From contig MKVQ01000017.1 of the NCBI GenBank assembly GCA_001899635.1, forward strand, positions 1-64,000: a DNA stretch of 64,000 nucleotides. Reading direction: 5' to 3'. Positions 1 to 64,000 of the stretch are shown here, in pieces. The position numbers were made by a program, and so were the translations under genes. The stretch is from Myxococcales bacterium 68-20 (GTDB taxonomy: Bacteria; Myxococcota_A; Polyangia; Polyangiales; Polyangiaceae). The notes under the pieces are model-generated. The model had not been told where the DNA came from. It searched no databases and saw only the letters and a list, made by a program, of their open reading frames with translations. The stretch's first letter is position 1; each line of letters begins with the position of its first letter.

Positions 1-124
1 CCCACTTCCCAGCGCTCAGTCTCATGCCTGCGAGCTTGGACGCTCGGGCGCGCTCCCGAAAGGCCGCCCCTTCAAGCAGCGGATACGGAGCTGCGAGCCG
101 AGCGGCGCGCGCGTCGCGGCCTCT
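1..124 (+). promoter_or_regulatory. Sequence upstream of the CRISPR array, possible leader
   Basis: This stretch precedes the first repeat and contains no repeat copy at the expected 70-77 bp spacing, so the array begins at position 125. The crRNA-like strand and the degenerate last repeat both put the leader on this side. It is GC-rich rather than AT-rich, and no promoter can be pointed to. The true leader and any cas genes would lie further left, outside the window. Confidence 0.3.
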
Positions 125-2224
125 CTCTCCGCCGATCACCATCGGCGGCTCCGTTGAAGCGGAATTGTGCAGGTTCTCTGAGGCGCGGATCGGATTCTCT
201 CCGCCGATCACCATCGGCGGCTCCGTTGAAGCGGTACCTCGCGCTCCCGCTTCGGAGCTCCAACGGGCGGCTCTCCGCCGATCACCATCGGCGGCTCCGT
301 TGAAGCAGGCGTACCGCGTAGCTCTGTGGCGTCTCGTTGATGCCCTCTCCGCCGATCACCATCGGCGGCTCCGTTGAAGCAACGTGGCAATGCTCGGGGA
401 ACCGGAAGCCGACGACTCTCCGCCGATCACCATCGGCGGCTCCGTTGAAGCGCGTTGTCGTCCTCGTTCATCGTCCACGTGTCGACCAACTCTCCGCCGA
501 TCACCATCGGCGGCTCCGTTGAAGCGCGTAGTTTCCGCCGAGCGTGACCTTGTAGCGCTGACCGCTCTCCGCCGATCACCATCGGCGGCTCCGTTGAAGC
601 TCAGATCGTGCCGATCAGACTGGTGCACGCTTCTCGCGGCTCTCCGCCGATCACCATCGGCGGCTCCGTTGAAGCGGAATGCCGCGTACGGAAACGCTCC
701 GAGCCAGGCCGCCCTCTCCGCCGATCACCATCGGCGGCTCCGTTGAAGCGAGCGAGAAGAGCCTGCGGCTCCGCCGCCGATGGCTCCCTCTCCGCCGATC
801 ACCATCGGCGGCTCCGTTGAAGCGACGTGAAGATCACCGCCGTACGCCCGGAGCCGGCGGCTCTCCGCCGATCACCATCGGCGGCTCCGTTGAAGCCCCA
901 CGAAGCGGTAGACGTGGAGCTTCAGGATCGATTCCTCTCCGCCGATCACCATCGGCGGCTCCGTTGAAGCGCTCAGGTGGACGGCCGGTATACGGATCCA
1001 CTGGGCTCCTCTCCGCCGATCACCATCGGCGGCTCCGTTGAAGCGAGCGCCGCCCTCGATGGCCTCCGTCATCGGGGGCGGCTCTCCGCCGATCACCATC
1101 GGCGGCTCCGTTGAAGCCCGGGAGTGGGGCCAACGGTGGATTGCACGACGGGTCTCTCCGCCGATCACCATCGGCGGCTCCGTTGAAGCGAGCGACCACT
1201 TGATTGACTCGCCACGCTCGTCGCGCCACTCTCCGCCGATCACCATCGGCGGCTCCGTTGAAGCGCGCGCACGTTGAGCCCAGACGGGGCGGCGACCTTC
1301 GCGGCTCTCCGCCGATCACCATCGGCGGCTCCGTTGAAGCAACACGTCGCGCGACCTCAGGGGAGCGCCACCGAGTCCCTCTCCGCCGATCACCATCAGC
1401 GGCTCCGTTGAAGCGGCGACCGAGCCGAGAACGGCGTTGCCGACGAGCACGCCTCTCCGCCGATCACCATCGGCGGCTCCGTTGAAGCTGCAGAAACCCC
1501 AGGTGGCTTGCTATCCCATCGGCTAGCTCTCCGCCGATCACCATCGGCGGCTCCGTTGAAGCCACGGGACCGCTGTAGATATGCAGCGCGATACAGAGAA
1601 GCTCTCCGCCGATCACCATCGGCGGCTCCGTTGAAGCGAGATGCTCTCGCGCCGCGCGCTCGACTTCGCGCAACGCTCTCCGCCGATCACCATCGGCGGA
1701 GAGCGTTGAAGCCAGCTCCCGTGCCGCTCAGAGCGCCGTTTCCGAAGGCTCTCCGCCGATCACCATCGGCGGCTCCGTTGAAGCGGGTCGGACGACCCGC
1801 CGCCGCCACCGCCGCCACCGCCTCTCCGCCGATCACCATCGGCGGCTCCGTTGAAGCCGTCCGGCCGATGAGGGTCTCTCGGGGTCGATGTCGCCTCTCC
1901 GCCGATCACCATCGGCGGCTCCGTTGAAGCGCCGTCAGGCAGAACGCAGCGCGGATGAAGCGCTATGCTCTCCGCCGATCACCATCGGCGGCTCCGTTGA
2001 AGCTAGGTCTGCAGCGGAGACGGAGAGCGGCGCTCGGTCCTCTCCGCCGATCACCATCGGCGGCTCCGTTGAAGCCCGCTCCGGACGGCGCGGAGCTACG
2101 CCCGGCTCTTCTACCTCTCCGCCGATCACCATCGGCGGCTCCGTTGAAGCGGCGGCACCGTCGGCGCGCTGCGCAGCGCCTCGCGCGCCTCTCCGCCGAT
2201 CACCATCGGCGGCTCCGTTGATGC
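125..2224 (+). CRISPR. CRISPR array, 29 repeats and 28 spacers
   Basis: Twenty-nine near-identical 36-bp repeats start at 125, 197, 271, 345, 416, 490, 565, 640, 714, 788, 861, 935, 1009, 1082, 1154, 1229, 1305, 1379, 1453, 1527, 1602, 1676, 1749, 1822, 1895, 1968, 2040, 2115 and 2189. Each begins CTCTCCGCCGAT, carries the dyad GCCGAT-CACC-ATCGGC and ends CTCCGTTGAAGC. The 28 spacers are 35-40 bp and look unrelated to each other. The 3' end GTTGAAGC resembles the 8-nt crRNA 5' handle of type I and III systems, which points to transcription along the plus strand. The last repeat is degenerate (GTTGATGC), as expected at the leader-distal end. Variants are the repeat at 1379 (G to A at 1398) and the 37-bp repeat at 1676. 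No cas gene is in the window, so the subtype cannot be assigned. Confidence 0.97.
1671..1708. repeat. Perfect 17-bp palindrome replacing one CRISPR repeat
   Basis: The repeat at 1676-1712 is 37 bp and has AGAGC where the others have CTCC. Together with the last bases of the preceding spacer it makes a perfect inverted repeat: 1671-1687 (CAACGCTCTCCGCCGAT) pairs with 1692-1708 across the loop CACC. The usual repeat pairs only over its inner dyad. The changed right arm is an exact copy of the left arm plus the spacer end, which suggests a template switch during replication. Confidence 0.9.
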
Positions 2225-2655
2225 CGCGCCACGAGGGCGGCGTGCTCCTCCGCGGAGAGGTTCCTCTCGAAAACTACCGTTGCCTCCTCATGCGCGCCCC
2301 CGCGACCGGAAGCCATTTCGCTTTGGACTTCGTTTGCGGGCAGAAGGTGGTGCCGGTGAACGTGAAGGGGCAAGTCATGGTCAACCACTTTGGTCCCGTG
2401 CTCGCCGGGCAAGGAATCGCGCAGCTACTCCATCTCCATGCCCGCGAGTACCTCGCGGACGGCCGGCTCGTGCAGGTCCTGCCCGAATGGGCGGACGAAA
2501 CCTGGCCCCTCTACGCCGTCTACCACTTCGCAAGAAACATCTCGGCCGAGATACGCGACTTCGTCGACTACATCGTCACGCTGACGCGTGAGACGAGCAA
2601 CGGCGCGCACGGCGTTGTCGTACCGAAACGAGCAAAGCGTCGAAGAGCTCGGTGA
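2221..2655 (+). pseudogene. LysR-type regulator, C-terminal fragment
   Basis: The 144-residue frame opens on an ATG formed by the degenerate last CRISPR repeat. From about residue 14 it reads as the end of a LysR substrate-binding domain: a PLENYRCLLMRAP segment, then AGQGIAQL, then DGRLVQVLPEW and PLYAVY, and a final Phe-Val-Asp helix. The DNA-binding helix-turn-helix and the first part of the effector domain are missing, so it cannot act as a regulator. The break coincides with the end of the array. It is more likely a relic than an expressed gene. Homology to LysR is clear by motif; which LysR subgroup it came from is not. Confidence 0.7.
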
Positions 2656-3127
2656 GTGTCGAAGACGCTGTGGGCTAGAATGGATCACACCACGATCGGG
2701 TTCCTCTCTGGGTCGAGGGTGACGTTGCCCACGGGCGTCCAGTTGCGCGACTCGCCGGTCCAGCGACGAGTTCGAGCCTCTCCACCGATTCCAGACGGGC
2801 AGCGCCGCTTCTCCCGTCGTGAAAGGTAGCGCGGCCCACGACCGAGCTCGACGGTGAGCGACGTCGGTGGCTGGCTTCCCGGGCCGACGACATCAACACG
2901 CATGCGACGCCTACCATCGCAGACTCGCGACGGCAGAGCCAAAGGCGGCCCTCTCGATCGCCTCACCCTCGCGCTGCGATGCAGCAGCGCCACGGAGCTC
3001 GTGTCACCAAACGGGCGGACGTCGATGGAGCTCGAAGCTCACGCCTTCGATTGCGCGTCGACGAGCTCGCTCGTCGACGCGCTGGCGTGAACCATGCTCC
3101 GAGATGCGCTCGAAAGGACGGTCGGCC
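2656..3127. other. 472 bp without a recognisable gene
   Basis: Short open frames exist on both strands, but none has a convincing start, ribosome-binding site or recognisable family. A minus-strand frame that stops near 2685 ends in a protein-like tail (TPVGNVTLDPERNPIVV) and might be the relic of a gene. I could not assign it. Confidence 0.4.
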
Positions 3128-3679
3128 ATGGCAAAGATGGTTGGCAAGCAGAAGGATGTCGCGGGCCTCCTCAACTCGCTCATCGAGGTCGACCTCGACG
3201 CGATCGCGGCATACGAGGTCGCGATCGAGCGACTCGACGACGACGCCGACCAGGCGCAGCTCGGCGAGTTCAAGGGCGACCACGAACGTCACGTGCGTGA
3301 GCTCCAGCCTCTCGTCACGGAGCTCGGCGCGACTCCGGTGGAGAAGGCCGACATCAAGCGCGTGTTGATCAAAGGCAAGGTCGTGCTCGCGGCGATCGTC
3401 GGCGACCGGTTGATCCTCGTGGCGATGAAGACGAACGAGGACGACACGAACCTCGCCTACGATCAGGCCCTCGGCCGCGACGATCTACCGGCGCACGTCC
3501 GCGAGTTGCTGCTCCGGAACCGCGACGACGAGCGACGGCACCTGGCCTACATCGAGAAGCGTCTCGCGCAGTACGAGCTCACCGAGCCGGGAGAGGTGGA
3601 GCCACCGAGCCGGGCCCAGGGAGCGCAGGCGAGCGAGAGCGACGTCGCGCAGGCGGGCGAGGTCCCGAGCACCCGGTGA
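3128..3679 (+). CDS. DUF2383/PA2169-type four-helix protein
   Basis: A 183-residue protein that begins MAKMVGKQKDVAGLLNSLIE and matches the ferritin-like DUF2383 (PA2169) family. The helices carry regularly placed acidic residues and the pair DHERHV and DDERRH, spaced as in ferritin-like metal-binding bundles. Family members are small cytoplasmic proteins of unknown function, often stress-related. The bundle ends near residue 150; the last 30 residues are a low-complexity Glu/Pro/Ala tail. The ATG at 3128 is preferred because AAAGGA lies about 11 nt upstream; an in-frame ATG at 3104 would add eight residues. The gene is isolated and convergent with the lipoprotein gene at 3755. Confidence 0.75.
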   Translation: MAKMVGKQKDVAGLLNSLIEVDLDAIAAYEVAIERLDDDADQAQLGEFKGDHERHVRELQPLVTELGATPVEKADIKRVLIKGKVVLAAIVGDRLILVAMKTNEDDTNLAYDQALGRDDLPAHVRELLLRNRDDERRHLAYIEKRLAQYELTEPGEVEPPSRAQGAQASESDVAQAGEVPSTR

Positions 3680-3703
3680 CTCACCGGCGACGGCGCAACG
3701 CGG

Positions 3704-3733
3704 GCGCGAGTCGCTCCGCACGAGCGACCGCGC
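3704..3733. terminator. Hairpin between convergent genes
   Basis: GTCGCT at 3710-3715 pairs with AGCGAC at 3723-3728, and the stem continues through GCGCG/CGCGC with one bulged A. It sits between the 3' ends of the genes at 3679 (+) and 3755 (-), so it could end transcription from both sides. There is no T-run. Confidence 0.45.
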
Positions 3734-3754
3734 ACGCATCTCGTCGGCCCGCCG

Positions 3755-4885
3755 TCAGTCGGAACAGGTCATGCCGGCATCGCACGTCACGTCGGGAAGC
3801 ATCCCCGCCGTGCCCAAGCGCACCGGCTCCGCCTCGAAGCCGAACGCGAACGAGATCGCGCCGCACGAGAGGCCACGTCCGTCCTCTTTCTGCGTGAGAG
3901 GGAGGTCGCGCGCGCGACAGACCGAGTCGCGCAGCAGCCCGAGGAACTGACCGCTCTCGCAGATCCGCGTCCCGTTGAGCTCGAGCAGCTGCACGATCGA
4001 GAGGAGCTCGTTCGCTGGCGTTCGACCAGCAACGACAGCGTCCGTCATACGGATGGATCCGCTCCCATCGCGCACGATGCGGGCGGTCAGCATGCCATCG
4101 CTGGTGTTTAACTCATTGCCGATCAGGCCGAACGTCAGATCCTGGGCCTGCACGACGAGCACGTCATCGGCGACATAGCCCTTGATCGCCCCCGTCCAAA
4201 CGGGGTCCTTGCCGTCGACGATCTTGCCGGGTGAGTGAGCCCACGTGTCGCAACCATCCCACTGTGGCCCTGCCTCCGGAAGCGTGCCGCCGTCGCACCC
4301 CACCGACGAGAGCCCGGTGGCCGGGACGATGTGTACCGTGATCTCGTCGTCGTTCGAGAGCCCGTTGTAGCCGAACAGGCCAATGAGGTTCGTGAAGGCC
4401 CCGAGATCGATCTGTTTGTTGACCAGATCCCCGACGAGGTCACTGCCAGCATTGGTGCCGTTGAAGGCAGCGAAGCTCTCACTGATCGTGAGGAGGGCGT
4501 TGTCGATGCCGCCGTCCGCATCGGCCATGATGCCCTTGGACGACGTGCAGGGAGGATCGGAGGTCGTCGAGCCCGGAATCCCGGTACACCGACCGTCGAG
4601 GTCGTAGCCCATGACCTCTCCGTTCTTGCGCGCATAGAAGCGCCGGACACCAAGGACGTAGTTCTGCGCGCCTGCGTCTGCGGGGATCTTGTCCGCGGTG
4701 GGCGGCAGCGGCGGGTGAAGCTTCTTGCAAGGATCTTCCGGGACGATGATGTCGTCGACCACGTCGGCCGTCGCGGCATCGGGGCGAAGAAGGCCTTCCT
4801 CGTCGTTCACGCCGACGATCAGCTGACACGCTGCGAGGGCCGACAACGAAACGAAGCCGAGCGCGAGAGCGCGACGTCCGAGCAC
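3755..4885 (-). CDS. Secreted lipoprotein of kinase cassette A
   Basis: A 376-residue predicted lipoprotein: Arg-rich N-terminus, hydrophobic core, lipobox LAAC with Cys20, then an Asp-rich linker. No catalytic motif is recognised. It is paralogous to the lipoprotein at 45259-46419; shared landmarks are CQL(I/L)xG after the lipobox, a repeated Cys pair, DGG(I/V)DNALLTI, YNG followed by an acidic stretch, and a final Cys-rich tail. The start is GTG at 4885, directly abutting the TGA of the upstream gene (4886-4888), so it is probably translationally coupled. It is the last gene of the kinase/TPR/lipoprotein operon. I infer an outer-surface or periplasmic protein whose expression follows the kinase. 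Its function is unknown. Confidence 0.8.
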   Translation of the reverse strand: MLGRRALALGFVSLSALAACQLIVGVNDEEGLLRPDAATADVVDDIIVPEDPCKKLHPPLPPTADKIPADAGAQNYVLGVRRFYARKNGEVMGYDLDGRCTGIPGSTTSDPPCTSSKGIMADADGGIDNALLTISESFAAFNGTNAGSDLVGDLVNKQIDLGAFTNLIGLFGYNGLSNDDEITVHIVPATGLSSVGCDGGTLPEAGPQWDGCDTWAHSPGKIVDGKDPVWTGAIKGYVADDVLVVQAQDLTFGLIGNELNTSDGMLTARIVRDGSGSIRMTDAVVAGRTPANELLSIVQLLELNGTRICESGQFLGLLRDSVCRARDLPLTQKEDGRGLSCGAISFAFGFEAEPVRLGTAGMLPDVTCDAGMTCSD

Positions 4886-5968
4886 TCAGAACCTTCCTTC
4901 GATCGATGCCCCGCCGAGCGACGGAGAGACGCGCACACTCGAGACGCTCGCCGTGTTCGCCGTTCCGCTCGGAGAGTCCTTGCGGAGGACGAGGTAAACG
5001 CCGACGCCGAGGGCGACGGCGCCCACCGGCACGAGCACGTTGGCGACGTTCGCGAACGTTCGCGCGTCGTCCTTCGTCGCGTTCGCGTCGTTCCATGCGG
5101 ACGAGCCCTCGAAACAACGACCGCTCACGGGGTCGAAGTCCGCCCGGCTCGCGCCTGGGTTCTTCGCGGCGGAGCACTTGTCCTTGCCGGCGCCGTTCGT
5201 GGTCGCCGTCAGGATGCCGAAGACGCCTCCCGCAACCATGACGCCGAGGCCCGCGGCGCCGACCACGAACCCCGTCGTCCGGAGGCTGTTCGTCGGCGGC
5301 GGCCGCTCGCTGCTGGAGAACGCAGCACGCTCCGCAGGCTGGACCTCCGCTGCCGACGGCGCTGCCTTCTCTTCGTCGGCGAGAGCCGGGACGCGGACCT
5401 GCTGCTGGACGCCGTCGTTCGCGGTCGTCACGCTCGTGCGAAACGGCTGCTTTCCGGGCGCGGCGACGACGATCTCGTGCGTGCCCGGATCCACGGCGAT
5501 GCCCGCGGACCACGACGGCTGCAGGTATTTCACTCCGTCGAGCGTGACCTCGGCCCCGGCGATCGCCTCGGGCATCACGATCACGACACGCGAGATGCGC
5601 GGCTCGAGCTTCGCGATGTGCTCTTCGGCGAGCTTGATGCGATCGAGACGCGGCCGCTCACCGGCCTTCGAGATCGCGCGTAGCTCCTGGAAGCGCGCGT
5701 AGGCGCTCGCCCACTTGCCGATCTCCTCGTAGCAGACCGCGAGGTTCTGGAGCGTGCCGCCCGCGGGATCGAGACGGTAGCTCTCGAGGAGCATCGGACA
5801 CGCCGGGGCGAACTCGCGCTTCGCGAGCAGCACCTTCGCGCGCTGGAAGAGGTCTTCGGCCGCGGCCGAGCGATCGGCGGTGGGATCCGCCAGCGCCGAT
5901 CCGGTCACCGTGAGCGCCTGGGCTCCGATCGCGACGGAGATCGCGAGGACGCGAAGCGAGCGGGTCAT
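4886..5968 (-). CDS. TPR-like secreted/membrane protein of kinase cassette A
   Basis: A 360-residue protein with a signal peptide (hydrophobic to about residue 27). A TPR-like helical part follows (LFQRAKVLLAKREFAPAC to LQNLAVCYEEIGKWASAY, residues 40-95), then a PEGA-like beta segment (GAEVTLDGVKY, DPGTHEIVV), a Pro-rich linker and two hydrophobic segments near residues 235-260 and 315-335. The domain order matches the paralogue at 44234-45259. The family is common in myxobacteria beside Ser/Thr kinases and is of unknown function. Its ATG overlaps the kinase stop as ATGA (5965-5968), and its own TGA abuts the GTG of the lipoprotein gene. I infer an envelope protein that connects the kinase to the surface lipoprotein. 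Confidence 0.75.
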   Translation of the reverse strand: MTRSLRVLAISVAIGAQALTVTGSALADPTADRSAAAEDLFQRAKVLLAKREFAPACPMLLESYRLDPAGGTLQNLAVCYEEIGKWASAYARFQELRAISKAGERPRLDRIKLAEEHIAKLEPRISRVVIVMPEAIAGAEVTLDGVKYLQPSWSAGIAVDPGTHEIVVAAPGKQPFRTSVTTANDGVQQQVRVPALADEEKAAPSAAEVQPAERAAFSSSERPPPTNSLRTTGFVVGAAGLGVMVAGGVFGILTATTNGAGKDKCSAAKNPGASRADFDPVSGRCFEGSSAWNDANATKDDARTFANVANVLVPVGAVALGVGVYLVLRKDSPSGTANTASVSSVRVSPSLGGASIEGRF

Positions 5969-7368
5969 CGTCGGTCCTCCGATATCGGAGGCGCCGTGGT
6001 CGGCGGTGCTGGTCTCACGGGTTGGGACGCGCTCGGGACGGGGCGTATGCGCGGCGGGCGGGGCTGGGGCGTCGGCTCGGGGGGAGGCTCCGCCGAAGCC
6101 GTCGCGCTCGGCACGATGCCTACGCGAGTTGCGCTCGTGACAGGCGGAGGGGGCGGCGACTCGAACGTCGAATGCTCGGCGCTCGGTGCATCCGAAGGCT
6201 CCGCGGTCGCGCTCCGCGACAAGGGCGTCGAGACCGGGCCCGTCGATGCCAGCCACGCCCGGAGCGCGAGGGCTCCGAGACCGAGGAGGACGATTCCGCC
6301 GATGCTCGAGCCGAACAGCCACATGCGGCGGCGCCTCGTCGGTGCGAGGTCCAGCACCGTCTCCGTCACCGCGAACGCGGGAACGGAGGGCCTCGCCGCC
6401 GGGGGGATGAGGCTCACGCTGGGCTTGTCGGCACGGTCGATGCGGTCGGCGGAGAGCAGGCCGGACGGCGTGGCGAACGGGCGCAGGCCGGAGGCGAGAT
6501 CGTTCAACGATGCGCGACGCGCAGGATCCTTCACGAGACACGCGAGGACGAGCTTCTCCAGCGCCGGAGGGACCTCGGGCCGGAACGCGTGGATCGGGTG
6601 GGGTCGATCGGCTGTGATGGCGGCAAGCACGCCGGCCACGTTGTCCGCATCGAAGGGCACGTGCGCGCTGAGCAGCTCGTAGAGCACCACGCCGAGCGCC
6701 CAGACATCCGTTCGATGATCGACGCGCTTGGCGCTTCGGATCTGCTCCGGCGACATGTACGCCGGTGAGCCGAAGACGGCCTGCGTCTCGGTGAGCTTGG
6801 CGTCGCCCTCCACGGACGCGAGCTTGGAGATGCCGAAGTCGAGGACCTTGACGAGGGCGCTCCCATCGCGACGCTGCGCCAACCAGAGGTTCGACGGCTT
6901 GATGTCGCGATGCACGATCCCGGCCGCGTGCGCCTCGGCCAGCGCTTCGGAGGCCTGGAGCACACAGTCCACGGCGAGCGGGATCGGTAGCGGCCCGCGC
7001 GCGACGAGCTGCCCGAGATCCGCCCCTTCGAGGAGCTCCATCGCGATGTAGGGAAGCCCGTGCTCCGTCATCCCGACGTCATGGACGCGGATGACGTGCT
7101 CGCTCTTGATTCGTGAGGCCGCCCGCGCCTCCCGGAAGAAGCGCTCCACGCTCGCCGCATCCGCTGCGAGGCGGGGATGGAGGAACTTCACCGCGAGAGG
7201 CTCACCGAGCTGAAGGTGTCGGGCGGCAACGACAGCCCCCATGCCTCCATCTCCGATGCTGTGTTCGAGCTGGTATCGACCGGCGATCACGTCGCCCGGT
7301 CGAGGGAGCCAGACCTCCTGGTCCGGCCCCGTAGTGCTCTTCCACCTCGTCGCAGCCTCGTCGCTCAA
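5965..7368 (-). CDS. Membrane-anchored Hanks-type Ser/Thr protein kinase (cassette A)
   Basis: A 467-residue kinase. The ATP loop IGDGGMG is at residues 38-44, the invariant Lys at 61 (AVKFL), the catalytic loop HRDIKPSN at 153-160, DFG at 177-179 and SPE at 206-208, so all catalytic residues are present. One transmembrane segment lies at about 349-369. Beyond it is a Pro/Ser/Ala-rich extracytoplasmic tail of about 95 residues with no recognisable sensor domain. The PknB-type plan puts the kinase domain in the cytoplasm. It leads an operon with the TPR protein (4-nt overlap) and the lipoprotein. The paralogue at 42802 has its HRD motif at the same residue number. Substrates cannot be read from sequence. 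Confidence 0.93.
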   Translation of the reverse strand: MSDEAATRWKSTTGPDQEVWLPRPGDVIAGRYQLEHSIGDGGMGAVVAARHLQLGEPLAVKFLHPRLAADAASVERFFREARAASRIKSEHVIRVHDVGMTEHGLPYIAMELLEGADLGQLVARGPLPIPLAVDCVLQASEALAEAHAAGIVHRDIKPSNLWLAQRRDGSALVKVLDFGISKLASVEGDAKLTETQAVFGSPAYMSPEQIRSAKRVDHRTDVWALGVVLYELLSAHVPFDADNVAGVLAAITADRPHPIHAFRPEVPPALEKLVLACLVKDPARRASLNDLASGLRPFATPSGLLSADRIDRADKPSVSLIPPAARPSVPAFAVTETVLDLAPTRRRRMWLFGSSIGGIVLLGLGALALRAWLASTGPVSTPLSRSATAEPSDAPSAEHSTFESPPPPPVTSATRVGIVPSATASAEPPPEPTPQPRPPRIRPVPSASQPVRPAPPTTAPPISEDRR

Positions 7369-7577
7369 GACGTGACCATTCTACACAAACGGCGAATACG
7401 CGAATGGAGGACCTCGGATCGGCTTCCCTGGCGCAATCACTGGCCTGGGATGTGCGCGAGGTGTAGCCGGTCGGCTTCCGGCCGGCTTCCCTGGCGGAAT
7501 CACGGGCATGGGAGCCACGGCGATGGCGGTTAGGCGCGTGAGACGCACCGAGCCATCCGAGGTGCTACAGGTGCGAC
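7369..7577. promoter_or_regulatory. Divergent promoter region with an imperfect 25-bp direct repeat
   Basis: The 209 bp separate the kinase operon (minus) from the secreted-protein/sigma operon (plus). Two 25-bp copies, differing at two positions and beginning CGGCTTCCCTGGCG, lie at 7420-7444 and 7483-7507, 63 bp apart (six helical turns). The spacing suits cooperative binding by a regulator that could control both sides. No clear -35/-10 pair was identified. Confidence 0.4.
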
Positions 7578-8561
7578 GTGCCGGCCATCCTCCGCCTCGC
7601 TGGGTTTCTCATCGCCGGCGCGTGCAGCCTCTTGGCCGCACGCTCGGCGGCCGGAGCGGAGGGCGCGGAGCCGGAGCCCCACGACGGGCTGGCCTATGAG
7701 GCCGTCGGCCGAGGATGCCCGCTGGAGAGCACGTACCGGGCCGAGGCGCGCCAGCGTATGCCCGAGCGGACGGATCGCGCGCGCACGCTTCGGGTGAAGC
7801 TGTCGCCGGTGCCCCGCGGCTTCGAGGGCACGGTCGAAGCGATCGAGATCTCGGCAGGGAGGCCTCATGTCGTGGCCTCGCGCACCGTCGCGGGCACGAC
7901 GTGCGAGGAGGTCGCCGACGCGACTCTGTTGCTCGTCGCGCTCGGCCTCCTCGAAGCGCGCCCTCCTCCGGCTCCGCCGCCGGCGCCTGCGCCCGCGCCG
8001 GAGGCCGCGCCGATCGAGCCGGCGCCCGTCCGTCCGGCCGTCCGGCCCACCTTCCACGTCGCGGGCCTTGCGCTCGCGGCGTCGGGATTCGGACCGGTCG
8101 CCGTCGGGGGCGGAGCGCGCCTCGGCGTCGGGCTCGAGCGGCGCGGCCTCGTCCGACCCGAGCTCCGTCTGGGCGTCGATGTCGTCGGCGAGGCGGAGCT
8201 ACGGAACGCCATCGGCACGGCACGTCGCTCCCTGCTCGCGGGGCGGGTCGACCTCTGCCCGCTCGCGTTCGGAACCCGACCCGTGCTCGCTCGTATCTGC
8301 GCGGCCGGCGCGGTCGGAGAGGTACGTGTGCGCGGCGAGAACGTGGCCTCCCCCCGGGACGAGGGCCGGCTCTACACGGCCGTCGGAGGCCTCCTGCGCG
8401 GCCATGCTCGCCTCGCCGGTGGCCTCGGTGCCGACCTCTCCGTCGGCGTCCTCGCCCCGATCGCGCCACATCGTTTCTTCTTCGAGCCCGACGCGACCTT
8501 GTTCCGACTCGATCGACCGGTACCCTTCGTCGAGGGGGGCCTCTCGTGGTCGATTCCGTGA
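7578..8561 (+). CDS. Secreted protein, possible outer-membrane barrel
   Basis: A 327-residue protein with a signal peptide ending near ARSAAGAEG. An N-terminal domain of about 100 residues is followed by a Pro/Ala linker (near residues 130-155). The C-terminal half has alternating hydrophobic and Gly-rich strands (VGGGARLGVGL, RPELRLGVDVVG, FVEGGLSWSIP) and ends in an aromatic/hydrophobic strand, as outer-membrane barrels do. It starts with GTG. Its stop overlaps a possible GTG start of the ECF sigma gene (GTGA at 8558-8561), which suggests co-translation. The arrangement (surface protein, then sigma factor, then membrane partner) would fit a cell-surface signalling path, but there is no sequence proof. 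No family recognised. Confidence 0.6.
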   Translation: MPAILRLAGFLIAGACSLLAARSAAGAEGAEPEPHDGLAYEAVGRGCPLESTYRAEARQRMPERTDRARTLRVKLSPVPRGFEGTVEAIEISAGRPHVVASRTVAGTTCEEVADATLLLVALGLLEARPPPAPPPAPAPAPEAAPIEPAPVRPAVRPTFHVAGLALAASGFGPVAVGGGARLGVGLERRGLVRPELRLGVDVVGEAELRNAIGTARRSLLAGRVDLCPLAFGTRPVLARICAAGAVGEVRVRGENVASPRDEGRLYTAVGGLLRGHARLAGGLGADLSVGVLAPIAPHRFFFEPDATLFRLDRPVPFVEGGLSWSIP

Positions 8562-8602
8562 TCGCGGCGCGCCCTGGCGCGCATGGTCAGCGAGACACGC
8601 CC

Positions 8603-9211
8603 ATGAGCCCGGGTGCGGCCACCAAGACCGAAGAGCCTCGCGCGCGTCTGGCGCGGCTCGTCGAGGAGTACTTCGACGCGGTCTTTCGCGCCGTAAGGCG
8701 GTTCGGCGCGCCCCCGTCGCTCGCGGACGACGGAGCACAGCAGGTGTTCTTGGTGGTCGCATCGAAGCTCGACACGATCGCTCCGACCAGCGAACGAGCA
8801 TTTCTCTTCGGCACCGCGTTTCGTGTCGCGAAGGAGCTTCGGCGCCGAGCGAGCGACGTGCCACGCAGCGACGACGGGGAGCGGGCCGTCCTCTCACGAG
8901 CGGACTCGTCGCCCGATCTCGAAGAGCTCCTCGATCGAAAGCGGGCGCGCATCGTCCTCGACGAGCTACTCGCCGCCATGCCCGAGGACCTGAGGGCGGC
9001 CTTCGTTCTCTACGAGATCGAAGGCCTGTCGGTGCCCGAGATCGCCGAGGCGCTCGGCCTCCCCCAGGGGACCGCAGCGTCGCGGCTGCGACGCGCACGA
9101 GAATGTTTCGACGAAGGGCTCGCGCGGCACCGGGCGAAGGAGCGCTTTCGCGGTGAGAAGGCTCGAAGCATGGCGAACGAGGCGGCGAACGAGAACGAAG
9201 GAGGTGCGTGA
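8603..9211 (+). CDS. ECF-type RNA polymerase sigma factor
   Basis: A 202-residue sigma-70-family protein. Region 2 is seen as EYFDAVFRAVRRFG followed by DDGAQQVFLVVASKL (residues 20-58). Region 4 is seen as AAFVLYEIEGLSVPEIAEAL with the recognition helix GLPQGTAASRLRRAR (about residues 135-175). No further domain is present, so it is of the extracytoplasmic-function type. The ATG at 8603 is chosen; an in-frame GTG at 8558 overlapping the previous stop would add 15 residues. The next gene starts on its stop codon (TGATG). The recognition-helix region closely resembles that of the partial sigma factor at the right end of the window (PEGTAASRVRRAR). Confidence 0.85.
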   Translation: MSPGAATKTEEPRARLARLVEEYFDAVFRAVRRFGAPPSLADDGAQQVFLVVASKLDTIAPTSERAFLFGTAFRVAKELRRRASDVPRSDDGERAVLSRADSSPDLEELLDRKRARIVLDELLAAMPEDLRAAFVLYEIEGLSVPEIAEALGLPQGTAASRLRRARECFDEGLARHRAKERFRGEKARSMANEAANENEGGA

Positions 9212-9936
9212 TGGACGTCCCGAAGCGAATCGTCGACGACCCCTCCGCCGACTCGGTCGCACGTGCGCTCATCGAGGACGCGCGCGTCGAGACCGCGGGC
9301 CCGGGTGGCAAGGCACGGACGCTCGCCGCCCTCGGCCTCGCCGGCGGGGCCGGATTGGCATCCACCTCCACGGCCTTCGCGGGGCTGAAGGTGCTCGGCG
9401 CCGGCGTGCTCGTCGTGGGCGGCGTCGTGGGCTTGGGTGCATGGATGATGACGCGCGAAGATCCGCCTGCGCCGGTCCATGCCGGCAGCTCGGTCATCGC
9501 GCAACCGCCCGTCGCCCCGAGCATGTCCGTCGTGACTCCGGTGGCCGAGACCGCGCGCACGCCGGACGTCGCTCCGAGGTCCGATGCACCACGCATCGTT
9601 CCGAAGAGCGCACCGCGCGCGCCGGCCGCTCCGGCAGCGTCCGCGTCTTCTGCCGCGCCGAGCCGGCTCGCGGAGGAAGCGCGAAGCCTCGAGGTCGCTC
9701 GTCGCGCGCTCGAGGGGCATCAGGCAAGATCGGCACTCGCCGCGCTCGACCGCTACGAGCGTGATTTTCCGCGCGGAGAGCTACGACCCGAGGCGACGGC
9801 GCTTCGCGTCGAAGCGCTCGCAGCGTCGGGCGACGAGAGCTCCGCGCAAGCGCTGGGGCGCCAGTTCTTGTCTCGATATCCGGGACATCCGGCGGTCCCG
9901 CGTGTGCGTCGTGCGATGGGCGCGACGAATTTCTGA
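9211..9936 (+). CDS. Membrane-anchored sigma partner with TPR-like tail (anti-sigma candidate)
   Basis: A 241-residue protein with a short cytoplasmic N-terminus (about 55 residues), one transmembrane segment (about 59-81, LKVLGAGVLVVGGVVGLGAW), a Pro/Ser/Ala linker, and a helical repeat tail from residue 155 (ARRALEGHQARSALAALDRY, then FLSRYPGHPAVPRVRR) that resembles TPR or YbgF-type tails. Position directly after an ECF sigma gene plus the membrane anchor suggest an anti-sigma or sigma-tethering role; no zinc-binding anti-sigma motif is seen. AAGGAGG at 9198-9204 selects the ATG at 9211 over the GTG at 9208. It is paralogous in plan and tail to the protein at 63081-63887, also directly after a sigma gene. 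Confidence 0.7.
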   Translation: MDVPKRIVDDPSADSVARALIEDARVETAGPGGKARTLAALGLAGGAGLASTSTAFAGLKVLGAGVLVVGGVVGLGAWMMTREDPPAPVHAGSSVIAQPPVAPSMSVVTPVAETARTPDVAPRSDAPRIVPKSAPRAPAAPAASASSAAPSRLAEEARSLEVARRALEGHQARSALAALDRYERDFPRGELRPEATALRVEALAASGDESSAQALGRQFLSRYPGHPAVPRVRRAMGATNF

Positions 9937-10025
9937 TCGACGCGAGGGGTGAACCGCATGGTCGCTCATTCAAGGGCGGCAACGACCGGCCACCCAAGGC
10001 TCGACCTCTTGCTCGGAGATACCCC

Positions 10026-10679
10026 ATGACCATCCGCCACCTCGTCTCGCTCTTCGCCGTCCTGTCCCTCACCGCCGCCGGTGCAGCGTGCAATGGAGAC
10101 GACGTGCCCGTCGGCGGGACCGGCAAGAGCGACAAGCTGGGCAACGCGGGCGATCCGAACGATCCGGACGCGTCGGGCGGCTCGAGCAACCCGAACCAAC
10201 CGGCGGACGCGGTGTGCTCGGACAAGCCGTGCGGCGGCGGCTGCTCGGAAGAAGGCGCCCCGCAGGCGCTCGCGTGCAACGCGCAGGGCAAGTGCGTGGC
10301 GGCGGACTCGGTGCTCGGGTGTACCGGGGCGGCGGCGTGCAAGAACCGCACGTGCGGCTCGGGATGCTCGCAAGAGGGAGCGTCGGAGGCGCTCGCATGC
10401 AACGCGCAGGGAGAGTGCGTAGCGGCCAGCTCGGCGCTCGGGTGTACGGGGGCAGTGATCTGCGCTCAGGCCGCGTGCGGCGCAGGCTGCTCGCAGGAAG
10501 GCGAGCCGTCGATGGAGTGCAACTCCAAGAAGGAGTGCGTCCCGGCGGGCTCGGCGCTCGATTGCTCGCCGTGTGAGGGCAAGACGTGCGGTGCAGGCTG
10601 CTCGGAAGAGGGGCAGGCACCGAAGAAGTGCAATGCGCAGAAGCAGTGCGTGCCCGAGAGCGATCCGCTCGGCTGCTGA
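10026..10679 (+). CDS. Cys-rich repeat lipoprotein of sigma cassette A
   Basis: A 217-residue predicted lipoprotein with a lipobox-like site ending in Cys22 (TAAGAAC), then an Asn/Asp/Gly linker. Four tandem repeats of about 38 residues follow, each of the form C-x(2)-(K/A)xCGxGCSxEG...(A/E)CN(A/S)x(K/G)xCV...C. Six or more cysteines per repeat suggest disulfide-stabilised modules exposed outside the cell. No enzymatic motif is seen. It lies 89 bp after the sigma partner gene on the same strand and is followed by a strong hairpin, so it is probably the operon's last gene. The right-hand sigma operon also has a Cys-rich lipoprotein in this position (61897-63084), although the repeats differ. 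Confidence 0.75.
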   Translation: MTIRHLVSLFAVLSLTAAGAACNGDDVPVGGTGKSDKLGNAGDPNDPDASGGSSNPNQPADAVCSDKPCGGGCSEEGAPQALACNAQGKCVAADSVLGCTGAAACKNRTCGSGCSQEGASEALACNAQGECVAASSALGCTGAVICAQAACGAGCSQEGEPSMECNSKKECVPAGSALDCSPCEGKTCGAGCSEEGQAPKKCNAQKQCVPESDPLGC

Positions 10680-10693
10680 AACGGCGATGGGAT

Positions 10694-10728
10694 CGAGCCG
10701 GCCGCTCGAGCGACATGCGGCCGGCTCG
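10694..10728 (+). terminator. Strong hairpin after sigma cassette A
   Basis: A perfect 12-bp stem, CGAGCCGGCCGC at 10694-10705 with GCGGCCGGCTCG at 10717-10728, has an 11-nt loop and is followed by TCCTTTC. It lies 15 bp after the stop of the Cys-rich lipoprotein gene. Confidence 0.7.
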
Positions 10729-10771
10729 TCCTTTCGGACACTCGAAACCGAGATGCGTGCTCGTTTCGCCT

Positions 10772-11641
10772 CTAGCCCCGGCTCCGGCGTAGGCCTTCGG
10801 TCGCCGAGGCCGACCGCTCGAGCCCCCTCGCGACGCTCCAGACGGCACTCGGGTGACGCTCCGCCGGCGACGGGAGATAGGTGACGATGGCGTCGAGGAG
10901 GGGCCCCACACCCCGGCGTGCACGCAGCGAACCGCACGTGACGACGAGCACGCGTGAGTCCCGCGCGATCGTCGCTTCGCGGAGGGCGCGCGCGAGCTCG
11001 TCCCCGCCCACGTCGAGACCAGTGGTGGACGCGCCGAGGATCGAGTCGTCGAGCTCGGCGCACACGTCCACGATGCGGCGGCGCAGGCGATCGACGACCT
11101 GCTGCACCGCTGCCGGCACCGGGCGAAGCTCGCGGTCTCCGTTCTCGCGTTCGAGGACGAGGCGCTGCTCGAGAAGATCGATGAGGTGCGACCCGAGCTC
11201 GTCGTTGTAGGGCAGGTGGACGGGGACGGCGGTCACTCCGAGATCGGAGAAGATGGAGTCCACCATCGCTTCGAGGTCCTGCGCAGCGCTGACGTCGTCG
11301 ATGAACGCGATGCAAGGCACGCCGCGGACGTACATCTCTCGCAGCGCCGCCTCGGCGGTCTCGGCATCTCCCCGGGCACCGTCGAGCACCACCACGGCAC
11401 CGTCGAGCATGTGCGGTCGGCCCTCGACGATCGAAACGCTCGTCGCCTCGTCCGCGAAGGGGCCCGAGCGAGGCGTCCACGTCCCGACTTGCGGCCGAAC
11501 GCGTCCACCTTCGCCGAACGTCCCGGAAACGGGACGCTCGTCGCTCGTGAGCTCGACGATCCGCTCTCGACACGTCGCACTCCCGGCGTCGATGCCGCCC
11601 ATGATGCCGATGTTGCGCAGGCGGGTGACGTAGCGTTGCAT
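10772..11641 (-). CDS. Truncated EF-G-like pseudo-GTPase
   Basis: A 289-residue protein that matches only the G domain of elongation factor G. Landmarks are RLRNIGIMGGIDAGSAT (residues 8-23, EF-G RNIGIMAHIDAGKTT), MLDGAVVVLDGARGD (78-92), RGVPCIAFIDD (106-116) and GVGPLLDAIVTYLPSP near residues 252-267. The Walker-A Lys-Thr is replaced by Ser-Ala, the NKxD base-binding motif by IDDV, and the DTPGH switch is absent, so it should not bind or hydrolyse GTP normally. Domains II-V are missing. The start at 11641 has AGGAG six nt upstream, which argues for real translation. It may be a regulatory or ribosome-interacting relic, or a decaying paralogue. A longer frame reaches 11917 but lacks a better start. 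Confidence 0.65.
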   Translation of the reverse strand: MQRYVTRLRNIGIMGGIDAGSATCRERIVELTSDERPVSGTFGEGGRVRPQVGTWTPRSGPFADEATSVSIVEGRPHMLDGAVVVLDGARGDAETAEAALREMYVRGVPCIAFIDDVSAAQDLEAMVDSIFSDLGVTAVPVHLPYNDELGSHLIDLLEQRLVLERENGDRELRPVPAAVQQVVDRLRRRIVDVCAELDDSILGASTTGLDVGGDELARALREATIARDSRVLVVTCGSLRARRGVGPLLDAIVTYLPSPAERHPSAVWSVARGLERSASATEGLRRSRG

Positions 11642-11987
11642 GAATACTCCTGAGCGAGCACGCGCGACGAGACGCTCCTGGCGAGCGCCCTGCGCGATGA
11701 GAGAAAGGGCAACGACCTCGGCGCTCACGCGGCACGTGGCAAGGAGCCGCAAGAAGCAGCGAGGCCGGCTTCGCGTGGAGCGGAGCCGGCCTCGAGGTGC
11801 TCTTCGACAGCTCGAAGGGACGCCTACAGACCCGCTCCGCGGTGGGGAAGCTCGAGGATCACACGATGGCAGGGCATGTCGCCGGTAACTTATGAGGTTT
11901 CGGGGCCGGAACGTCAAGGCTGCCCGCCCCGCCCGTGAGACGCTCCTGATCGTGGGGAGTTTCCACCCTGGTGTTAGAAATCCTCGG
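11642..11987. other. Divergent intergenic region, 346 bp
   Basis: This separates the EF-G-like gene (minus) from the vWA lipoprotein gene (plus). The only clear signal is the AGGAG ribosome-binding site of the minus gene (11648-11652). Promoters for both genes must be here, but none stands out. No other gene is supported. Confidence 0.4.
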
Positions 11988-12983
11988 ATGAACCGCCTGG
12001 GCAGACTCGTCGGCGCGCTCTCCGCTCTCGTCCTCGCATCGCTCGTATCGGCATCGACCGGATGCGGATCCTCCCGCAGCGCCTACGACGACGAACGAAA
12101 CGGCGCCTCCTCGGGCAACGGCAACGGCAAGAACGGCAACGGCTCGCTCGGCGCGAACGACAACGTGGACTCCGGGGAGCCGGCCGGCGGCGGCGGCGGC
12201 TGCGAGAAGATGGACATCGTCTTCGTCATCGACAACTCGGGAAGCATGGGCGAGGAGCAGGAAAACCTCGCCACGAACTTCCCGAAGTTCGTCTCCGTGC
12301 TCGACTCGACGACGACGTCGAGCGGCACGCCGCTCGACTACCGCGTCGCGGTCACGACGACCGGCAAGAGCTACCGCGTCATGCTCCCCTTCGGCTTCTC
12401 CGACGAGGAGAAGGGCGATGACGGCGCCTTCCGCAACAACTGCGGAGGCAGCCAGCGATGGCTCGAGAAGGCGGAGGCGGCGACCTCGTTCCCGTGCCGC
12501 GCGAAGGTCGGCACGAGCGGACCGAGCGAGGAGATGCCCCTCGAGTGCATGAAGCTCGCGCTGAATGACCGCATCGCCGACGGCACGAACGCGGGCTTCC
12601 TGCGCGACGACGCGCTCCTCGCGGTGGTCTTCCTCACCGACGAGGACGACTGTTCGTTCTCCGCCACGACGCTCGACGAAGGGTTCGGCGACCTCTGCGA
12701 GGACAACGCGAGCGCGGAGAAGCCGGAGAGCTACGTCACGTTCCTCGACGATCTAAAGCACGATCGCGGACGCTGGGCGACCGCGGTCATCGCGGGCAAG
12801 ACCGACTGCCAGTCCTCGTTCGGAAACGCCGCGGAGGCGAAGCGGCTCGGCCAGTTCGTCACGGAGACGGGAAAGAACGCCGTCTTCAGCAGCATCTGCG
12901 ACGGCGACCTGTCGAAGTCGCTCGAGCAGGCGATCGCGAAGTTCGGCGAAGCCTGCAAGTCCTTCCCCACTAACGTGAAGTAA
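11988..12983 (+). CDS. vWA-domain lipoprotein
   Basis: A 331-residue predicted lipoprotein with lipobox STGC (Cys26), followed by an Asn/Gly-rich linker to residue 71. A von Willebrand factor A domain then fills the rest: MDIVFVIDNSGSMGEE carries the MIDAS motif DxSxS at residues 82-86, and LLAVVFLTDEDDCS supplies the second acidic site. Paired cysteines suggest disulfides. vWA domains bind proteins or metal ions; this one is probably outside the cytoplasm. The ATG at 11988 is chosen because the signal peptide begins there (MNRLGRLVGAL); the frame stays open further upstream. It is a single-gene unit convergent with the DyP peroxidase gene. Confidence 0.85.
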   Translation: MNRLGRLVGALSALVLASLVSASTGCGSSRSAYDDERNGASSGNGNGKNGNGSLGANDNVDSGEPAGGGGGCEKMDIVFVIDNSGSMGEEQENLATNFPKFVSVLDSTTTSSGTPLDYRVAVTTTGKSYRVMLPFGFSDEEKGDDGAFRNNCGGSQRWLEKAEAATSFPCRAKVGTSGPSEEMPLECMKLALNDRIADGTNAGFLRDDALLAVVFLTDEDDCSFSATTLDEGFGDLCEDNASAEKPESYVTFLDDLKHDRGRWATAVIAGKTDCQSSFGNAAEAKRLGQFVTETGKNAVFSSICDGDLSKSLEQAIAKFGEACKSFPTNVK

Positions 12984-13006
12984 CGCCGATCCGGACAGAG
13001 CTCCGG

Positions 13007-13885
13007 TCAGAGCTTCAGCGCGCGAAGATCCAACCCGTCGCCCGTGAGCGGCGGACAGAAGTAGTACCCGCCGGAGACGGCGCGGGTGAAGCGCGTGAGC
13101 GCGTCGACCACGCCGTCCTCGAGGCCCGCCATGCGACTCAGCATGCGCTCGAAGCGATCCAGCTCCTTCACGTAGGAGACGAAGTAGAGGCCGTGCTCGT
13201 CGACGCTCCCCCACGGCATCGAGCGCCGGAGCATGAAGGCTGCGGGCTCGAAGCTCTCCTGCGCCGAGCGCTTCACGTGCGCGGTCTCCGGTGCGTCGGG
13301 GATCTCCTCGTTCGTCTCGATGCGCCGGCCGATGATCGCGTCGCGCCCGGCCATGTCGTGCGCGTTGAAGCGCGCGAGGTCGTGGACGTAGCGCTGCACG
13401 GCGACGAAGCTCGCCCCTCCCATTCCGGGCTCGCTGCTCGAGACGATCGCGGCGGAGACCGCGGCGTCCTCCCGAGGGTTCTCGGTGCCGTCTTCGTATC
13501 CGGTGAGGTCGCGGCCGCCCCGGTAGCGGAACGTGTCCGTCGTCTCCGAGAGACGAAAGCCGGGACCGAGCTTGCGCCGGATCGTCATCGCTCGATCGAG
13601 GACGGCGCCGCGGTCGTCGCCGTCGATCGAGATCCAGAGCGCTCCCTGCGTCGAGGGGAAGCTCACGCCCACGCCGCTCACGGCCGGGAAGCCACGAAGG
13701 CCGGGCACCGACGCCTCGAGCGCACGCGCGAGCGGCTCGCCGATGCCGACGACGATGTCGGAGGCCGCGGCCTCGGATCGGAGCGCCGTCAGGCCACTCT
13801 TCGGGTCTGCCCCGGGCTCGAGGTCGAAGACGAGGACGGTACCAAGCGCGGAGACCGGACGAAGGATGGGTGTTTGCGGCTTCAT
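13007..13885 (-). CDS. DyP-type haem peroxidase
   Basis: A 292-residue protein of the dye-decolourising peroxidase family, YfeX-like. The GxxDG motif is present as GYEDGTENP (distal Asp), the proximal haem-ligand region as AHVKRS, and RRSMPWG with the C-terminal GLYFVSYV strand completes the ferredoxin-like fold. No signal peptide or Tat motif is seen, so it is probably cytoplasmic. It would reduce peroxide with organic electron donors. The start is ATG at 13885 with a weak ribosome-binding site, 32 bp downstream of the small motility-linked gene, so it may be read through from the gltD-gltE run. Confidence 0.88.
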   Translation of the reverse strand: MKPQTPILRPVSALGTVLVFDLEPGADPKSGLTALRSEAAASDIVVGIGEPLARALEASVPGLRGFPAVSGVGVSFPSTQGALWISIDGDDRGAVLDRAMTIRRKLGPGFRLSETTDTFRYRGGRDLTGYEDGTENPREDAAVSAAIVSSSEPGMGGASFVAVQRYVHDLARFNAHDMAGRDAIIGRRIETNEEIPDAPETAHVKRSAQESFEPAAFMLRRSMPWGSVDEHGLYFVSYVKELDRFERMLSRMAGLEDGVVDALTRFTRAVSGGYYFCPPLTGDGLDLRALKL

Positions 13886-13917
13886 GTCAGGACCTAGGAC
13901 GGTTGCGACGTGGAATG

Positions 13918-14421
13918 TCAGAAGCTCGGCTCGTTCTTGGTCTCGCCGAGCTCGCTCATGAAGGAGCGATGACCGAGATCGCCGGCCGCGAACTCGGCGC
14001 GCACGCGGCGAAGGAAGTAGACGATCTGCGGGCTCTTGAGGCGCCCCTCGACTTCGACCTCGCCGAAGCGGAAGACGCGCTGCCCACCGTCGAGCGTCTT
14101 CTGGTCGACGATCGAGCCGCCCTTGCCGGCGTCCTTCGTGGAGGCCACCGGCTCCACAGTCTCCTTGCCGACGAGCGGCGCCTGCACGCCGGCGTCCGCT
14201 TCGTCCGTGGGCGGCGGCTTGTTCGCCCCGCCCGCGGGCTTCTTCGCGGGTGCAGCAGCGGGCCTCTTGGCGGCGGGCTTCTTCGTCTGCGCCGCCGCAA
14301 CGAGCGACACCGCGCTGAGGAGCATGACCAAGAAGAAGGTGATGCGACGGCGGCGCGTCTCGCTTCGTGAGCGCCCGCCACGAGGCCTGGCGGTTCGCTT
14401 CGGAGTCGGGGCTCGCATCAT
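13918..14421 (-). CDS. Small membrane protein after gltE-like gene (GltF position)
   Basis: A 167-residue protein: a basic N-terminus, one transmembrane segment at about residues 28-45 (ITFFLVMLLSAVSLVAAA), a Lys/Ala/Pro linker, and a conserved-looking C-terminal segment (VFRFGEVEVEGRLKSPQIV then YFLRRVRAEF and HRSFMSEL). This suggests a cytoplasmic or periplasmic domain of about 65 residues on a single anchor. Its ATG overlaps the stop of the TPR lipoprotein gene by four nt (14418-14421). In Myxococcus xanthus the gltD-gltE pair of the gliding machinery is followed by a small membrane protein gene, so a GltF-like role is an inference from position. Confidence 0.55.
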   Translation of the reverse strand: MMRAPTPKRTARPRGGRSRSETRRRRITFFLVMLLSAVSLVAAAQTKKPAAKRPAAAPAKKPAGGANKPPPTDEADAGVQAPLVGKETVEPVASTKDAGKGGSIVDQKTLDGGQRVFRFGEVEVEGRLKSPQIVYFLRRVRAEFAAGDLGHRSFMSELGETKNEPSF

Positions 14422-15590
14422 GATTTGCTCCCCGGTTTCGCGGGCGCCGAAGCCGGTGGTGGTGGTGCGGGCACGGCATGCTTCGCCGCCGTGAGCTGAC
14501 GCTCCGCTTCGGGACGCGACGGATGCTCACGCGGAGCGTCGTCGAGGAAGCGCTCGAAGTACTGCTTCGCCTCGGCGGGCCGCTTCAACGACTCGGCCTG
14601 GAGGATGCCCATGTTGAAGAGGGCGGCGACGTTGTGCGGGTCGCGCTCGAGCACCTTGTCGAGGAGCGAGCGCGCCTCCTCGACGAGCTTCGTGTCCTTG
14701 CCGCCCGCCTCACCGCGGAGGGCAGCAGCGAGCCCGATCTGAGCGGCGGCCTCGTCGGGCGCGGCAGCGAGCGCGCCCTTGTATTGCTCCGCCGCCTTTG
14801 CGTAAGCGCCCGCGCGGAGGAGCACCGCGCCCATGTTGAGGCGCGACGTCGTGTCGTGAGGATCTTCCTGTGCCGCCTTCGAGAACGCCTGGAACGCGGC
14901 CGCGTCGTCGCCGCCTGCGAGGTGCACGAGGCCCTGCACGCGATGGGCAACGGCGCTCTTCGCGTTCACGTCGAGCGACTGCTTCACGAGGAGCTGCGCG
15001 GTGTCGCGCTCGCCCTTGCCGAGGTGGCAGAGCGCGAGCTCGGCGAGGGCCGTGGCGTCGCCCGGCTTCCGCACCAGCACCTCACGCGCCTGCGCGATCG
15101 CCTTGTCGTGTTGGCTGGAGTCACGAAGCGCCGCGACGAGGAGCGTGCGAGCGTCGAGCGCGCCCGGATGATCCTTCACGAAGTCCTCGAGCGTCCTCGC
15201 GGCGTCCTTGTTGGAGCCGCGACGGCGCCTCACCTCGGCGAGCGCGACGGCGACCTCCTCGCGCTCCGGTGCGATCTTCGCCGCGGCCTCGAGCTGCTCT
15301 TCGGCGTGCGCGAGGTCACCTGCGCTCGCGAGCACGACGCCGAGGTCGAACCGCGCCTCCCACAGCTTCGGGTCGATCTGGATCGCCTCGCGGAAGAGCG
15401 CGATCGCCCGCGTCTGCATCTTCGGATCCTTGGCCGCGGCGACGCCCTCGACCATGCGCTGCACGGCCAGCGGATTCGCAGGCGGGAGCCCGGTCTCGGC
15501 CGTCTTCGCGCCTTGCTGCACCTTGCTCCCGCCGCACGCAGGGGCGGCGAGCGACGCGAGGAGCACGAAGGCGATGCGAGCGTGCTTCAC
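14418..15590 (-). CDS. gltE: TPR lipoprotein, GltE (AglT)-like gliding motility protein
   Basis: A 390-residue predicted lipoprotein (LAAPAC, Cys19) whose body is about nine TPR helix pairs (for example ARFDLGVVLASAGDLAHAEEQL and TALAELALCHLGKGERDTAQLL), ending in a Pro/Ala/Lys tail. This matches the size and plan of the outer-membrane TPR lipoprotein GltE/AglT of the myxobacterial gliding (Agl-Glt) complex. The gene overlaps gltD upstream and the small membrane protein gene downstream by ATGA, so the three are translationally coupled. GltE is thought to act with GltD in the periplasmic/outer-membrane part of the machine. The name rests on domain plan and gene order; TPR content alone is not diagnostic. 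Confidence 0.6.
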   Translation of the reverse strand: MKHARIAFVLLASLAAPACGGSKVQQGAKTAETGLPPANPLAVQRMVEGVAAAKDPKMQTRAIALFREAIQIDPKLWEARFDLGVVLASAGDLAHAEEQLEAAAKIAPEREEVAVALAEVRRRRGSNKDAARTLEDFVKDHPGALDARTLLVAALRDSSQHDKAIAQAREVLVRKPGDATALAELALCHLGKGERDTAQLLVKQSLDVNAKSAVAHRVQGLVHLAGGDDAAAFQAFSKAAQEDPHDTTSRLNMGAVLLRAGAYAKAAEQYKGALAAAPDEAAAQIGLAAALRGEAGGKDTKLVEEARSLLDKVLERDPHNVAALFNMGILQAESLKRPAEAKQYFERFLDDAPREHPSRPEAERQLTAAKHAVPAPPPPASAPAKPGSKS

Positions 15591-18500
15591 TTGGAGCCCT
15601 TCTTCGGCGCCTTCGCAGGGGCGCGCTTCTTCGGGGGCTTCGGCTCCTTCGGCTCCTTCGGCTCCTCCGACTTCTTGGGTTCATCGTCGTCCGGCGCCAT
15701 CGCACCTGGCTTGGCGGGAGCGGGAGCGGGAGCGATAGCGGGCGCTGGCGCAGGCTTCGTGGTCGGCTTGTCGGCGGATGCGCCTCGGCGCGGGCCGTCG
15801 AGGAGTGCGGGAAGAGGCATCGGGCCCTGTGAGCGGACCTCGAAGCCGGTCTCCTTGAAGGGCGGGTAGAGCTCGGCGTTCAGGCGGCCGAGGGCGGTCC
15901 GCATCTGTGCGGTCCACTGGTTGTAGATCCCGAGCTCGATCGCCTTCCTCCAGCCGTTCTCGTAGGCGTCGAGGGAGCGCTCCTCGATCGGAACGACGAA
16001 CTCGTCGATCTGCATCTGGTACTGCTCCTTGTCCGCATCGGAGAGCCCCGAAGGCGCCGGCGAGTCATGGAGCGCCTTGGCGAACGTCTCGTACGTGCGA
16101 CCGATCTGGTAGAGCGCCGCGGTCGTCCACTCCGCGACGCCGAGCGAGACGACGTCGAGGAACACGTTCGATGCTTGCTTGAGGAGCTCGGCCTTCTGCT
16201 TGAGGCGCTGGGAGAGCTGCTTCACGTCGCCCGTGATCTGGATCGCGTCGAAGCGCGCGAGGACACGCTCGCCCTCCAGGTACCGTGCGCGCGCCGCAGC
16301 GTACTTGCCGTCGGGACCGAGCTCGCCTTTGCGATGCTTGCCGATGTCGACGGCGGAGCGGAGCGCGTCGTCGGCCGCCTTCTCCTCGCCGTTCTTCACG
16401 AGCGCCAGCGCGAGGAGGACGTAGCCCTGGACGCGATGGTCCTGGTTCTTCGAGCGGGCCACGTAGCGGCGATAGAGATCGGCCGCCTCCTTGTTCCGAC
16501 CGGCGTTCTGATGCGCCTTGCCCATCTGGAAGACGACCTCGTCGGCGTCGCTCGACGAGCCGTGGCTCTGGAGGTAGCGATTGCCGTTCGCGATCGCCTT
16601 GTCGTGCTCGCCGGTCGCGACGCGGAGGACGACGGCGTTGAACGCCGCGTCCTTCGAGTGCTCGAACCTCTGGTAGTGCGGGTGGTCCTTGTCGGACAGC
16701 CCCGCGATGGCCTCGTGGAAGTCCGCCGACTCGGCGAAGAGCCCCATCGACTGGAACGTCGTCGCGGCGATCCACGCGCCCTGCGGCGACTCCGGCCGAT
16801 CGCGGTAGTCCTTGCCGGTGACGAGCTGCGCGGCTTCCTTCAGCGTCTGGTGATCGCCGGCCTTCTGCGCAGCGAGCTCGGCGTTCACGCACGCCTGCGC
16901 CGCGCGCGGATCCTTCGGGAACTCCTTCGCGGCGCGGAGGTACGCCTTGGCCGCGCCGAGGTGATCGCCCGCTTGCGACTTCTGCTCGCCCTGCTTGAAG
17001 ACGGCCTGGACGATGAGCGTGTCGAGCTTCTTCTGGTTCGCTTCACCGGCGAACGCAGGCGCGGTCTTGAGGCGCCGCGCCCAGGTCTCGATGTTCTCGT
17101 AGTTCTTCGCGCGGTTGAACGAATCGAGGATGAGCTCTCCGGCAGAGAGCGCGTACTGACTGCGCGGGAACTTCTCGAGGAGCGAGCCCCAGATCTTCAC
17201 CGCGGAGTCGTAGACGCCGTAGTCGTAGTACTGGCGTCCCTGACGGAAGAAGAGCTCCGGCAGTGCGGGGTCGTTCGGATAGAGCTGCGCGTAGAGGTCG
17301 AGCGCCTCGGCGAATTTCTTGTCGGCCTCGGTCTCCTGGAAGGCCGACCCTTGCGGGAGCTTCTTCCGCGCCTCGAGCTCCGCGAAGCGCACACGTTCGA
17401 GCGCGGCGATCGCGTTGTAGATCGCGTCGTGGCGGAGCGACTTGAGCGGCTCCTTCTCGGCCGCAGCGTTCGGGATCGCGCGGGCGGCGGCCATGTAGTG
17501 GGTGGCCGCGTCGGTCGGCTTGTCGAGGCGGTAGAAGTAGATCTCGGCGAGGTAGTACTGGACCTGGTAAGCGCCGGTCTCGCCGCTGAACTTCGAGAGG
17601 TAGACGGTGTAGAGCCCCGCGGCTCCCTCGAACTCCGCGCGGCTCGTCTTGTCCTTCTGCGCCTTCGCGTGGAGCTGGAGCGCGTGCTCCTTCAGCTGCT
17701 TCTCGATCTCGTTCGAGGTGTCGGCCACGACCCTCGGATCGCCCTGCGTCTTCGCCCACGCCGATCCCGCGGTGTAGCCCGTCACCGCGCGCTCGTACGT
17801 CGCCCGGAGCTTCGGCCAGTCCTCGACCGCGTTGTACCCCTGCGCGATCGCGAGCACCCACTTGCCGGCATCGCTCGAGGCGGGCTCGAGCTTGAGGAGC
17901 AGCTCGTACGCCTCGATGCCACGGTCGTAGTGCGCCTGATCGTAGAACTGCACCGCGAGCGCGCGCACGACCTTGCCGGCGAAACGATCGCCGCCGATCT
18001 TCGTGAGGAAGCCGTAGACGTCTTGTGCGGTGTTCTTCTCGTCCTCGGTAAAGACCTCGACGAGGTACTTCAGCGCCTCGCTCTGGAGCTCGTCGAGCTG
18101 CTTCTGCTGGACGGCGTTGACCTTCTTGCCTTCGCTGTCCGTGATCTCGAACACGGCGACGAAGCGCTTGGCCGCCTCACTGCCGCGACCGAGGCGCCAG
18201 AGGCACCAGGCGCTCTTGAACATCGCGAGGCCGTAGAGCTCGCTGTTCTTGTGCTGGAGGACCTTCTCGTATTCGGCGAGCGCACCGGCGTAGTCGTACT
18301 TGCCGTTGAAGAGCGCTTCGGCGCGCGCCATGTGCGCGTCGGGAACGAAGCGCGAATTCGGGTGCTCCTTGAGGATGCGGTCGAACCGCGCGAGGGCCTC
18401 GTCCTGCTTGCCCTGCTCGTAGGCGAGGAAGCCGTCGATGTAGAGCGCGAGGTCGTACTGCCCGAACCACGGGTAGTCCTTGAGGACGCGCGCGAACAGA

Positions 18501-19066
18501 TCGCGCGACGGCTGGAAGTTCGGCTCGGGGACGGGTCCTCGCTGATCGACCGGCTTCGCCTCCCAGGCCTTGAACCGATCGACGAACTGCTCGCGCTCGA
18601 GCTCCCACTTCAGCTCGCCGAGCCGGAGCATCGCCTCCGGCATCTCGCGCGCCTCGCGCGGCGTCTCCGCGACGAACGTGGTCAAGAGACCGATCGCTTC
18701 AGCGCGAAGCTGACGGATCTGGGCGACGTCACGATCGATGCGCGCCTCGAGCTGCTTCTGGAGCTGCGCGCGGAGCGCGTCGGGGATCTTCGGGCCGTTC
18801 ACCGGACGGCCGCCAGCTCCCGTGAGGGACGAGGCGCCCGCTCCTTGCTGCGCACGCTTCGCGGCGCCGGGCTTTTGTGCCGGCTTCGCGTCGATCGTCT
18901 TCTCGGCGGCCGCGCGCACGGTCGAACCCGACGGCGGCGGCGTCACGGTGGTCGTGGGTTCCTGGACGACCGGCTTGCCCTTGTCCGGCGCGGCGTGCGC
19001 GAGCTCCGGCGCGAGGCAGAGCGCCGCCACCGAAAGAGCGAGACCCAAGCGCGAGCGAACGAGCAC
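15587..19066 (-). CDS. gltD: Large periplasmic TPR protein, GltD (AgmU)-like
   Basis: A 1159-residue secreted protein: signal peptide ending ELAHA, a Thr/Pro/Ala-rich segment to about residue 90, then TPR and related helical repeats over almost the whole length (such as LALYIDGFLAYEQGKQDEAL, LFFRQGRQYYDYGVYDSAV, ADLYRRYVARSKNQDHRV), and a C-terminal Pro/Lys/Ala-rich tail. Length and plan fit AgmU/GltD, the large TPR protein of the gliding complex. The GTG at 19066 is chosen because the signal peptide follows it directly; the open frame runs further upstream but without secretion signals. It is first in the coupled run gltD-gltE-small membrane protein. Confidence 0.6.
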   Translation of the reverse strand: MLVRSRLGLALSVAALCLAPELAHAAPDKGKPVVQEPTTTVTPPPSGSTVRAAAEKTIDAKPAQKPGAAKRAQQGAGASSLTGAGGRPVNGPKIPDALRAQLQKQLEARIDRDVAQIRQLRAEAIGLLTTFVAETPREAREMPEAMLRLGELKWELEREQFVDRFKAWEAKPVDQRGPVPEPNFQPSRDLFARVLKDYPWFGQYDLALYIDGFLAYEQGKQDEALARFDRILKEHPNSRFVPDAHMARAEALFNGKYDYAGALAEYEKVLQHKNSELYGLAMFKSAWCLWRLGRGSEAAKRFVAVFEITDSEGKKVNAVQQKQLDELQSEALKYLVEVFTEDEKNTAQDVYGFLTKIGGDRFAGKVVRALAVQFYDQAHYDRGIEAYELLLKLEPASSDAGKWVLAIAQGYNAVEDWPKLRATYERAVTGYTAGSAWAKTQGDPRVVADTSNEIEKQLKEHALQLHAKAQKDKTSRAEFEGAAGLYTVYLSKFSGETGAYQVQYYLAEIYFYRLDKPTDAATHYMAAARAIPNAAAEKEPLKSLRHDAIYNAIAALERVRFAELEARKKLPQGSAFQETEADKKFAEALDLYAQLYPNDPALPELFFRQGRQYYDYGVYDSAVKIWGSLLEKFPRSQYALSAGELILDSFNRAKNYENIETWARRLKTAPAFAGEANQKKLDTLIVQAVFKQGEQKSQAGDHLGAAKAYLRAAKEFPKDPRAAQACVNAELAAQKAGDHQTLKEAAQLVTGKDYRDRPESPQGAWIAATTFQSMGLFAESADFHEAIAGLSDKDHPHYQRFEHSKDAAFNAVVLRVATGEHDKAIANGNRYLQSHGSSSDADEVVFQMGKAHQNAGRNKEAADLYRRYVARSKNQDHRVQGYVLLALALVKNGEEKAADDALRSAVDIGKHRKGELGPDGKYAAARARYLEGERVLARFDAIQITGDVKQLSQRLKQKAELLKQASNVFLDVVSLGVAEWTTAALYQIGRTYETFAKALHDSPAPSGLSDADKEQYQMQIDEFVVPIEERSLDAYENGWRKAIELGIYNQWTAQMRTALGRLNAELYPPFKETGFEVRSQGPMPLPALLDGPRRGASADKPTTKPAPAPAIAPAPAPAKPGAMAPDDDEPKKSEEPKEPKEPKPPKKRAPAKAPKKGSK

Positions 19067-19285
19067 CGGACGCCATGATACACGCCACGAGCGGGACCGC
19101 GCCGCCCGTGTGCGCCCACTCGAGCCGAGCTGTGGGAGCGACGGGCCGCGATTCGAACCACGGAAAGCGTCGAGCAGGCCGGCAGCTCCGGCTGTCCACG
19201 ACGATCGCGTTGCACAATCGAACGCGACGCTGGGCTCACGGCAGCGTTCGTCCGCGTCTCGGCCCGGAATGGTAAGATTCACGGC

Positions 19286-19867
19286 ATGCCGCTGCCGGCC
19301 GCCTCGAACATGCCGCCGGACGAATTCCTCGCGTGGGAGCGTGAGCAGCCGAACGAGCGTCACCACTACGTCCGGGGCGAGATCTTCGCGATGTCCGGCG
19401 GCTCCGCCCGGCACAGCTTTCTCGGAGCGCAGCTCATTCGACTCCTGGGCCAAGGCGTCCTCGGAGGGCCGTGCGCCGCGTACACGGCCGATCTGCGCCT
19501 CGGCTTGGCGAACGACTTCTTCGTCTACGCAGACGCCGTCGTGGTGTGCAGACCGATGGCCTTCCGTCCTGGAACGAAGGACGTCGTGACGAACCCGTCG
19601 GTGGTGGTCGAAGTCCTCTCGAAGAGCACCGAAGCGTACGACCGCGGAGACAAGCTCGCGGGATACCTGGCGCTTGCCTCGATCCAGCACATCTTGCTCG
19701 TCTCTCAACGCGAGCAGCGCGTCGAGGCGTACTCACGCCAGACCGACGGTAGCTTTCGATTCGAGGTGCTCGGCCCCGGGACGACCGTCGATCTCGGCGC
19801 GGTGAAGGCCAAGATTTCCGTCGACGCGATCTACTCCGGCGCGTTCGATCTGCCAGGGGACGAATGA
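19286..19867 (+). CDS. Uma2-family (DUF820) putative endonuclease
   Basis: A 193-residue protein of the Uma2/DUF820 family, a PD-(D/E)xK nuclease fold. Landmarks are DEFLAWEREQPNERHHYVRGE at the start, YADAVVVC (usual motif PDxxV) and VVVEVLSKST, which holds the Glu-x-Ser/Lys of the active site, followed by YDRGDKLAGYLALASI and a Leu-Pro-Gly C-terminus. The Pro of PD is replaced by Ala, but Asp is kept. Uma2 genes are numerous in cyanobacteria and myxobacteria and their function is unsettled. A second member is at 55311. The gene is solitary. Confidence 0.85.
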   Translation: MPLPAASNMPPDEFLAWEREQPNERHHYVRGEIFAMSGGSARHSFLGAQLIRLLGQGVLGGPCAAYTADLRLGLANDFFVYADAVVVCRPMAFRPGTKDVVTNPSVVVEVLSKSTEAYDRGDKLAGYLALASIQHILLVSQREQRVEAYSRQTDGSFRFEVLGPGTTVDLGAVKAKISVDAIYSGAFDLPGDE

Positions 19868-19972
19868 GGCGAGGACGCCGTGAGCCTCCTGACGCTCAGC
19901 ATCGACGATGAACAGGACCTGGCGTCATGCTACCTCGTGCTGGACGTCTCGAGCCGCGGAGACGTGAACAGC

Positions 19973-20095
19973 GAGAGCGAGAGCGAGAGCGAGAGCGAGA
20001 GCGAGAGCGAGAGCGAGAGCGAGAGCGAGAGCGAGAGCGAGAGCGAGAGCGAGAGCGAGAGCGAGAGCGAGAGCGAGAGCGAGAGCGAGAGCGAG
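19973..20095. repeat. (GAGAGC)n hexanucleotide microsatellite, about 20 copies
   Basis: An uninterrupted run of GAGAGC units fills 123 bp in the 337-bp gap between the Uma2 gene and the DUF885 gene. Read on the plus strand it encodes alternating Ser-Glu, but the flanking open frame has no other sign of being a gene. The same hexamer in the opposite orientation occurs at 28905-29060. Such runs are prone to length change by slippage. Confidence 0.95.
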
Positions 20096-20204
20096 GGTCT
20101 ACCGAACACCCCACGGGGATTGATCCACGCCGATGTGCCGGGATGTGCGGACACGAGAGCGCTTGACCATTCGATTGGCAGGTGGGAAAGACGGTGCTCT
20201 CGCG

Positions 20205-21971
20205 ATGGTAGGTAGTTTCACGCGCGCGATCGCGGTCGCAGGCATCGTCGGCGCCGCGAGCTGTGCTCCGGCCGCGCAGGCGCCCGTGTCTGCGCCGCTT
20301 CCTGCCGCGAGCTCCGAAGGAGCTACCGCCTCCAGCGAGAGCGCCGATCGGGCGGTCGCCGCGCTCGCGGATCGCTACCTGGCGTTGCTCGTCGAGAACT
20401 CGCCCGAGCACGCGACGTCGCTCGGCATCCACGACCAGGATGCGCGGCTCGACGATCGAACGCCGGCGGGCTTCGAGGCGGCGCTCGCGCGCGAGGAGCG
20501 CTTCCTCGACGAGCTCGAACGCGTGACGTTCGAGGGCAAGCCGTCGCGGAGCGCGGAGATCGATCTGTCGCTGCTCCGCCGCATGGTGCGCGTCTCCGTG
20601 CGGAAGGCGCGCGAGCAGCGGCCGCTCCAGACCAATCCGAGTCATTACCTGAGGCCGATCAGCGCGCTCTTCGAGATGCTCGCGCGCCCGGCGCCGACGA
20701 ACGAAGCGTGTGCGCGCGCGGCGATCCTCCGGCTCGAGCAGCTCCCCGGGGTGATCGCACTCGCGAAGGCGAACCTCGACAACCCTTCCCGCGCCGCCAC
20801 CGAAGCCGCTCTGGAGGACGCGCGCGGCGTGGACGAGTTCCTCGTTCATCATCGCGCGTTCCTCGAGAAACACGGCGGAGACGCGAAGCGCGCGCGCCGC
20901 GCCGTCACCAAGGCGATCGCGGCCTACGCCGACTACGCCAAGTGGCTCGAGAAGGACCTCCTCCCGCGCTCGCGCGGACAGTTCGCGATGGGACGCGAGC
21001 TCTTCGAGTTCCTGCTCCGCGAGGACTACGCGCTCAGCGAAGACGCCGACGAGGTCTACGTCATCGGAAAGCGCGCCTTCGATCGTGCGAAGGCGGAGCT
21101 CGAAAAAGCCGCGCGTGCGATCGATCCCGACGAGCGCCGCTGGCCCGACGTCATCGCGCGCCTGAAGGCGAACCACCCGACGCCCGACGGGCTCGTCTCC
21201 GCCTACAGCAACGAAACGACTCGCGCGCGCGCGTTCCTCGCCGCGAAGTCGATCGTCCCCTTCCCTCCGGGCGAGATCCTCGAGGTGAAGGAGACGCCCG
21301 AGTTCTCGCGCGCGACCACCCAAGCGGCTTACGACATGCCGCCCCCCTTCGACACGACCACGGCGAAGGGCATCTTCCTGGTCACGCCCGCGGACCCGTC
21401 GTGGTCCGCCGCGAAGCAGGAGGAGTACCTGCGCGAGCACGGCAACGGCAACATCGTCGACACCGTCGTCCACGAGGCCTACCCCGGGCATCACCTCCAG
21501 GTCTCGTTCGCGCGCCTGCATCCGTCGGTCGTCCGGCGCGTCGCCGACTCGAACATCTTCTGCGAGGGCTGGGGCCTCTACGCCGAAGAGCTGATGTCCG
21601 AGGTCGGCTACTACACGCCGGAGGAGCGCCTCTTCCAGCTCGAGTGGGCCCTCGTGCGCGCCGCCCGTGTCCTCATCGACGTCGGCCTCCACACCCGCTC
21701 GATGACGATCGACGAGGCGGCGAGGTTGCTCGTCGACGAGGTCCACCTCGAGCCGGTCCTGGCAGAGATCGAAGCGCGCCGCTACGCGCTCTCGGCAACG
21801 CAGCCGCTCTCCTACGTCCTCGGCGCCGAGCACATCCGCTCCCTCCGCGATCGCTGGACGCGCGAGCGCGGCCCGGACCTCCACGCCTTCCACAAGGCCG
21901 TCCTCTCGGAGGGCTCGATCCCGCCGGCCCTGGTGGAGCACGCGATCTTCGGCGCCCCCGAGCGGCCGTAG
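20205..21971 (+). CDS. DUF885 lipoprotein, putative zinc metallopeptidase
   Basis: A 588-residue predicted lipoprotein (GAASC, Cys16). The body is a DUF885 domain, a family of gluzincin-like proteins. [10 protein letters not shown] at residues 423-432 has the His-Glu-x3-His arrangement expected for metal binding, and [10 protein letters not shown] at 454-463 supplies the downstream Glu. Most of the protein is helical. Members are probably periplasmic peptidases, but substrates are unknown. The ATG at 20205 is chosen because the lipoprotein signal starts there. Downstream lie two units of a 42-bp repeat and the convergent lipoprotein gene at 22122. Confidence 0.85.
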
Positions 21972-21982
21972 GGCCGCCACGG

Positions 21983-22066
21983 CACAGATCAATCCAGTGA
22001 ACGGCAGCCCTGCGGCTCGTGGAAGCGAGATCGATCGCGCTTCCAGCAGCCCCGGCGTCAATACAC
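21983..22066. repeat. Two units of a 42-bp tandem repeat
   Basis: The GATC cores at 21987 and 22029 are exactly 42 bp apart and are followed by similar AGCCC(T/C)GCGG-type and CCAGC-type blocks. The pattern matches the 42-bp tandem array at 25936-26117. It lies in the gap after the DUF885 gene, near the end of the convergent gene at 22122. Confidence 0.55.
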
Positions 22067-22121
22067 GCGGACTCGATCCGACTGCGACCGGTGTCGGTTG
22101 GTCATCGCACGGGCCATCGCC

Positions 22122-22889
22122 TCAGCCCGACCGGACAACGCCCGACCAGACGATGGAGCATCGCGCGTCGGCGGTTGGTGGGTCCTTCGTCAACGAGCGA
22201 ACACCTACGAAAAGCTCCTCGCCCTCTTCAACAGCAAACGCGCCGCTGACGTTGAGTGGCGCGTTGGGAAGCGCGCCCAGGAACCAGTGAGGATTCTCCG
22301 CGCGCCCTGCGAAGGCGAAGACCTCGTCCGGGCAGGCGCCGCTGGCGTAGATGTTCGTCACGGTGATCGGGCCGACGATCGCGCGTACCTTGCGGCATCG
22401 GTCCTGTTCGACGGCAAGCGGGCCAGCGTCGCACGGGATCGCGCGCGGATCGCCCGCCGGAGATGCCATTCCGGTTCGCACCTTCACGAGGCCCGCTGTT
22501 AGCCCCACGGCGGCACCGAGCTCCGATCCGTGAGCTGCCTTCGCTTCGCTCGCAACGGGCTCGCGGCCCTCGAGGATGTCGATCACACCGTCAACCGCAG
22601 CCTGCCGCTCGCTACCGAGCACTTTGGTGGCCGGCTTGATGGCCGCCGTCAACGTACGGAGCTTCTCGGGCGAGTTGGCCTTCGCCACGGCGCGGAGCTT
22701 GACCTCCGCACCGGCTTTGTCGCCGTCGATGTACTGGACGAGGCCGTTCACCAGCTCGTCGCACTGCTTCACTCCGGCGGACGAACACTGGTCTGCAACG
22801 GGCCGTTTCACGATCCACGTGTTACTGCCGCAGCCCACCACGAACGCAACGACTGCAATCAGCCCCGGGCCTGCGCACTTCCTCGACAT
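22122..22889 (-). CDS. Hypothetical lipoprotein
   Basis: A 255-residue predicted lipoprotein with lipobox VVGC (Cys20). The mature part has a few scattered cysteines and a helical N-terminal half containing ELVNGLVQYIDGDKAGAEVKLR, then a C-terminal half rich in short strands (IVGPITVTNIYASG, NPHWFLGALPNAPLNVSG). No family is recognised. The ATG at 22889 is supported by GGGAG six nt upstream; a frame reaching 22988 has no such site. It is alone, convergent with the DUF885 gene. Envelope location is the only thing that can be inferred. Confidence 0.7.
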   Translation of the reverse strand: MSRKCAGPGLIAVVAFVVGCGSNTWIVKRPVADQCSSAGVKQCDELVNGLVQYIDGDKAGAEVKLRAVAKANSPEKLRTLTAAIKPATKVLGSERQAAVDGVIDILEGREPVASEAKAAHGSELGAAVGLTAGLVKVRTGMASPAGDPRAIPCDAGPLAVEQDRCRKVRAIVGPITVTNIYASGACPDEVFAFAGRAENPHWFLGALPNAPLNVSGAFAVEEGEELFVGVRSLTKDPPTADARCSIVWSGVVRSG

Positions 22890-23038
22890 CGGCAACTCCC
22901 TCGCCGGCGACGTGCCGGCAGATCCTCGCAGCCTCACTCGATCCGAGGCGAGCCGTCCATCACCCCTGAGGCTTACCAATGGCTCCATCGGTCGGGATGG
23001 TTGGGAATTAACTGTGGAAGTGGGTCGTTCGCGCGTGC

Positions 23039-23242
23039 ATGAACGACCAGGTGGCTCGCGAGGAGTTCGGAGCGACGGACCTCGGGGATGTCCGATGCAC
23101 GCGACGGCCCCTCACGATGGCGATGGGAGCGGCACACCGACCTTCGGGTAAGGTCGCGGCCGTGTTCGATCGTCCCGCAGAGCGCGAAGGTACTTACGAC
23201 TTGAGAGCCAAGGCGCCCAAGGGCTGCAGAGCTCGAGGTTAA
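23039..23242 (+). pseudogene. IS4-type transposase, N-terminal remnant
   Basis: A 67-codon frame starting MNDQVAREEFGATDLGDVRC resembles the N-terminal DNA-binding domain of IS4-family transposases (an EFG...LGD.RRT.RL...A pattern, then a FD..AER.G.YD segment). The match stops near codon 54 and the DDE catalytic domain is absent. No terminal inverted repeats were found. It is an old insertion-sequence relic in the 454-bp gap between the lipoprotein gene and the first HTH-ImmA module; the rest of the gap (22890-23038, 23243-23343) shows no gene. TAGGCT at 23317-23322 could be the -10 box of the next gene. Confidence 0.6.
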
Positions 23243-23343
23243 CGCAAGGCGGCTGCCGGGATCGGCAAACTCAGCCCTGGGCGCCGACCGCACGCCGCGG
23301 CTGGACGATAACGCGCTAGGCTTTGGAGAAGAGGGGTTAGGTC

Positions 23344-24525
23344 GTGGCGAAGAGCGTCGAAGCACTGGTGAAGCCATCGCTCCTCGAGTGGGCGCGGAGG
23401 TCCGCCAAGATCTCGACCGCGGACGCGGCCGCGAAGCTCGGCGTTGACGAGGGCACGCTGATCGAGTGGGAGACGAAGGACGAGCCGAAGCCCACGCTCG
23501 CCCGGCTCCGCGAGATGGCGAAGCTCTACAAGCGGGCGCTCGCCGTCTTCTACCTCGACGCTCCACCGAAGGGCTTCGAGGTCCTGCGAGACTTCCGGAT
23601 GCTCGATCCGGAGAAGCCTCAGATCACGACCGCGCTCGAGTTCGCGCTTCGGGACGCGAGCGCGCGCCGGGAGCAGGCCGTCGAGCTCGCGCGCATGCTC
23701 AATGTCGAGATCCCGATCTTCGGCGTCACCGCAACGCTCGAAGATCACGCGGACGTCGTTGCGGAGACGATCCGCGCCCGGCTGGGCGTCAGCATGAAGA
23801 GCCAGCTCGAGTGGAAGCACGACTCGGCCGCCGTCGCGGCGTGGCGCGCCGCGCTCGAGGCCGCGGGCATCCTCGTCTTCCGCGCGGGCGATCTACCGTG
23901 GGAGGACGCGCGCGGCTTCTCGATCTGGGCAGAGGCTTACCCCGCCATCGCATTCAACTCGCAGGAGGACACCGCCCCGCGCGTCTTCACGATGCTGCAC
24001 GAGGCCGCTCACATCGCGCTCCGCGCCGGCGGCATCGGGGTCTGCAACCTCGATGACGACGGGCAGGGTCTAGGGCCGCGGGTCGAGGCGTTCTGCAACC
24101 GCGTCGCTGGCGCCGTCCTCGTCCCCCGCGAGATGCTCCTCATGCAGCCGGAGGTCGACCGCCAGCCCGCGCGTGCGTGGAGTGAAGACGAGCTGAAGGC
24201 GTTGGCGCGGCGCTTCCATGTGAGCGCAGAGGTGATTGCGCGCCGACTCGTGATCGTGGGGAAGGCGACGAGCGAGTTCTACAAGGCAAGGCGCGCGCGG
24301 ATGAAGGCGCTCCACGAGGGTCGGAAGCGGCCCAAGCCCGGGGCCTCGGGCGGCATGGAACACCCCTCGGAGCGGGTCGTCCGGCAGAGCGGCTCCACGT
24401 TCACGCGCCTCGTGCTCAACGCCTACGAGGAGCGACGGATCACCGCCAGCGAGGTCGCGGACGCCTTCGACGTCCGGTTGAAGCACCTCGAAGCCATCTC
24501 CCGCGAGGTGAAGGGCGCTGCATGA
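23344..24525 (+). CDS. HTH-ImmA/IrrE metallopeptidase regulator (partner of DUF4411)
   Basis: A 393-residue protein. Residues 10-70 form an XRE-type helix-turn-helix (STADAAAKLGVDEGTLIEWE). The centre is an ImmA/IrrE peptidase domain with HEAAH at residues 219-223 and a following region with RVEAFCNRVAGAVLVPREML, typical of the family. A C-terminal extension (ERVVRQSGSTFTRLVLNAYEE) is common when the partner is a DUF4411 protein. Family knowledge: such proteins act as antitoxins/regulators that bind the promoter and may cleave a repressor. The start is GTG at 23344, behind GAAGAGGGG. It overlaps the DUF4411 gene by ATGA (24522-24525). Confidence 0.88.
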   Translation: MAKSVEALVKPSLLEWARRSAKISTADAAAKLGVDEGTLIEWETKDEPKPTLARLREMAKLYKRALAVFYLDAPPKGFEVLRDFRMLDPEKPQITTALEFALRDASARREQAVELARMLNVEIPIFGVTATLEDHADVVAETIRARLGVSMKSQLEWKHDSAAVAAWRAALEAAGILVFRAGDLPWEDARGFSIWAEAYPAIAFNSQEDTAPRVFTMLHEAAHIALRAGGIGVCNLDDDGQGLGPRVEAFCNRVAGAVLVPREMLLMQPEVDRQPARAWSEDELKALARRFHVSAEVIARRLVIVGKATSEFYKARRARMKALHEGRKRPKPGASGGMEHPSERVVRQSGSTFTRLVLNAYEERRITASEVADAFDVRLKHLEAISREVKGAA

Positions 24526-25028
24526 CGAAGAAGGGGGGGCCCGCGCCGGTCGCGGTCAAGAAGCCGAGGTACATGCTCGACAGCTCGGTGCTCATCGAGG
24601 CGTACCAGCGCAACTACCCGATGGACGTGAACGAGACGTTCTGGGTGAAGCTGGATGCGCTGATCGTCGAGGGGCATGCGTGTATGCCGGACGAGGTCTA
24701 CCGCGAGATCGAGAAGAAGGCTGACGCGCTCTTCGACTGGTGCTCCGATCGCAAGGACCACCTCGTCATGCCCATCGACGTCGCCGAGCAGGTGGCGGTC
24801 GCGGAGGTGCTCAAGGCTCACGCGCGGCTGGTCGACACGAAGAAGGGCCGCTCGATGGGCGATCCCTGGGTCATCGCGTTCGCGAAAGTGCACGGAGCCA
24901 CCGTCGTGACGGAGGAGCACCTCACGCGCAATCTCGCGGCACCGCGAATACCGGACGTGTGCGCGGCGATGGGGATCGACTGCATCAACACCCTGGCGCT
25001 CGTCCGCGCCGAGAAGTGGAAGTTCTGA
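24522..25028 (+). CDS. DUF4411 PIN-like protein, putative toxin
   Basis: A 168-residue protein of the DUF4411 family, distant PIN-domain nucleases. The first conserved Asp is in RYMLDSSVLIEAYQ (Asp19), an acidic stretch DEVYREIEKKADALFDW follows, and MGDPWVIAFAKVHGATVVTEE is the second PIN-like acidic block. It is translated from an ATG that overlaps the stop of the HTH-ImmA gene, the usual order for this toxin-antitoxin pair. I infer an RNase-type toxin. The last 37 codons and the bases after the stop are duplicated at 28250-28394. Confidence 0.85.
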   Translation: MTKKGGPAPVAVKKPRYMLDSSVLIEAYQRNYPMDVNETFWVKLDALIVEGHACMPDEVYREIEKKADALFDWCSDRKDHLVMPIDVAEQVAVAEVLKAHARLVDTKKGRSMGDPWVIAFAKVHGATVVTEEHLTRNLAAPRIPDVCAAMGIDCINTLALVRAEKWKF

Positions 25029-25154
25029 AGGGGGCGTCTCGTGGGTTGACCGCCCGGCGAGCCTCTGCGAACTTGCAGCCCTCGCACCGGGGGGTGGCGT
25101 GCGTGGTGTGCGTTGTCTCCCGCGTGTCGATCTCGGATCGAAGAGGGGGATTTC

Positions 25155-25916
25155 ATGGCAGGTACGCTGACGGCTCAGGGGCTCATCCAGCTGCCCTCGC
25201 TCACCGCTGAAGAGACGGTGACGCTCGCCACCAAGCTCATCACCGCCGCGCAGTCGGCGAGCACGCTGCCGGGCAATGCGCCTACCGCGCTCGATGACGT
25301 GAAGGCGAGCCTCCAGACGCTGTCCGCCGAGCTCGCCAAGCGCGGGCAGCGGGTGGAGGACAAGGCGGCGGCGCGCGAAGCGGACACGCAGCTCGATCGG
25401 GTGTGGTCGGCGATCGACCGCTTCCTCTCGGCCTGGGCCGCGATCGATGGGACGGAGCTCGCGGAGCAGGCGACGGCGCTTCGGCAGCGCCTCTTCCCGG
25501 ACGGGCTCGCGTTCCTGACGAAGAACTTCAACGCCGAGTGGGCGGCGTCGGAGCAGCGGCTCGGCGTGATCGACGCGGAGAACCACGTGGCCACGTTCGA
25601 GCGGCTCGGGGGCGGGGCGTTCGTCGCGAGCCTTCGGCGCGCACACAAGGCGTACGGTCAGGCGCTCGGCGTCACCGAGGCGAAGGACGCTCCGCTGCCC
25701 GTGCCGCAGATCCGCGAGGCTCGCGACGCCGTGCTCGACGACATCCGCGTCTACGCGGCGCAGATCGTCGGATCGGTCACGCGCAAGAACCCGGCGAGCG
25801 AGGACGTCGCCGAGGCGCTCCTGCGCCCGATCGCCGCATGGCCGGTGAGGCGCGCGGGTTCGGCCGTCGCTGCGGATGGCGCGCCCAGCCCGGTCACGAC
25901 CGCGCCGGCGGAATGA
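25155..25916 (+). CDS. Hypothetical helical protein
   Basis: A 253-residue soluble protein, almost entirely predicted helix (TVTLATKLITAAQSAS, LQTLSAELAKRGQRVEDKAA, DRVWSAIDRFLSAWAAID), with no signal peptide or transmembrane segment and a Pro/Ala tail. No family recognised with confidence. The ATG at 25155 has a purine-rich site (GAAGAGGGG) just upstream. It follows the DUF4411 gene by 126 bp on the same strand and precedes a 42-bp tandem array. It could belong to the toxin-antitoxin locus as a passenger, but nothing in the sequence shows this. Confidence 0.6.
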   Translation: MAGTLTAQGLIQLPSLTAEETVTLATKLITAAQSASTLPGNAPTALDDVKASLQTLSAELAKRGQRVEDKAAAREADTQLDRVWSAIDRFLSAWAAIDGTELAEQATALRQRLFPDGLAFLTKNFNAEWAASEQRLGVIDAENHVATFERLGGGAFVASLRRAHKAYGQALGVTEAKDAPLPVPQIREARDAVLDDIRVYAAQIVGSVTRKNPASEDVAEALLRPIAAWPVRRAGSAVAADGAPSPVTTAPAE

Positions 25917-25935
25917 CCCCAAAAAGGCCGCCAAA

Positions 25936-26117
25936 AGGTGGATCGCTCCAGCTTGGGGCAACCCCGGGGTTCGCAAAAGGTGGATCGATCCAGCTCGGGA
26001 CAACCCGGGAGTCCGCAAAGGGATGATCGATCCAGCGAAAGCGAACCCGGGGGCTTGCAGAAGCTGGATCGAACCGGTGAAACGCAGCCCTGGAGCTCGC
26101 CGAAGCACGATCGAGGG
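25936..26117. repeat. 42-bp tandem repeat, about 4.3 units
   Basis: Units begin at 25936, 25978, 26020 and 26062, with a partial fifth at 26104. Each has a GATCG-type core inside (C/G)TGGATCGATCCAG-like palindromic sequence, followed by CAACCC(G/C)GG-type and CGCAAA-type blocks. The unit is exactly 14 codons, so all frames stay periodic; the minus strand reads repeating SI-LLRTPGL-type peptide, the plus strand WIDPA-NPGVRK-type. I regard it as a non-coding repeat of the same kind as 21983-22066, occupying most of the 418-bp gap before the second ImmA module. Confidence 0.8.
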
Positions 26118-26314
26118 CTCGAGCGGCCGCCCTTCCCCGGAGGGCTCCGCCGGCGTGACAATCTCGGCCCTGAAGGCCGACCGCACCTAAGCTAGGTCGA
26201 CTCCGCCCTAGAACCCGAGCCGCGATGCGGGAACGCCGGGTTCATGCGATCCGCTCGCGAGGCGCGACTTTGCTCCCGGACGGCGATCCGCCCATCCAAT
26301 GGTTCGCTTGGTAG

Positions 26315-26334
26315 CGTCATGGTAATTTGACGTC
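26315..26334 (+). promoter_or_regulatory. Operator-like dyad over a leaderless promoter
   Basis: CGTCA (26315-26319) and TGACG (26328-26332) form a 5-8-5 inverted repeat. Between them, TAATTT at 26323-26328 fits a -10 box (TANNNT) at exactly the distance that would start RNA on the GTG at 26335, so the transcript may be leaderless. An HTH protein binding this dyad would repress its own gene. This is inference from spacing only. Confidence 0.45.
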
Positions 26335-27759
26335 GTGTCGAATGACGCTCAAGTCCTGAGGGAGGCGCGGGTCAGCTCGGCCTTGACGCTCGAGGCGGCC
26401 GCAGCGCTCGCGGGGATCGAGCCTCAGGAGTACCAGGCTCTGGAGAGCGGCGAGCAGAGCCCGTCCCCAGCCATCCTCGACACCTTCGCGAAGGCGTTTG
26501 GTCTGACGCTCACGGATCTGCTCCTCGGTCGCGCCGCGGCGACGCCGTCCTCGCTCCTGTTTCGCTCGTTCCGTGAGCGGGGGCCAAGCCTGCTCTCCCT
26601 GGCGTCGTCTGGCGCGCTGACCACGCTGGGTGATTTCGTCCGTTGCGTCCGCGCGGTCGCCGAGATCCGCGACATCCTTGGAGTCCATCGGTCGACACCG
26701 TCGCCGCTGGAACGACTTGGTCAGCCAACGCCGCCCGTTGCGGACGGCCTGGTCGCGAGAGCCGAACAACATGCCCTCGCGGTTCGGAACAAGCTCGGGC
26801 TTGGTGTCGAGCCGATCGACTCGATGATTGGCCTCTACAAGAGGCTCGAGATCGATCTCCTCTTCGTCACGCCCGACGAGCTCGACATCGATGTCGATGC
26901 TGCGTCGACGGTGACCCCGGCGCCGGCAGTCCTCGTAAACCTCGTCGGTGGTGCCGAAGGTTGGTGGCGAACACGCGCTACGCTCGCGCACGAGCTTTGC
27001 CACGTCATCTTCGATCGCGCGCTCTTCGGCACTGAATCGTTCGTCATGATGAGCCCGTCCGCCGAGCGTGCGCAGTCCTCGGAGCGCTTGGTCCTTCCAC
27101 CGACGTTGGAGCTCGTCGAGAAGCGGGCCCGTGCATTCGCGCTCCATTTCCTCGTCCCGCGGCCCGAGCTCACCCGCGTGCTCGCGCGGCGCGATCCGCG
27201 TAGCGAGTCAGCGGTAACGACAGTCTGCCAACACTTCCAAGTTGGACGGCGGGCCGCGGTGAATCAACTTCGAAATGTTGGACTCATCACGGACTACGAC
27301 CGGAGGCGAATGCTCGCGAACCTCCCCGCGAGCTCGCTGCCGGTCGATCACCCCGACGCACGCGTCGGGGTGATCGGACTTCGAGGCGGGCTGCTGAAAG
27401 ACCTCGCGCTGCGTGCGCTCGCCGAGGACAAGATGTCGGCCATTCGAGCGCGGAGCTACCTCGAGGTGCCCGCGGCCGATCCATTGCCGCCAGCTCCAGG
27501 GCTCGATCCGGCGAAATGCGCTCCACTCGTGACCGAGAGCGAGCGTGTCGAGAAGTCGGTGGTCCGGCGGCTCGCGGGCGCCCCCACGCTCGCCGACTGT
27601 TACGTGGACGCGATCTCGACGGACGGAGAGGTCTGGCGGGTCGAAGTGGCCCAAGCAGGTCCGAATGGATTGACCGCCGGGATCCCTCGTGGATTCGTCC
27701 TCGTAGGTCCGGACTTTCAAATCCTCGAAGAGCACATCCTTCCGCGCCGCGAAAACTAG
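26335..27759 (+). CDS. HTH-ImmA/IrrE metallopeptidase regulator (partner of C39-like peptidase)
   Basis: A 474-residue protein, different from the copy at 23344. N-terminal HTH at residues 5-60 (TLEAAAALAGIEPQEYQALE). A peptidase domain of the ImmA/IrrE type has HELCH at residues 219-223, preceded by ATLAHELC and followed by an EKRARAFALHFLVPRPEL helix. A C-terminal region of about 130 residues ends in a strand-rich domain (WRVEVAQAG, GFVLVGPDFQILEEH). The start is GTG at 26335 with no ribosome-binding site, consistent with a leaderless message. The stop is one base before the ATG of the C39-like gene, so the two form an operon. It is probably the regulator/antitoxin half of a two-gene module. 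Confidence 0.83.
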   Translation: MSNDAQVLREARVSSALTLEAAAALAGIEPQEYQALESGEQSPSPAILDTFAKAFGLTLTDLLLGRAAATPSSLLFRSFRERGPSLLSLASSGALTTLGDFVRCVRAVAEIRDILGVHRSTPSPLERLGQPTPPVADGLVARAEQHALAVRNKLGLGVEPIDSMIGLYKRLEIDLLFVTPDELDIDVDAASTVTPAPAVLVNLVGGAEGWWRTRATLAHELCHVIFDRALFGTESFVMMSPSAERAQSSERLVLPPTLELVEKRARAFALHFLVPRPELTRVLARRDPRSESAVTTVCQHFQVGRRAAVNQLRNVGLITDYDRRRMLANLPASSLPVDHPDARVGVIGLRGGLLKDLALRALAEDKMSAIRARSYLEVPAADPLPPAPGLDPAKCAPLVTESERVEKSVVRRLAGAPTLADCYVDAISTDGEVWRVEVAQAGPNGLTAGIPRGFVLVGPDFQILEEHILPRREN

Positions 27760-27760
27760 C

Positions 27761-28198
27761 ATGCCCTCGATCGAGGAGTGCTTCGCAGCGCAGCATGGAC
27801 CGCTGACGTGCGTCGCGGCTTGCCTGGCGATCATCCGACGATGGCGCGGCGAACGCATCGACGAGGCTGCCGTTCGGCAAGCTTGGGGAGATCCGCCATA
27901 CGCGCTCGCGGTCCATGCGGCCGCAGACGGCACGTACGTTCCAACCGATCCAGATGCCCCCTCGTCGCTCGAATACCTCCGAGCACACCTGAAAGACGGC
28001 TGGGTAGTCATCACCCTTCAACTCGCGCCGCGCCGACCAGCGCATGCAGTCATCTTGGTGGGCATCAACTCGACGGGCGCGCTCCAGTACCTTGACCCGG
28101 CTGATCCCGCGGAGAAACAACCGTTCGCGATGTCGGAGGCCGAGCTCGTCAAGGCCTGGACGGGACAACTCCTGATCGCGAGGCGACCGCCGACATAG
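27761..28198 (+). CDS. C39-like papain-fold peptidase, single domain
   Basis: A 145-residue protein that reads as a bare C39 peptidase domain: Gln11, Cys17 (QHGPLTCVAACLAI), His95 (HAVILVG) and Asp112 (LDPADP). This is the residue order and nearly the numbering of the ComA-type peptidase domain (Gln11, Cys17, His96, Asp112), so the active site looks intact. There is no ABC transporter, membrane segment or signal peptide, unlike C39 domains of bacteriocin exporters. It lies one base after the HTH-ImmA gene. I infer a cytoplasmic protease controlled by, or acting on, its ImmA partner, possibly the toxin or effector of the pair. Confidence 0.7.
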   Translation: MPSIEECFAAQHGPLTCVAACLAIIRRWRGERIDEAAVRQAWGDPPYALAVHAAADGTYVPTDPDAPSSLEYLRAHLKDGWVVITLQLAPRRPAHAVILVGINSTGALQYLDPADPAEKQPFAMSEAELVKAWTGQLLIARRPPT

Positions 28199-28249
28199 GG
28201 GCCTCCGTGGTCGGCAGTGCCCGCCACGCCGTTCAGATCCCCTTCACAC

Positions 28250-28384
28250 GAGCAGCTCACGCGCAATCTCGCAGCACCGCGGATAGCGGACGTGTTCGCA
28301 GCGATGGGGATCGACTGCATCACCCCCCTGGCGCTCGTCCGCGCCGAGAAGTGGAAGTCCCAGGAAGGAGCGCTCGCGGGTTGA
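28250..28384 (+). pseudogene. Duplicated 3' end of the DUF4411 gene
   Basis: Forty-four codons read in the DUF4411 frame (EQLTRNLAAPRIADVFAAMG onward) and match codons 132-168 of the gene at 24522. The nucleotide match runs without gaps from 28250 to 28394 against 24915-25059, at roughly 85-90% identity by eye, past the original stop codon. The 5' three quarters of the gene and any start are missing. The copy lies 51 bp after the C39-like gene. Confidence 0.85.
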
Positions 28385-28497
28385 CCGCCCGGCGCGATCT
28401 CCGCCGATGCGCGCAAGCCGAGGCGCCCCCGTTCTCCGAGAGGTCGGAGCGTCTCCGAGACGACGCGCTCCACGGCCTCCGGGCGGTGAGCGCGCGC

Positions 28498-28826
28498 GCG
28501 TCCTGCGGGCCCCCGGTGAGCGAGACGACGCGCTCGATCGTCTTCCGCGTGATGCCCTCCTCGACGAGGATGCGCACGGCTTCGCCCTCGCCGTGAAGAA
28601 CGATCCGAGCGTCCGGCGTCGCGGTCCGCCCTCGAGCACCTCCACCCCGCTCGGCGCGAGCGACGTCGCGAGCATCGCGCTCACGCCTTCCGTCACGGCC
28701 CCGCCTTCGGCCGTGACGGTGACGGTTGACGCTCCGCAAGCCAGCGGCGGCATGCACGTTCGCGCCGATGATGCTCGTCGCGATGGTCGCCGCGAGCCCG
28801 GCGATGGCAGATCGGAGCTCTCTCAC
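28498..28826 (-). pseudogene. Frameshifted small secreted-protein gene
   Basis: From a GTG at 28826 the minus strand reads RELRSAIAGLAATIATSIIG, a plausible signal peptide. Coherent sequence then continues in a second frame (GASTVTVTAEGGAVTEG, MLATSLAPSGVEVLEGG) and again in another frame (PDARIVLHGEGEAVRIL, EEGITRKTIERVVSLTGG). At least two frameshifts are needed to join them. No family recognised. Sequencing error could mimic this, but two shifts in 330 bp favour a decayed gene. The DNA at 28395-28497 shows nothing further. Confidence 0.5.
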
Positions 28827-28904
28827 TTGCAGAACGTCGACACCGCCCGCGCGTATACACCGCGTGGGTACCGGGATACGTAGGCGTCGCGCACCGCGAC
28901 GCTC

Positions 28905-29060
28905 GCTCTCGCTCTCGCTCTCGCTCTCGCTCTCGCTCTCGCTCTCGCTCTCGCTCTCGCTCTCGCTCTCGCCCTCGCCCTCGCCCTCGCTCTCGCTCCC
29001 GCTCCCGCTCCCGCCCTCGCTCCCGCCCTCGCTCCCGCTCCCGCTCCCGCCGTCGCCCTC
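28905..29060. repeat. (GCTCTC)n microsatellite with degenerate tail
   Basis: About eleven uninterrupted GCTCTC units (28905-28970) pass into a tail of GCCCTC, GCTCCC and similar variants to about 29060. The unit is the reverse complement of the GAGAGC hexamer at 19973-20095. It fills much of the gap between the frameshifted gene and the four-helix-bundle gene. Confidence 0.9.
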
Positions 29061-29106
29061 GCCCCAGCTTCACGTCCTTGATGGAACCGCGAGAGTCGAC
29101 GAGCGT

Positions 29107-29143
29107 GGTACTCCGGCGACGCGCGAAGCGCCGCCGGAGTACC
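29107..29143 (-). terminator. Hairpin with an inner GAA-loop hairpin, after the four-helix-bundle gene
   Basis: GGTACTCCGGCG (29107-29118) and CGCCGGAGTACC (29132-29143) pair perfectly over 12 bp. The 13-nt loop itself contains GCGC-GAA-GCGC, which includes the stable DNA mini-hairpin heptamer GCGAAGC. It starts 10 bp beyond the stop of the gene at 29153 and is the natural terminator candidate for that gene. Confidence 0.7.
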
Positions 29144-29152
29144 GTGCGCGGC

Positions 29153-29476
29153 TCAGCGGACGTGTACGACCCGGTACAGGGTCCCGATCACGTGATCGAA
29201 GCGCGCCTTCAGCTCGAGTGAGGGCCCCTCGACGTAGCCCCAAGCCGTTGCGGTGAGCAGCGCCGACCAGGCCTCGCGAGCGGACCCGAGCGCGATCGAA
29301 TAATGCGACCCGCGCCGTTTCCCGCGCTGGTCGCTTCCCTCAGCAACGTTGAGCGGCACGCTCGACAGCGCCCGCCGCAACTGCCGCGCGAGATCGCGAT
29401 CCTGGCGTTCGATCTTCTTCGCCATGGGCGCCACCTCCCGCACCAACTGGACGCTCACATCGTGAATCCGAAGCAT
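29153..29476 (-). CDS. Four-helix-bundle protein (23S rRNA intervening-sequence protein family)
   Basis: A 107-residue protein matching the S23/IVS four-helix-bundle family: it begins LRIHDVSVQLVREVAPMAKK, then DLARQLRRALSSVPLNVAEG, the signature AEGSDQRGKRRGSHYSIALGS with AREAWSAL, and a closing helix. Relatives are encoded inside intervening sequences of 23S rRNA genes, and the Avd protein of diversity-generating retroelements has the same fold and binds nucleic acid. The ATG at 29476 has AAGGAG seven nt upstream. No rRNA or reverse transcriptase is nearby; instead the gene is bracketed by the hairpin at 29107-29143 and the cloverleaf-like element at 29538-29600. Confidence 0.88.
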   Translation of the reverse strand: MLRIHDVSVQLVREVAPMAKKIERQDRDLARQLRRALSSVPLNVAEGSDQRGKRRGSHYSIALGSAREAWSALLTATAWGYVEGPSLELKARFDHVIGTLYRVVHVR

Positions 29477-29537
29477 GATGTTCTCCTTCCGCCCTCTCGT
29501 CTCTCGAGAAGGCGAAGCCCCGCCCGCGCCGCGCGCA

Positions 29538-29600
29538 GGGGCAGTCAAGGGTTGCGAAGCAACCGCGCGAAGCGCGGCGCGAAGCGCCCTTGACTGCCCC
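29538..29600. other. Cloverleaf-like inverted repeat with three GAA mini-hairpins
   Basis: GGGGCAGTCAAGGG (29538-29551) pairs perfectly with CCCTTGACTGCCCC (29587-29600). The 35 nt between them divide without a spare base into three hairpins, each with a GAA loop: TTGC-GAA-GCAA, CCGCGC-GAA-GCGCGG and CGC-GAA-GCG. Every one contains GCGAAGC, a heptamer known to form an unusually stable single-stranded DNA hairpin. The element lies 62 bp upstream of the four-helix-bundle gene, in the 449-bp gap before the LysR gene; the rest of the gap shows no gene. Confidence 0.85.
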
Positions 29601-29925
29601 GAGCACGGCGCGACGATGGGGAGAGCCGAGAGAGCCCCCCGCGTCAGCGCCACATCGTCCGACGTAGTCGCAAGCCAAACGAGCACTCGCACCCGCACTC
29701 GCTCTCGCCCCCCGCATCGCCGGCCCGGCGCGCGTCGGTCGCGACTCGCGACCTCTCTTCCCACGCGAGCCGAAGCGCCGCGCAATCGGCCCGCACGCAC
29801 GCCGCTATCTACGCGCCCCCCCGTGCGCCGCGAGCCCAAGCTCGAGCTCTACGGTACGCACTGCCGACGCCCCCTCGCTGGCCCGACCTCGATCGGTGGA
29901 CTAGCGTCCGCCGCCGAGCTCGTCG

Positions 29926-30843
29926 ATGCGCCTCCTCGATCGCGACCTGTTGTGGGACATGCAAGTGCTGACCGCCGTCGTCGATGGCGGATCGATCGCG
30001 TCAGGCGCACGTTCGGTCGGCGTCTCGCCGTCGGCCACGAGCAAGCGCATCGCGTCGCTCGAACGCCGCCTGGGGGTACAGCTCCTCCATCGGACGACGC
30101 GGCATCTGCGGCTCACCCTCGAGGGGCGGGGCTTCGTGGAGACCGCGCGGGACGTGATCGCGGCGCTGGACTCGCTCGAGACCTCGACGCGGGATACGCG
30201 CAGCGCGATCCGGGGTGAGGTCCGGCTGACGGCTCCGACCGTGCTCGGTCAGGAGCTCGTCTCGGGCATCGTCGCGCGGTTCCTCCTCGAGCACCCGGAG
30301 GTGTGCGTCCACCTCGATCTGTCCGATCGGGTGATCGATCTCACCCACGAGCCGTACGATCTCGCGGTGCGGGTCGCGCCGCGCTTGGCGACGAAGGACC
30401 TCGTCGCGCGGCGCGTCGGCATCATGCGAACGGCGCTGGTCGCGAGCCCCGCATACCTGGAGCGACACGGCGCTCCAGCGAACGTAGCGGGCCTCTCCGA
30501 GCACACGGTCCTCGATGGGGCGTACGAGACGGACCGAGGCACGTGGCAGGTGCAGACGACGTCGGGCTTGAGGACCGTCCCGGTGCGTACCGCGTTCGTC
30601 TGTTCGAGCCCCGGCGGGCTCCGCCAGGCCGTCCTTGCCGGACTCGGGATCGCGCGGCTTCCCCTCTACTTCGTCAAAGGCGACCTCCATGAACGTCGGC
30701 TGATCCGGCTCTTCCCGAGCTGCGTCGTCGACCAGCGCCCCGTCTTCCTCGTTCGACCCTCGCGCAGCTACCTCCCGTTGCGCGTGCGCGAGCTCGCCGA
30801 CCGGATCGCGCGCGAGCTGCCCGCTGCCCTCGCGTGTCGCTGA
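29926..30843 (+). CDS. LysR-family regulator of the RND efflux operon
   Basis: A 305-residue LysR-type protein. The N-terminal HTH (residues 12-70) includes VVDGGSIASGARSVGVSPSA and RLGVQLLHRTTRHLRLT. The effector-binding domain follows with GEVRLTAPTVLGQELVSGI, EPYDLAVRVAP and AVLAGLGIARLP. It belongs by pattern to the CrgA-like LysR group that often controls efflux or redox genes. The gene is co-oriented with and 193 bp upstream of the TolC gene, with GGAACG half-sites between them, so it probably controls the efflux operon. The inducer is unknown. ATG at 29926. Confidence 0.9.
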   Translation: MRLLDRDLLWDMQVLTAVVDGGSIASGARSVGVSPSATSKRIASLERRLGVQLLHRTTRHLRLTLEGRGFVETARDVIAALDSLETSTRDTRSAIRGEVRLTAPTVLGQELVSGIVARFLLEHPEVCVHLDLSDRVIDLTHEPYDLAVRVAPRLATKDLVARRVGIMRTALVASPAYLERHGAPANVAGLSEHTVLDGAYETDRGTWQVQTTSGLRTVPVRTAFVCSSPGGLRQAVLAGLGIARLPLYFVKGDLHERRLIRLFPSCVVDQRPVFLVRPSRSYLPLRVRELADRIARELPAALACR

Positions 30844-30851
30844 GCCGACGC

Positions 30852-30911
30852 CGTTCCTGAAGACGGCGATCGGAACGCCGATTCGGTCCGGCAGGGAACG
30901 ACTGACGTTCC
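30852..30911 (+). promoter_or_regulatory. Four GGAACG half-sites between the LysR and efflux genes
   Basis: CGTTCC at 30852-30857 faces GGAACG at 30872-30877 (14-bp spacer), and GGAACG at 30895-30900 faces CGTTCC at 30906-30911 (5-bp spacer). Two opposed dyads in 60 bp between a LysR gene and its likely target suit a LysR tetramer operator. The binding protein is inferred. Confidence 0.5.
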
Positions 30912-31036
30912 GCCCAATGGGCTTTCGCGACGCGTCGTCGCGGTGAATTGTAAGCCGCCCGTTCGGCATCCCTCTCGTCCGCGGTCCGTCCTTCCTCGAC
31001 GCGGCCGGCGGAGAAACAAGGCCGCGAGCTCCGACG

Positions 31037-32431
31037 ATGAACAGGCTTTTCATGCTGATCTTCGCGTTCGCGCTGCTGCTGGTCGCGCCACTCGCGCGCG
31101 CCGAGCCGCTGCGCCTCGAAGAGGCCGTGTCGCGCGCCCTCTCGCGTTACCGCAGCCTCGCGGTCAAGAAGCATGAGCTCGCCGCCGCCGAAGCGCGCGC
31201 GACCGGCGCGCGTGACGCTTACCTCCCCGACGTCACCGCAGCCGCACAGCAGAGCTTCGGTACCGTCAACGGCGCGTTCGGCCCCCAGACGCCGATCGGC
31301 CTCCAGGGGATCTCGTCGGCGGGTCCGACCGCGAGAGAGCAGAGCTGGAACGCGGCGTTCGGCGCGAACTACCTCCTCGCCGTCAACTGGGAGCTCTTCA
31401 CCTTCGGCCGGGTCGACTCGCGGATCGATCTCGCCGACGCGAGCACGCGCCGCGCGAAGGCCGATCTCGAGCAAGAGAAGTTCGTCCACGGGGTGCGCGT
31501 CGCGAGCGCCTATCTCGATCTCCTCGTCGCGACGCAAGTCGCACGGGTCGCCGCGTCGAACCTCGAGCGCGCCGCCTCGGTCGAGAGCTCGGTCGAGGCC
31601 CGCTCACGCACCGGCCTCGTCCCCGAGGTCGACCTCTCGACCGCCTCGGCGGAGGTGTCGCGGGCGCGCCTCGCGGTCGTCGACGCACGCGATCGCGAGC
31701 AGCGCCTCGCGACGCAGCTCGCCATCTACCTCGATGCGCCGTCGGCCACGTTCGTGCTCGACGAGTCCTACCTCTCACGCGCGCCCGCTCGGTTCTCGAC
31801 CGCCGCGACCTTCGCGAACAACCCGCAGCTCCGATTCCAGGCGGCGCGGATCGACGAGGCCGAAGCGCTCGCACGCGCCGCCGCGAGGTCGATCCGGCCC
31901 GGGCTCAACCTCGTCGGTGCGTACCACATGCGCGCGTCGGGCTTCGAACACGACTACACGCCTGCGTCCGGTCGTTATTCCACCGGTTACCTCGACGGCA
32001 TCTTACCGGACCGATCGAACTTCATCGTCGGTCTCACGCTCTCGTGGAACCTCATGTCGCCGATCAAGAACCGCGGTCCCAACGCGGCCGCGGAGGAGAC
32101 GGTGGCGTCGGCCCGGAGCGAACAAGCGCTCGTCGAGTCGCAGCTCCAGAATCAGATGGCGCTCGCCGACACGCGAATCGAGAACATGCTCGAATTCGTC
32201 CGCGAGGTCCCACGCCAGCTCTCCGCCGCCGAGGCCGCGTACAAGCAGAAGAAGGCCCTCTACGACAACGGCCTCGCCACGCTGGTCGAGGTGCAGCAGA
32301 CCCTCTACGCGCTGAGCCACGCCGAGGTCGATCGCAGTGCCGCCTACGTCGGCCTCTGGCAGGCGCTGCTCCAGAAGGCGGCGGCCGCCGGCGACTTCGA
32401 GCTCTTCTCCAGCCAGGCACGACAGCCATGA
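31037..32431 (+). CDS. TolC-family outer-membrane efflux channel
   Basis: A 464-residue protein with a signal peptide (cleavage after ARA near residue 22) and two OEP (outer-membrane efflux protein) repeats. Each shows the long coiled-coil helices of TolC relatives (EQEKFVHGVRVASAYLDLLV; QLSAAEAAYKQKKALYDNGL) and strand segments such as FIVGLTLSWNLMSP. The final KKALYDNGLATLVEVQQTL is the typical OEP ending. It forms the outer-membrane duct of the tripartite pump encoded by the next two genes. Its stop overlaps the permease start (ATGA 32428-32431). ATG at 31037. Confidence 0.92.
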   Translation: MNRLFMLIFAFALLLVAPLARAEPLRLEEAVSRALSRYRSLAVKKHELAAAEARATGARDAYLPDVTAAAQQSFGTVNGAFGPQTPIGLQGISSAGPTAREQSWNAAFGANYLLAVNWELFTFGRVDSRIDLADASTRRAKADLEQEKFVHGVRVASAYLDLLVATQVARVAASNLERAASVESSVEARSRTGLVPEVDLSTASAEVSRARLAVVDARDREQRLATQLAIYLDAPSATFVLDESYLSRAPARFSTAATFANNPQLRFQAARIDEAEALARAAARSIRPGLNLVGAYHMRASGFEHDYTPASGRYSTGYLDGILPDRSNFIVGLTLSWNLMSPIKNRGPNAAAEETVASARSEQALVESQLQNQMALADTRIENMLEFVREVPRQLSAAEAAYKQKKALYDNGLATLVEVQQTLYALSHAEVDRSAAYVGLWQALLQKAAAAGDFELFSSQARQP

Positions 32432-35400
32432 ATTTGATCCGCCTCGCGCTGCGAAAGCCCATCACCGTCCTCGTCATCGTCGCGAGCCTCTTCTTCTTCG
32501 GCGCGCGCTCGGCCCAGTCGGTGAAGGTCGACATCTTCCCGGCGCTCGACCTGCCGGTCATCTACATCTCCCATCCCTTCAGCGGGTACACGCCCGAGCA
32601 GATGGAGGCGTACTTCGGGAAGAACTACGTCAACATCCTGCTCTTCGTGAACGGCATCAAGGCGATCGAGACCAAGAACATCCAGGGTCTCACCTTGATG
32701 AAGATCTCGTTCTACGAGGGCACCAACATGGCGCAGGCGGCCGCCGAGCTCAGCGCCTTCTCGAACCGCATCCAGGCCGCCTTTCCACCGGGCTCGCAGC
32801 CACCGTTCATCATCCGCTTCGACGCATCGACGCTCCCGGTGGGTCAGCTCGTCATCAGCAGTCCGACGCGCTCGAACAACGAGCTCCAGGACATGGCGAA
32901 CGTCTACGTCCGCTCGTCGTTCACCTCGATCCCCGGCCTGGTCTCGCCGCCGCCGTTCGGCGGCAACGCGCGGACGATCGAGGTCCGAGTCGACCCCCGA
33001 GCGCTCCGCTCGCACAACCTCAGTCCCGATCAGGTCGTCGAGGCGATCCGTCTGAACAACCAGACGGCGCCGTCGGGCAACGTGAGGATCGGGGACATCA
33101 ACTACCTCGCGCGCTCCAACGCCACGATCCCCACGGTGAAGGAGTTCGAGTCCATCCCGCTCTTCAAGGGAGACGTCCACAACGTCTACCTGCGGGACAT
33201 CGCGACCGTGCGCGACGGGGCCGACGTGACGAGCGGCTACGCGCTCGTGAACGGGAAGCGCTCCGTCTACATGCAGATCACGAAATCGGCCGACGCCTCG
33301 ACCTGGGAGGTGGTCCAGCGCTTGAAAGCCGCGCTGCCGCGATTCCAGAGCTCGCTGCCCGAGGACGTGACGCTCTCCTACGAGTTCGACCAGTCGACCT
33401 ATGTGATCAACGCCGTCGAGAGCCTGCTGAGCGAGGGCGCGATCGGCGCGCTCCTCACCGGCCTGATGGTCCTCCTCTTCCTCGGCGACCCACGCGGAGC
33501 CGCGATCGTCGTCATGACGATCCCGACGTCGATCATCTCCTCGGTGCTGTTCCTCCAGCTCTTCGGGCAGACGATCAACATCATGACGCTGAGCGGGCTC
33601 GCGCTGGCAATCGGCATCCTGGTCGACGAGTCCACCGTCACGATCGAGAACATCCACCAGCACCTGGCGATGGGCAAACCGAAGTCCGTCGCGATATGGG
33701 AGGCGTGTCAGGAGATCGCCTTCCCCAAGCTGCTCATCTTGTTCTGCATCATGGCCGTGTTCGCGCCGGCCCTCTCGATGTCGGGCATCCCGGGCTCGCT
33801 CTTCCGCCCGCTGGCGCTCGCGATCGGCTTCGCGATGATCACGTCGTACCTCCTCTCGCAGACGTTCGTCCCGGTGATGGCGAACTGGCTGATGAAGGGC
33901 GGCCACGCGCACCACGCGCCGACCAAGCCCGGCCGCTTCGACCGGTTCCGCGCTCACTTCCTCGTGGTGCTCGACACTCTGCTCGCGCGGCGCCGCGCGC
34001 TCGTCCTCGTCTACGCCCTCGTCGCGTGCCTCGGCGCCGGCGCGCTCGTGAGCCACATCGGCCGCGACGTGCTCCCGAAGACCGAGGCCAGCCAGTTCCA
34101 GGTGCGCCTGCGCGCCCCCGAGGGCACCCGGATCGAGGAGACGGAGAAGAAGGTCCTCGCCACCCTGCACCTGGTCGAGGAGATGGTCGGCAAGGAGAAC
34201 GTCGCGGTCTCGTCGGCGTACGTGGGCCTTCACCCGTCGCTCTACTCGATCAGCCCGATCTACCTCTTCATGGGCGGCCCTCAAGAGGCCGTCCTCCAGG
34301 TGCAATTCGGCAAAGGGCACCACGGGAAGATCGACGCGTTCAAGGACGCATTCCGCGCGCGGATGAAGACCGAGCTGCCCGACTTGGCGGTGTCCTTCGA
34401 GCCTGTCGAGCTCACCGAGAAGATCCTGAGCCAAGGCGCGGCGACGCCGATCGAGGTCCGGATCGTCGGCCGGAAGAAGGACGTCAACGAGGACTTCGCC
34501 AAGAAGGTCATGGCCTCGCTGAGCGAGCTCGACTTCTTGCGCGATCTGCAGCTCGCGCAGTCGACGCAGTACCCGACGATCGACATCAACGTCGATCGCA
34601 CTCGCGCGGCCCAGCTCGGCGTCGACCTCTCCGACGTCACGCGTTCGCTCATCGCATCGACCTCGTCGTCGCGATACACCGACAAGAACACCTGGATCGA
34701 TCGAATCAACGGGCTCAGCTACAACGTGCAGGTCGAGGTGCCCGAAAGCCAGATGTCGAGCCTCGAGAGCGTGAACGAGATCTCGGTCCGTCGCGACGCG
34801 CTCCGCCCGGTGCTCGGCGACGTGGCGAAGATCACGACGGGGACGACCTACGGCCAGACCGACAACCTCGGCGCGATGCCGATGCTCACGATCACCGCGA
34901 ACGTGCACGGGCTCGATCTCGGGTCGGCAAGCGCACAGGTCGGCGCCGCGATCCGCGCGCTCGGGCCGCCGCCGCGCGGGCTCACGGTCGAGGTCAAGGG
35001 TCTGACCGAGACGCTCGAGGGGACGCTCGAGGGCTTGCAGTCGGGGCTCCTCATCGCCCTCGTCGTCATCTTCCTCATGCTCGCGGCGAACTTCCAGTCG
35101 TTCAAGCTGTCGCTCGCGGTGCTGACGACCGCGCCGGCGGTCCTCGTCGGCTCGCTGACGCTTCTCTTGCTCTGCGGCTCCACGCTCAATCTCCAGTCGT
35201 ACATGGGCATCATCATGTCGGTCGGCGTCTCGATCGCGAACGCGGTCCTGCTGATCACCAACGCCGAGGAGATCCGGCAGAAGACCGGCGACGCGCTCAC
35301 GGCCGCGCGGGAGGCAGCATCGCTTCGCATCCGCCCGATCGTGATGACGAGCCTCGCGATGATCGTCGGGATGATCCCGATGGCCGTCGGGCACGGAGAA

Positions 35401-35598
35401 GGCGGCGACCAGGTCTCGCCGCTCGGGCGCGCCGTCATCGGAGGACTCTTCGCGTCGACCTTCGCGACGCTCCTCGTCCTGCCGCTCGCCTTCGCATGGG
35501 TGCAAGGTCGGTCGTCGACGGTCTCCGTCTCGCTCGACCCCAACGATCCGGAGAGCAAGTACTTCGCCGGCCCGGTCCGGCACGGAGCAGCGGAATGA
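32428..35598 (+). CDS. RND-type efflux permease
   Basis: A 1056-residue inner-membrane pump of normal RND length with twelve predicted membrane segments and two large periplasmic loops. TM1 is LRKPITVLVIVASLFFFGAR. The proton-relay region of TM4 reads LAIGILVDESTVTIENI: the first Asp of the usual Asp-Asp pair is kept and the second is Glu. In TM10 the sequence GVSIANAVLLITNA has Ala where AcrB has its relay Lys, as in several non-AcrB RND groups. Substrate (drug, metal or lipid) cannot be deduced. It overlaps the TolC gene upstream and the adaptor gene downstream by four nt each. Order channel-permease-adaptor is less common than adaptor-first. Confidence 0.93.
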   Translation: MNLIRLALRKPITVLVIVASLFFFGARSAQSVKVDIFPALDLPVIYISHPFSGYTPEQMEAYFGKNYVNILLFVNGIKAIETKNIQGLTLMKISFYEGTNMAQAAAELSAFSNRIQAAFPPGSQPPFIIRFDASTLPVGQLVISSPTRSNNELQDMANVYVRSSFTSIPGLVSPPPFGGNARTIEVRVDPRALRSHNLSPDQVVEAIRLNNQTAPSGNVRIGDINYLARSNATIPTVKEFESIPLFKGDVHNVYLRDIATVRDGADVTSGYALVNGKRSVYMQITKSADASTWEVVQRLKAALPRFQSSLPEDVTLSYEFDQSTYVINAVESLLSEGAIGALLTGLMVLLFLGDPRGAAIVVMTIPTSIISSVLFLQLFGQTINIMTLSGLALAIGILVDESTVTIENIHQHLAMGKPKSVAIWEACQEIAFPKLLILFCIMAVFAPALSMSGIPGSLFRPLALAIGFAMITSYLLSQTFVPVMANWLMKGGHAHHAPTKPGRFDRFRAHFLVVLDTLLARRRALVLVYALVACLGAGALVSHIGRDVLPKTEASQFQVRLRAPEGTRIEETEKKVLATLHLVEEMVGKENVAVSSAYVGLHPSLYSISPIYLFMGGPQEAVLQVQFGKGHHGKIDAFKDAFRARMKTELPDLAVSFEPVELTEKILSQGAATPIEVRIVGRKKDVNEDFAKKVMASLSELDFLRDLQLAQSTQYPTIDINVDRTRAAQLGVDLSDVTRSLIASTSSSRYTDKNTWIDRINGLSYNVQVEVPESQMSSLESVNEISVRRDALRPVLGDVAKITTGTTYGQTDNLGAMPMLTITANVHGLDLGSASAQVGAAIRALGPPPRGLTVEVKGLTETLEGTLEGLQSGLLIALVVIFLMLAANFQSFKLSLAVLTTAPAVLVGSLTLLLLCGSTLNLQSYMGIIMSVGVSIANAVLLITNAEEIRQKTGDALTAAREAASLRIRPIVMTSLAMIVGMIPMAVGHGEGGDQVSPLGRAVIGGLFASTFATLLVLPLAFAWVQGRSSTVSVSLDPNDPESKYFAGPVRHGAAE

Positions 35599-36740
35599 AG
35601 AACGGTTGGAACCTCGTGCGCGGGCCTTTCGCGCGAGCCACCACGGCGAGCGTCCTCGTGGGCTCTCTGCTCCTCGTCGCCGGGTGCAAGCCCGCCGGCG
35701 GCGCGGAGCGCGAACAGAAAGCGGCGGCGACTACGACGGAGACGCCCATCATCGCGCTCGGCGAGGAGAGGCTCGACACGTCGCTCCGCCTCCCGGGCGA
35801 GCTCGTCTCGTTCGAGCGCGTGGACCTCTACGCCAAGGTGAGCAGCTTCGTGAAGCGCGTGCACGTCGACGTCGGGAGCGAAGTCACGCAGGGGCAGCTC
35901 CTCGCGAGCCTCGAGGCGCCCGAGCTCGGCTCCCAGGTCGCCGAGGCCGAGTCGAGGCTCAAGGCACAGGAGGCGGTCTACATCGCCGCGAAGGCGAGCC
36001 ACGACCGCCTCGCCGAGACGAGCAAGACGCCGGGCACGATCTCGGAGAACGATCTCGAACAGGAGGCGGCGAAGACGAGCGCCGAGCTCGCACGGCTCGA
36101 CGCAGCGAAGGCGGCCAAGCTGGCAGTGGCTGCACAGAGCGGCTACCTCGAGATGCGCGCACCGTTCACCGCGGTCGTCACCGCGCGCAACGTGAGCCCG
36201 GGCGCCTACGTCGGTCCCGCCGGCCGCGGGTCGGAGGCGCCCCTCTTCACGCTCCAAGAGCAGGACCGGCTCCGCCTCGTGGTCTCGGTGCCGGAGGCTC
36301 GCGCCGCCGACCTCGCGGTGGGACAAGAGGTCTCCTTCACCGTGCGCTCACGCCCCGGCGAGCGCTTCGTCGCCAAGGTATCGCGCGTCGCCGGCGCGAT
36401 CGACAGCCGGCTCCGCGCAATGCGCGTCGAGATGAACGTCGAGAACTCCGGCAAGCGCCTGCTCCCCGGAGCGGTCGCGGAGGTGACCCTCCCGCTCACG
36501 GCGGCCAGCGCGCGTTACGTGATCCCGAAGGCCGCGCTCGTCGACTCCACCACCGGGACGTTCGTCGTTCGGGTCGAGGGTCAGAAGGCGAAATGGGTCC
36601 GCGTCGAGGTCGGGCAAGAGCACGACGGCAAGGTCGAGGTCTTCGGCGACCTCCGCCTTGGTGATCTGTTGGCCGCGCGGGCGAACGAGGAGCTCCGCGA
36701 CGGCGCAACCATCACGGCCACCACCATGGTGAAGCCGTGA
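35595..36740 (+). CDS. Periplasmic adaptor (membrane fusion) lipoprotein of the RND pump
   Basis: A 381-residue predicted lipoprotein (LLLVAGC, Cys31) of the RND adaptor family. It shows the split lipoyl domain (SSFVKRVHVDVGSEVTQGQLLASLEAPELG and MRAPFTAVVTARNVSPGAYV), a short helical hairpin between them, then beta-barrel (FTVRSRPGERFVAKVSRV) and membrane-proximal parts (VIPKAALVDSTTGTFVVRV). The hairpin is short compared with AcrA. It connects the TolC-like channel with the RND permease. The start ATG overlaps the permease stop (35595-35598). It is the last gene of the operon, convergent with the LysR gene at 36765. Confidence 0.92.
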   Translation: MKNGWNLVRGPFARATTASVLVGSLLLVAGCKPAGGAEREQKAAATTTETPIIALGEERLDTSLRLPGELVSFERVDLYAKVSSFVKRVHVDVGSEVTQGQLLASLEAPELGSQVAEAESRLKAQEAVYIAAKASHDRLAETSKTPGTISENDLEQEAAKTSAELARLDAAKAAKLAVAAQSGYLEMRAPFTAVVTARNVSPGAYVGPAGRGSEAPLFTLQEQDRLRLVVSVPEARAADLAVGQEVSFTVRSRPGERFVAKVSRVAGAIDSRLRAMRVEMNVENSGKRLLPGAVAEVTLPLTAASARYVIPKAALVDSTTGTFVVRVEGQKAKWVRVEVGQEHDGKVEVFGDLRLGDLLAARANEELRDGATITATTMVKP

Positions 36741-36764
36741 CGTGAGGAGCGCGACGCCGAACGG

Positions 36765-37718
36765 TCAGTGACCGATCGGACCGGACGCGCCGAGCGTCCG
36801 CGGCTTCACCGGGGGCGCCGCGAAATGCCCGGAGGGGAACGACGGCAGACGTTCGACGACGAGATCGACGAACGCGCGCACCCGCGCAGCGAGGTGACGG
36901 TGGCTCGGGTACACGAGGTGGAGCGTCGTCTCGCCGGCGGACCAATCATCGAGGACACGAATCAGCCGTCCGCTCTCGATGTCGTTCACGCAGAGGAACG
37001 CCGGGAGCGTCGCGTAGCCGAGGCCCGCGAGCGTGGCGCGGTAGACGAGCTCGAAGGACGTTACCGCGTAGCGCGCGTTGACGACGACCGGCTGCGCCTC
37101 TCCCTCACGCTCGAAGGTCCATGTCATGCTGCGCGTGGGCCCGTTCACGAGGCACGCATGTTCGGCGAGGTCGAGCGGTCGTCCGGGACGGCCGTGCTTC
37201 TCGACATACGCCGGCGACGCGACGCAGACGCGCCCGCCGATGCCGAGCTTGCGCGCGACGAGCTGCGCGTCGATCGGGCCGACGACGTGGATGGCGACGT
37301 CGAGCGCCTCCTCCACGATTTCGAACGGGCGATCGGCGACGACGAGCTCGACCTGCGCTTCCGGGTACCGGCTCAGGTACGTCGCGACGACGTCGGAGAG
37401 GAACGATTGCGCGAAGAGGAGAGGACAGCCGATCCGTAGGACGCCGCGCGGTGTCTTGTGGGCGGCGGTGACGGCAGCTTCCGCTTCTTCGAGCTCGTGG
37501 ACGATGCGGCCGACCTGGGCGAAGTACGCCGCGCCCGACGCCGTGAGGCGGAGACTCCGGGTCGTCCGCTCGAGGAGCCGGACGCCAAGGCGGGCCTCGA
37601 GTCGGGAGACCCGCTCGCTCACCGTCGACTTCGGCATCTGAAGCGTTCGGGCCGCCTTCGTAAAGCTCAGCGCTCGTGCCACGGCAGTAAACGCTGCGAT
37701 ATCATTGAGGTCTGCCAT
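36765..37718 (-). CDS. LysR-family regulator of the EmrAB-like operon
   Basis: A 317-residue LysR-type protein: HTH at residues 5-63 (FTAVARALSFTKAARTLQMP, RLGVRLLERTTRSLRLT) and an effector domain with GVLRIGCPLLFAQSFLSDVV, EEALDVAIHVVG and LAGLGYATLPAFL. Pattern places it near the CrgA/DmlR-like group. It is divergent from the HlyD-type adaptor gene at 37822 with a 103-bp shared gap, the classic LysR arrangement, so it probably controls that efflux operon. The ATG at 37718 gives the usual N-terminus (MADLNDIAAF); the frame extends upstream without a better start. Confidence 0.9.
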   Translation of the reverse strand: MADLNDIAAFTAVARALSFTKAARTLQMPKSTVSERVSRLEARLGVRLLERTTRSLRLTASGAAYFAQVGRIVHELEEAEAAVTAAHKTPRGVLRIGCPLLFAQSFLSDVVATYLSRYPEAQVELVVADRPFEIVEEALDVAIHVVGPIDAQLVARKLGIGGRVCVASPAYVEKHGRPGRPLDLAEHACLVNGPTRSMTWTFEREGEAQPVVVNARYAVTSFELVYRATLAGLGYATLPAFLCVNDIESGRLIRVLDDWSAGETTLHLVYPSHRHLAARVRAFVDLVVERLPSFPSGHFAAPPVKPRTLGASGPIGH

Positions 37719-37821
37719 GACGATTCGGTCGGTTGCCGGCGGGTGATTGTTCGGCTGGGCGTACAGACTATCCAAGAACGGCCAACTGTTCACCCTGCCG
37801 AACGCGGCATCGGATGGGGCA
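37719..37821. promoter_or_regulatory. Divergent control region between LysR and EmrA-like genes
   Basis: The 103-bp gap holds TTCGGC (37750-37755) facing GCCGAA (37797-37802), arms 41 bp apart. This is a possible LysR site, and the promoters of both genes must be here. No certain -10/-35 boxes. Confidence 0.35.
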
Positions 37822-39060
37822 ATGAGCGAAGCCGTCGTGATGCGAAGTGGATCGAGAGTCTCGGAGCCCGATGCCGCGGCCTCGCCGACGCCGGCGAAAC
37901 GTCCGAGGGCGAAACAGGTCCTCGGAGGTCTCGTCGTCGCGGGCCTCGTGGTCGGCGGAGCGGTCTGGACGCTCGGCCGCGGGAAAGAGTCCACCGACGA
38001 CGCATTCGTCGAGGCGCACGTCGCGAGCGTCGCTGCGCGGATCCAGGGCCAGGTGATCAAGGTCAACGTGAAGGACAACCAGCTCGTCGAGGTCGGAGAT
38101 GTCCTCGTCGAGATCGACGATCGCGACGCGAAGGTCCGTCTCGTCACCACGGAGGCCGATCTCCTGTCGGCGAAGGCGAGCCTCTCCGCCATCGAGACGC
38201 AGCTCACGCTGACGGAGAAGAACGTCGACGCGAACCTCCGTCAGGCGAAGGGCGGCGTCGTCCAGGCGTCGGCGCTCGCCGGCTCGTCACGCGCGACGAT
38301 CGATCAGGCGAAAGCCGACGTCGACGCCGCGGAGTCACGACGGGCGCTCGCCGAGATCGAGCTCCAGCGCGCGACGAAGCTCCACGGCGACGGAGCGACC
38401 GCCCAGGCGGATCTCGACGCGAAGAAGGCGCTCTTCGATCAAGCCGTCGCCGCAGTCGCACAGGCGAAGGCGCGCGAGCAGAACGCGCTCGTCGGGATCA
38501 CGAACGCCGCGGGCAACATCGAGACCGCCCAGGGCCGCCTCGTTGCTGCGCAAGCCGGTCCCGAGCAGGTCGAAGCGGCCCGCGCCGCGGTCGCCGTCGC
38601 GAAGGCTCGCGTCGCACAAGCCGAGGCGGCGGTCGATCAAGCCAAGCTGAACCTCTCGTACACGCAGGTCAAAGCGCAGGTCCGCGGCGTCGTCTCCCGC
38701 CGAAGCGTCGAGGTCGGCCAGATGGCCGATCCGTCACGTCCGCTCATGGCGCTCACCGCGCTGGACGACGTCTGGATCGTTGCAAATTACAAAGAAGACC
38801 AGATCGCCGAGATCAAGCCGGGGCAGCCCGTCACGATCAAGGTCGATGCCTTTCACGGTCGCGTGCTGAACGGTCACGTCGACTCTCTCTCGGGCGGCTC
38901 GGGAGCGCGCTTCTCGCTCCTCCCGCCGGACAACGCGTCCGGCAACTTCACGAAGGTCGTCCAGCGTATTCCCGTCCTCATTCGTTTCGACGACAAGGTC
39001 GACGACCTCACACTGCGACCGGGCATGAGCACGTACGTGACCGTGAAGACGGCGCACTGA
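37822..39060 (+). CDS. HlyD/EmrA-type membrane fusion protein
   Basis: A 412-residue adaptor with a short cytoplasmic N-terminus, one transmembrane anchor at residues 33-52 (VLGGLVVAGLVVGGAVWTLG), and the EmrA signature STDDAFVEAHVASVAARIQG directly after it. A long coiled coil follows (residues 110-260, with many Ala/Gln/Lys), then the second lipoyl half (LNLSYTQVKAQVRGVVSRRS) and a beta barrel (VTIKVDAFHGRVLNGHVDSL). It would connect the MFS pump to an outer-membrane channel. The ATG at 37822 follows GGGG closely. The MFS gene starts 55 bp downstream. Divergent from a LysR gene. Confidence 0.9.
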   Translation: MSEAVVMRSGSRVSEPDAAASPTPAKRPRAKQVLGGLVVAGLVVGGAVWTLGRGKESTDDAFVEAHVASVAARIQGQVIKVNVKDNQLVEVGDVLVEIDDRDAKVRLVTTEADLLSAKASLSAIETQLTLTEKNVDANLRQAKGGVVQASALAGSSRATIDQAKADVDAAESRRALAEIELQRATKLHGDGATAQADLDAKKALFDQAVAAVAQAKAREQNALVGITNAAGNIETAQGRLVAAQAGPEQVEAARAAVAVAKARVAQAEAAVDQAKLNLSYTQVKAQVRGVVSRRSVEVGQMADPSRPLMALTALDDVWIVANYKEDQIAEIKPGQPVTIKVDAFHGRVLNGHVDSLSGGSGARFSLLPPDNASGNFTKVVQRIPVLIRFDDKVDDLTLRPGMSTYVTVKTAH

Positions 39061-39115
39061 GCCTCGCTGTATCGAGCGCTCGAACACGAGCGCTTTGCTC
39101 GCTGGAGAGTTCGTC

Positions 39116-40666
39116 ATGCAAGGTCAAGGCGTCATCACCGGTAACAAGGCGGGGATCACGTTCGTCGTCATGTGCGCAGCGCTCATGGCGCTCGTCGACA
39201 TCACGATCGTCAACGTCGCGCTGAACGACATCCGCGCGAGCTTCGGTACACCGATCGACCAGATCGGCTGGGTCTCGACCGGCTACATGATGGCGAACAT
39301 CGTCGTCATCCCGATGACGGGCTGGTTCCAGCGGCGCTTCGGCTTTCGTCGCTATTTCGCCGGCTCGATCTTCCTCTTCACCGTCGCGAGCGCGCTCTGC
39401 GGTCTCGCGTGGAACCTGCCTTCACTCGTCGTCTTCCGCGCGATTCAAGGCCTCGGCGGCGGCGCGATCATCCCGACCGCGCAGACGATCCTCTTCGGGC
39501 GTTACCCGAAGGAGCAACACGGCATGGCCGGCGGCCTGTTCGGTCTCGGAGCGGTGACGGGTCCGCTCCTCGGTCCGACGATCGGCGGGTACCTCATCGA
39601 CTGGTCGAGCTGGCACTGGTGTTTCCTCGTCAACGTCCCGCTCGGCATCCTCTCCATCATCCTCGCGCTCCGTTTCATCGAGGAGCCCAACTTTTCGCCT
39701 TCCAAGCAGCCGGTCGATACGTTCGGGATCGTCCTCCTCGCGGTCGGCATGGCCTCGCTGCAGTACGTGCTCGAGGAGGGAAACCGCGAGAGCTGGTTCG
39801 AGAACAACCTCATCGCTGTCCTCGCGGGGGTCGCGGTCTGCGCGCTCGTCACCTTCGTCGTCCATCAGCTCGAGACCGAACATCCGATCGTCGATCTCCG
39901 GATCTTCAAGAACCGCACGTATGCGGCCGGGACCGGGATCAACCTGCTGATGGGCCTCGCGCTCTTCTCCGGCAACTTCCTCTTCGCGCTCTATTGCGGA
40001 TCGATCCTTCGCTACGCCGCGCTCGACATCGGCAAGGTGTTCCTCGTCTCCGGCGCCTTCCAGATCGTGCTCATGCCCCTCGTCGGGCGCTTCGGCGGAA
40101 AGTTCGACCAGCGTGTGCTCCTCGCATTCGGCATCGCCGGCGTCGCGTTCAGCCTCTGGATGAACGCCCACCTCACCGATCGCTCGGGCTTCGGCGATCT
40201 CGTCCAGTCGATGTTCGTGCGCTCGGTCTCGCTCGCGTTCGTCTTCATCCCGCTCAGCGTGATGGCGCTCTCGGACGTCCCTGCGGACAAGCGTGGCAAC
40301 GCGACCGGCCTCTTCAACCTCACGCGCGAGCTCGGCGGCTCGATCGGCACCGCGTGGATGGGCCTCCTCGTCGATCGCGGCACGAAGATCCACATGTCGT
40401 ATCTCTCCGAGTCGGTCACGCCCTACGCGCCGCTCGCGCAGGAGCAGTACGCCGCGATCAAGGGCTCGATCGCGATGCAAGCGCCGGGCGGACCCGATCT
40501 CGTCCCGGAGACCATCCTCGCGCTGAAGGTCCGGATCCAGGCGATGACGCTCGCCTTCCAGGACGGCTTCATCAAGGCGACGGCGGTCTTCCTCCTCGCC
40601 CTTCTCCTCGTCCTCGCCCTCAAGAAGGCGAACCCCGCCGCCGGCGGCGCCCCCGGAGCGCACTGA
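39116..40666 (+). CDS. EmrB/QacA (DHA2) family MFS drug exporter
   Basis: A 516-residue inner-membrane transporter with about fourteen hydrophobic segments, as expected for DHA2. Family marks are DITIVNVALNDI in TM1, WVSTGYMMANIVVIPMTGW, RAIQGLGGGAIIPTAQT (motif C region) and GLFGLGAVTGPLLGPTIGGYL with LIDWSSWHWCFLVNVPLG. It probably exports drug-like compounds by proton antiport with the adjacent EmrA-like adaptor. The ATG at 39116 is preferred over the TTG at 39095 because GGAGAG lies seven nt before it. No TolC gene of its own follows; the one at 31037 might serve both pumps. Confidence 0.92.
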   Translation: MQGQGVITGNKAGITFVVMCAALMALVDITIVNVALNDIRASFGTPIDQIGWVSTGYMMANIVVIPMTGWFQRRFGFRRYFAGSIFLFTVASALCGLAWNLPSLVVFRAIQGLGGGAIIPTAQTILFGRYPKEQHGMAGGLFGLGAVTGPLLGPTIGGYLIDWSSWHWCFLVNVPLGILSIILALRFIEEPNFSPSKQPVDTFGIVLLAVGMASLQYVLEEGNRESWFENNLIAVLAGVAVCALVTFVVHQLETEHPIVDLRIFKNRTYAAGTGINLLMGLALFSGNFLFALYCGSILRYAALDIGKVFLVSGAFQIVLMPLVGRFGGKFDQRVLLAFGIAGVAFSLWMNAHLTDRSGFGDLVQSMFVRSVSLAFVFIPLSVMALSDVPADKRGNATGLFNLTRELGGSIGTAWMGLLVDRGTKIHMSYLSESVTPYAPLAQEQYAAIKGSIAMQAPGGPDLVPETILALKVRIQAMTLAFQDGFIKATAVFLLALLLVLALKKANPAAGGAPGAH

Positions 40667-40722
40667 CGGGCCCCGGGGATCGATCCGACGCTCGTTCATG
40701 CGACGACGACCAACGGAGTACG

Positions 40723-40748
40723 CTCGCCAGACCGCCTCGTCTGGAGCG
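40723..40748. terminator. Short hairpin between convergent genes
   Basis: CCAGAC (40727-40732) pairs with GTCTGG (40739-40744), with CGCT/AGCG able to extend the stem. It lies between the ends of the MFS gene and the nucleotidyltransferase gene. Confidence 0.35.
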
Positions 40749-40760
40749 CGAGCTCGAGAT

Positions 40761-41225
40761 TCAGCCCTTGAGCGCGCGGATGTAGCCGAGGTCGACCAGA
40801 TCCTTGGGCCGCCCCGCTGCCCGCTTCGCCCGCTCGAGGCCCTCGAGCGTCAGCGCAAGCATCCGCACCCCGTCGACTTCGATCTCGCTCGAGGCAGCGT
40901 CGACGTGGTCGAACGTGCCGAGCCCTGGTACCTCGCCGAAGAGGTCGAGCGGGCCGAGGTCGGTGTCGAGCGTGAAGTTCAAGCCGCTCCTCAGCGACGC
41001 CTCGTCGAGAACGAAGGGAAGACCAGGGGGTACACCTCGAAGCCGCGGATGAATGGGCCCAAGCGCGGAGGCGAGCCTGCTCAGGTTCTCGCGATCTCTT
41101 GCGTAGGCAATGTCCAGGTCTTCGGTCGCGCGCTGGACGCCGCGTGCGATCAGCGCGATCCCGCCGATCACCGAGAAGCGCACCTGATGCTCCGCGAGGC
41201 GGACGAGAAGGTCCCTCAGCTTCAT
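40761..41225 (-). CDS. Nucleotidyltransferase (AbiEii/DUF6036-like), toxin-antitoxin partner
   Basis: A 154-residue protein with the minimal nucleotidyltransferase signature VIGGIALIARG (residues 19-29) and RATEDLDIAYA (32-42), then LDEASLRSGLNFTLDTDLGPLDLF carrying the third acidic residue. This is the short AbiEii/DUF6036 type. Family knowledge: such proteins modify RNA or a partner by transferring nucleotides and occur in phage-defence or toxin-antitoxin pairs. Its ATG overlaps the stop of the 55-residue upstream gene (ATGA at 41222-41225). The C-terminal LEGLERAKRAAGRPKDLVDL helix is typical. Confidence 0.8.
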   Translation of the reverse strand: MKLRDLLVRLAEHQVRFSVIGGIALIARGVQRATEDLDIAYARDRENLSRLASALGPIHPRLRGVPPGLPFVLDEASLRSGLNFTLDTDLGPLDLFGEVPGLGTFDHVDAASSEIEVDGVRMLALTLEGLERAKRAAGRPKDLVDLGYIRALKG

Positions 41226-41389
41226 CGGCCTTCGTCTTTCCGCCTTCTCGCTTCTTCGGCAAAAGCCTGCATCTCTTCCAGCCAGATGAACCGCTCCACT
41301 ACGGTCTTGGCCACCGAACGTCGGAGCAGCTCTCGGTCGATGTCTCGAGCGAAGAGCTCAGCTAGCTCGTCGAAGCAGGTCTGCTCCAT
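41222..41389 (-). CDS. Small protein paired with the nucleotidyltransferase
   Basis: A 55-residue protein, mostly helical and charged: MEQTCFDELAELFARDIDRE, then LLRRSVAKTVVERFIWLEE and a basic tail. The pattern S-x-A-x-T-x(2)-ERxxWLEE is that of small proteins often encoded just before DUF6036-type nucleotidyltransferases. It is translationally coupled to that gene by a 4-nt overlap. It is probably the other half of a toxin-antitoxin or defence pair; which half is toxic cannot be told. Confidence 0.65.
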   Translation of the reverse strand: MEQTCFDELAELFARDIDRELLRRSVAKTVVERFIWLEEMQAFAEEARRRKDEGR

Positions 41390-41435
41390 GCGAGCTTGAT
41401 AGCACGCAGCCTCACCCCCCGCGACCCGCCCTCCG

Positions 41436-41640
41436 ATGCGGCTCTCTCGCGTGGGCCTCGCTCTCGCGGACATCGACATCGCATCGCGCTCGGGGTCGGC
41501 CTCCTCCGACGCTCCGGTCGGGCACTACACGCTGACGACCAACACTGCGCTCGACACGCGCACCAAGCTTCGCTGGATGCGCGGCTACGCTCCCGGTGGC
41601 AGCTCGGGCTCGCAGACCTGTCGGCGGGCTCGTCGTCGCG
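41436..41640 (+). pseudogene. Possible DUF1566-type fragment
   Basis: In the 475-bp gap before the membrane protein gene, the plus strand reads APVGHYTLTTNTALDTRTKL followed by RWMRGYAPGG and a Cys. This resembles the start of secreted DUF1566-like domains (a strand, then D-T-x-T-x-L-x-W). The frame degenerates after about 70 codons and has no signal peptide. I regard it as a relic at best. The rest of the gap (41641-41864) shows no gene. Confidence 0.3.
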
Positions 41641-41864
41641 CTGACGCGCCACGCGACGGCTCGGCCCGCGCCGCCGTCGCGTGCAGTGTTCACGGGTGCG
41701 GCCTCCGCTTCTGACGGATCGACGAGCGCGCTCGGCATCCTTCTCGTTTCGCCTCGTCGAGCTCGGGGCTCGTGTGCCAACCTCGAGGCAGACGTGGGCC
41801 TCCGGCCTGCGTCGATTGCCGGTCGCGGAGGTGCATGTTACCTCCGAAAGAGCGGCTTTCAGCG

Positions 41865-42737
41865 ATGAGCAACTACAACCCGTACGCGTACACCTCACCG
41901 CAGTCCCCTCCGCAGCCCGCCCGGCCCGCAGCTGGCGCGCCGCAGCCCTGGCAGATCGGCGAGGTGATCGGCCACGCCTGGAACATGTTCAAGCCGTCCT
42001 GGCCGACGCTCGTGCTCACGCAGCTCTTGAGCGGTCTGCTCAGCGGCATTCCGAACTACGTCCCGGGCATCCTCGTCGCGACACGGGCCGTCGAAATGCA
42101 CTCGACGGAGTACTGGACGATCTACAGCGTCTGCGTCTTCATCGGGCTCGTCGTCGCCGCGTTCTTCACGGGTGGAATGGTCAAGGTGTGGTGCTCGGCG
42201 GCGCGCGGGCAGACGCCCCAGTTCGGTGACATGTTCGCGGGCGGGAGCCGCTTCCTCCCGCTGCTGGCCGTGCTCTTTCTGACGCTCCTCGCCGTGCTCC
42301 TCGGGTACGTCCTCTTGATCGTCCCCGGGATCATCATCGGCCTCGGCGTGGCCTTCGCTCAGTTCTACGTCGTGGACCAGAACATGGGCCCGATCGACGC
42401 GATGAAAGCGAGCTGGAAAGCGACGAAGGGTCACAAGGGAAACATCTTCCTCTTCGGCCTCGTCTCCATGCTGATCGCGTTCGCCGGATACGCCGCCTGC
42501 TGCGTCGGCGGGTTGGTCTCAGTCCCGCTCGTCATGGTCGCCTTCGCGACGGTCTACACGCGCCTCAGCGGGACGGCGGCGCGCTTCGACGACGCACCCC
42601 CGCCGCCGCAAGGCGGATACGGATACTACGGGTCCCCGGGTGGATTCGGTGGACCGCCCGGCTACGGACCGCCCCCGGGTGGATTCGGTGGATACGGCGG
42701 ACCGCCCCCGGGTGGATTCGGCGGCCCGCCGCGCTGA
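41865..42737 (+). CDS. Multi-pass membrane protein with Gly/Pro-rich tail
   Basis: A 290-residue protein: Pro/Gln-rich first 30 residues, about five to six hydrophobic segments between residues 45 and 235 (for example FLPLLAVLFLTLLAVLLGYV and LIVPGIIIGLGVAFAQFYVV), then a C-terminal tail of GGFGGPPGY/PPPGG repeats of about 45 residues. The core resembles DUF975/GDPD-type integral membrane domains, including the DQNMGPIDAMKASWKATKG segment between helices. Function unknown. The tail's repeats are nearly identical at DNA level and may vary in number. It lies 64 bp before the kinase of cassette B. Confidence 0.7.
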   Translation: MSNYNPYAYTSPQSPPQPARPAAGAPQPWQIGEVIGHAWNMFKPSWPTLVLTQLLSGLLSGIPNYVPGILVATRAVEMHSTEYWTIYSVCVFIGLVVAAFFTGGMVKVWCSAARGQTPQFGDMFAGGSRFLPLLAVLFLTLLAVLLGYVLLIVPGIIIGLGVAFAQFYVVDQNMGPIDAMKASWKATKGHKGNIFLFGLVSMLIAFAGYAACCVGGLVSVPLVMVAFATVYTRLSGTAARFDDAPPPPQGGYGYYGSPGGFGGPPGYGPPPGGFGGYGGPPPGGFGGPPR

Positions 42738-42801
42738 GCACGATGACAGGGGCGCGTGTCTTCCACCCCCTCGACGTCGCGTAGTATCATCCCTCGCGCC
42801 A

Positions 42802-44259
42802 GTGTGGGATGACTCCTCTACGCGTAAGAAGACGCCTTCCGGGGACGCGGGTGAGCAACTCCTCCGTGTGGGGGAGCTCATCGCCGGCAAGTACCGCGTC
42901 GAGCGCGTGCTCGGTGTGGGCGGGATGGGGGTCGTCGTGGCGGTCACCCACCTGCAGCTCGGTGAGCTCTACGCGCTGAAGTTCCTGCGCGGGGCAGCTG
43001 CCTCCGACACGGGGAACGTCGAGCGCTTCCTCCGTGAGGCGCGCGCGGCGGTGCGCATCAAGAGCGAGCACATCGTGCGCGTGAGCGATGTCGGTCAGCT
43101 CCCGAACGGATCACCGTTCATCGCCATGGAGTACCTGAACGGTCGCGACCTCGCGCAGGTGCTCCAGGACAACGGCCCTCTCCCGGCCCACGATGCGGTG
43201 AGCTACGTCGTCCAGGCCTGCGCCGGGATCGACGAGGCCCACGCGAACGGCATCGTTCACCGCGACCTCAAGCCGTCGAACCTGTTCCTCACGACGAGGT
43301 CGGACGGCTCACCGCTCATCAAGGTGCTCGACTTCGGCATCTCCAAGGTGTCGCTCGACGGAGGCTCTTCGTCGCTCACGGAGACGCACGAGGTGTTCGG
43401 CTCTCCGGCGTACATGCCTCCCGAACAGATCCGGAGCGCGAAGCGAGCCGACGTGCGATCCGACGTCTGGGCGCTCGGCATCATCTTGCACGAGCTCTTG
43501 ACCGGCGCCTTGCCGTTCGAAGGCGAGACGGCAGCCGCGCTCCTCGCTGCCATCTCGGTCGATCAACCTCGGAGCGCACGCGCAAGCCGGCCCGATCTGA
43601 GCGAAGGGCTCGACGCGATCATCCGTCGGTGCCTGGAGAAGTCGCCCGAGGCGCGCTTCGCGTCGGTCGCGGAGCTCGCTGCCGCCCTCACCCCCTTCGC
43701 GAACGCGGATAGCGCGACGCTCGCAGCGCGGATCGTCCGCCGAGCATCGATGATGCCGCCGGCGAACACGGCCCCGGCCGCCGTTGCTTCGCCGTCATCG
43801 CCGGCGGCGTTCGCAACGACCGAGAGGCGGCTCTCGACCCAACCCGCGGGCCGAGTCCGGATGCTCGGAGGCGTGGCCGCACTCGCGGTGACCGTCGTCG
43901 GACTGCTGGGCGGCTCGGCGATCTACATGCGGCGCGGGACGGAGCGGCAAGCCAACGAGCTGCAGCTCCCCGACTCGACGTCGCCTGCCTCGCCCGCGCT
44001 CTCGACGGAGGCGCCGTCGGCCGTCACGACCGCCGCCTCGACTCCGCCTGGCCCCTCGACGGAGGTGCCGCCGGCCCTCGCCTCCGCGACCGCCGCTCTC
44101 GCGCCGACGACGCCGCCCGCACTCTCGGCGTCTGCGGTTTCGGCCCGTCCTTCTGCTGCGCGCCCGCAGCGCCCGACTGCTCCCAGACCCTCGGCGCAAC
44201 CCACTGCGCCCACCTCGACGAAAAGTGAGCCCAATGGTCCGACAGACACGAGCCATTAG
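42802..44259 (+). CDS. Membrane-anchored Hanks-type Ser/Thr protein kinase (cassette B)
   Basis: A 485-residue kinase, paralogue of that at 5965. ATP loop LGVGGMG (38-44 by the chosen start), Lys60 (ALKFL), HRDLKPSN at 153-160, DFG at 177-179, PPE in place of APE at 206-208. The transmembrane segment is at about 355-377, followed by a Ser/Thr/Pro/Ala-rich tail. The GTG at 42802 is chosen because it gives the same N-terminal length as cassette A, with HRD at residue 153 in both; no ATG exists in the region and the frame extends upstream into the previous gene. The next gene overlaps its end by 26 nt. Confidence 0.88.
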   Translation: MWDDSSTRKKTPSGDAGEQLLRVGELIAGKYRVERVLGVGGMGVVVAVTHLQLGELYALKFLRGAAASDTGNVERFLREARAAVRIKSEHIVRVSDVGQLPNGSPFIAMEYLNGRDLAQVLQDNGPLPAHDAVSYVVQACAGIDEAHANGIVHRDLKPSNLFLTTRSDGSPLIKVLDFGISKVSLDGGSSSLTETHEVFGSPAYMPPEQIRSAKRADVRSDVWALGIILHELLTGALPFEGETAAALLAAISVDQPRSARASRPDLSEGLDAIIRRCLEKSPEARFASVAELAAALTPFANADSATLAARIVRRASMMPPANTAPAAVASPSSPAAFATTERRLSTQPAGRVRMLGGVAALAVTVVGLLGGSAIYMRRGTERQANELQLPDSTSPASPALSTEAPSAVTTAASTPPGPSTEVPPALASATAALAPTTPPALSASAVSARPSAARPQRPTAPRPSAQPTAPTSTKSEPNGPTDTSH

Positions 44260-45259
44260 GCTCTACGCTTCGGCGGTCGTGTGCGTGGCGGCGATGCTCG
44301 GCGCAGTGCCCGCGCAGGCAGACGACGTGGCCATGGCGGAGAAGTTGTTCCTCGAAGGCAAGCGACTGATGGACGAGGAGAAGAACTACGAGCGCGCCTG
44401 CGAGAAGTTCGAAGCCGCCTACGAGCTCGATACGACGGCAACAGGAACGCTCCTCAACCTCGCGCTCTGCCACGAGCAGATCAAACGAACGGCGACCGCG
44501 TGGGCCGAGTTCAGGCAGGTGGTCGCCCGGTCCATCGGACGACGCGAGGACCGTGTCGCGCTGGCGCGGGAGCACGAAGCGAAGCTCACGCCCGTCCTGT
44601 CGTTCATCATCGTCGACGTCGCCGAAAGCGCCCGGGCCTCCGGGTTGCGCATCGAGATGGACAAGCGCCGACCGATCGCCGAGGCGAGCTGGGGCGTCGA
44701 GCTGCCGGTCGATCCCGGAAAGCACGTCTTCGAGGTCTCGGCCCCCGGCAAGGTGAGCCGCACCCTCGAGATCGTCGTCGGCGACAACGCCGACAAGCAG
44801 ACGATCGCGATCCCCGTCCTAATCGACGCACCCGCCTCGCCTGTCATTCCCCCCAGCACCGGCGAGCCCGGCGTCGTGACCACGGACTCGGGCCGAACGC
44901 GACGCACGGTCGGCTACGTCCTCGGCGGGCTCGGGATCGCCGCGCTCGGGACGGGCGCCGTCTTCGGCGTGCTCGCGATGAACAAGAACGGCGACGCAGA
45001 GGACGCGGCGGCCCGATGCCCGGGCAACCTGTGCCCGAACGAGGCGGCACGATCGAAGGCCGTGAGCGCGATCGACGACGCGAACGCCAACGCCAACATC
45101 GCGAACGTCGCCGTCGGCGCAGGCATCGGCTTGCTCGCAGCCGGCGTCGTCCTCGTGCTCACGGCGAAGCCGACGACGAGCACCGCGAGCGCTCCACCGA
45201 CTCTGCGTATCGTCCCTCAGCCGAGCGGCGGGACGATCTCGTTCGCGAGGGCATGGTGA
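44234..45259 (+). CDS. TPR-like secreted/membrane protein of kinase cassette B
   Basis: A 341-residue protein with signal peptide (ending VPAQA), a TPR-like part (AEKLFLEGKRLMDEEKNYER, then GTLLNLALCHEQIKRTATAW), a PEGA-like beta segment (DPGKHVFEVSAPG), a Pro/Thr linker and two membrane segments (VGYVLGGLGIAALGTGAVFG; VAVGAGIGLLAAGVVLVLTA). Domain order and key motifs equal those of 4886-5968. ATG at 44234; a GTG at 44225 would add three residues. It overlaps the kinase gene and shares TGATG with the lipoprotein gene, so all three are coupled. Confidence 0.78.
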   Translation: MVRQTRAIRLYASAVVCVAAMLGAVPAQADDVAMAEKLFLEGKRLMDEEKNYERACEKFEAAYELDTTATGTLLNLALCHEQIKRTATAWAEFRQVVARSIGRREDRVALAREHEAKLTPVLSFIIVDVAESARASGLRIEMDKRRPIAEASWGVELPVDPGKHVFEVSAPGKVSRTLEIVVGDNADKQTIAIPVLIDAPASPVIPPSTGEPGVVTTDSGRTRRTVGYVLGGLGIAALGTGAVFGVLAMNKNGDAEDAAARCPGNLCPNEAARSKAVSAIDDANANANIANVAVGAGIGLLAAGVVLVLTAKPTTSTASAPPTLRIVPQPSGGTISFARAW

Positions 45260-46419
45260 TGCGTCTTCGCCCCGCCGCGCTCGCAACGGTCGCCCTCTCG
45301 GCGCTCGTGATGTCGTGTCAGCTCTTGCTCGGCATCCGCGACGCCGACTTCGACGTCGCGGACGGTGGAAGCGGTGGCAACGATGGCGGCGTCGAGGCCT
45401 CGAACGAAGCCGGAACGAGCTGCAGCGCCCCGCTGCCCCCCCGACCGCCGGTCGGCACTGGAGGCGGCGACGGAGGCACGTATATCGTCGCGATGAAGAC
45501 GATCGTCCTCGGTGGCGGTCCGAATGCGGGGTTCGATCTCGATCGCACGTGCACCTGCACCGCCGAGGATCCAGCACAGGCGCGGGCGAGCTGCGTTCAT
45601 CCCAAGACCAGCCGCGGCTGCGATCTCGACGGCGGTGTCGACAACGCGCTGCTCACGATCACCTCGGGATTCGCCAAAGCGAGCGTCGACAAGTTCAACG
45701 ACAACATCAACGACACGCTCGACTGCGGGAGGCAGACGGTCCTCCTCGTCCTGCAGGACTACAACGGCGGGCCTGACGACGACAAAGTCGTCGTCTTCGC
45801 AGATCCATCGTTCGGGATTCGTGCGCCCCACACCGGAGGCGAGGGCCCGGACGGCAATCGGTGCCTGCCGACCTACCCCGCGCGGTGGGACGGGACGGAT
45901 CGCTGGGGCTCGGCTCGCATCCGTGAGGACGGCTACGTGACGTTTCCCTCGTTCGAGGGTTACGTCCGCGACCATCAGCTCGTGGTCGACGGCCGGGATC
46001 AACCGAGCCCGGGCCCGATCGCCTTGACCGGCCTCGGCGCATCTCCGCTGCGAGTCCACCGTCCCGTCATCGTGGCAAAGCTCGAATCGAGGGACGGAGG
46101 CCTGGAGCTGAAGGATGGCGTGCTGGCCGGGCGGGTCCTGGCGACGGACGTGCTCACCTCGTTCGGAAAGAGCGTCCCGCCAGACGGCGGGGAACGTTAT
46201 TGCCAGGATGACGAGTTCAAGGTCGTCCAGACGCTGTTTTGCCAGGCCGCCGACATCATGAGCAATCCCGACCGCGACTTCGTCGGGGATCGATGCGATG
46301 CGCTGGCATTCGTCGTGGGCTTCACCGCAACGCCGGCAGCCGTCGCCCCCGGAGCCGCGCCGGTCGATCCCGAGATCGATGCGCCCCCGTGCACCGAGGC
46401 ATCGCTCGCCTGTCCGTAG
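45259..46419 (+). CDS. Secreted lipoprotein of kinase cassette B
   Basis: A 386-residue predicted lipoprotein (ALVMSC, Cys20) with an Asp/Gly-rich linker. It is paralogous to 3755-4885: CQLLLGI after the lipobox, a Cys-rich CTCTAED region, DGGVDNALLTITSGFA, LQDYNGGPDDDKVVVFADPS, a GYVRDHQLVVDGRDQ stretch and a Cys-containing C-terminus. No catalytic residues recognised. The ATG at 45259 shares one base with the stop before it; ATG at 45253 is also possible. Its stop lies in a 30-bp sequence repeated at 53559-53588. Last gene of the cassette, convergent with the giant lipoprotein gene. Confidence 0.8.
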   Translation: MRLRPAALATVALSALVMSCQLLLGIRDADFDVADGGSGGNDGGVEASNEAGTSCSAPLPPRPPVGTGGGDGGTYIVAMKTIVLGGGPNAGFDLDRTCTCTAEDPAQARASCVHPKTSRGCDLDGGVDNALLTITSGFAKASVDKFNDNINDTLDCGRQTVLLVLQDYNGGPDDDKVVVFADPSFGIRAPHTGGEGPDGNRCLPTYPARWDGTDRWGSARIREDGYVTFPSFEGYVRDHQLVVDGRDQPSPGPIALTGLGASPLRVHRPVIVAKLESRDGGLELKDGVLAGRVLATDVLTSFGKSVPPDGGERYCQDDEFKVVQTLFCQAADIMSNPDRDFVGDRCDALAFVVGFTATPAAVAPGAAPVDPEIDAPPCTEASLACP

Positions 46420-46440
46420 TGTCCTGACGTCCCGTCGGTC
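46411..46440. repeat. 30-bp direct repeat, left copy
   Basis: TGTCCGTAGTGTCCTGACGT plus ten more bases, differing at one position (T/A) from 53559-53588. The left copy contains the last two codons and stop of the cassette B lipoprotein. The two copies bracket the giant lipoprotein and metalloprotease genes. Confidence 0.85.
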
Positions 46441-46481
46441 CCCGCACTTGGAGCGTGCGCCTGCCTCACTCACTTCGACGC

Positions 46482-46513
46482 CGGAGCACGTCTCCACTTC
46501 GAGACGTGCTCCG
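46482..46513. terminator. Strong bidirectional hairpin terminator
   Basis: CGGAGCACGTCTC (46482-46494) and GAGACGTGCTCCG (46501-46513) pair perfectly over 13 bp with a 6-nt loop. It lies between the 3' ends of two convergent genes (46419 and 46525), so it can serve both. Confidence 0.75.
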
Positions 46514-46524
46514 CGTCGCGCCGC

Positions 46525-49500
46525 TCACTGCTCGAAGCAGTAGAACGCCAGCGAGGAGTTGCAGGGCGCAGTGCCGGTGAACGACCACGACCCGGTCGTC
46601 GACGACGAGATGCCCTGGCCGCCGTACTGGTTACCCACGAAGGCCGTCCAACCGTTGCACGCCACGCTGCCGGAGTACCTGCCGTCGGTGTACGTCGACG
46701 TCCACACGGACCCATCGTACGTCGAGCCGGTCTCGGTGACGTTGATCGGGGCCTCGAGCGTGCCGCTCGTGAGCGCCGTGAAGTTCGCCGCCACCTGAAC
46801 GCCGTCGACGCGCACGTACGGCACCGTCGACCGCTCGAAGCGCGCTGCCGGTTCAGAGGAGTGGGTGTCCGAGATCCACGTCAGGTACTTGCCACCGAGC
46901 GACGCGTTGCGCGCCGCCTCCTGGCAACGAGCATCGGCGCCGAAGACGCCGCTGACCGAACCATGCGAGGTCGCGCTGGTGACGAACGCGAGACGGCGCG
47001 TCGCCGTGCACGTCACAGTCACGTTCGACACGCTCGAGCTCGGCATCGTCCCCGACCCGTTCGTGACGGTACAGGAGCGTCGCGCGGGCTGGGTCACGAC
47101 CGTGACGGAGTACGTCTGCCCCGCGGTGACCGGCGCCGGGAACGCGAACGAGCCGTCCCCCGAGACAATGAGGTCAGCGCCGTTGCCGTTTCGGAGGACG
47201 ACGCGATCGGAGATGCCGGAGACCGAGCCGCCGAGCGTGTGCGAGTCGGGGCTGCAGTTGAGGCCGATGTTGGTGACCGCCGCCGTGGCGTTGCCGTTCG
47301 GGTTGACCACCGAGCACGCCTGACCGGCGGGCTGCGATTGGACGTACACCGAGTAGCTTCCCCCGTGCGTGACCGGCGTGCCGAACGTGAACGCGCCGTC
47401 CGCGTGGACCGTGACCAGGTCGTCACCGTTGCGCAGCACGACCGGGCCCGTGATGCCGGTCGCCGTCCCGCCGATCGGATAGGAGAGCGCCGAGCACGTC
47501 ACGACGATGTCGGAGACCGTCGTGGAGACCACGCCGGAGCCGTTCGACACCGTGCAGGACCTGCCTGCCGGGTACGAGAGCATCGTGATCTCGTAGCTCG
47601 AGCCCTGCGCGACCGGCTGCGCGAACTGGAAGGACCCGTTCGAGCTGATCGTCAGGCTAGTCGTCCCGTTGTTCTGGAGCACGAGGAGGCCGGCGTAACC
47701 GACCATCGTACCGCCGAGCGTGAACATGTTCGTCGAGCAGGAGACGTCGACGTTCGTGACGTTGCCGGCGCCGACCGTACCAGCGCCGCGCGACACGACG
47801 CAGGTCTGGTTCGCGGGCTGCGACTGCACCGCGACGGAGTACGGCAGGGAGAACGGGACCGACGAAGAGAACGTAAACGCTCCGTTCGCCGAGACCGTCA
47901 CCGGGTTGCCGCCGTTGTTGGTCAGGACCACGGTCCCGGTGAGGCCGCTCACGCTGCCTCCGACGGTGTACGGGTTATCGGTGCAGGTGACGCCGATGTT
48001 CGTGACGTTCCCGGCGCCGACCGTGCCGCTGCCGTTCGACACCGTACAGGTCTGCCCCGCCGGGTTCGTCCGAACCGTGACCGCGTACGCGGAGTTGAAC
48101 CTCACGGACGAGCCGAAGGTGAACGAGCCGTTCTGGTTCACCGTGAGGTCGGTGCCGTTGTTGGTGAGAACGACGCTCCCCTTGAGGCCGCTCGCGGTGC
48201 CGCCGAGCGTGTAGGAGTTCGAGGTGCACGAGATGGACACGTTGCCGATGTCCGCGGCGCCCATCAGACCCGTACCGTTGCTGACGGTACACGCCTGACC
48301 GGCCGGCTGCGTGAGCACCGAGACCGCGACGGTGCCGCGGTACGGCACCTTCGTCGGGAAGGTGAACGCTCCGTTTTGCGAGATCGTGATGTTGTTGCCG
48401 CCGTCATTTCGGAGCGTGACGCTGCCGATCAGGCCGCTCACGGTCCCGCCGAGGTTGTACGTCTGATTCGTGCAAGCGACCGCGACGTTCGTGACGTTCG
48501 CGTTCGGCACGGTCCCGGACGCGTTGGTGACCGCGCAGCTCTGCCCCGTGGGCTGCGAGCTGACCGTGACAGCGTAGGGCCTGCTCTGCGCGACGGTCTG
48601 CGAGAAGGTGAACGCTCCGTTCTGAGTGACGACGCGCGCGTCCCCGCCGTTGTTCTGGAGGGTGATGCTCCCGCCCGTCTCGAGCCCGGTGAGCGTGCCG
48701 CCAACGGTGTGAGCGCCGCCGCAGATGCCGCCCAAGCAGACGCCAGTCAGGCAGTCCGAGCCCACGCTGCACGCCTGTCCTGCCGCGCATCGAGCGCACG
48801 ACGACGTGCCGCCACAGTCGATGCCGGTCTCGCCGCCGTTCTTCACCTGATCGTCGCACCGGGCCGGTCGGCAAACCTTGTTGCCCCCTTCGGCGGCGCA
48901 GATCGAGCTCTCGCAGTCGGCGGCGACGTTGCAGCGCTTCGCAGCATCGCACTTCTTGCAAGAGCCGCCGCAGTCGACGTCGGTCTCGTTCTGGTTCACG
49001 ATGCGGTCGTCGCACGTCGGCGCCGGGATCGGCGCGCATCGACCGGCGGTGCACTGCAGGCCCGCGACGCAGTCGCTGTTCTGCGTGCACGCGAGGCCGA
49101 CCGAGCAGCGGTAGCAGCCCGTGTTGCCACCGCAGTCGCGATCGGTCTCACCGCCGGAGCGGATGCGGTCCTCGCACGAGGTCGCCACGCAGTGCGTCCC
49201 GTTCGAGAAGCCGGACGCGCAGTCGGAGGCGACGCTGCTTGCCGTGCCGGTGGGGCACTTGCCGCAGCTCCCGCCGCAGTCGGCGCCGGTCTCGTTGCCG
49301 TTCCGAAGGCCGTCGGTGCAGCTCGTCGCCACGCAGAGTCCGGCCTTGCTACAGAAGCCGGACGCGCAGTCCGTGCCCACGCGGCAGGTCTGGTTCAGCG
49401 CGCACTTGAGCGTGCACGAACCACCGCAGTCGACGCCGGTCTCGTCCTTGTCGCGCACGCCGTTGACGCATGAATCGACGCGGCACACGCCCGCGATGCA

Positions 49501-51453
49501 GGTGGCCTGTCCCGCACAGTCGACCGTCGACTTGCAGCGCTTGTCGACCGCGCACGAGTTGCATGCGCCGCCGCCGCAATCGGCGTCGGTCTCGTTTCCG
49601 TCCTTGCCGCCGTTCTGGCAGGTCGGAAGGCAGTAGCCGAGCCCGCCGTTCTCGAACTCCCACTTCTTCTCGAGCAGCGGGAACGACTTGTTGATGGGCT
49701 CGAGCGGGGGCGTGTCCCAGCCGAGGTCCTGAAGATCCTTGGAGAAGCTCGAACCGGGAGCCTGGAGACGGCCGCCGATCTGAAGGCCGACGTTGGCTGC
49801 GAGCTCGAGGGACACCTCACCGTCCGGGGTGCTCGAGGTGGCCTTACCCTCGCAGGACGACGCGTACTCGGCCTTGGCGACGAGGCTGCCGCGAATGCCG
49901 GCGTACATGCCGACGGTGTCGTAAGCGAAGACGTTGACTCGCGGGACGAGACCGCAGTGGGCGACGATCTCGCCGCCACCGAGGACCTGGACCTCCTTGA
50001 TGTTCGCTTCGGTGCCCTGCGGCGCGACCGGAACGGAGGTGTTGCCGTTCTCGTACTCCGCCCTGAACTTGAACGTGCGCGCGGTGGCCCAGCGGAGCTT
50101 GCCTTTGACCGACGCCTTCGCTTCGAAGCCGCAGACGAGGTTGACCTGCAGGGTGCTCGTGATGACGACGGGAACCGGCCCCGCCATGAAGGCCTTCGTC
50201 TTCGGGCTCGAGAGGAAGAGGACCTTCGTGAAGGTCCCCTCCGGCTTCATGTCCTTGTCGCCGGTAAGGTGCTCCTTGTTGGCAGCCCAGACCTCCTGCG
50301 CGTAGTTGACGTTCTTCTCGACGTTCTCGATGAACTCCTTGCTTCCCTTCACGAAGGAGTTCGGGCCGACCTGGACGGCCCTGACGCCGGCCTCGAGGTC
50401 GACGTCGAGCGCGACGTCGGTCTCGACGCGCGAGTCGATGTTCATCCACACCTTGAGCGGAGGCGCGTCCCGGTTGATCGGGTTCGGGATGCGCGCGCCG
50501 ACCTGGAACCCCGGGTTGAGCAGCGCCGAGGTCGTGACCGACGCCTGTCCCTTGACGAACAGCTCGATGCCGATGTCTTTCCGCTTGATCGTCTTCTTGA
50601 ACTCCATGTCCTTGAAGAGCGGGAGCGTCGACTTCGGCCACGACATGTCGGAGTCGAGGCCGACCGCGTCCTCGAACGACGCAGGCGTGATCGCGGTCGT
50701 GACGTCGAGCGCAGCCTCCTTCACGGCCGAGACGCCATTGGACACCGCGTTCCCGACCGCCTTCGCGGCGCCACTCACCGCGTTGACGAAGGACTTGCAG
50801 CAAAAGCCGCTGCCCGGCTGCGTCGGGTCACCCTCGCTGCTGGAGAACGACGGATCGTCCTTCAGCGAGTGAATGCCCTCGGGCCAGTACATCGGCTCGG
50901 TCTGGACGTAGAGGTGGTCCGCGAGCCACTTCTTGTCGAGCTTGGACACGTCGACGTCGACGCCGTCGTTGTCCGCTCGAACCTGGAACTCGCCCTCGGC
51001 GATGTCCTGAAGGCCGAGGCTGTCGGTCTTCACGATGATCCGGCCGTCCTTCTCGATCACCTCGACGACGCGGCGCGCGTAGCCGAACGGGTTCGAGCCG
51101 AGGCCACCTTCACCGGGGGCCGCCGCGACGATCTTGCCGGGCTGCCAGTGGCGGACGCTCTCGGCCTTGTCGGCCGGGAACTCGAGCGAGTCGTCGGTGA
51201 CGATCGCGTGGTCTTGCTCCTCTTTCGTCGCCGCCTCGACGCCCGGAACCGGCGTGAGGTTGACGTAGTCCGGCTCGAAGGAGGGCTCCCACTTGACCGC
51301 GGCGAGCGGGTTTTCGGGCGCCTTCTCCTCCGGGCTGCTCGAGCACGCGCTGAACCCGACAAGCGCGCCGCCCGCGACCAGCGTGAGCGCCAGGCTGCGC
51401 CGCAGGCGGTGCCCTGCCGCAGAATGTAATCCTCGCATCTTCATCCCACGCAT
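46525..51453 (-). CDS. Giant modular surface lipoprotein with Cys-rich repeats, seven beta repeats and DUF1554-like end
   Basis: A 1642-residue predicted lipoprotein (VGFSAC). In order: a unique N-terminal region of about 600 residues with beta-rich segments; a Cys-rich region with six repeats containing (D/G)xDCGG(S/G/N/T)xxC, roughly 605-900; seven tandem beta repeats of about 81 residues, each with (V/L/I)GG(T/S)xxG, a NGxFxF turn and one Cys pair (CxVxNxxG...VxC), roughly 905-1480; and a C-terminal DUF1554-like domain (GVFGADARCQEAARNASLGG and YCFEQ at the end). The plan suggests an adhesin or surface fibre. ATG at 51453 is chosen: AAGGAG lies 10 nt upstream; GTG 51462 is too close to it. 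No catalytic motif. Confidence 0.85.
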   Translation of the reverse strand: MRGMKMRGLHSAAGHRLRRSLALTLVAGGALVGFSACSSSPEEKAPENPLAAVKWEPSFEPDYVNLTPVPGVEAATKEEQDHAIVTDDSLEFPADKAESVRHWQPGKIVAAAPGEGGLGSNPFGYARRVVEVIEKDGRIIVKTDSLGLQDIAEGEFQVRADNDGVDVDVSKLDKKWLADHLYVQTEPMYWPEGIHSLKDDPSFSSSEGDPTQPGSGFCCKSFVNAVSGAAKAVGNAVSNGVSAVKEAALDVTTAITPASFEDAVGLDSDMSWPKSTLPLFKDMEFKKTIKRKDIGIELFVKGQASVTTSALLNPGFQVGARIPNPINRDAPPLKVWMNIDSRVETDVALDVDLEAGVRAVQVGPNSFVKGSKEFIENVEKNVNYAQEVWAANKEHLTGDKDMKPEGTFTKVLFLSSPKTKAFMAGPVPVVITSTLQVNLVCGFEAKASVKGKLRWATARTFKFRAEYENGNTSVPVAPQGTEANIKEVQVLGGGEIVAHCGLVPRVNVFAYDTVGMYAGIRGSLVAKAEYASSCEGKATSSTPDGEVSLELAANVGLQIGGRLQAPGSSFSKDLQDLGWDTPPLEPINKSFPLLEKKWEFENGGLGYCLPTCQNGGKDGNETDADCGGGACNSCAVDKRCKSTVDCAGQATCIAGVCRVDSCVNGVRDKDETGVDCGGSCTLKCALNQTCRVGTDCASGFCSKAGLCVATSCTDGLRNGNETGADCGGSCGKCPTGTASSVASDCASGFSNGTHCVATSCEDRIRSGGETDRDCGGNTGCYRCSVGLACTQNSDCVAGLQCTAGRCAPIPAPTCDDRIVNQNETDVDCGGSCKKCDAAKRCNVAADCESSICAAEGGNKVCRPARCDDQVKNGGETGIDCGGTSSCARCAAGQACSVGSDCLTGVCLGGICGGAHTVGGTLTGLETGGSITLQNNGGDARVVTQNGAFTFSQTVAQSRPYAVTVSSQPTGQSCAVTNASGTVPNANVTNVAVACTNQTYNLGGTVSGLIGSVTLRNDGGNNITISQNGAFTFPTKVPYRGTVAVSVLTQPAGQACTVSNGTGLMGAADIGNVSISCTSNSYTLGGTASGLKGSVVLTNNGTDLTVNQNGSFTFGSSVRFNSAYAVTVRTNPAGQTCTVSNGSGTVGAGNVTNIGVTCTDNPYTVGGSVSGLTGTVVLTNNGGNPVTVSANGAFTFSSSVPFSLPYSVAVQSQPANQTCVVSRGAGTVGAGNVTNVDVSCSTNMFTLGGTMVGYAGLLVLQNNGTTSLTISSNGSFQFAQPVAQGSSYEITMLSYPAGRSCTVSNGSGVVSTTVSDIVVTCSALSYPIGGTATGITGPVVLRNGDDLVTVHADGAFTFGTPVTHGGSYSVYVQSQPAGQACSVVNPNGNATAAVTNIGLNCSPDSHTLGGSVSGISDRVVLRNGNGADLIVSGDGSFAFPAPVTAGQTYSVTVVTQPARRSCTVTNGSGTMPSSSVSNVTVTCTATRRLAFVTSATSHGSVSGVFGADARCQEAARNASLGGKYLTWISDTHSSEPAARFERSTVPYVRVDGVQVAANFTALTSGTLEAPINVTETGSTYDGSVWTSTYTDGRYSGSVACNGWTAFVGNQYGGQGISSSTTGSWSFTGTAPCNSSLAFYCFEQ

Positions 51454-51487
51454 CCGACGCACGCTCCTTGTTCCCCTCGATCGACTC

Positions 51488-51501
51488 CGTCGAATTCGAC
51501 G
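51488..51501. promoter_or_regulatory. 14-bp perfect palindrome upstream of the giant lipoprotein gene
   Basis: CGTCGAATTCGACG lies 34 bp before the ATG at 51453, in the 202-bp gap after the metalloprotease gene. It could be a dimeric regulator site. ACGTGC/GCACGT at 51611-51628 in the same gap is a possible terminator hairpin for the metalloprotease gene. Confidence 0.35.
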
Positions 51502-51655
51502 ACAACATCAGCTCCGCCCGTTTCGGCGATGAGCTGATCGGCAACCGTACGGCCGGACGGCACGAGTCTTAACCCCCAAACTTGTCCGATGACGACGAGC
51601 CACGGCTCGCACGTGCGCGGGTGCACGTCCTCCACACGACAGCCGAGCGTGGTCG

Positions 51656-53416
51656 CTACGCGCGCTCGTGCGCTCGTGCGCGACGGCGTCGAACGAGCGC
51701 AACGCCCACGGCTCCGAGGAGCCATGCAAGCTCATGCAATGACGACGCCGGAGCCCGGCGAGCGAGCGCGCAGCCTCCGCTGTCCTCGATCACCGCGGAG
51801 GCCGGCGAGGGCATCGCGTCGAGGAAGGTCAGCGAGAGGGCGTCGTACGAGCCGCTCTCCTCGCCGGCGTTCGCGAGCTGGACGAACGCCTCGCGCGCGC
51901 CGTCCGGGATCGCCACCTCGAAGACCTCTCCGTCCAGCGGAGCTCGCACGCCCTGGGGCTCCGCGCTGTCCCAATCGAGCGGCGCATCCCACGCAACGAG
52001 CGCCACGAGCGACATCGGCGTCCCCGGAGGAGCGCCCCAGACGCCCGCTCGCGAGGCGAAGATCCGCGCGCTGCCGCGCAGCACCTTCACCCCGGAGGGT
52101 ATCGCGACGCGAACCTGAAAGAGGCCGGGGGCGAGCGCGGATCGCGTCGACGGAGCCGAAGCCGCCAACGTACCGGGGGCGAGGAACGCTCCAGCGGGGC
52201 TGAGCAGCGCGCCGTCCGGTCGAACGTCGACGATCGCGCGAGGCGTCGGCAGGATCCGGCGCTCGCGCAGCGCCTCCTCGAGCGAGGAGGTGTCGACCGC
52301 CGACGCCTGGAGCTCCTCGACGAGGAGAGCCCCTAGCTCATCCATTTTGACCGTCGATGGCGTGTCGGGGCGACGCGCGAGCTCCGCGATCGCGGCGTCG
52401 AAGCGAGAAGCGTCAGCGGCGGAGAGCGCTCGGCGCGCGGACCACAAAGCGCCCGCGAAGACCACCCCCGCTCGATGGGGATCGCCGGTCAAGCGCGCGA
52501 GCTCGGGCGGCGTCGCCTCGAGATCGCGCGCCGACGCGGGCGCGACGCCGTCGAGGGCGTACTCACCGATCACCGGATCGCCCGTGACGACGGCTGCGAA
52601 ATAGTCCGCGAGCGCCTCCGAGAGCGCCTCCGGATCCGCGCTGAGCCCGTCGATCGTCCGCCGATAGCCGTGGATCCGAGAACCGCGATCGAGCACGGCG
52701 TGCGCGGTCTCGTGCACGACGACGTCCGCGTCGTACGCGAAATCGACCGACGGCGTCGCGCCGACCCAGATGAGGTCGCGCTCGGTGCCGAGGTAGGCGC
52801 GAAAGGGAGCGCCCGCACCATCGCGTGCCGGTAGATAGAGCGCGCCCGCCCTCGGCGCGAGGCGATCGTCGCCCCCGAAAAAAGCGTCGGAGAGGCGGCC
52901 GGAGACGACGACGTCGAGCGGAGGACGTCCAGCGAGCGACTCGCCGAGCAGCCCCTCGAAGAACGTGAGGGTCCGAGTGACGTGATGGTACGCCGAGGCT
53001 TCGGCGAACGCGTCGGGCTCGCCCCTCGCGTCGGGCACGCTGCGCGGCGGCGCGTCGTAGTCGCCGTCGTCGTTCGGACGCGCGGCCGCCTCGAGCGTGC
53101 ACGCGCGGATGGGCGTCGGAGAGACAGTCGGTACGAGCGTGGTCCGTCCGCGATCGGCGCACGACCGGACGCGCAGGAGCGGGCTCTCGAGCGACGCGCC
53201 CGTCGGAGCGATCGCGAGCGACTTCAGCTCGACCGCGGGAGTTCGCACCGGATTGACCGGATAGACGAGCGCTCGCGCCGCGTGAGCCGGCGCGTCGACG
53301 AAGAGCGCGACGAGCGCAACGAGCAACGGAGCCACGACACGCGGCCAGCGCTGCGTGCGGCCCGCGAGGTCCTCGACGAGCGCGATCGCCACCCGAGAAG
53401 GCTCGAGCAAACTCAT
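51656..53416 (-). CDS. Secreted gluzincin-type metalloprotease with MYXO-CTERM-like tail
   Basis: A 586-residue secreted protein: long N-terminal signal (hydrophobic residues 28-45, cleavage after AHA). A catalytic region has HETAH at 235-239 and SEALADYFA at 266-274, giving the His-Glu-x-x-His plus downstream Glu (Glu267) of M4/M36-like gluzincins. A strand-rich C-terminal domain follows, then a tail with SGGC, a hydrophobic segment and VRRRRAR. Cys + membrane helix + Arg cluster is the MYXO-CTERM sorting pattern of myxobacteria. I infer a surface-anchored protease, possibly processing neighbouring lipoproteins. ATG at 53416 (TTG 53419 precedes it). Same strand as the giant lipoprotein gene. 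Confidence 0.8.
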   Translation of the reverse strand: MSLLEPSRVAIALVEDLAGRTQRWPRVVAPLLVALVALFVDAPAHAARALVYPVNPVRTPAVELKSLAIAPTGASLESPLLRVRSCADRGRTTLVPTVSPTPIRACTLEAAARPNDDGDYDAPPRSVPDARGEPDAFAEASAYHHVTRTLTFFEGLLGESLAGRPPLDVVVSGRLSDAFFGGDDRLAPRAGALYLPARDGAGAPFRAYLGTERDLIWVGATPSVDFAYDADVVVHETAHAVLDRGSRIHGYRRTIDGLSADPEALSEALADYFAAVVTGDPVIGEYALDGVAPASARDLEATPPELARLTGDPHRAGVVFAGALWSARRALSAADASRFDAAIAELARRPDTPSTVKMDELGALLVEELQASAVDTSSLEEALRERRILPTPRAIVDVRPDGALLSPAGAFLAPGTLAASAPSTRSALAPGLFQVRVAIPSGVKVLRGSARIFASRAGVWGAPPGTPMSLVALVAWDAPLDWDSAEPQGVRAPLDGEVFEVAIPDGAREAFVQLANAGEESGSYDALSLTFLDAMPSPASAVIEDSGGCALARRAPASSLHELAWLLGAVGVALVRRRRARAHERA

Positions 53417-53501
53417 CAAACAGCGAAGACTACTTCACGTCCGCTCCGACGACGACGCCGAATCAACCGCAGCACGAAGGAGATACGCCACGCTCACGAC
53501 G

Positions 53502-53530
53502 GACGTGTAGAGGCGGAGCCTCTACACGTC
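53502..53530. terminator. 13-bp perfect hairpin with GGA loop
   Basis: GACGTGTAGAGGC (53502-53514) and GCCTCTACACGTC (53518-53530) pair perfectly around GGA. It lies between divergent genes, beside the right copy of the 30-bp repeat, where no current gene needs a terminator; it may be left over from a lost gene. Confidence 0.5.
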
Positions 53531-53558
53531 GCCACCGCCACCGCGCATCGAGCTCTCG

Positions 53559-53588
53559 TGTCCGTAGAGTCCTGACGTCCCGTCGGTC
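53559..53588. repeat. 30-bp direct repeat, right copy, with lipoprotein 3'-end relic
   Basis: It matches 46411-46440 at 29 of 30 positions. Just before it the plus strand reads PPRIELSCP-stop, resembling the PPCTEASLACP-stop end of the cassette B lipoprotein. So this copy looks like the end of a lost or duplicated lipoprotein gene. The rest of the 313-bp gap (53417-53729) shows no gene. Confidence 0.7.
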
Positions 53589-53729
53589 TGCTCGCAGCCT
53601 CGATTGTTCCGCTGGCGCAAAAGTGTTGCGCTGTGGAGGGGTCTACTGCGACCGCCCGCGATGACGCATTCTCAAGGCGCGGCAGACACTCGCGTCCTCA
53701 GCCGCCGCTCGAGCGGAGAGATGGTCCTC

Positions 53730-54515
53730 ATGAACGAGGTGGTCAAGGTGCTCCCCGTGCTCGCCCTGATGCTGGGGACGAGCGCATGCACACCACGCGC
53801 GCGCGTCGAGCAGAAGGAGACTCCGATGACCGATGCGCAGGAGCTTGGATCGTCGTTGACGGAGGCGGCGCCCTCCAATGCCATCACGATCGCTCCGCGC
53901 GAGGGACCGACCTCGCATCTCGTCGTCCTGCTTCACGGAGTCGGCGCCGACGCGGCGTCCTTCCAGAGCGTCGCGCGTGCGCTCGCGAGAGGACTTCCTC
54001 GCGCCGAGCTCGTCGTCCCGGACGGCTTCCATCCGTTCGACGGCGGCGCCACCGGACGACAATGGTTCAGCCTTCGCGGCATCACGGAAACGAACCGACC
54101 GGGGCGCGTTCGCGAAGCGGGCGCCGAGGTGTCGCGATGGATCGACGGCGAGCTCGATCGACGCAAGCTCGGACGCGACCGCCTCGTCGTCGTCGGCTTC
54201 TCGCAAGGCGCGATCGTGGCGGCGTGGCTCGCGATGCATCGCGCACCGGGGCCGGCCGCGGTGGTGATGCTGTCCGGACGCGTCGCCGAAGACGAGGTCG
54301 CGGCGAAGGCCGTCACCTCCACGCCGGTGCTCGTCCTTCACGGTGCCGAGGATCGCGTCATCCCGGTCTCGGTGGTCGATCCCGGAACGAAGGTCCTCGA
54401 TGCGTGGGGCGCTCGCGTCGAAAAACGCGTCTATCCGGATCTCGGCCACGAGGTCGATGCGCGCGAGCTTCGCGACATCGACGACTTCTTGAGACGCGCG
54501 CTCGGTCCGACCTGA
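53730..54515 (+). CDS. Carboxylesterase/phospholipase-type alpha/beta hydrolase lipoprotein
   Basis: A 261-residue predicted lipoprotein (GTSAC, Cys20) with an alpha/beta-hydrolase domain of the carboxylesterase/phospholipase type. HLVVLLHGVGADAASF gives the oxyanion region, VVGFSQGAIVAAWLAM the nucleophile elbow (GFSQG), VLHGAEDRVIP the Asp and DLGHEVDARE the His. It would hydrolyse short or medium acyl esters outside the cytoplasm. The ATG at 53730 is preferred over 53721 because GGAG (53715-53718) is 11 nt before it and only 2 nt before the other. It is 19 bp upstream of the tautomerase gene. Confidence 0.85.
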   Translation: MNEVVKVLPVLALMLGTSACTPRARVEQKETPMTDAQELGSSLTEAAPSNAITIAPREGPTSHLVVLLHGVGADAASFQSVARALARGLPRAELVVPDGFHPFDGGATGRQWFSLRGITETNRPGRVREAGAEVSRWIDGELDRRKLGRDRLVVVGFSQGAIVAAWLAMHRAPGPAAVVMLSGRVAEDEVAAKAVTSTPVLVLHGAEDRVIPVSVVDPGTKVLDAWGARVEKRVYPDLGHEVDARELRDIDDFLRRALGPT

Positions 54516-54534
54516 GCACGCGAGGGAGTGGAGC

Positions 54535-54798
54535 ATGCCGATCATCGATGTCAGCCTGATCGAAGGCCGGTCGCGAGAGCGCAAGGCGGCCCTGATCGCC
54601 GAGCTCACCGATGCCGCCGAGCGCGTGCTCGAAGTGCCGCGCGCCAGCATTCGCGTGCTGCTACGCGAGATCCCCGCCGAGCACTGGGGGATCGGCGGGA
54701 CGGCAGCTGGTTCGAAGGCCGCTCGCGAAACGCCGGTGCCCGGCCCGTCCAAGCGGCCTCGCGCAAAGAACGAGGCCTCGCGGAAGCGGAGTCGATAG
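54535..54798 (+). CDS. 4-oxalocrotonate tautomerase-like protein
   Basis: An 87-residue protein whose first residue after Met is Pro (PIIDVSLIEGRSRERKAALI), the catalytic base of the tautomerase superfamily. The segment RASIRVLLREIPAEHWGIGG is the usual second half with the active-site Arg. The last 25 residues are a basic tail (KRPRAKNEASRKRSR) not found in short family members. It keto-enol isomerises small dicarbonyl compounds in known relatives; the substrate here is unknown. It follows the esterase gene and precedes a DUF4345 gene by 10 bp, a probable three-gene run. Confidence 0.85.
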   Translation: MPIIDVSLIEGRSRERKAALIAELTDAAERVLEVPRASIRVLLREIPAEHWGIGGTAAGSKAARETPVPGPSKRPRAKNEASRKRSR

Positions 54799-54808
54799 TC
54801 TCTGCGGG

Positions 54809-55228
54809 ATGGACATCGAGCGCGCGCGGCTCGGGTTGCGCCGTCTCGGCCTCCTGGGCTCGGGGCTGACCTTCGGGAGCATCGCACTCGCGTCGCTCGC
54901 CGTCCCGGAGAAGGTCGCGGCGCAATACGCCTATTCCGTGGGGACGCCCGACTCGTTCAACGAGTTCCACGCGATCTTCACCGGCTTCTGGCTCGGCCTC
55001 GCCCTGCTCATGTTCACGGCGGCACGCCGATGGGAGGATCGCCGCCTCGGCGATCTGGCCGGCGCCGCGATCGGCCTTCAGGCGCTCGCGCGGCTCCTCT
55101 CGATCGCCCTCCACGGCGCACCGAGCGCGTCGTTCTCGAGCGCGATGCTCGGCGAGCTCGTGACGGCCATCCTGATCCTGCAGGGCGGTCCGATCGCCGC
55201 GGCGAGAGCGTCCGGCCGCCCACCTTGA
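54809..55228 (+). CDS. DUF4345 membrane protein
   Basis: A 139-residue integral membrane protein with four hydrophobic segments (LGLLGSGLTFGSIALASLAV; EFHAIFTGFWLGLALLMFTA; LAGAAIGLQALARLLSIAL; LGELVTAILILQGGPIAAA). The FNEFHAIFTGFWLGLAL core with the Glu-Phe-His trio matches the DUF4345 family, whose function is unknown. ATG at 54809, 10 bp after the tautomerase gene, so probably co-transcribed. Confidence 0.75.
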   Translation: MDIERARLGLRRLGLLGSGLTFGSIALASLAVPEKVAAQYAYSVGTPDSFNEFHAIFTGFWLGLALLMFTAARRWEDRRLGDLAGAAIGLQALARLLSIALHGAPSASFSSAMLGELVTAILILQGGPIAAARASGRPP

Positions 55229-55310
55229 TCATCAGGGCAAGCTCGGGCGTGGGTCGTCGTCAAGGGAGGCGCCGCGGCCGCGATGGAGACCTCGTGATAC
55301 CTTCCAATGC

Positions 55311-55895
55311 ATGAGCGTTTCGGGCTCGCCTCTTTCGCGGATGAGCCCGACGGAGTACCTGGCGTGGGAGCGCACGCAACGTGACAAGCATCAGCTGCTG
55401 AATGGGGAGGTGTACGCGTCGGCGGGGGGAAGCCCGCGGCACAACCGCCTCTGCGCGCGGATCCTCGCCCGCCTCGATGACGCCCTTCGAGGAAGCTCAT
55501 GCGGGTCGTTCTCCTCCGACCAGAAGGTCTTCATCCCTTCTACGAAGAACTTCGTTTATCCGGACGCGACCGTGGTGTGCGGTCCCGTCGAGCTTCATGC
55601 GGGTACGACCGACGTGATCGACAACCCGAGGGTCGTCGTCGAGGTGCTCTCGAAGAGCACCGAACAGCACGATCGCGGCGACAAGTGGGAAGACTACCGC
55701 AGCGTCCCGTCGCTCACCGACTACGTGCTCGTGTCCCAGCGACTCCCTCGTCTCGAACACTTTGCTCGCGAGTCGGACGGCTCGTGGCGATATCGCGCCG
55801 TCGCCGCGGGCGGCCGACTCGAGCTCACGACCGGCACGGTCCTCGTCGTCGACGAGATCTTCGAGGGGGCGCTCGACCTGCCTGGCGACGTCTGA
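55311..55895 (+). CDS. Uma2-family (DUF820) putative endonuclease, second copy
   Basis: A 194-residue Uma2 protein: SPTEYLAWERTQRDKHQLLNGE, then FVYPDATVVCGP, with an intact PDxxV motif, and VVVEVLSKSTEQHDRGDKW with the Glu of the nuclease centre; it ends LPGDV. It is a paralogue of the protein at 19286, which has Ala for the Pro. ATG at 55311. It is solitary, convergent with the surface-lipoprotein operon. Confidence 0.87.
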   Translation: MSVSGSPLSRMSPTEYLAWERTQRDKHQLLNGEVYASAGGSPRHNRLCARILARLDDALRGSSCGSFSSDQKVFIPSTKNFVYPDATVVCGPVELHAGTTDVIDNPRVVVEVLSKSTEQHDRGDKWEDYRSVPSLTDYVLVSQRLPRLEHFARESDGSWRYRAVAAGGRLELTTGTVLVVDEIFEGALDLPGDV

Positions 55896-55943
55896 CGCTT
55901 CGGCAGGCCCCACTCACCCCTTCTGGTGGGTCAAGGTGCAGCG

Positions 55944-55973
55944 CGACGGCGCTCCTCGATGACCGCGCCGTCG
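55944..55973. terminator. GC hairpin between convergent genes
   Basis: CGACGGCGC (55944-55952) pairs with GCGCCGTCG (55965-55973) across 12 nt. It sits between the ends of the Uma2 gene and the seven-gene lipoprotein operon. Confidence 0.5.
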
Positions 55974-56075
55974 ATGAGCCTTGGGCGGCCTGACCTGCAT
56001 CGTCACCCGAGCTGCGAGCCCGTCGCCTCCGCCGGCATCGCACCGGCGAAGGCGACCTCGCTCACGCGCTGGCGA

Positions 56076-57845
56076 TCACTGGATCGAGATCAGCGGCGTA
56101 TCGACGAGCTTCCGGAGCGCCATGCCGCCGGGATAGGCGTAGCTCGCCGCGGTTGCCCAGCCCCAGATCGTGGCCGTGAACGGCCCCTCGCTCTTCATGC
56201 GGTGAAGCCCCGTCTGACAGACCTTGTCGCCGAACGCCTGACCGGGCCCGCCGTCGCGCTGTAGATCGACGCGCACGAACTCGTACTCGCCGCGCGTCCC
56301 GATCGGGGTCCAGCCCTCGAGGGTGCCGGCGCACTCGAGCCAGACGTCCTCGAACTTGTCCCGCTGCTTGCCGCGGATGACGACGAGCGAAGTCTCCTCG
56401 TAGGTCGGGTCCGCGTAGAACGAATACGAGCTCCGCCACTGCCCCGCGGGAACGACGTTGACGAACTCCGGATCCCCGCGGCCTGCCATATCCGGACTAC
56501 CGTAGTAGCCCCCCTGACACCCGTGCATGTAGGCGGCCATGTAGATCGGGTGCGCGGCATCTTGCGTCCGCACGACGAACGGCACGTTGACGCCGACGGG
56601 GAACGTCACGACGTCGCCCGCGTTCATCTCCGTCGGCGCGCCGGGGGGGATCACCGGATCGTAGTCGAGACGCGTGCCGTCCTTCGCGGCGACGATGCGG
56701 TACGGCATCAGCTCGTGCGGCGACGACGCGCGCTGGCGATAGCCAACGCCGACGTACTCGGAGCCCCACTGCTCGAATGACGGGATCTGCTGCCAGAGCA
56801 TGTCGCACGCCCCTGCGGTGATCGGGACGTACGCGCACGAGTTCCCACCGAAAATGGTCGTGGGCTTGTTCGAAAGAACGATGCTCCCTACGAGCTCGTC
56901 CGTCTGATGGATTTGAAAGTACTGCCCGCTGTCGATCGAGTACTTGAGCGGTGTGTTGGCAGGGCCGCCTTTGACGTCGAGACCGTTCTGAAGCGCCTTG
57001 TTGGGGAGGATCGTGATCTCCGTGCCGTCCTGCGACGCGACGATCTGCGAAGCCGGATTCCCCGCGCTGGCCTCCCACCCGTCGATGAGGACGTGCTCCT
57101 TGGCCCACGTGACGACGGGCATGAGAAGGGTCGCCGCCGGCTTGAAGCTATTCGCCCCGCCGAAGGGGAACATGGCCACCGCTGAAACGGGAGCCGATGC
57201 AGTCAAATGGAGCGACGTGCCGATGCCCGTTCTTCTGAGCGCAAACCCCTCCGTGGCAGGAACGACGCCGTCGGGACAGTAGACCGGCGGGGAGCCCCCG
57301 AAGCTCCCTGGAGAGTTCTCCCTCGGTCCAGCGATGAACAGGACGACGCTCTCCCCGGGCGGGATGGGGCCTGCGTGCTCGATGAGCGTGGCATCGCCGG
57401 GGTTCGTCCGCCAGACGGCCTTCGACAGGTCGAGAGCTTCACCTCCTTTGTCGAGGGCGATCTCCACGGGCTGCGCCGAGGTGTTGACGACGAACGCCGC
57501 GAGGCACCCGTCGTCGTTGGACGCGAAGTTCTGGACGTAGAACTCACAGCCGTCCGACCTCGAGTCCGCCGCGGCGGCGGCGCAAGGCTCCTGGCACTTG
57601 GCGGCGCCGCACGCCTGGGTATCCGGACACCTCTCGACGACCGCACCATCGCACGACTGAATGACGGAGCGCCCGTCGAGCGAGCATTGGAGCGGACAGC
57701 TGCCCGCATCTTCGTCCGCCAGCGGCCCCACGAGGTCGGGCGCCTTGACGAACCCATCGCGATCGCTCGCGCATGCCCCGGCGACGGCGAGGAGCGCAAA
57801 GCCGGCCATCGAGAGGGCCACCGGCGTGGCCAAACGTCTGGTCAT
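56076..57845 (-). CDS. IgGFc-binding-domain lipoprotein
   Basis: A 589-residue predicted lipoprotein (AGACAS, Cys25). Residues 45-100 are Cys-rich; the rest is an IgGFc-binding-like domain as found in many myxobacterial surface proteins: SAVAMFPFGGANSF, KEHVLIDGWEASAG, IVASQDGTEITILPNKAL, GQYFQIHQTDELVGSIVLSN and PTTIFGGNSCAYVP. The family name comes from mammalian proteins; bacterial function is probably adhesion or ligand binding. Its ATG overlaps the stop of the RCC1 gene (57842-57845). It is the last of the seven coupled genes led by an ECF sigma factor. Confidence 0.85.
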   Translation of the reverse strand: MTRRLATPVALSMAGFALLAVAGACASDRDGFVKAPDLVGPLADEDAGSCPLQCSLDGRSVIQSCDGAVVERCPDTQACGAAKCQEPCAAAAADSRSDGCEFYVQNFASNDDGCLAAFVVNTSAQPVEIALDKGGEALDLSKAVWRTNPGDATLIEHAGPIPPGESVVLFIAGPRENSPGSFGGSPPVYCPDGVVPATEGFALRRTGIGTSLHLTASAPVSAVAMFPFGGANSFKPAATLLMPVVTWAKEHVLIDGWEASAGNPASQIVASQDGTEITILPNKALQNGLDVKGGPANTPLKYSIDSGQYFQIHQTDELVGSIVLSNKPTTIFGGNSCAYVPITAGACDMLWQQIPSFEQWGSEYVGVGYRQRASSPHELMPYRIVAAKDGTRLDYDPVIPPGAPTEMNAGDVVTFPVGVNVPFVVRTQDAAHPIYMAAYMHGCQGGYYGSPDMAGRGDPEFVNVVPAGQWRSSYSFYADPTYEETSLVVIRGKQRDKFEDVWLECAGTLEGWTPIGTRGEYEFVRVDLQRDGGPGQAFGDKVCQTGLHRMKSEGPFTATIWGWATAASYAYPGGMALRKLVDTPLISIQ

Positions 57846-59182
57846 GGAAGCACCACCTCTGTCGGAGCCAAGCTCTTGCCTCGATTCAGCCCGTTTCCGA
57901 GCTGACCGCTATAGTTGCTCCCCCAGCAGTACACTTTGCCGTTCGTGAGCAGCGCGCACGTCGTGTTGACCGTGGTCTTCACTTGCGCGACGAGCGCCTT
58001 CTCGGGGAGACCGACGACCATCGCGGCACGCGTGACGTACTCCTCGGTGCCGGTCCCTGCCTGCCCGCTCTCGTTGAAGCCCCAGCAGTACACGCTTCCC
58101 GAGTCGCCCACGGCGCACCACCGGTACGGCTTGAAGTCCCGTATTTTGGTGTCGTCGGAGAGGAGGTAACCCTCCGAACGCGTCGTGGCGATCTGAACGA
58201 GCGGCTCCGGCGCAGCGGCAGGTTCGGGAAGCGCCCGATCGATCACGGTACCTTTGAATGGCGTGACGCGCGCGCCCCAGCAGTACCCGATTCCGTTCGC
58301 GACCGCGCACGTGTTGTCGTACGCGGAGTCGATCTGCGTGACCCTCGCGAGCGAGACGAGCTGAGGGAGCGGATCGGGAAAGCTGGGCGAGACGCGCCCG
58401 ATGCCCGGGTTGCCACCCCAGCTCAGGACCGATCCATCCGCGCGAAGGACGAACGTAGCGTTGCCCACCTCCAACGCGGACGCCGCGGCTCCGTTGGGGA
58501 GCGCCGCGCGCTTCGGCTCGCCGGTGAACGTCTCGGTCAGCGGTCCGAGCTGGCCGAGCGCGTTGCTCCCCCAGCATTGGACATCGCCGCCGACGACGGC
58601 GCACGCGGTCTCGAAGCTTCGCGCCACCTTCGTCACGGGAGGGAGATCGAGCTTCACCGGCGTAGTGTGGGCCGCCTTTGCGCCCCCGCCGTCTTCGGCC
58701 CACGAGACGGGGCCCGTTCCCCAGCACCACACGCCGCCGCTCTTGTCGACGGCACACGTGTGGTCGAGCGACGCGATGTTCGAGAGCCCCACCACCTTGG
58801 CCGCCGTCGAGCTGTCGACGAGCGTCGTGCCCTCGCCCTCACCGCGCCCGAGCTGGCCGGCGCCGTTCGCGCCCCAGCAGGCCACGGTGCCATCGTCGAG
58901 CAAGACGCAGAAGCCCTCGCCCTTGTCCTCGACGCTTCTGCCCAGGGTCGTCACGAGCGCGGTCGCGCACGGGCTCGACTCGCAGACGACGGGCAGCGGC
59001 TGGCCGTCGTAGATGCCAGCGTCGCGGCCGCTCGAATCGACCGCCGCGTCGGTCGGTTCCATCGTATCCGCCCCGGCGTCCGTGAGCGGCGGTTCGCTCG
59101 GCTCATCGCCGCTCGAGCAGCTCACCGCCGCCGCGGCAGCGGCGAGGACGGAGAACGCAACGAGCCGCCGTGCATTTAGCAC
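57842..59182 (-). CDS. RCC1-repeat lipoprotein
   Basis: A 446-residue predicted lipoprotein (AVSC, Cys22) with a Pro/Asp/Thr linker to about residue 60. Seven RCC1-like repeats follow, most marked by CWG (VACWGANGAGQLG, VWCWGTG, VQCWGSNALGQLG, VLSWGGN, YCWGAR, VYCWGFNESGQAG, VYCWGSNYSGQLG), a closed seven-blade propeller. The GTG at 59182 is chosen because it gives a clean lipoprotein signal (LNARRLVAFSVLA); ATG at 59254 would overlap the previous gene and add a charged extension. It is separated from that gene by 46 bp, the only non-overlapping junction in the operon. Confidence 0.85.
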   Translation of the reverse strand: MLNARRLVAFSVLAAAAAAVSCSSGDEPSEPPLTDAGADTMEPTDAAVDSSGRDAGIYDGQPLPVVCESSPCATALVTTLGRSVEDKGEGFCVLLDDGTVACWGANGAGQLGRGEGEGTTLVDSSTAAKVVGLSNIASLDHTCAVDKSGGVWCWGTGPVSWAEDGGGAKAAHTTPVKLDLPPVTKVARSFETACAVVGGDVQCWGSNALGQLGPLTETFTGEPKRAALPNGAAASALEVGNATFVLRADGSVLSWGGNPGIGRVSPSFPDPLPQLVSLARVTQIDSAYDNTCAVANGIGYCWGARVTPFKGTVIDRALPEPAAAPEPLVQIATTRSEGYLLSDDTKIRDFKPYRWCAVGDSGSVYCWGFNESGQAGTGTEEYVTRAAMVVGLPEKALVAQVKTTVNTTCALLTNGKVYCWGSNYSGQLGNGLNRGKSLAPTEVVLP

Positions 59183-59228
59183 GGCGACATCTACGGTCTT
59201 CGACTCGAATAGCCCCGAGCGGCGCGGA

Positions 59229-60680
59229 TCAAGGAGTCTTCTTGTGAAGTGCATAGCGATTTCCGACTGCCCAGAGGTTTTTCGCCGACGTCCCACGCAC
59301 CTGATAGAGCGGCTCATCCAAATAGCGACCCTTCATCGCCACACTCGTCTTCTCGACCAAGGCGCCATAGCCCGTCCCCGCCTGCGCGAACGACTCGGGC
59401 GTCCCGATGCCGAGGCCGTCGTTCCACGCGGCCGGCTTGATCTCCGAACCGAAGACGATTCCATGACCGCTGAACCACAAGCGATCGTCCATGCGGACGA
59501 CGGAGTGGACCAGTGGGGGCAAAAGCAGCCCGGTGGGAGGACGGACCCCGCTCACCCAGTTGTAACGCGCGACGTTCGACGCGGTGTCGACGTAGTACCA
59601 CTCGAGAGCGTTCCCGACGATCACCAGGGCTGCGCCCGGAGCAACTGGGGCGACCGCCGTTGCCCAGCCGCGCGTCTGCCATGGAATTTCGAACACGCCA
59701 TAGCCCGGAATCTCGAGCTTGACACTCGGTTGGATGGCGCCTGGCTTGGTCGCGCAGCTACCGCTCGCGTAGGTGAACTCGAGGACAACCGAGTAGCCCG
59801 ACGGTGTTCGACGGAAGAGCGTCGGACATCCCTTGTAGCCCTCCACTGCGTCGGTCGGGCCATGTCCGCCGACGAACCAGATTTCATCGCTGCTCGCCGG
59901 CGACGCATTGAAGATGTAGAAGGACTCGTCGGCCGTGGAGCTCGGGTCCTCCGTGACGAACTCCGAGCCCCACGTCGGCGGCCCGCCGCCTTCGCTCGTG
60001 CGGCGGAAGATTCGGTTGCCGTACCACGCGTAGACGTCGTCGGCCGACGTTCCCGTGACGCCGAGTGCCGTTGCGTAACGCGTCACGGTCCCATTGGGTA
60101 CCTCCACGCTCCAGGCACGTCCCGGATCGCGATTGGCATACGCGGGCCCTTCGTACGGAAGGCGCGCCGACTCCCACGTAAACGCCGCCGACGGGTCCAC
60201 GCGCTTCCCGTGGTAGACGATCCCGGGCGCCGTCGTGAAGTACAGCTCGTTCTCGCTCGGCGCATACATCTTGCCGGCGTACTGACCGCCGCCGTAGGCG
60301 TTCTGCGAGTTGTCGTCGATGTACGACCAGGCCTGCGTCGCCTCCGTCCACTCGAGCACTTTCGTCCCGAGCGTGTCGCTCTCGGCGACCGCGAACGCGC
60401 GATCGACGAACGGCCAGACGTCGATGAACGTCAGCTTCGGATCGGGGAGCTCCGTCTCACACCAACCGTGGTCGTTGCAGGCCGACCAGACCGGTGCGGA
60501 CGCGTCCGGTCTCGACGTCGCGTCGACCTCTTCCGGGGACGCATCGTCGACGATCGTGGATCCTCCATCGGGAACGGGGTCGAGCGAGGCGCCTTCCCCA
60601 TCCGAGGTCGCGCAGGCGGCTAGCGTAGCCAGGGCAGCCAGCGTCGCCGTCGACCATGCGAGCAAAATTCTGCGTCTCAT
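59229..60680 (-). CDS. Operon lipoprotein, possible beta propeller
   Basis: A 483-residue predicted lipoprotein (TLAAC, Cys23) followed by an Asp/Pro/Ser linker. The body is strand-rich with aromatic repeats (MYAPSENELYFTTAPGIVYH, VTGTSADDVYAWYGNRIFRR, NASPASSDEIWFVGGHG, VRGTSAKNLWAVGNRYALHK). The recurring (G/S)(T/S)S(A/S)xDxWxVG phrase is that of myxobacterial propeller-like lipoproteins and links it to the gene before it. No enzyme motif. ATG at 60680 overlaps the stop of that gene by four nt. Confidence 0.75.
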   Translation of the reverse strand: MRRRILLAWSTATLAALATLAACATSDGEGASLDPVPDGGSTIVDDASPEEVDATSRPDASAPVWSACNDHGWCETELPDPKLTFIDVWPFVDRAFAVAESDTLGTKVLEWTEATQAWSYIDDNSQNAYGGGQYAGKMYAPSENELYFTTAPGIVYHGKRVDPSAAFTWESARLPYEGPAYANRDPGRAWSVEVPNGTVTRYATALGVTGTSADDVYAWYGNRIFRRTSEGGGPPTWGSEFVTEDPSSTADESFYIFNASPASSDEIWFVGGHGPTDAVEGYKGCPTLFRRTPSGYSVVLEFTYASGSCATKPGAIQPSVKLEIPGYGVFEIPWQTRGWATAVAPVAPGAALVIVGNALEWYYVDTASNVARYNWVSGVRPPTGLLLPPLVHSVVRMDDRLWFSGHGIVFGSEIKPAAWNDGLGIGTPESFAQAGTGYGALVEKTSVAMKGRYLDEPLYQVRGTSAKNLWAVGNRYALHKKTP

Positions 60681-61900
60681 CGCTTGCCTCCGACGGATAG
60701 GAGCACCCCTTGGCCGCCAATCCACACTTTCCCAGGCTCTGGCACCCACACCGAGAGAAGCTCCGGTCGACGACGCCCGAGCCCGGCCACCTTCACCCGC
60801 GACCACGTCGTTCCGTCGTAGTGAAGGACCACGCCTCGGTCACCGACCGCCCAGACGTCGGACGAAGACGAGCCCGCGACGGCGTAGAGGTGCTCGTGCG
60901 TCGGCACCTCCATCACCTGCCAACCGAACGTCGCCCCCACGTTGTGGATGACCAAGCCGCGCGCTCCGACGGCCCACGCCTCCGTATCCGAGACCGCCCA
61001 CACGCCGTTCAGCGTCGACCACGTGAGCGGGTTCATCACCTCCACTGTCGGCGATTCGCTGTCGGCGCCTATGATTCGAATCGCGGCGCCCTTCTCGCCG
61101 ACGCCCCACACGACGTTCGGAGATGCTCCGTCGAGGCCTCGGAGCCACTTGCACGGCAGACTGCTGCAGACCGACGTGGGCACCCCCGCCTTTGGCGTCA
61201 GCGTCGTGCCGTCCGCGTCGATGCGCCAGACTTCGGTGTTCGTGGCGACCCACATCGTGCTGCCGCCGGTCCGGCCCCACCCCGCGGTGACGTAGCGGCT
61301 GGCGCCCGGCGGCGCGGTCAGCTTGCCTCGGTTGGCCCAGCCGTCCGGCGACGGATCGCCGTCGCCCGCGCCGAGGCCACGCGTGAACACGCGATCGAGG
61401 GTGCCGAACGTGAGCTCTCCACCGTTCGCGAGCCAGACGTAGCCGAGCGATTCACGGGTGCCGAGATCGGCGGCCTTCCACGCGGTCCCGTCGAAGTGCG
61501 CGGCCGTACCGACCGTCCCGACCAGCCACGCGTCCGTCGTCGAGCGAGCGCGAATCGTGTGGAGGCGCGTGCGCCAGTCGACTCCCGCAGACGGATCGGC
61601 GCCGAAGAGGCCGCTCGGGCAGAGCGCCCCCGGCTCACACTCGGCCGGAAAGAACTCGCAATCGCCTTCCGCGCACGAACCTCCGCCGTCTGCTCCGTCC
61701 GCTCCACCCGCGTCGGGCTCGGGAACGACGGTCTCCGTCTTCTCGGGATCGAGATTGACGTTCTCATCGACCGACGCGCACGCGGCGACGAACGAGCCGG
61801 CCAGAGCGCAGGCGAAGCCCGCGCCGGAGACCAACATGTAACGCCATGCGCTCGCTGTGCTCGCCCCTTGTCCCAATCGCGCTCGAGTACGAGCGCTCAT
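60677..61900 (-). CDS. Propeller-like lipoprotein of the sigma operon
   Basis: A 407-residue predicted lipoprotein: basic N-terminus, hydrophobic segment, lipobox VAAC, then an Asp/Gly-rich linker and a short Cys cluster (CAEGDCEFFPAECEPGALC). The body repeats a strand phrase (STTDAWLVGTVGTAAHFDGT, SPNVVWGVGEKGAAIRI, SDTEAWAVGARGLVIH, SSSDVWAVGDRGVVLHYDGT), indicating a beta propeller of about six or seven blades. No catalytic residues. The ATG at 61900 overlaps the stop of the Cys-rich lipoprotein gene (61897-61900). Confidence 0.78.
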   Translation of the reverse strand: MSARTRARLGQGASTASAWRYMLVSGAGFACALAGSFVAACASVDENVNLDPEKTETVVPEPDAGGADGADGGGSCAEGDCEFFPAECEPGALCPSGLFGADPSAGVDWRTRLHTIRARSTTDAWLVGTVGTAAHFDGTAWKAADLGTRESLGYVWLANGGELTFGTLDRVFTRGLGAGDGDPSPDGWANRGKLTAPPGASRYVTAGWGRTGGSTMWVATNTEVWRIDADGTTLTPKAGVPTSVCSSLPCKWLRGLDGASPNVVWGVGEKGAAIRIIGADSESPTVEVMNPLTWSTLNGVWAVSDTEAWAVGARGLVIHNVGATFGWQVMEVPTHEHLYAVAGSSSSDVWAVGDRGVVLHYDGTTWSRVKVAGLGRRRPELLSVWVPEPGKVWIGGQGVLLSVGGKR

Positions 61901-63084
61901 CGGGTCACCTCGCCCGCGTCGGCCTGATCGCACGGCTCGACCACGCATTTGCCCGCCACGCAGGCTTGACCCATCTTCAGATCACAGGTGATCCCGCATC
62001 CACCGCAGTTCCGCGGATCGCTCCTCGTGTCGATTTCGCATCCGTCGGATTGCGAACCGTTGCAGTCCGCCGCGCCATTCTGACAGCGGAGGACGCACTT
62101 TCCGAAGTCGCACGCCACCCTCTGGCTGTAGCCAACGCCAAGGTATGGGCAGCTCACGCCGCAAGCACCGCAGTTGGAAGCGCTGCTGCTGACGTCGACG
62201 CAGTATCCCTCTGGGAGGCCGTGCTTCTCATCACCCGTTTGGCAGAACGTCAGCCCCTCGTCGCACATGCACGACGGTTGGCCCATGGCATCGACGACGC
62301 ACTTCTGCCCTGCACCACACTTGTTGCCGCAGTAACCGCAGTTGTCGTCCGTGAAGGTCGACGTCTCGCAGCCATTCTCGAGTTTTCCGTCGCAGTCGGC
62401 GAAGCCGCCTTCGCACTTGAACTTGCCGCACTGGCTCGAAAGGCAGCCGTAGTACATGTTCGCGTACTGCGGGGCGTCCGGCCCTCCGGTCGGATCGCAA
62501 GCATTGTCGCAAGCGCCGCAATTGGCGTCGTTGGCGCGCACGTCCGTGCACAGCCCACAGTCGAGCTGGCCCGGAGGACATCCGCATCCGACCTCCTTGA
62601 AGAGGTCGTCCCGCCACTGGCACCTCTCCCCCACGGCACAGGCCACGCCGCACGCACCGCAGTTGGCCGGATCGCGGACGTCGCTCTCGCATCCATTGTC
62701 GATGAGGCCATCACAATCTTTCGCACCAAAGGCGCATTCCAACTTGCAGGCGCCCTCGTTGCAGAAGAAGCTCTCCGCCCCCGTGCCCGGTGGGCAGGCC
62801 ATTCCACACCCACCGCAGTTTCTCGAGTCGGCGAGGATGTTGGTGTCGCACGGGAAGCGCGAGTCCGGACACGTCGTCCATCCCGGAGGGCACTGGGACG
62901 ACGGGCAGTACGAGATGAGCCCGAGGCCGGCTTCCGGCGTGACGGCGCCGCTGTCCACCTCGCCGAAGGCCGCTGGCGCCGACGCGTCGGGTAGCGTGCC
63001 GATCACGTTCGTGTCGACGCCACACGAAGCGACGAGCGCCGCGCTGAGCAGCGCCGCGACGATGACTCTACCTATGCTTCTCAT
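61897..63084 (-). CDS. Cys-rich lipoprotein of sigma cassette B
   Basis: A 395-residue predicted lipoprotein (LVASC, Cys21) with more than forty cysteines. Repeats carry CDGxxxNGCExD...(N/D)CGxCGxxC, for example LIDNGCESDVRDPANCGACG, KLENGCETSTFTDDNCGYCG and QSDGCEIDTRSDPRNCGGCG, about one per 45-50 residues. Such modules are common in secreted myxobacterial proteins and are presumably disulfide-bonded. It occupies the same place after the sigma partner gene as the Cys-rich protein at 10026. Its ATG overlaps the stop of the partner gene by four nt. Confidence 0.82.
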   Translation of the reverse strand: MRSIGRVIVAALLSAALVASCGVDTNVIGTLPDASAPAAFGEVDSGAVTPEAGLGLISYCPSSQCPPGWTTCPDSRFPCDTNILADSRNCGGCGMACPPGTGAESFFCNEGACKLECAFGAKDCDGLIDNGCESDVRDPANCGACGVACAVGERCQWRDDLFKEVGCGCPPGQLDCGLCTDVRANDANCGACDNACDPTGGPDAPQYANMYYGCLSSQCGKFKCEGGFADCDGKLENGCETSTFTDDNCGYCGNKCGAGQKCVVDAMGQPSCMCDEGLTFCQTGDEKHGLPEGYCVDVSSSASNCGACGVSCPYLGVGYSQRVACDFGKCVLRCQNGAADCNGSQSDGCEIDTRSDPRNCGGCGITCDLKMGQACVAGKCVVEPCDQADAGEVTR

Positions 63085-63887
63085 GGGGACGTCTTCCTCT
63101 GGACGAGGACCTTCATTCGGCCGGCCTGCGGACTATTCGGATAGCGAGCGATGAACGTCTCTGCTTCGGTCCGCGCTTCGTCGAAGTGACCTGCGGCGAG
63201 GAGTACGTCGATGCGCATCGCCTTCGCTTCGGGTAGCAGTGCTCCGTTCGGGAAGCGCTTCTCGTACTGCGTGAGGATCGAGCGTGCATCCTCGGCACGC
63301 CCCGCCGCGAGCGCAGCCCGCGCCTCCCGCAGGAGTGCCAGCTCGAGCGCGAATTCGTCGGTGGGCGACACACCGGCGCCCGTCGCCGTCGTCTTCAGCG
63401 TAGTCCTGGTGCTGGCGACGCCCCGCTGCCCCGGCGCGTCGGCGGAAGCAGGCGCTTCGCTCGGAAGCGCATGGATGTCGATCCCTTCGTCGCCTGTTGG
63501 TCCGCTCGCGGGCGGACGCTCCGCAGCCTCGGCGGAGGTCTCCGTCGGCGGAAACGCGCGCTCTGGAGTCGGTGTAATCATTGCGCTCGGTGGCGTGGGC
63601 TTCGAGTCGGGATCCGAGACCAGCTGCCGTCCCTCTTCGACGGCGAGAGCCCCGACACAGAACACGGCGCAGACGAGCGCAGCTTTGGCAGCGGTCACGA
63701 GCGCCGGAGATCGGCTCTCAGTCCCGGAGGCGAGGGGCGGGGACGCCTCCGGAGTCGCCGCCTTCAGGCGCGAGAGCGCATCGTGCACGAGCGCGGGCGC
63801 CGGCGCCTCGTTCCGCGCGGCGCGTACCAGCTCGTCGATCCTGTCGGCCTGCGTTTCGTCCACGTTCTTGCTGTTCGGTCCGCTCAC
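63081..63887 (-). CDS. Membrane-anchored sigma partner with TPR-like tail (cassette B)
   Basis: A 268-residue protein with a cytoplasmic N-terminus of about 70 residues, one transmembrane segment (LVTAAKAALVCAVFCVGALA), a Pro/Ser/Thr/Ala linker, and a helical tail (LALLREARAALAAGRAEDAR, LTQYEKRFPNGALLPEAKAM, FIARYPNSPQAGRMKVLVQ). The tail parallels that of the protein at 9211, including the RYP(G/N) turn before the last helix. The start is GTG at 63887, overlapping the sigma stop as GTGA. It is an anti-sigma candidate by position; no ZAS-type zinc motif is present. Confidence 0.72.
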   Translation of the reverse strand: MSGPNSKNVDETQADRIDELVRAARNEAPAPALVHDALSRLKAATPEASPPLASGTESRSPALVTAAKAALVCAVFCVGALAVEEGRQLVSDPDSKPTPPSAMITPTPERAFPPTETSAEAAERPPASGPTGDEGIDIHALPSEAPASADAPGQRGVASTRTTLKTTATGAGVSPTDEFALELALLREARAALAAGRAEDARSILTQYEKRFPNGALLPEAKAMRIDVLLAAGHFDEARTEAETFIARYPNSPQAGRMKVLVQRKTSP

Positions 63888-64000
63888 GGGGAGGTCCCTT
63901 TCGCAGTGCGCTCGATCTCGGCGAGTGCGCGCGCAAACTCTTCGCGCGCGCGGCGAACGCGAGAGGCCGCCGTGCCCTCCGGGATCCCGAGATGCGATGC
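63884..64000 (-). CDS. ECF sigma factor, C-terminal part (cut by window end)
   Basis: Only the last 38 codons are in the window: ASHLGIPEGTAASRVRRARE is the recognition helix of sigma region 4, followed by a short basic tail. It matches the same part of the sigma factor at 8603 (GLPQGTAASRLRRARE). Its TGA overlaps the GTG of the partner gene. The N-terminal region 2 must lie to the right of position 64000. Confidence 0.8.
   Translation of the reverse strand, partial: ASHLGIPEGTAASRVRRAREEFARALAEIERTAKGTSP

Follow-up and report, generated by a model that had tools for sequence, protein, structure and literature searches.

Organisation of the locus

An eight-gene operon, BAR-SIG-TPR-CYS-P1-P2-RCC1-IgGFc (unit A), lies on the minus strand of contig C17 as one member of a tandem array of four units (A-D). 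It is truncated by the edge of the window, the 64,000-nucleotide stretch of DNA that was analysed, with SIG only in part inside and BAR wholly outside (Table 1). A preliminary description of the window had recognised a seven-gene operon. Those genes, their order and their overlaps stand, but an eighth gene, BAR, is located 80 nt upstream of SIG as the first gene on the promoter side, and escaped notice since the edge of the window falls within SIG.

Table 1. Features of unit A and of a second head on contig C17
Feature	Position	Strand	Basis
SIG, ECF sigma factor, 203 aa; head	C17:63884-64495 (3′ part, 63884..64000, in window)	-	ORF; Sigma70_r2 2.6e-09, Sigma70_r4_2 3.5e-13
TPR, predicted anti-sigma-like single-pass membrane protein; head	63081..63887	-	Pfam TPR_6 5.4e-08; AlphaFold model
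CYS, Cys-rich STIG1-type lipoprotein; chimeric gene	61897..63084	-	Pfam Stig1 5.5e-08; window correlations; nearest-neighbour matrix
Head/cassette joint, post-lipobox linker of CYS, about residues 39-58	62911..62970	-	Window correlations, alignment, swapped units
P1, beta-propeller-like lipoprotein; cassette	60677..61900	-	PSII_BNR 0.056, below cut-off; alignment
P2, lipoprotein akin to P1; cassette	59229..60680	-	No Pfam family above cut-off; alignment; profile cross-match with P1
RCC1-repeat lipoprotein; cassette	57842..59254	-	RCC1_2 7.5e-27, six stretches
IgGFc_binding-family lipoprotein; last cassette gene	56076..57845	-	PF17517 8.6e-98
Second BAR-SIG-TPR head, no five-gene cassette	7578..9936	+	BAR profile C17:7572-8555; sigma domains; TPR profile C17:9211-9927

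The stop and start codons confirmed the five 4-nt overlaps described earlier (63884-63887, 63081-63084, 61897-61900, 60677-60680 and 57842-57845), and the near-universal overlap of the junctions extended to the sixth, P2/RCC1, where the genes share 26 nt (59229-59254); all six junctions thus overlap. Among paralogous units a start codon stood at the position of a 4-nt overlap in 92 of 111 for SIG/TPR, 114 of 119 for CYS/P1, 110 of 121 for P1/P2, 79 of 122 for RCC1/IgGFc and 39 of 111 for TPR/CYS, and at P2/RCC1 (119 units) in 36 at 4 nt and in 60 at 26 nt, counts that record the presence of a codon and are not proof of its use. Because these frequencies are far above the 2-6% found at neighbouring in-frame positions, the gene overlaps are not due to chance.

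Regulatory head

The only families above cut-off in SIG are Sigma70_r2 and Sigma70_r4, an HTH match falling short of it; this is the domain content of an ECF (group IV sigma-70) factor. SIG also scored 81.2 bits against TIGR02937 (cut-off 42.9). The AlphaFold model of TPR (mean pLDDT 73) has two N-terminal helices, a transmembrane helix at about 61-85, a long linker and a C-terminal TPR domain (175-264), the last being weakly nearest to YbgF and BamD in structural comparison (best E 0.0017). A transmembrane-like 19-mer was present in 98 of the 111 TPR paralogues. In unit A, Pfam returned TPR-type families only and no anti-sigma domain in this protein. TPR, the putative membrane partner of SIG, has a predicted anti-sigma-like topology and co-varies with SIG in pairwise identity (r 0.73, 90 units).

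The model of BAR comprises a signal peptide, a domain at 27-124, a linker and a barrel at 193-370 in which 8 long strands were counted; in structural comparison NspA, OmpA and OmpW matched this barrel with Z scores of 16-17. BAR is accordingly modelled as a predicted outer-membrane 8-strand barrel of the OmpA/OmpW class with an N-terminal periplasmic domain. No TonB-receptor family was found among 61 BAR members. As a lead only, the N-terminal domain matched VtrA/VtrC in structure (5kew, Z 9.1). Genome-wide PF17517 matches included none near the second head (Table 1).

Surface cassette

The succession of five lipoproteins given in the preliminary description (Cys-rich, two propellers, RCC1, IgGFc-binding) was upheld, with no Pfam family above cut-off for P1 or P2. 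CYS matched the MXAN_6577-like cysteine-rich family NF041328 at 1.8e-23, although its 83 bits fall below the NCBIfam cut-off of 100; it resembles these proteins and STIG1 and differs from them in being part of a fixed five-gene block. The profiles of P1 and P2 cross-match, and the propellers were therefore assigned by gene order. By sequence, the last product belongs to the IgGFc_binding family (PF17517, 327.7 bits against a curated cut-off of 25.6). Lipobox-like sites were found in 102 of 121 paralogues of P1, 99 of 121 of P2, 103 of 122 of the RCC1 protein and 109 of 125 of IgGFc. At the 3′ edge, DNA similarity between close cassettes stopped at the IgGFc stop codon in 12 of 14 close pairs.

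Copy number in the genome

The operon as first described is real, but it is not a single operon: about 125 paralogous ones are present in the 11.9-Mb genome, whose genus is that of MAGs deposited as Labilithrix. PF17517 matched 141 times, 128 of them above 250 bits, and the fetched stretches contained 125 units with at least three lipoprotein genes (115 with SIG, 111 with TPR and 100 with BAR). All eight genes stood in strict order in 87 of the 125. The units span 1.135 Mb in total, 9.5% of the genome, for which contamination is estimated at 4.2%. Of the PF17517 matches, 138 were typed and three fragments omitted; the 124 above 250 bits outside units A-D gave 122 regions, 120 of which were analysed, and the two left out of the unit count (C49:197171-207771 and C51:2304-12904) both have BAR and TPR matches. 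The 10 weakest matches (250 bits or less) were not among the fetched regions. Since a head lies 7-9 kb upstream of one or more of these (C42:143505), 125 units is a lower bound. Matches above 250 bits differ sharply among congeners, with 128 in the genome studied and 36, 11, 4 and 3 in the others.

Two modules and a joint within CYS

Module statistics were computed on the 90 of 125 units with all eight genes in view; the starts of longest ORFs were often too long, and alignment columns with less than 50% occupancy were dropped. Pairwise identities were correlated within the head (BAR-SIG-TPR, r 0.72-0.75) and within the cassette (CYS-P1-P2-RCC1-IgGFc, r 0.87-0.94), against r 0.01-0.11 between head and cassette. 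The operon thus consists of two evolutionary modules, a regulatory head and a surface cassette, each evolving as a block. SIG and TPR had the same nearest unit in 39/90 and IgGFc and RCC1 in 54/90, against 2/90 for SIG and IgGFc. In the 25 unit pairs with IgGFc identity above 0.78, which share units and are not independent, SIG identity was 0.23-0.38 (background median 0.31).

By all three measures heads and cassettes are shuffled, so SIG and the lipoproteins do not form a fixed pair. The suggestion of one surface complex fared better for the lipoproteins themselves: the five genes evolve as a block, as expected of a complex, and keep their order among paralogous units, where no unlinking was found. 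Judged from these sequence comparisons, the five probably form one surface complex. The other suggestion of the preliminary description, a contact-dependent system, gained no support from the analysis.

The joint between the modules lies within CYS, just before the conserved block YCPS..CP.G..TCP.SRFPCD. Before it, CYS correlated with SIG (r 0.30) and hardly with IgGFc (r 0.04); after it, with IgGFc (r 0.80) and hardly with SIG (r 0.07). Columns 1-45 of CYS shared their nearest unit with head genes in 21-24/90 and with cassette genes in 3-6/90, and from column 60 onwards with cassette genes in 43-49/90 and with head genes in 4-5/90. CYS is therefore chimeric, its signal peptide and linker tracking the head and its mature protein the cassette.

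The independence of head and cassette is incomplete, and a weak association remains. Clade-level mutual information was 1.03 against 0.86 ± 0.05 in permutations (reached by 0/1000), and pairs with SIG identity above 0.6 had a median IgGFc identity of 0.55 versus 0.41. The SIG-IgGFc correlation of 0.062 was reached by 10/500 permutations and the TPR-IgGFc correlation of 0.096 by 1/500. Nearest units agreed within the cassette in only 43-55/90, and cassettes may therefore have exchanged some of their genes.

Swapped units in a congener

Congeneric MAGs hold both intact and swapped units. In the congener units L157 and L244 the parent changes within CYS, in the region of the joint, whereas in L252 it does not; L157 combines an orthologous head with a different cassette. 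Between the two species, SIG in intact units retained 79-92% identity. The swapped units show that cassettes have been re-paired with heads, the agent presumably being homologous recombination. Misassembly is an unlikely source of the pairings: at the joint, 3 of 1653 pairs shared a 41-mer and none a 55-mer (58 of 123 CYS genes, those with the anchor motif), and at the IgGFc end 14 of 7750 pairs shared a 41-mer and 3 a 55-mer.

Selection and the region upstream of BAR

Both modules are under purifying selection, with a median dN/dS of 0.33-0.48 in the 20 closest cassette pairs and 0.22-0.47 in 12-15 close head pairs. No clear positive selection, such as an arms race over recognition could produce, was detected in two clades of six cassettes; windows with pN>pS fell mostly in apparently over-long ORF starts, together with two overlapping CYS windows near 1.

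The 50 nt before BAR were 54-86% identical, versus 37-48% further upstream, in 7/7 chosen cross-species pairs (6 units of the genome), although this segment adjoins the coding region on which the alignment is anchored. Seven of nine aligned pairs were measured; left out were C33_66173/L252, which is 89% identical along its whole length, and C43_625217/L250, whose alignment was poor. Searching the sequence before BAR in 98 units for motifs brought up codon-bias patterns and no single shared promoter motif, and k-mer counts (83 units) gave a GTAC/TAG excess only. The cross-species footprints were more useful, with TAG over-represented within 30 nt of the BAR start, and yielded no single consensus.

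Discussion

FecIRA-type cell-surface signalling combines an ECF sigma factor, a single-pass anti-sigma factor and an outer-membrane receptor. Unit A likewise unites an outer-membrane protein, a membrane partner and an ECF sigma factor in one locus, and a flow of signal from surface to sigma factor is likely. It differs in its predicted 8-strand barrel with an N-terminal periplasmic domain in place of a TonB-dependent receptor (plug and large barrel), in a partner that carries TPRs and, by Pfam on the unit A sequence, no FecR domain, and in heading five lipoprotein genes in more than 100 copies. Bacteroides likewise has numerous paralogous operons for surface lipoproteins that are headed by sigma factors, the ECF/anti-sigma/SusCD loci, to our knowledge in fewer copies than here. 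Family profiles detected no SusC/SusD pair or carbohydrate-active enzymes in unit A, BAR included, and here head and cassette are shuffled at one joint. Trypanosome VSG and Borrelia vlsE are similarly large paralogous surface-protein repertoires reshaped by recombination, as this one is by head/cassette decoupling and cross-species swaps. Unlike in those systems, a sigma factor of its own accompanies almost every copy, most copies are apparently complete, five-gene blocks are re-paired, and no single expression site is known. Among the literature covered by our search, no description of this operon family was found.

We consider it fairly probable that unit A belongs to a combinatorial repertoire of sigma-controlled surface complexes that extends across the genome. 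BAR would sense the outside of the cell and its periplasmic domain would act on the periplasmic TPR domain of the partner, which would release SIG; SIG may then transcribe its own unit from a promoter directly before BAR. The units have multiplied to about 125, and recombination at a constant position in the first lipoprotein gene has given cassettes new heads; outputs are thereby re-wired to inputs with neither block broken. The products, presumably surface-exposed, may serve recognition or uptake, each unit answering a different cue.

Several other accounts bear on the same data. The units might be signal-specific loci for uptake of nutrients or prey polymers, the head sensing one substrate and the cassette binding it at the surface, as in Bacteroides. 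An operon that brings together an outer-membrane protein, an ECF sigma factor, a membrane partner and lipoproteins, and has many paralogues, would suit such a role, which is compatible with the wide wording of the repertoire reading. Against it, unit A showed neither SusC/SusD nor a TonB-dependent receptor nor any enzyme domain, the predicted barrel is of the 8-strand OmpA/OmpW class and no large import channel, and output swapping between sensors would break substrate matching; we judge it unlikely. Coat switching akin to antigenic variation, in which sigma units are mutually exclusive or bistable switches and recombination creates novel combinations at the surface as protection from phages, grazers or competitors, would draw on the very large repertoire, the inter-unit recombination and the private sigma factors. 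Positive autoregulation, said of most ECF operons in PMC8103513, would also favour it. Complete units are nevertheless the rule and truncated copies few (the three PF17517 fragments), unlike a silent-donor archive, and this account appears rather unlikely.

Neutral or selfish expansion, with spread by duplication, cassettes homogenised by gene conversion and pairings of no selected benefit, could explain the very uneven copy number among congeners. It is quite unlikely, given that every gene tested had a median dN/dS under 0.5 and that order and coupling are kept while heads diversify. Rapid evolution of heads, with sister units losing head similarity and no shuffling at all, was considered and rejected as very improbable. 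Average head divergence does exceed cassette divergence, but SIG has matches of up to 0.80 in units with other cassettes, the cassette sister came at a median rank of 45/89 when units were ordered by SIG, as at random, SIG is well conserved in the intact units of the two species, and L157 pairs an orthologous head with a different cassette.

If the repertoire reading is true, the number of related operons headed by sigma factors in this one genome is unusually high; that scale is the main fact, and a window-sized view concealed it. Going further, and with less than even confidence, about a tenth of the genome may be a modular receptor-effector repertoire, in which recombination joins more than 100 outer-membrane sigma switches, each private to its unit, to surface complexes of five proteins through one joint inside a gene, giving combinatorial recognition as a bacterial counterpart of variable-to-effector segment joining. 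The family would constitute a natural experiment in how outputs are connected anew to inputs, with more than 100 ECF sigma factors, presumably without cross-talk, each placed before a related surface complex. It would make testable the orthogonality of ECF sigma factors at scale, the swapping of whole blocks between sensors and the recognition targets of myxobacteria.

Tandem eight-gene units at the end of the window

The minus-strand genes at 56076-64000 agreed with the preliminary description, which had reported a seven-gene ECF-sigma operon with 4-nt overlaps at five of its six junctions: all five overlaps were present, and the sixth was one of 26 nt. In the assembly of Myxococcales bacterium 68-20 (11.9 Mb, 52 contigs, numbered C), the window corresponds to C17:1-64000. 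Its end falls within the ECF sigma factor gene (SIG), and an eighth gene, encoding a predicted barrel protein (BAR), lies 80 nt upstream of SIG, beyond the window. The complete unit comprises a head, formed by BAR, SIG and the anti-sigma-like membrane protein TPR, and a cassette of five lipoprotein genes, CYS, P1, P2, RCC (RCC1 repeats) and IgG (IgGFc_binding, PF17517). Three further units (B, C and D) follow unit A head to tail. Cassette junction overlaps of 4, 4, 26 and 4 nt were identical in all four units, and their lipoproteins were 44-87% identical; identity of BAR, SIG and TPR was only 20-40%.

Locations of the units and other features in Myxococcales bacterium 68-20
Feature	Contig	Position	Remarks
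Unit A	C17	56076-65697	same eight genes
SIG of unit A	C17	63884-64495	whole gene
Unit B	C17	66297-75731	same eight genes
Unit C	C17	75957-85403	same eight genes
Unit D	C17	85622-95127	same eight genes
CRISPR-like array	C17	102-2225	29 copies of a nearly invariant ~36-nt core
Head without cassette	C17	7578-10679 (+)	BAR-SIG-TPR, then a 217-aa lipoprotein-like gene
1645-aa lipoprotein-like protein	C17	46525-51462 (-)	some kb downstream of unit A
BAR+TPR pairs without PF17517		C17:7572, C1:30078, C36:48406, C40:173159, C43:74312, C14:153994, C27:147834	
BAR directly downstream of IgG		C48:186419, C48:254514, C48:687869, C43:185204	four units, among the matches listed
BAR divergent from SIG		C3:11391, C44:108618	two units, among the matches listed

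Elsewhere in the window, the copies of the CRISPR-like array are spaced at 71-76 nt with different sequences between them, the 1645-aa protein carries repeated Cys-rich segments and repeats just below the DUF4369 cut-off, and no Pfam family was found in the 217-aa gene.

Copy number and distribution among relatives

The genome contains 141 PF17517 matches, of which 128 score above 250 bits. Of the 138 typed PF17517 matches, at least 87 were preceded on their own strand, at a distance of 3-14 kb, by one of the 150 sigma-region-2 matches listed; the controls, downstream on any strand and upstream on the opposite strand, gave at least 23 and at least 3 of 138. Profiles derived from units A-D were applied to 120 PF17517 regions and to C17:1-103800. 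They identified 125 units that have at least three of the lipoprotein genes and together span 1.135 Mb (9.5% of the genome). SIG was present in 115 of these, TPR in 111 and BAR in 100, and 87 had the strict complete order BAR-SIG-TPR-CYS-P1-P2-RCC-IgG. Of the BAR genes not counted, some are sited past the retrieved sequence; others are divergent from SIG or follow IgG, so that BAR stays with the unit even if moved. For at least seven BAR+TPR pairs, by coordinate comparison among the matches listed, the 14 kb downstream contained no PF17517 match, and the head therefore exists also without this cassette. A weaker PF17517 class (about 135-250 bits) occurs on C9, C14, C4, C43, C42, C2 and C1 and in relatives too; C42:143505 and the pair on C9 have BAR and TPR matches upstream.

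In a survey of this genome and 143 relatives, 144 in all, first-look PF17517 candidates numbered 144 here, 47 in Labilithrix sp. ACE_MYX5 (G003), 17 in ACE_MYX7 (G006) and at most 22 in any other. Full scoring gave 46, 17, 9 and 9 matches in G003, G006, G009 and G011, of which 36, 11, 3 and 4 exceeded 250 bits. Among the matches listed, P1 matches at E < 1e-30 were confined to the present genome, G003 and G006, and those elsewhere were partial. These counts indicate that, among the genomes searched, the expansion is largely a matter of this genus. A fourth MAG, Labilithrix sp. ACE_MYX8, carries a more distant cassette with CYS, propellers, RCC and IgG (L165).

Head and cassette as two modules joined within CYS

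Pairwise identities, computed over the 90 units in which the full set of eight genes was present, correlated within the head (r 0.72-0.75) and within the cassette (r 0.87-0.94), and hardly between them (r 0.01-0.11). The same nearest unit was found by SIG and TPR in 39 of 90, BAR and TPR in 52, IgG and RCC in 54, and IgG and P1 in 49; SIG and IgG agreed in 2. All 25 pairs with IgG identity above 0.78, some sharing units, had SIG identities of 0.23-0.38, and the 12 pairs of tandem neighbours had medians of 0.63 for IgG and 0.31 for SIG. Full independence is argued against by residual correlations for SIG-IgG (0.062, reached by 10 of 500 permutations) and TPR-IgG (0.096, 1 of 500), by clade-level mutual information above that of all 1000 permutations, and by the somewhat closer cassettes of the 65 pairs with SIG identity above 0.6 (IgG 0.55 vs 0.41).

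The joint was mapped with correlation windows along CYS in 96 units. Columns 1-45 followed SIG (r 0.19-0.30; 0.04-0.05 with IgG), the window 41-65 was mixed (0.10 with SIG, 0.38 with IgG), and from the conserved YCPS..CP block on, r with IgG stood at 0.80 for the initial window and ranged over 0.27-0.80 in later ones, and r with SIG was at most 0.07. Nearest-neighbour counts concurred. CYS is therefore a chimeric gene, with its signal peptide from the head and its body from the cassette. Exact k-mers common at the joint were short (58/123 CYS genes), which counts against assembly error. At the 3' edge, 12 of the 14 close cassette pairs lost DNA similarity at the stop codon of IgG; in the other two it extended ~70-100 nt and at least 200 nt past that point.

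Swaps between species

Among 29 annotated loci of relatives, some being overlapping records of one place, two clear swaps were counted, a count and not a rate. In L244 a head nearest C6_130617 (SIG 73%, BAR 60%) is joined to the C16_404399 cassette (IgG 90%; DNA 84-99% in 150-nt bins); in L157 the C40_523373 head (SIG 81%, TPR 76%) is joined to a cassette from the unit A clade (P1 81%, IgG 79%). In both DNA tracks the parent changed early in CYS, inside roughly its first 300 nt; no change was seen in that of L252, an intact unit paired with C33_66173 (SIG and IgG 92%). L237, L250 and L253 were also intact, as was L158 (BAR 77%, IgG 89%; SIG not detected), L251 was ambiguous, and several other loci had no close parent. 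Remnant IgGFc fragments resembling the unit A cassette, one containing stops, lie near G003:C290 29163, upstream of the L157 BAR, and are possibly a scar of the swap.

Median dN/dS by gene was 0.33-0.48 in the 20 closest cassette pairs and 0.22-0.47 in close heads, with no clear positive selection. In all seven chosen cross-species pairs, covering six units of this genome, the 50 nt before BAR were 54-86% identical vs 37-48% further up. Of 83 units, 18 and 12 had TAG in the final two 15-nt bins ahead of BAR, compared with 2-9 in bins elsewhere. Since the alignment is anchored by the adjoining coding sequence, this footprint is only suggestive of a promoter directly before BAR in each unit.

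Predicted structures and proposed mechanism

No Pfam family was found in 61 BAR members (one hit, at 0.0038, in one). In the BAR model (mean pLDDT 83), the signal peptide is followed by a periplasmic alpha/beta domain, which a disordered linker connects to a barrel of eight long strands; alignments of the barrel to NspA, OmpA and OmpW score Z 16-17. Residues 25-126, in the modelled periplasmic domain, align with one chain of the bile-salt sensor complex VtrA/VtrC (5kew, Z 9.1), a lead toward a possible sensor role. In the TPR model (mean pLDDT 73), two helices at the N-terminus precede a membrane helix, from which a long linker leads to C-terminal TPRs. These most resemble the TPRs of YbgF and BamD; no Foldseek match reached E ≤0.001. 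SIG contains sigma regions 2 and 4. A lipobox-like site followed the hydrophobic core in 78/123 CYS, 102/121 P1, 99/121 P2, 103/122 RCC and 109/125 IgG proteins, compared with 10/99 BAR and 9/111 TPR.

Literature searches covering openly licensed PMC papers gave no description of the operon family; for sigma number, the nearest published figure found is the 109 sigma factors of a Sorangium genome (PMC3696898). FecIRA signalling and the Bacteroides ECF loci are similar in logic, but the units lack defining features of both, as tested; antigen repertoires are similar in recombination. With r between P1 and IgG at 0.94, cassettes seem to move for the most part as intact blocks, a pattern not expected from ordinary short-tract gene conversion; smaller exchanges within them are possible, since nearest units of cassette genes agreed in only 43-55 of 90.

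We infer that an outside cue would act on BAR, which would then contact TPR in the periplasm and so release SIG; the freed SIG would transcribe the unit, placing a five-lipoprotein complex on display. Over time, homologous recombination between cassettes, with tracts limited by the ends of the DNA common to them, would re-pair outputs with inputs.
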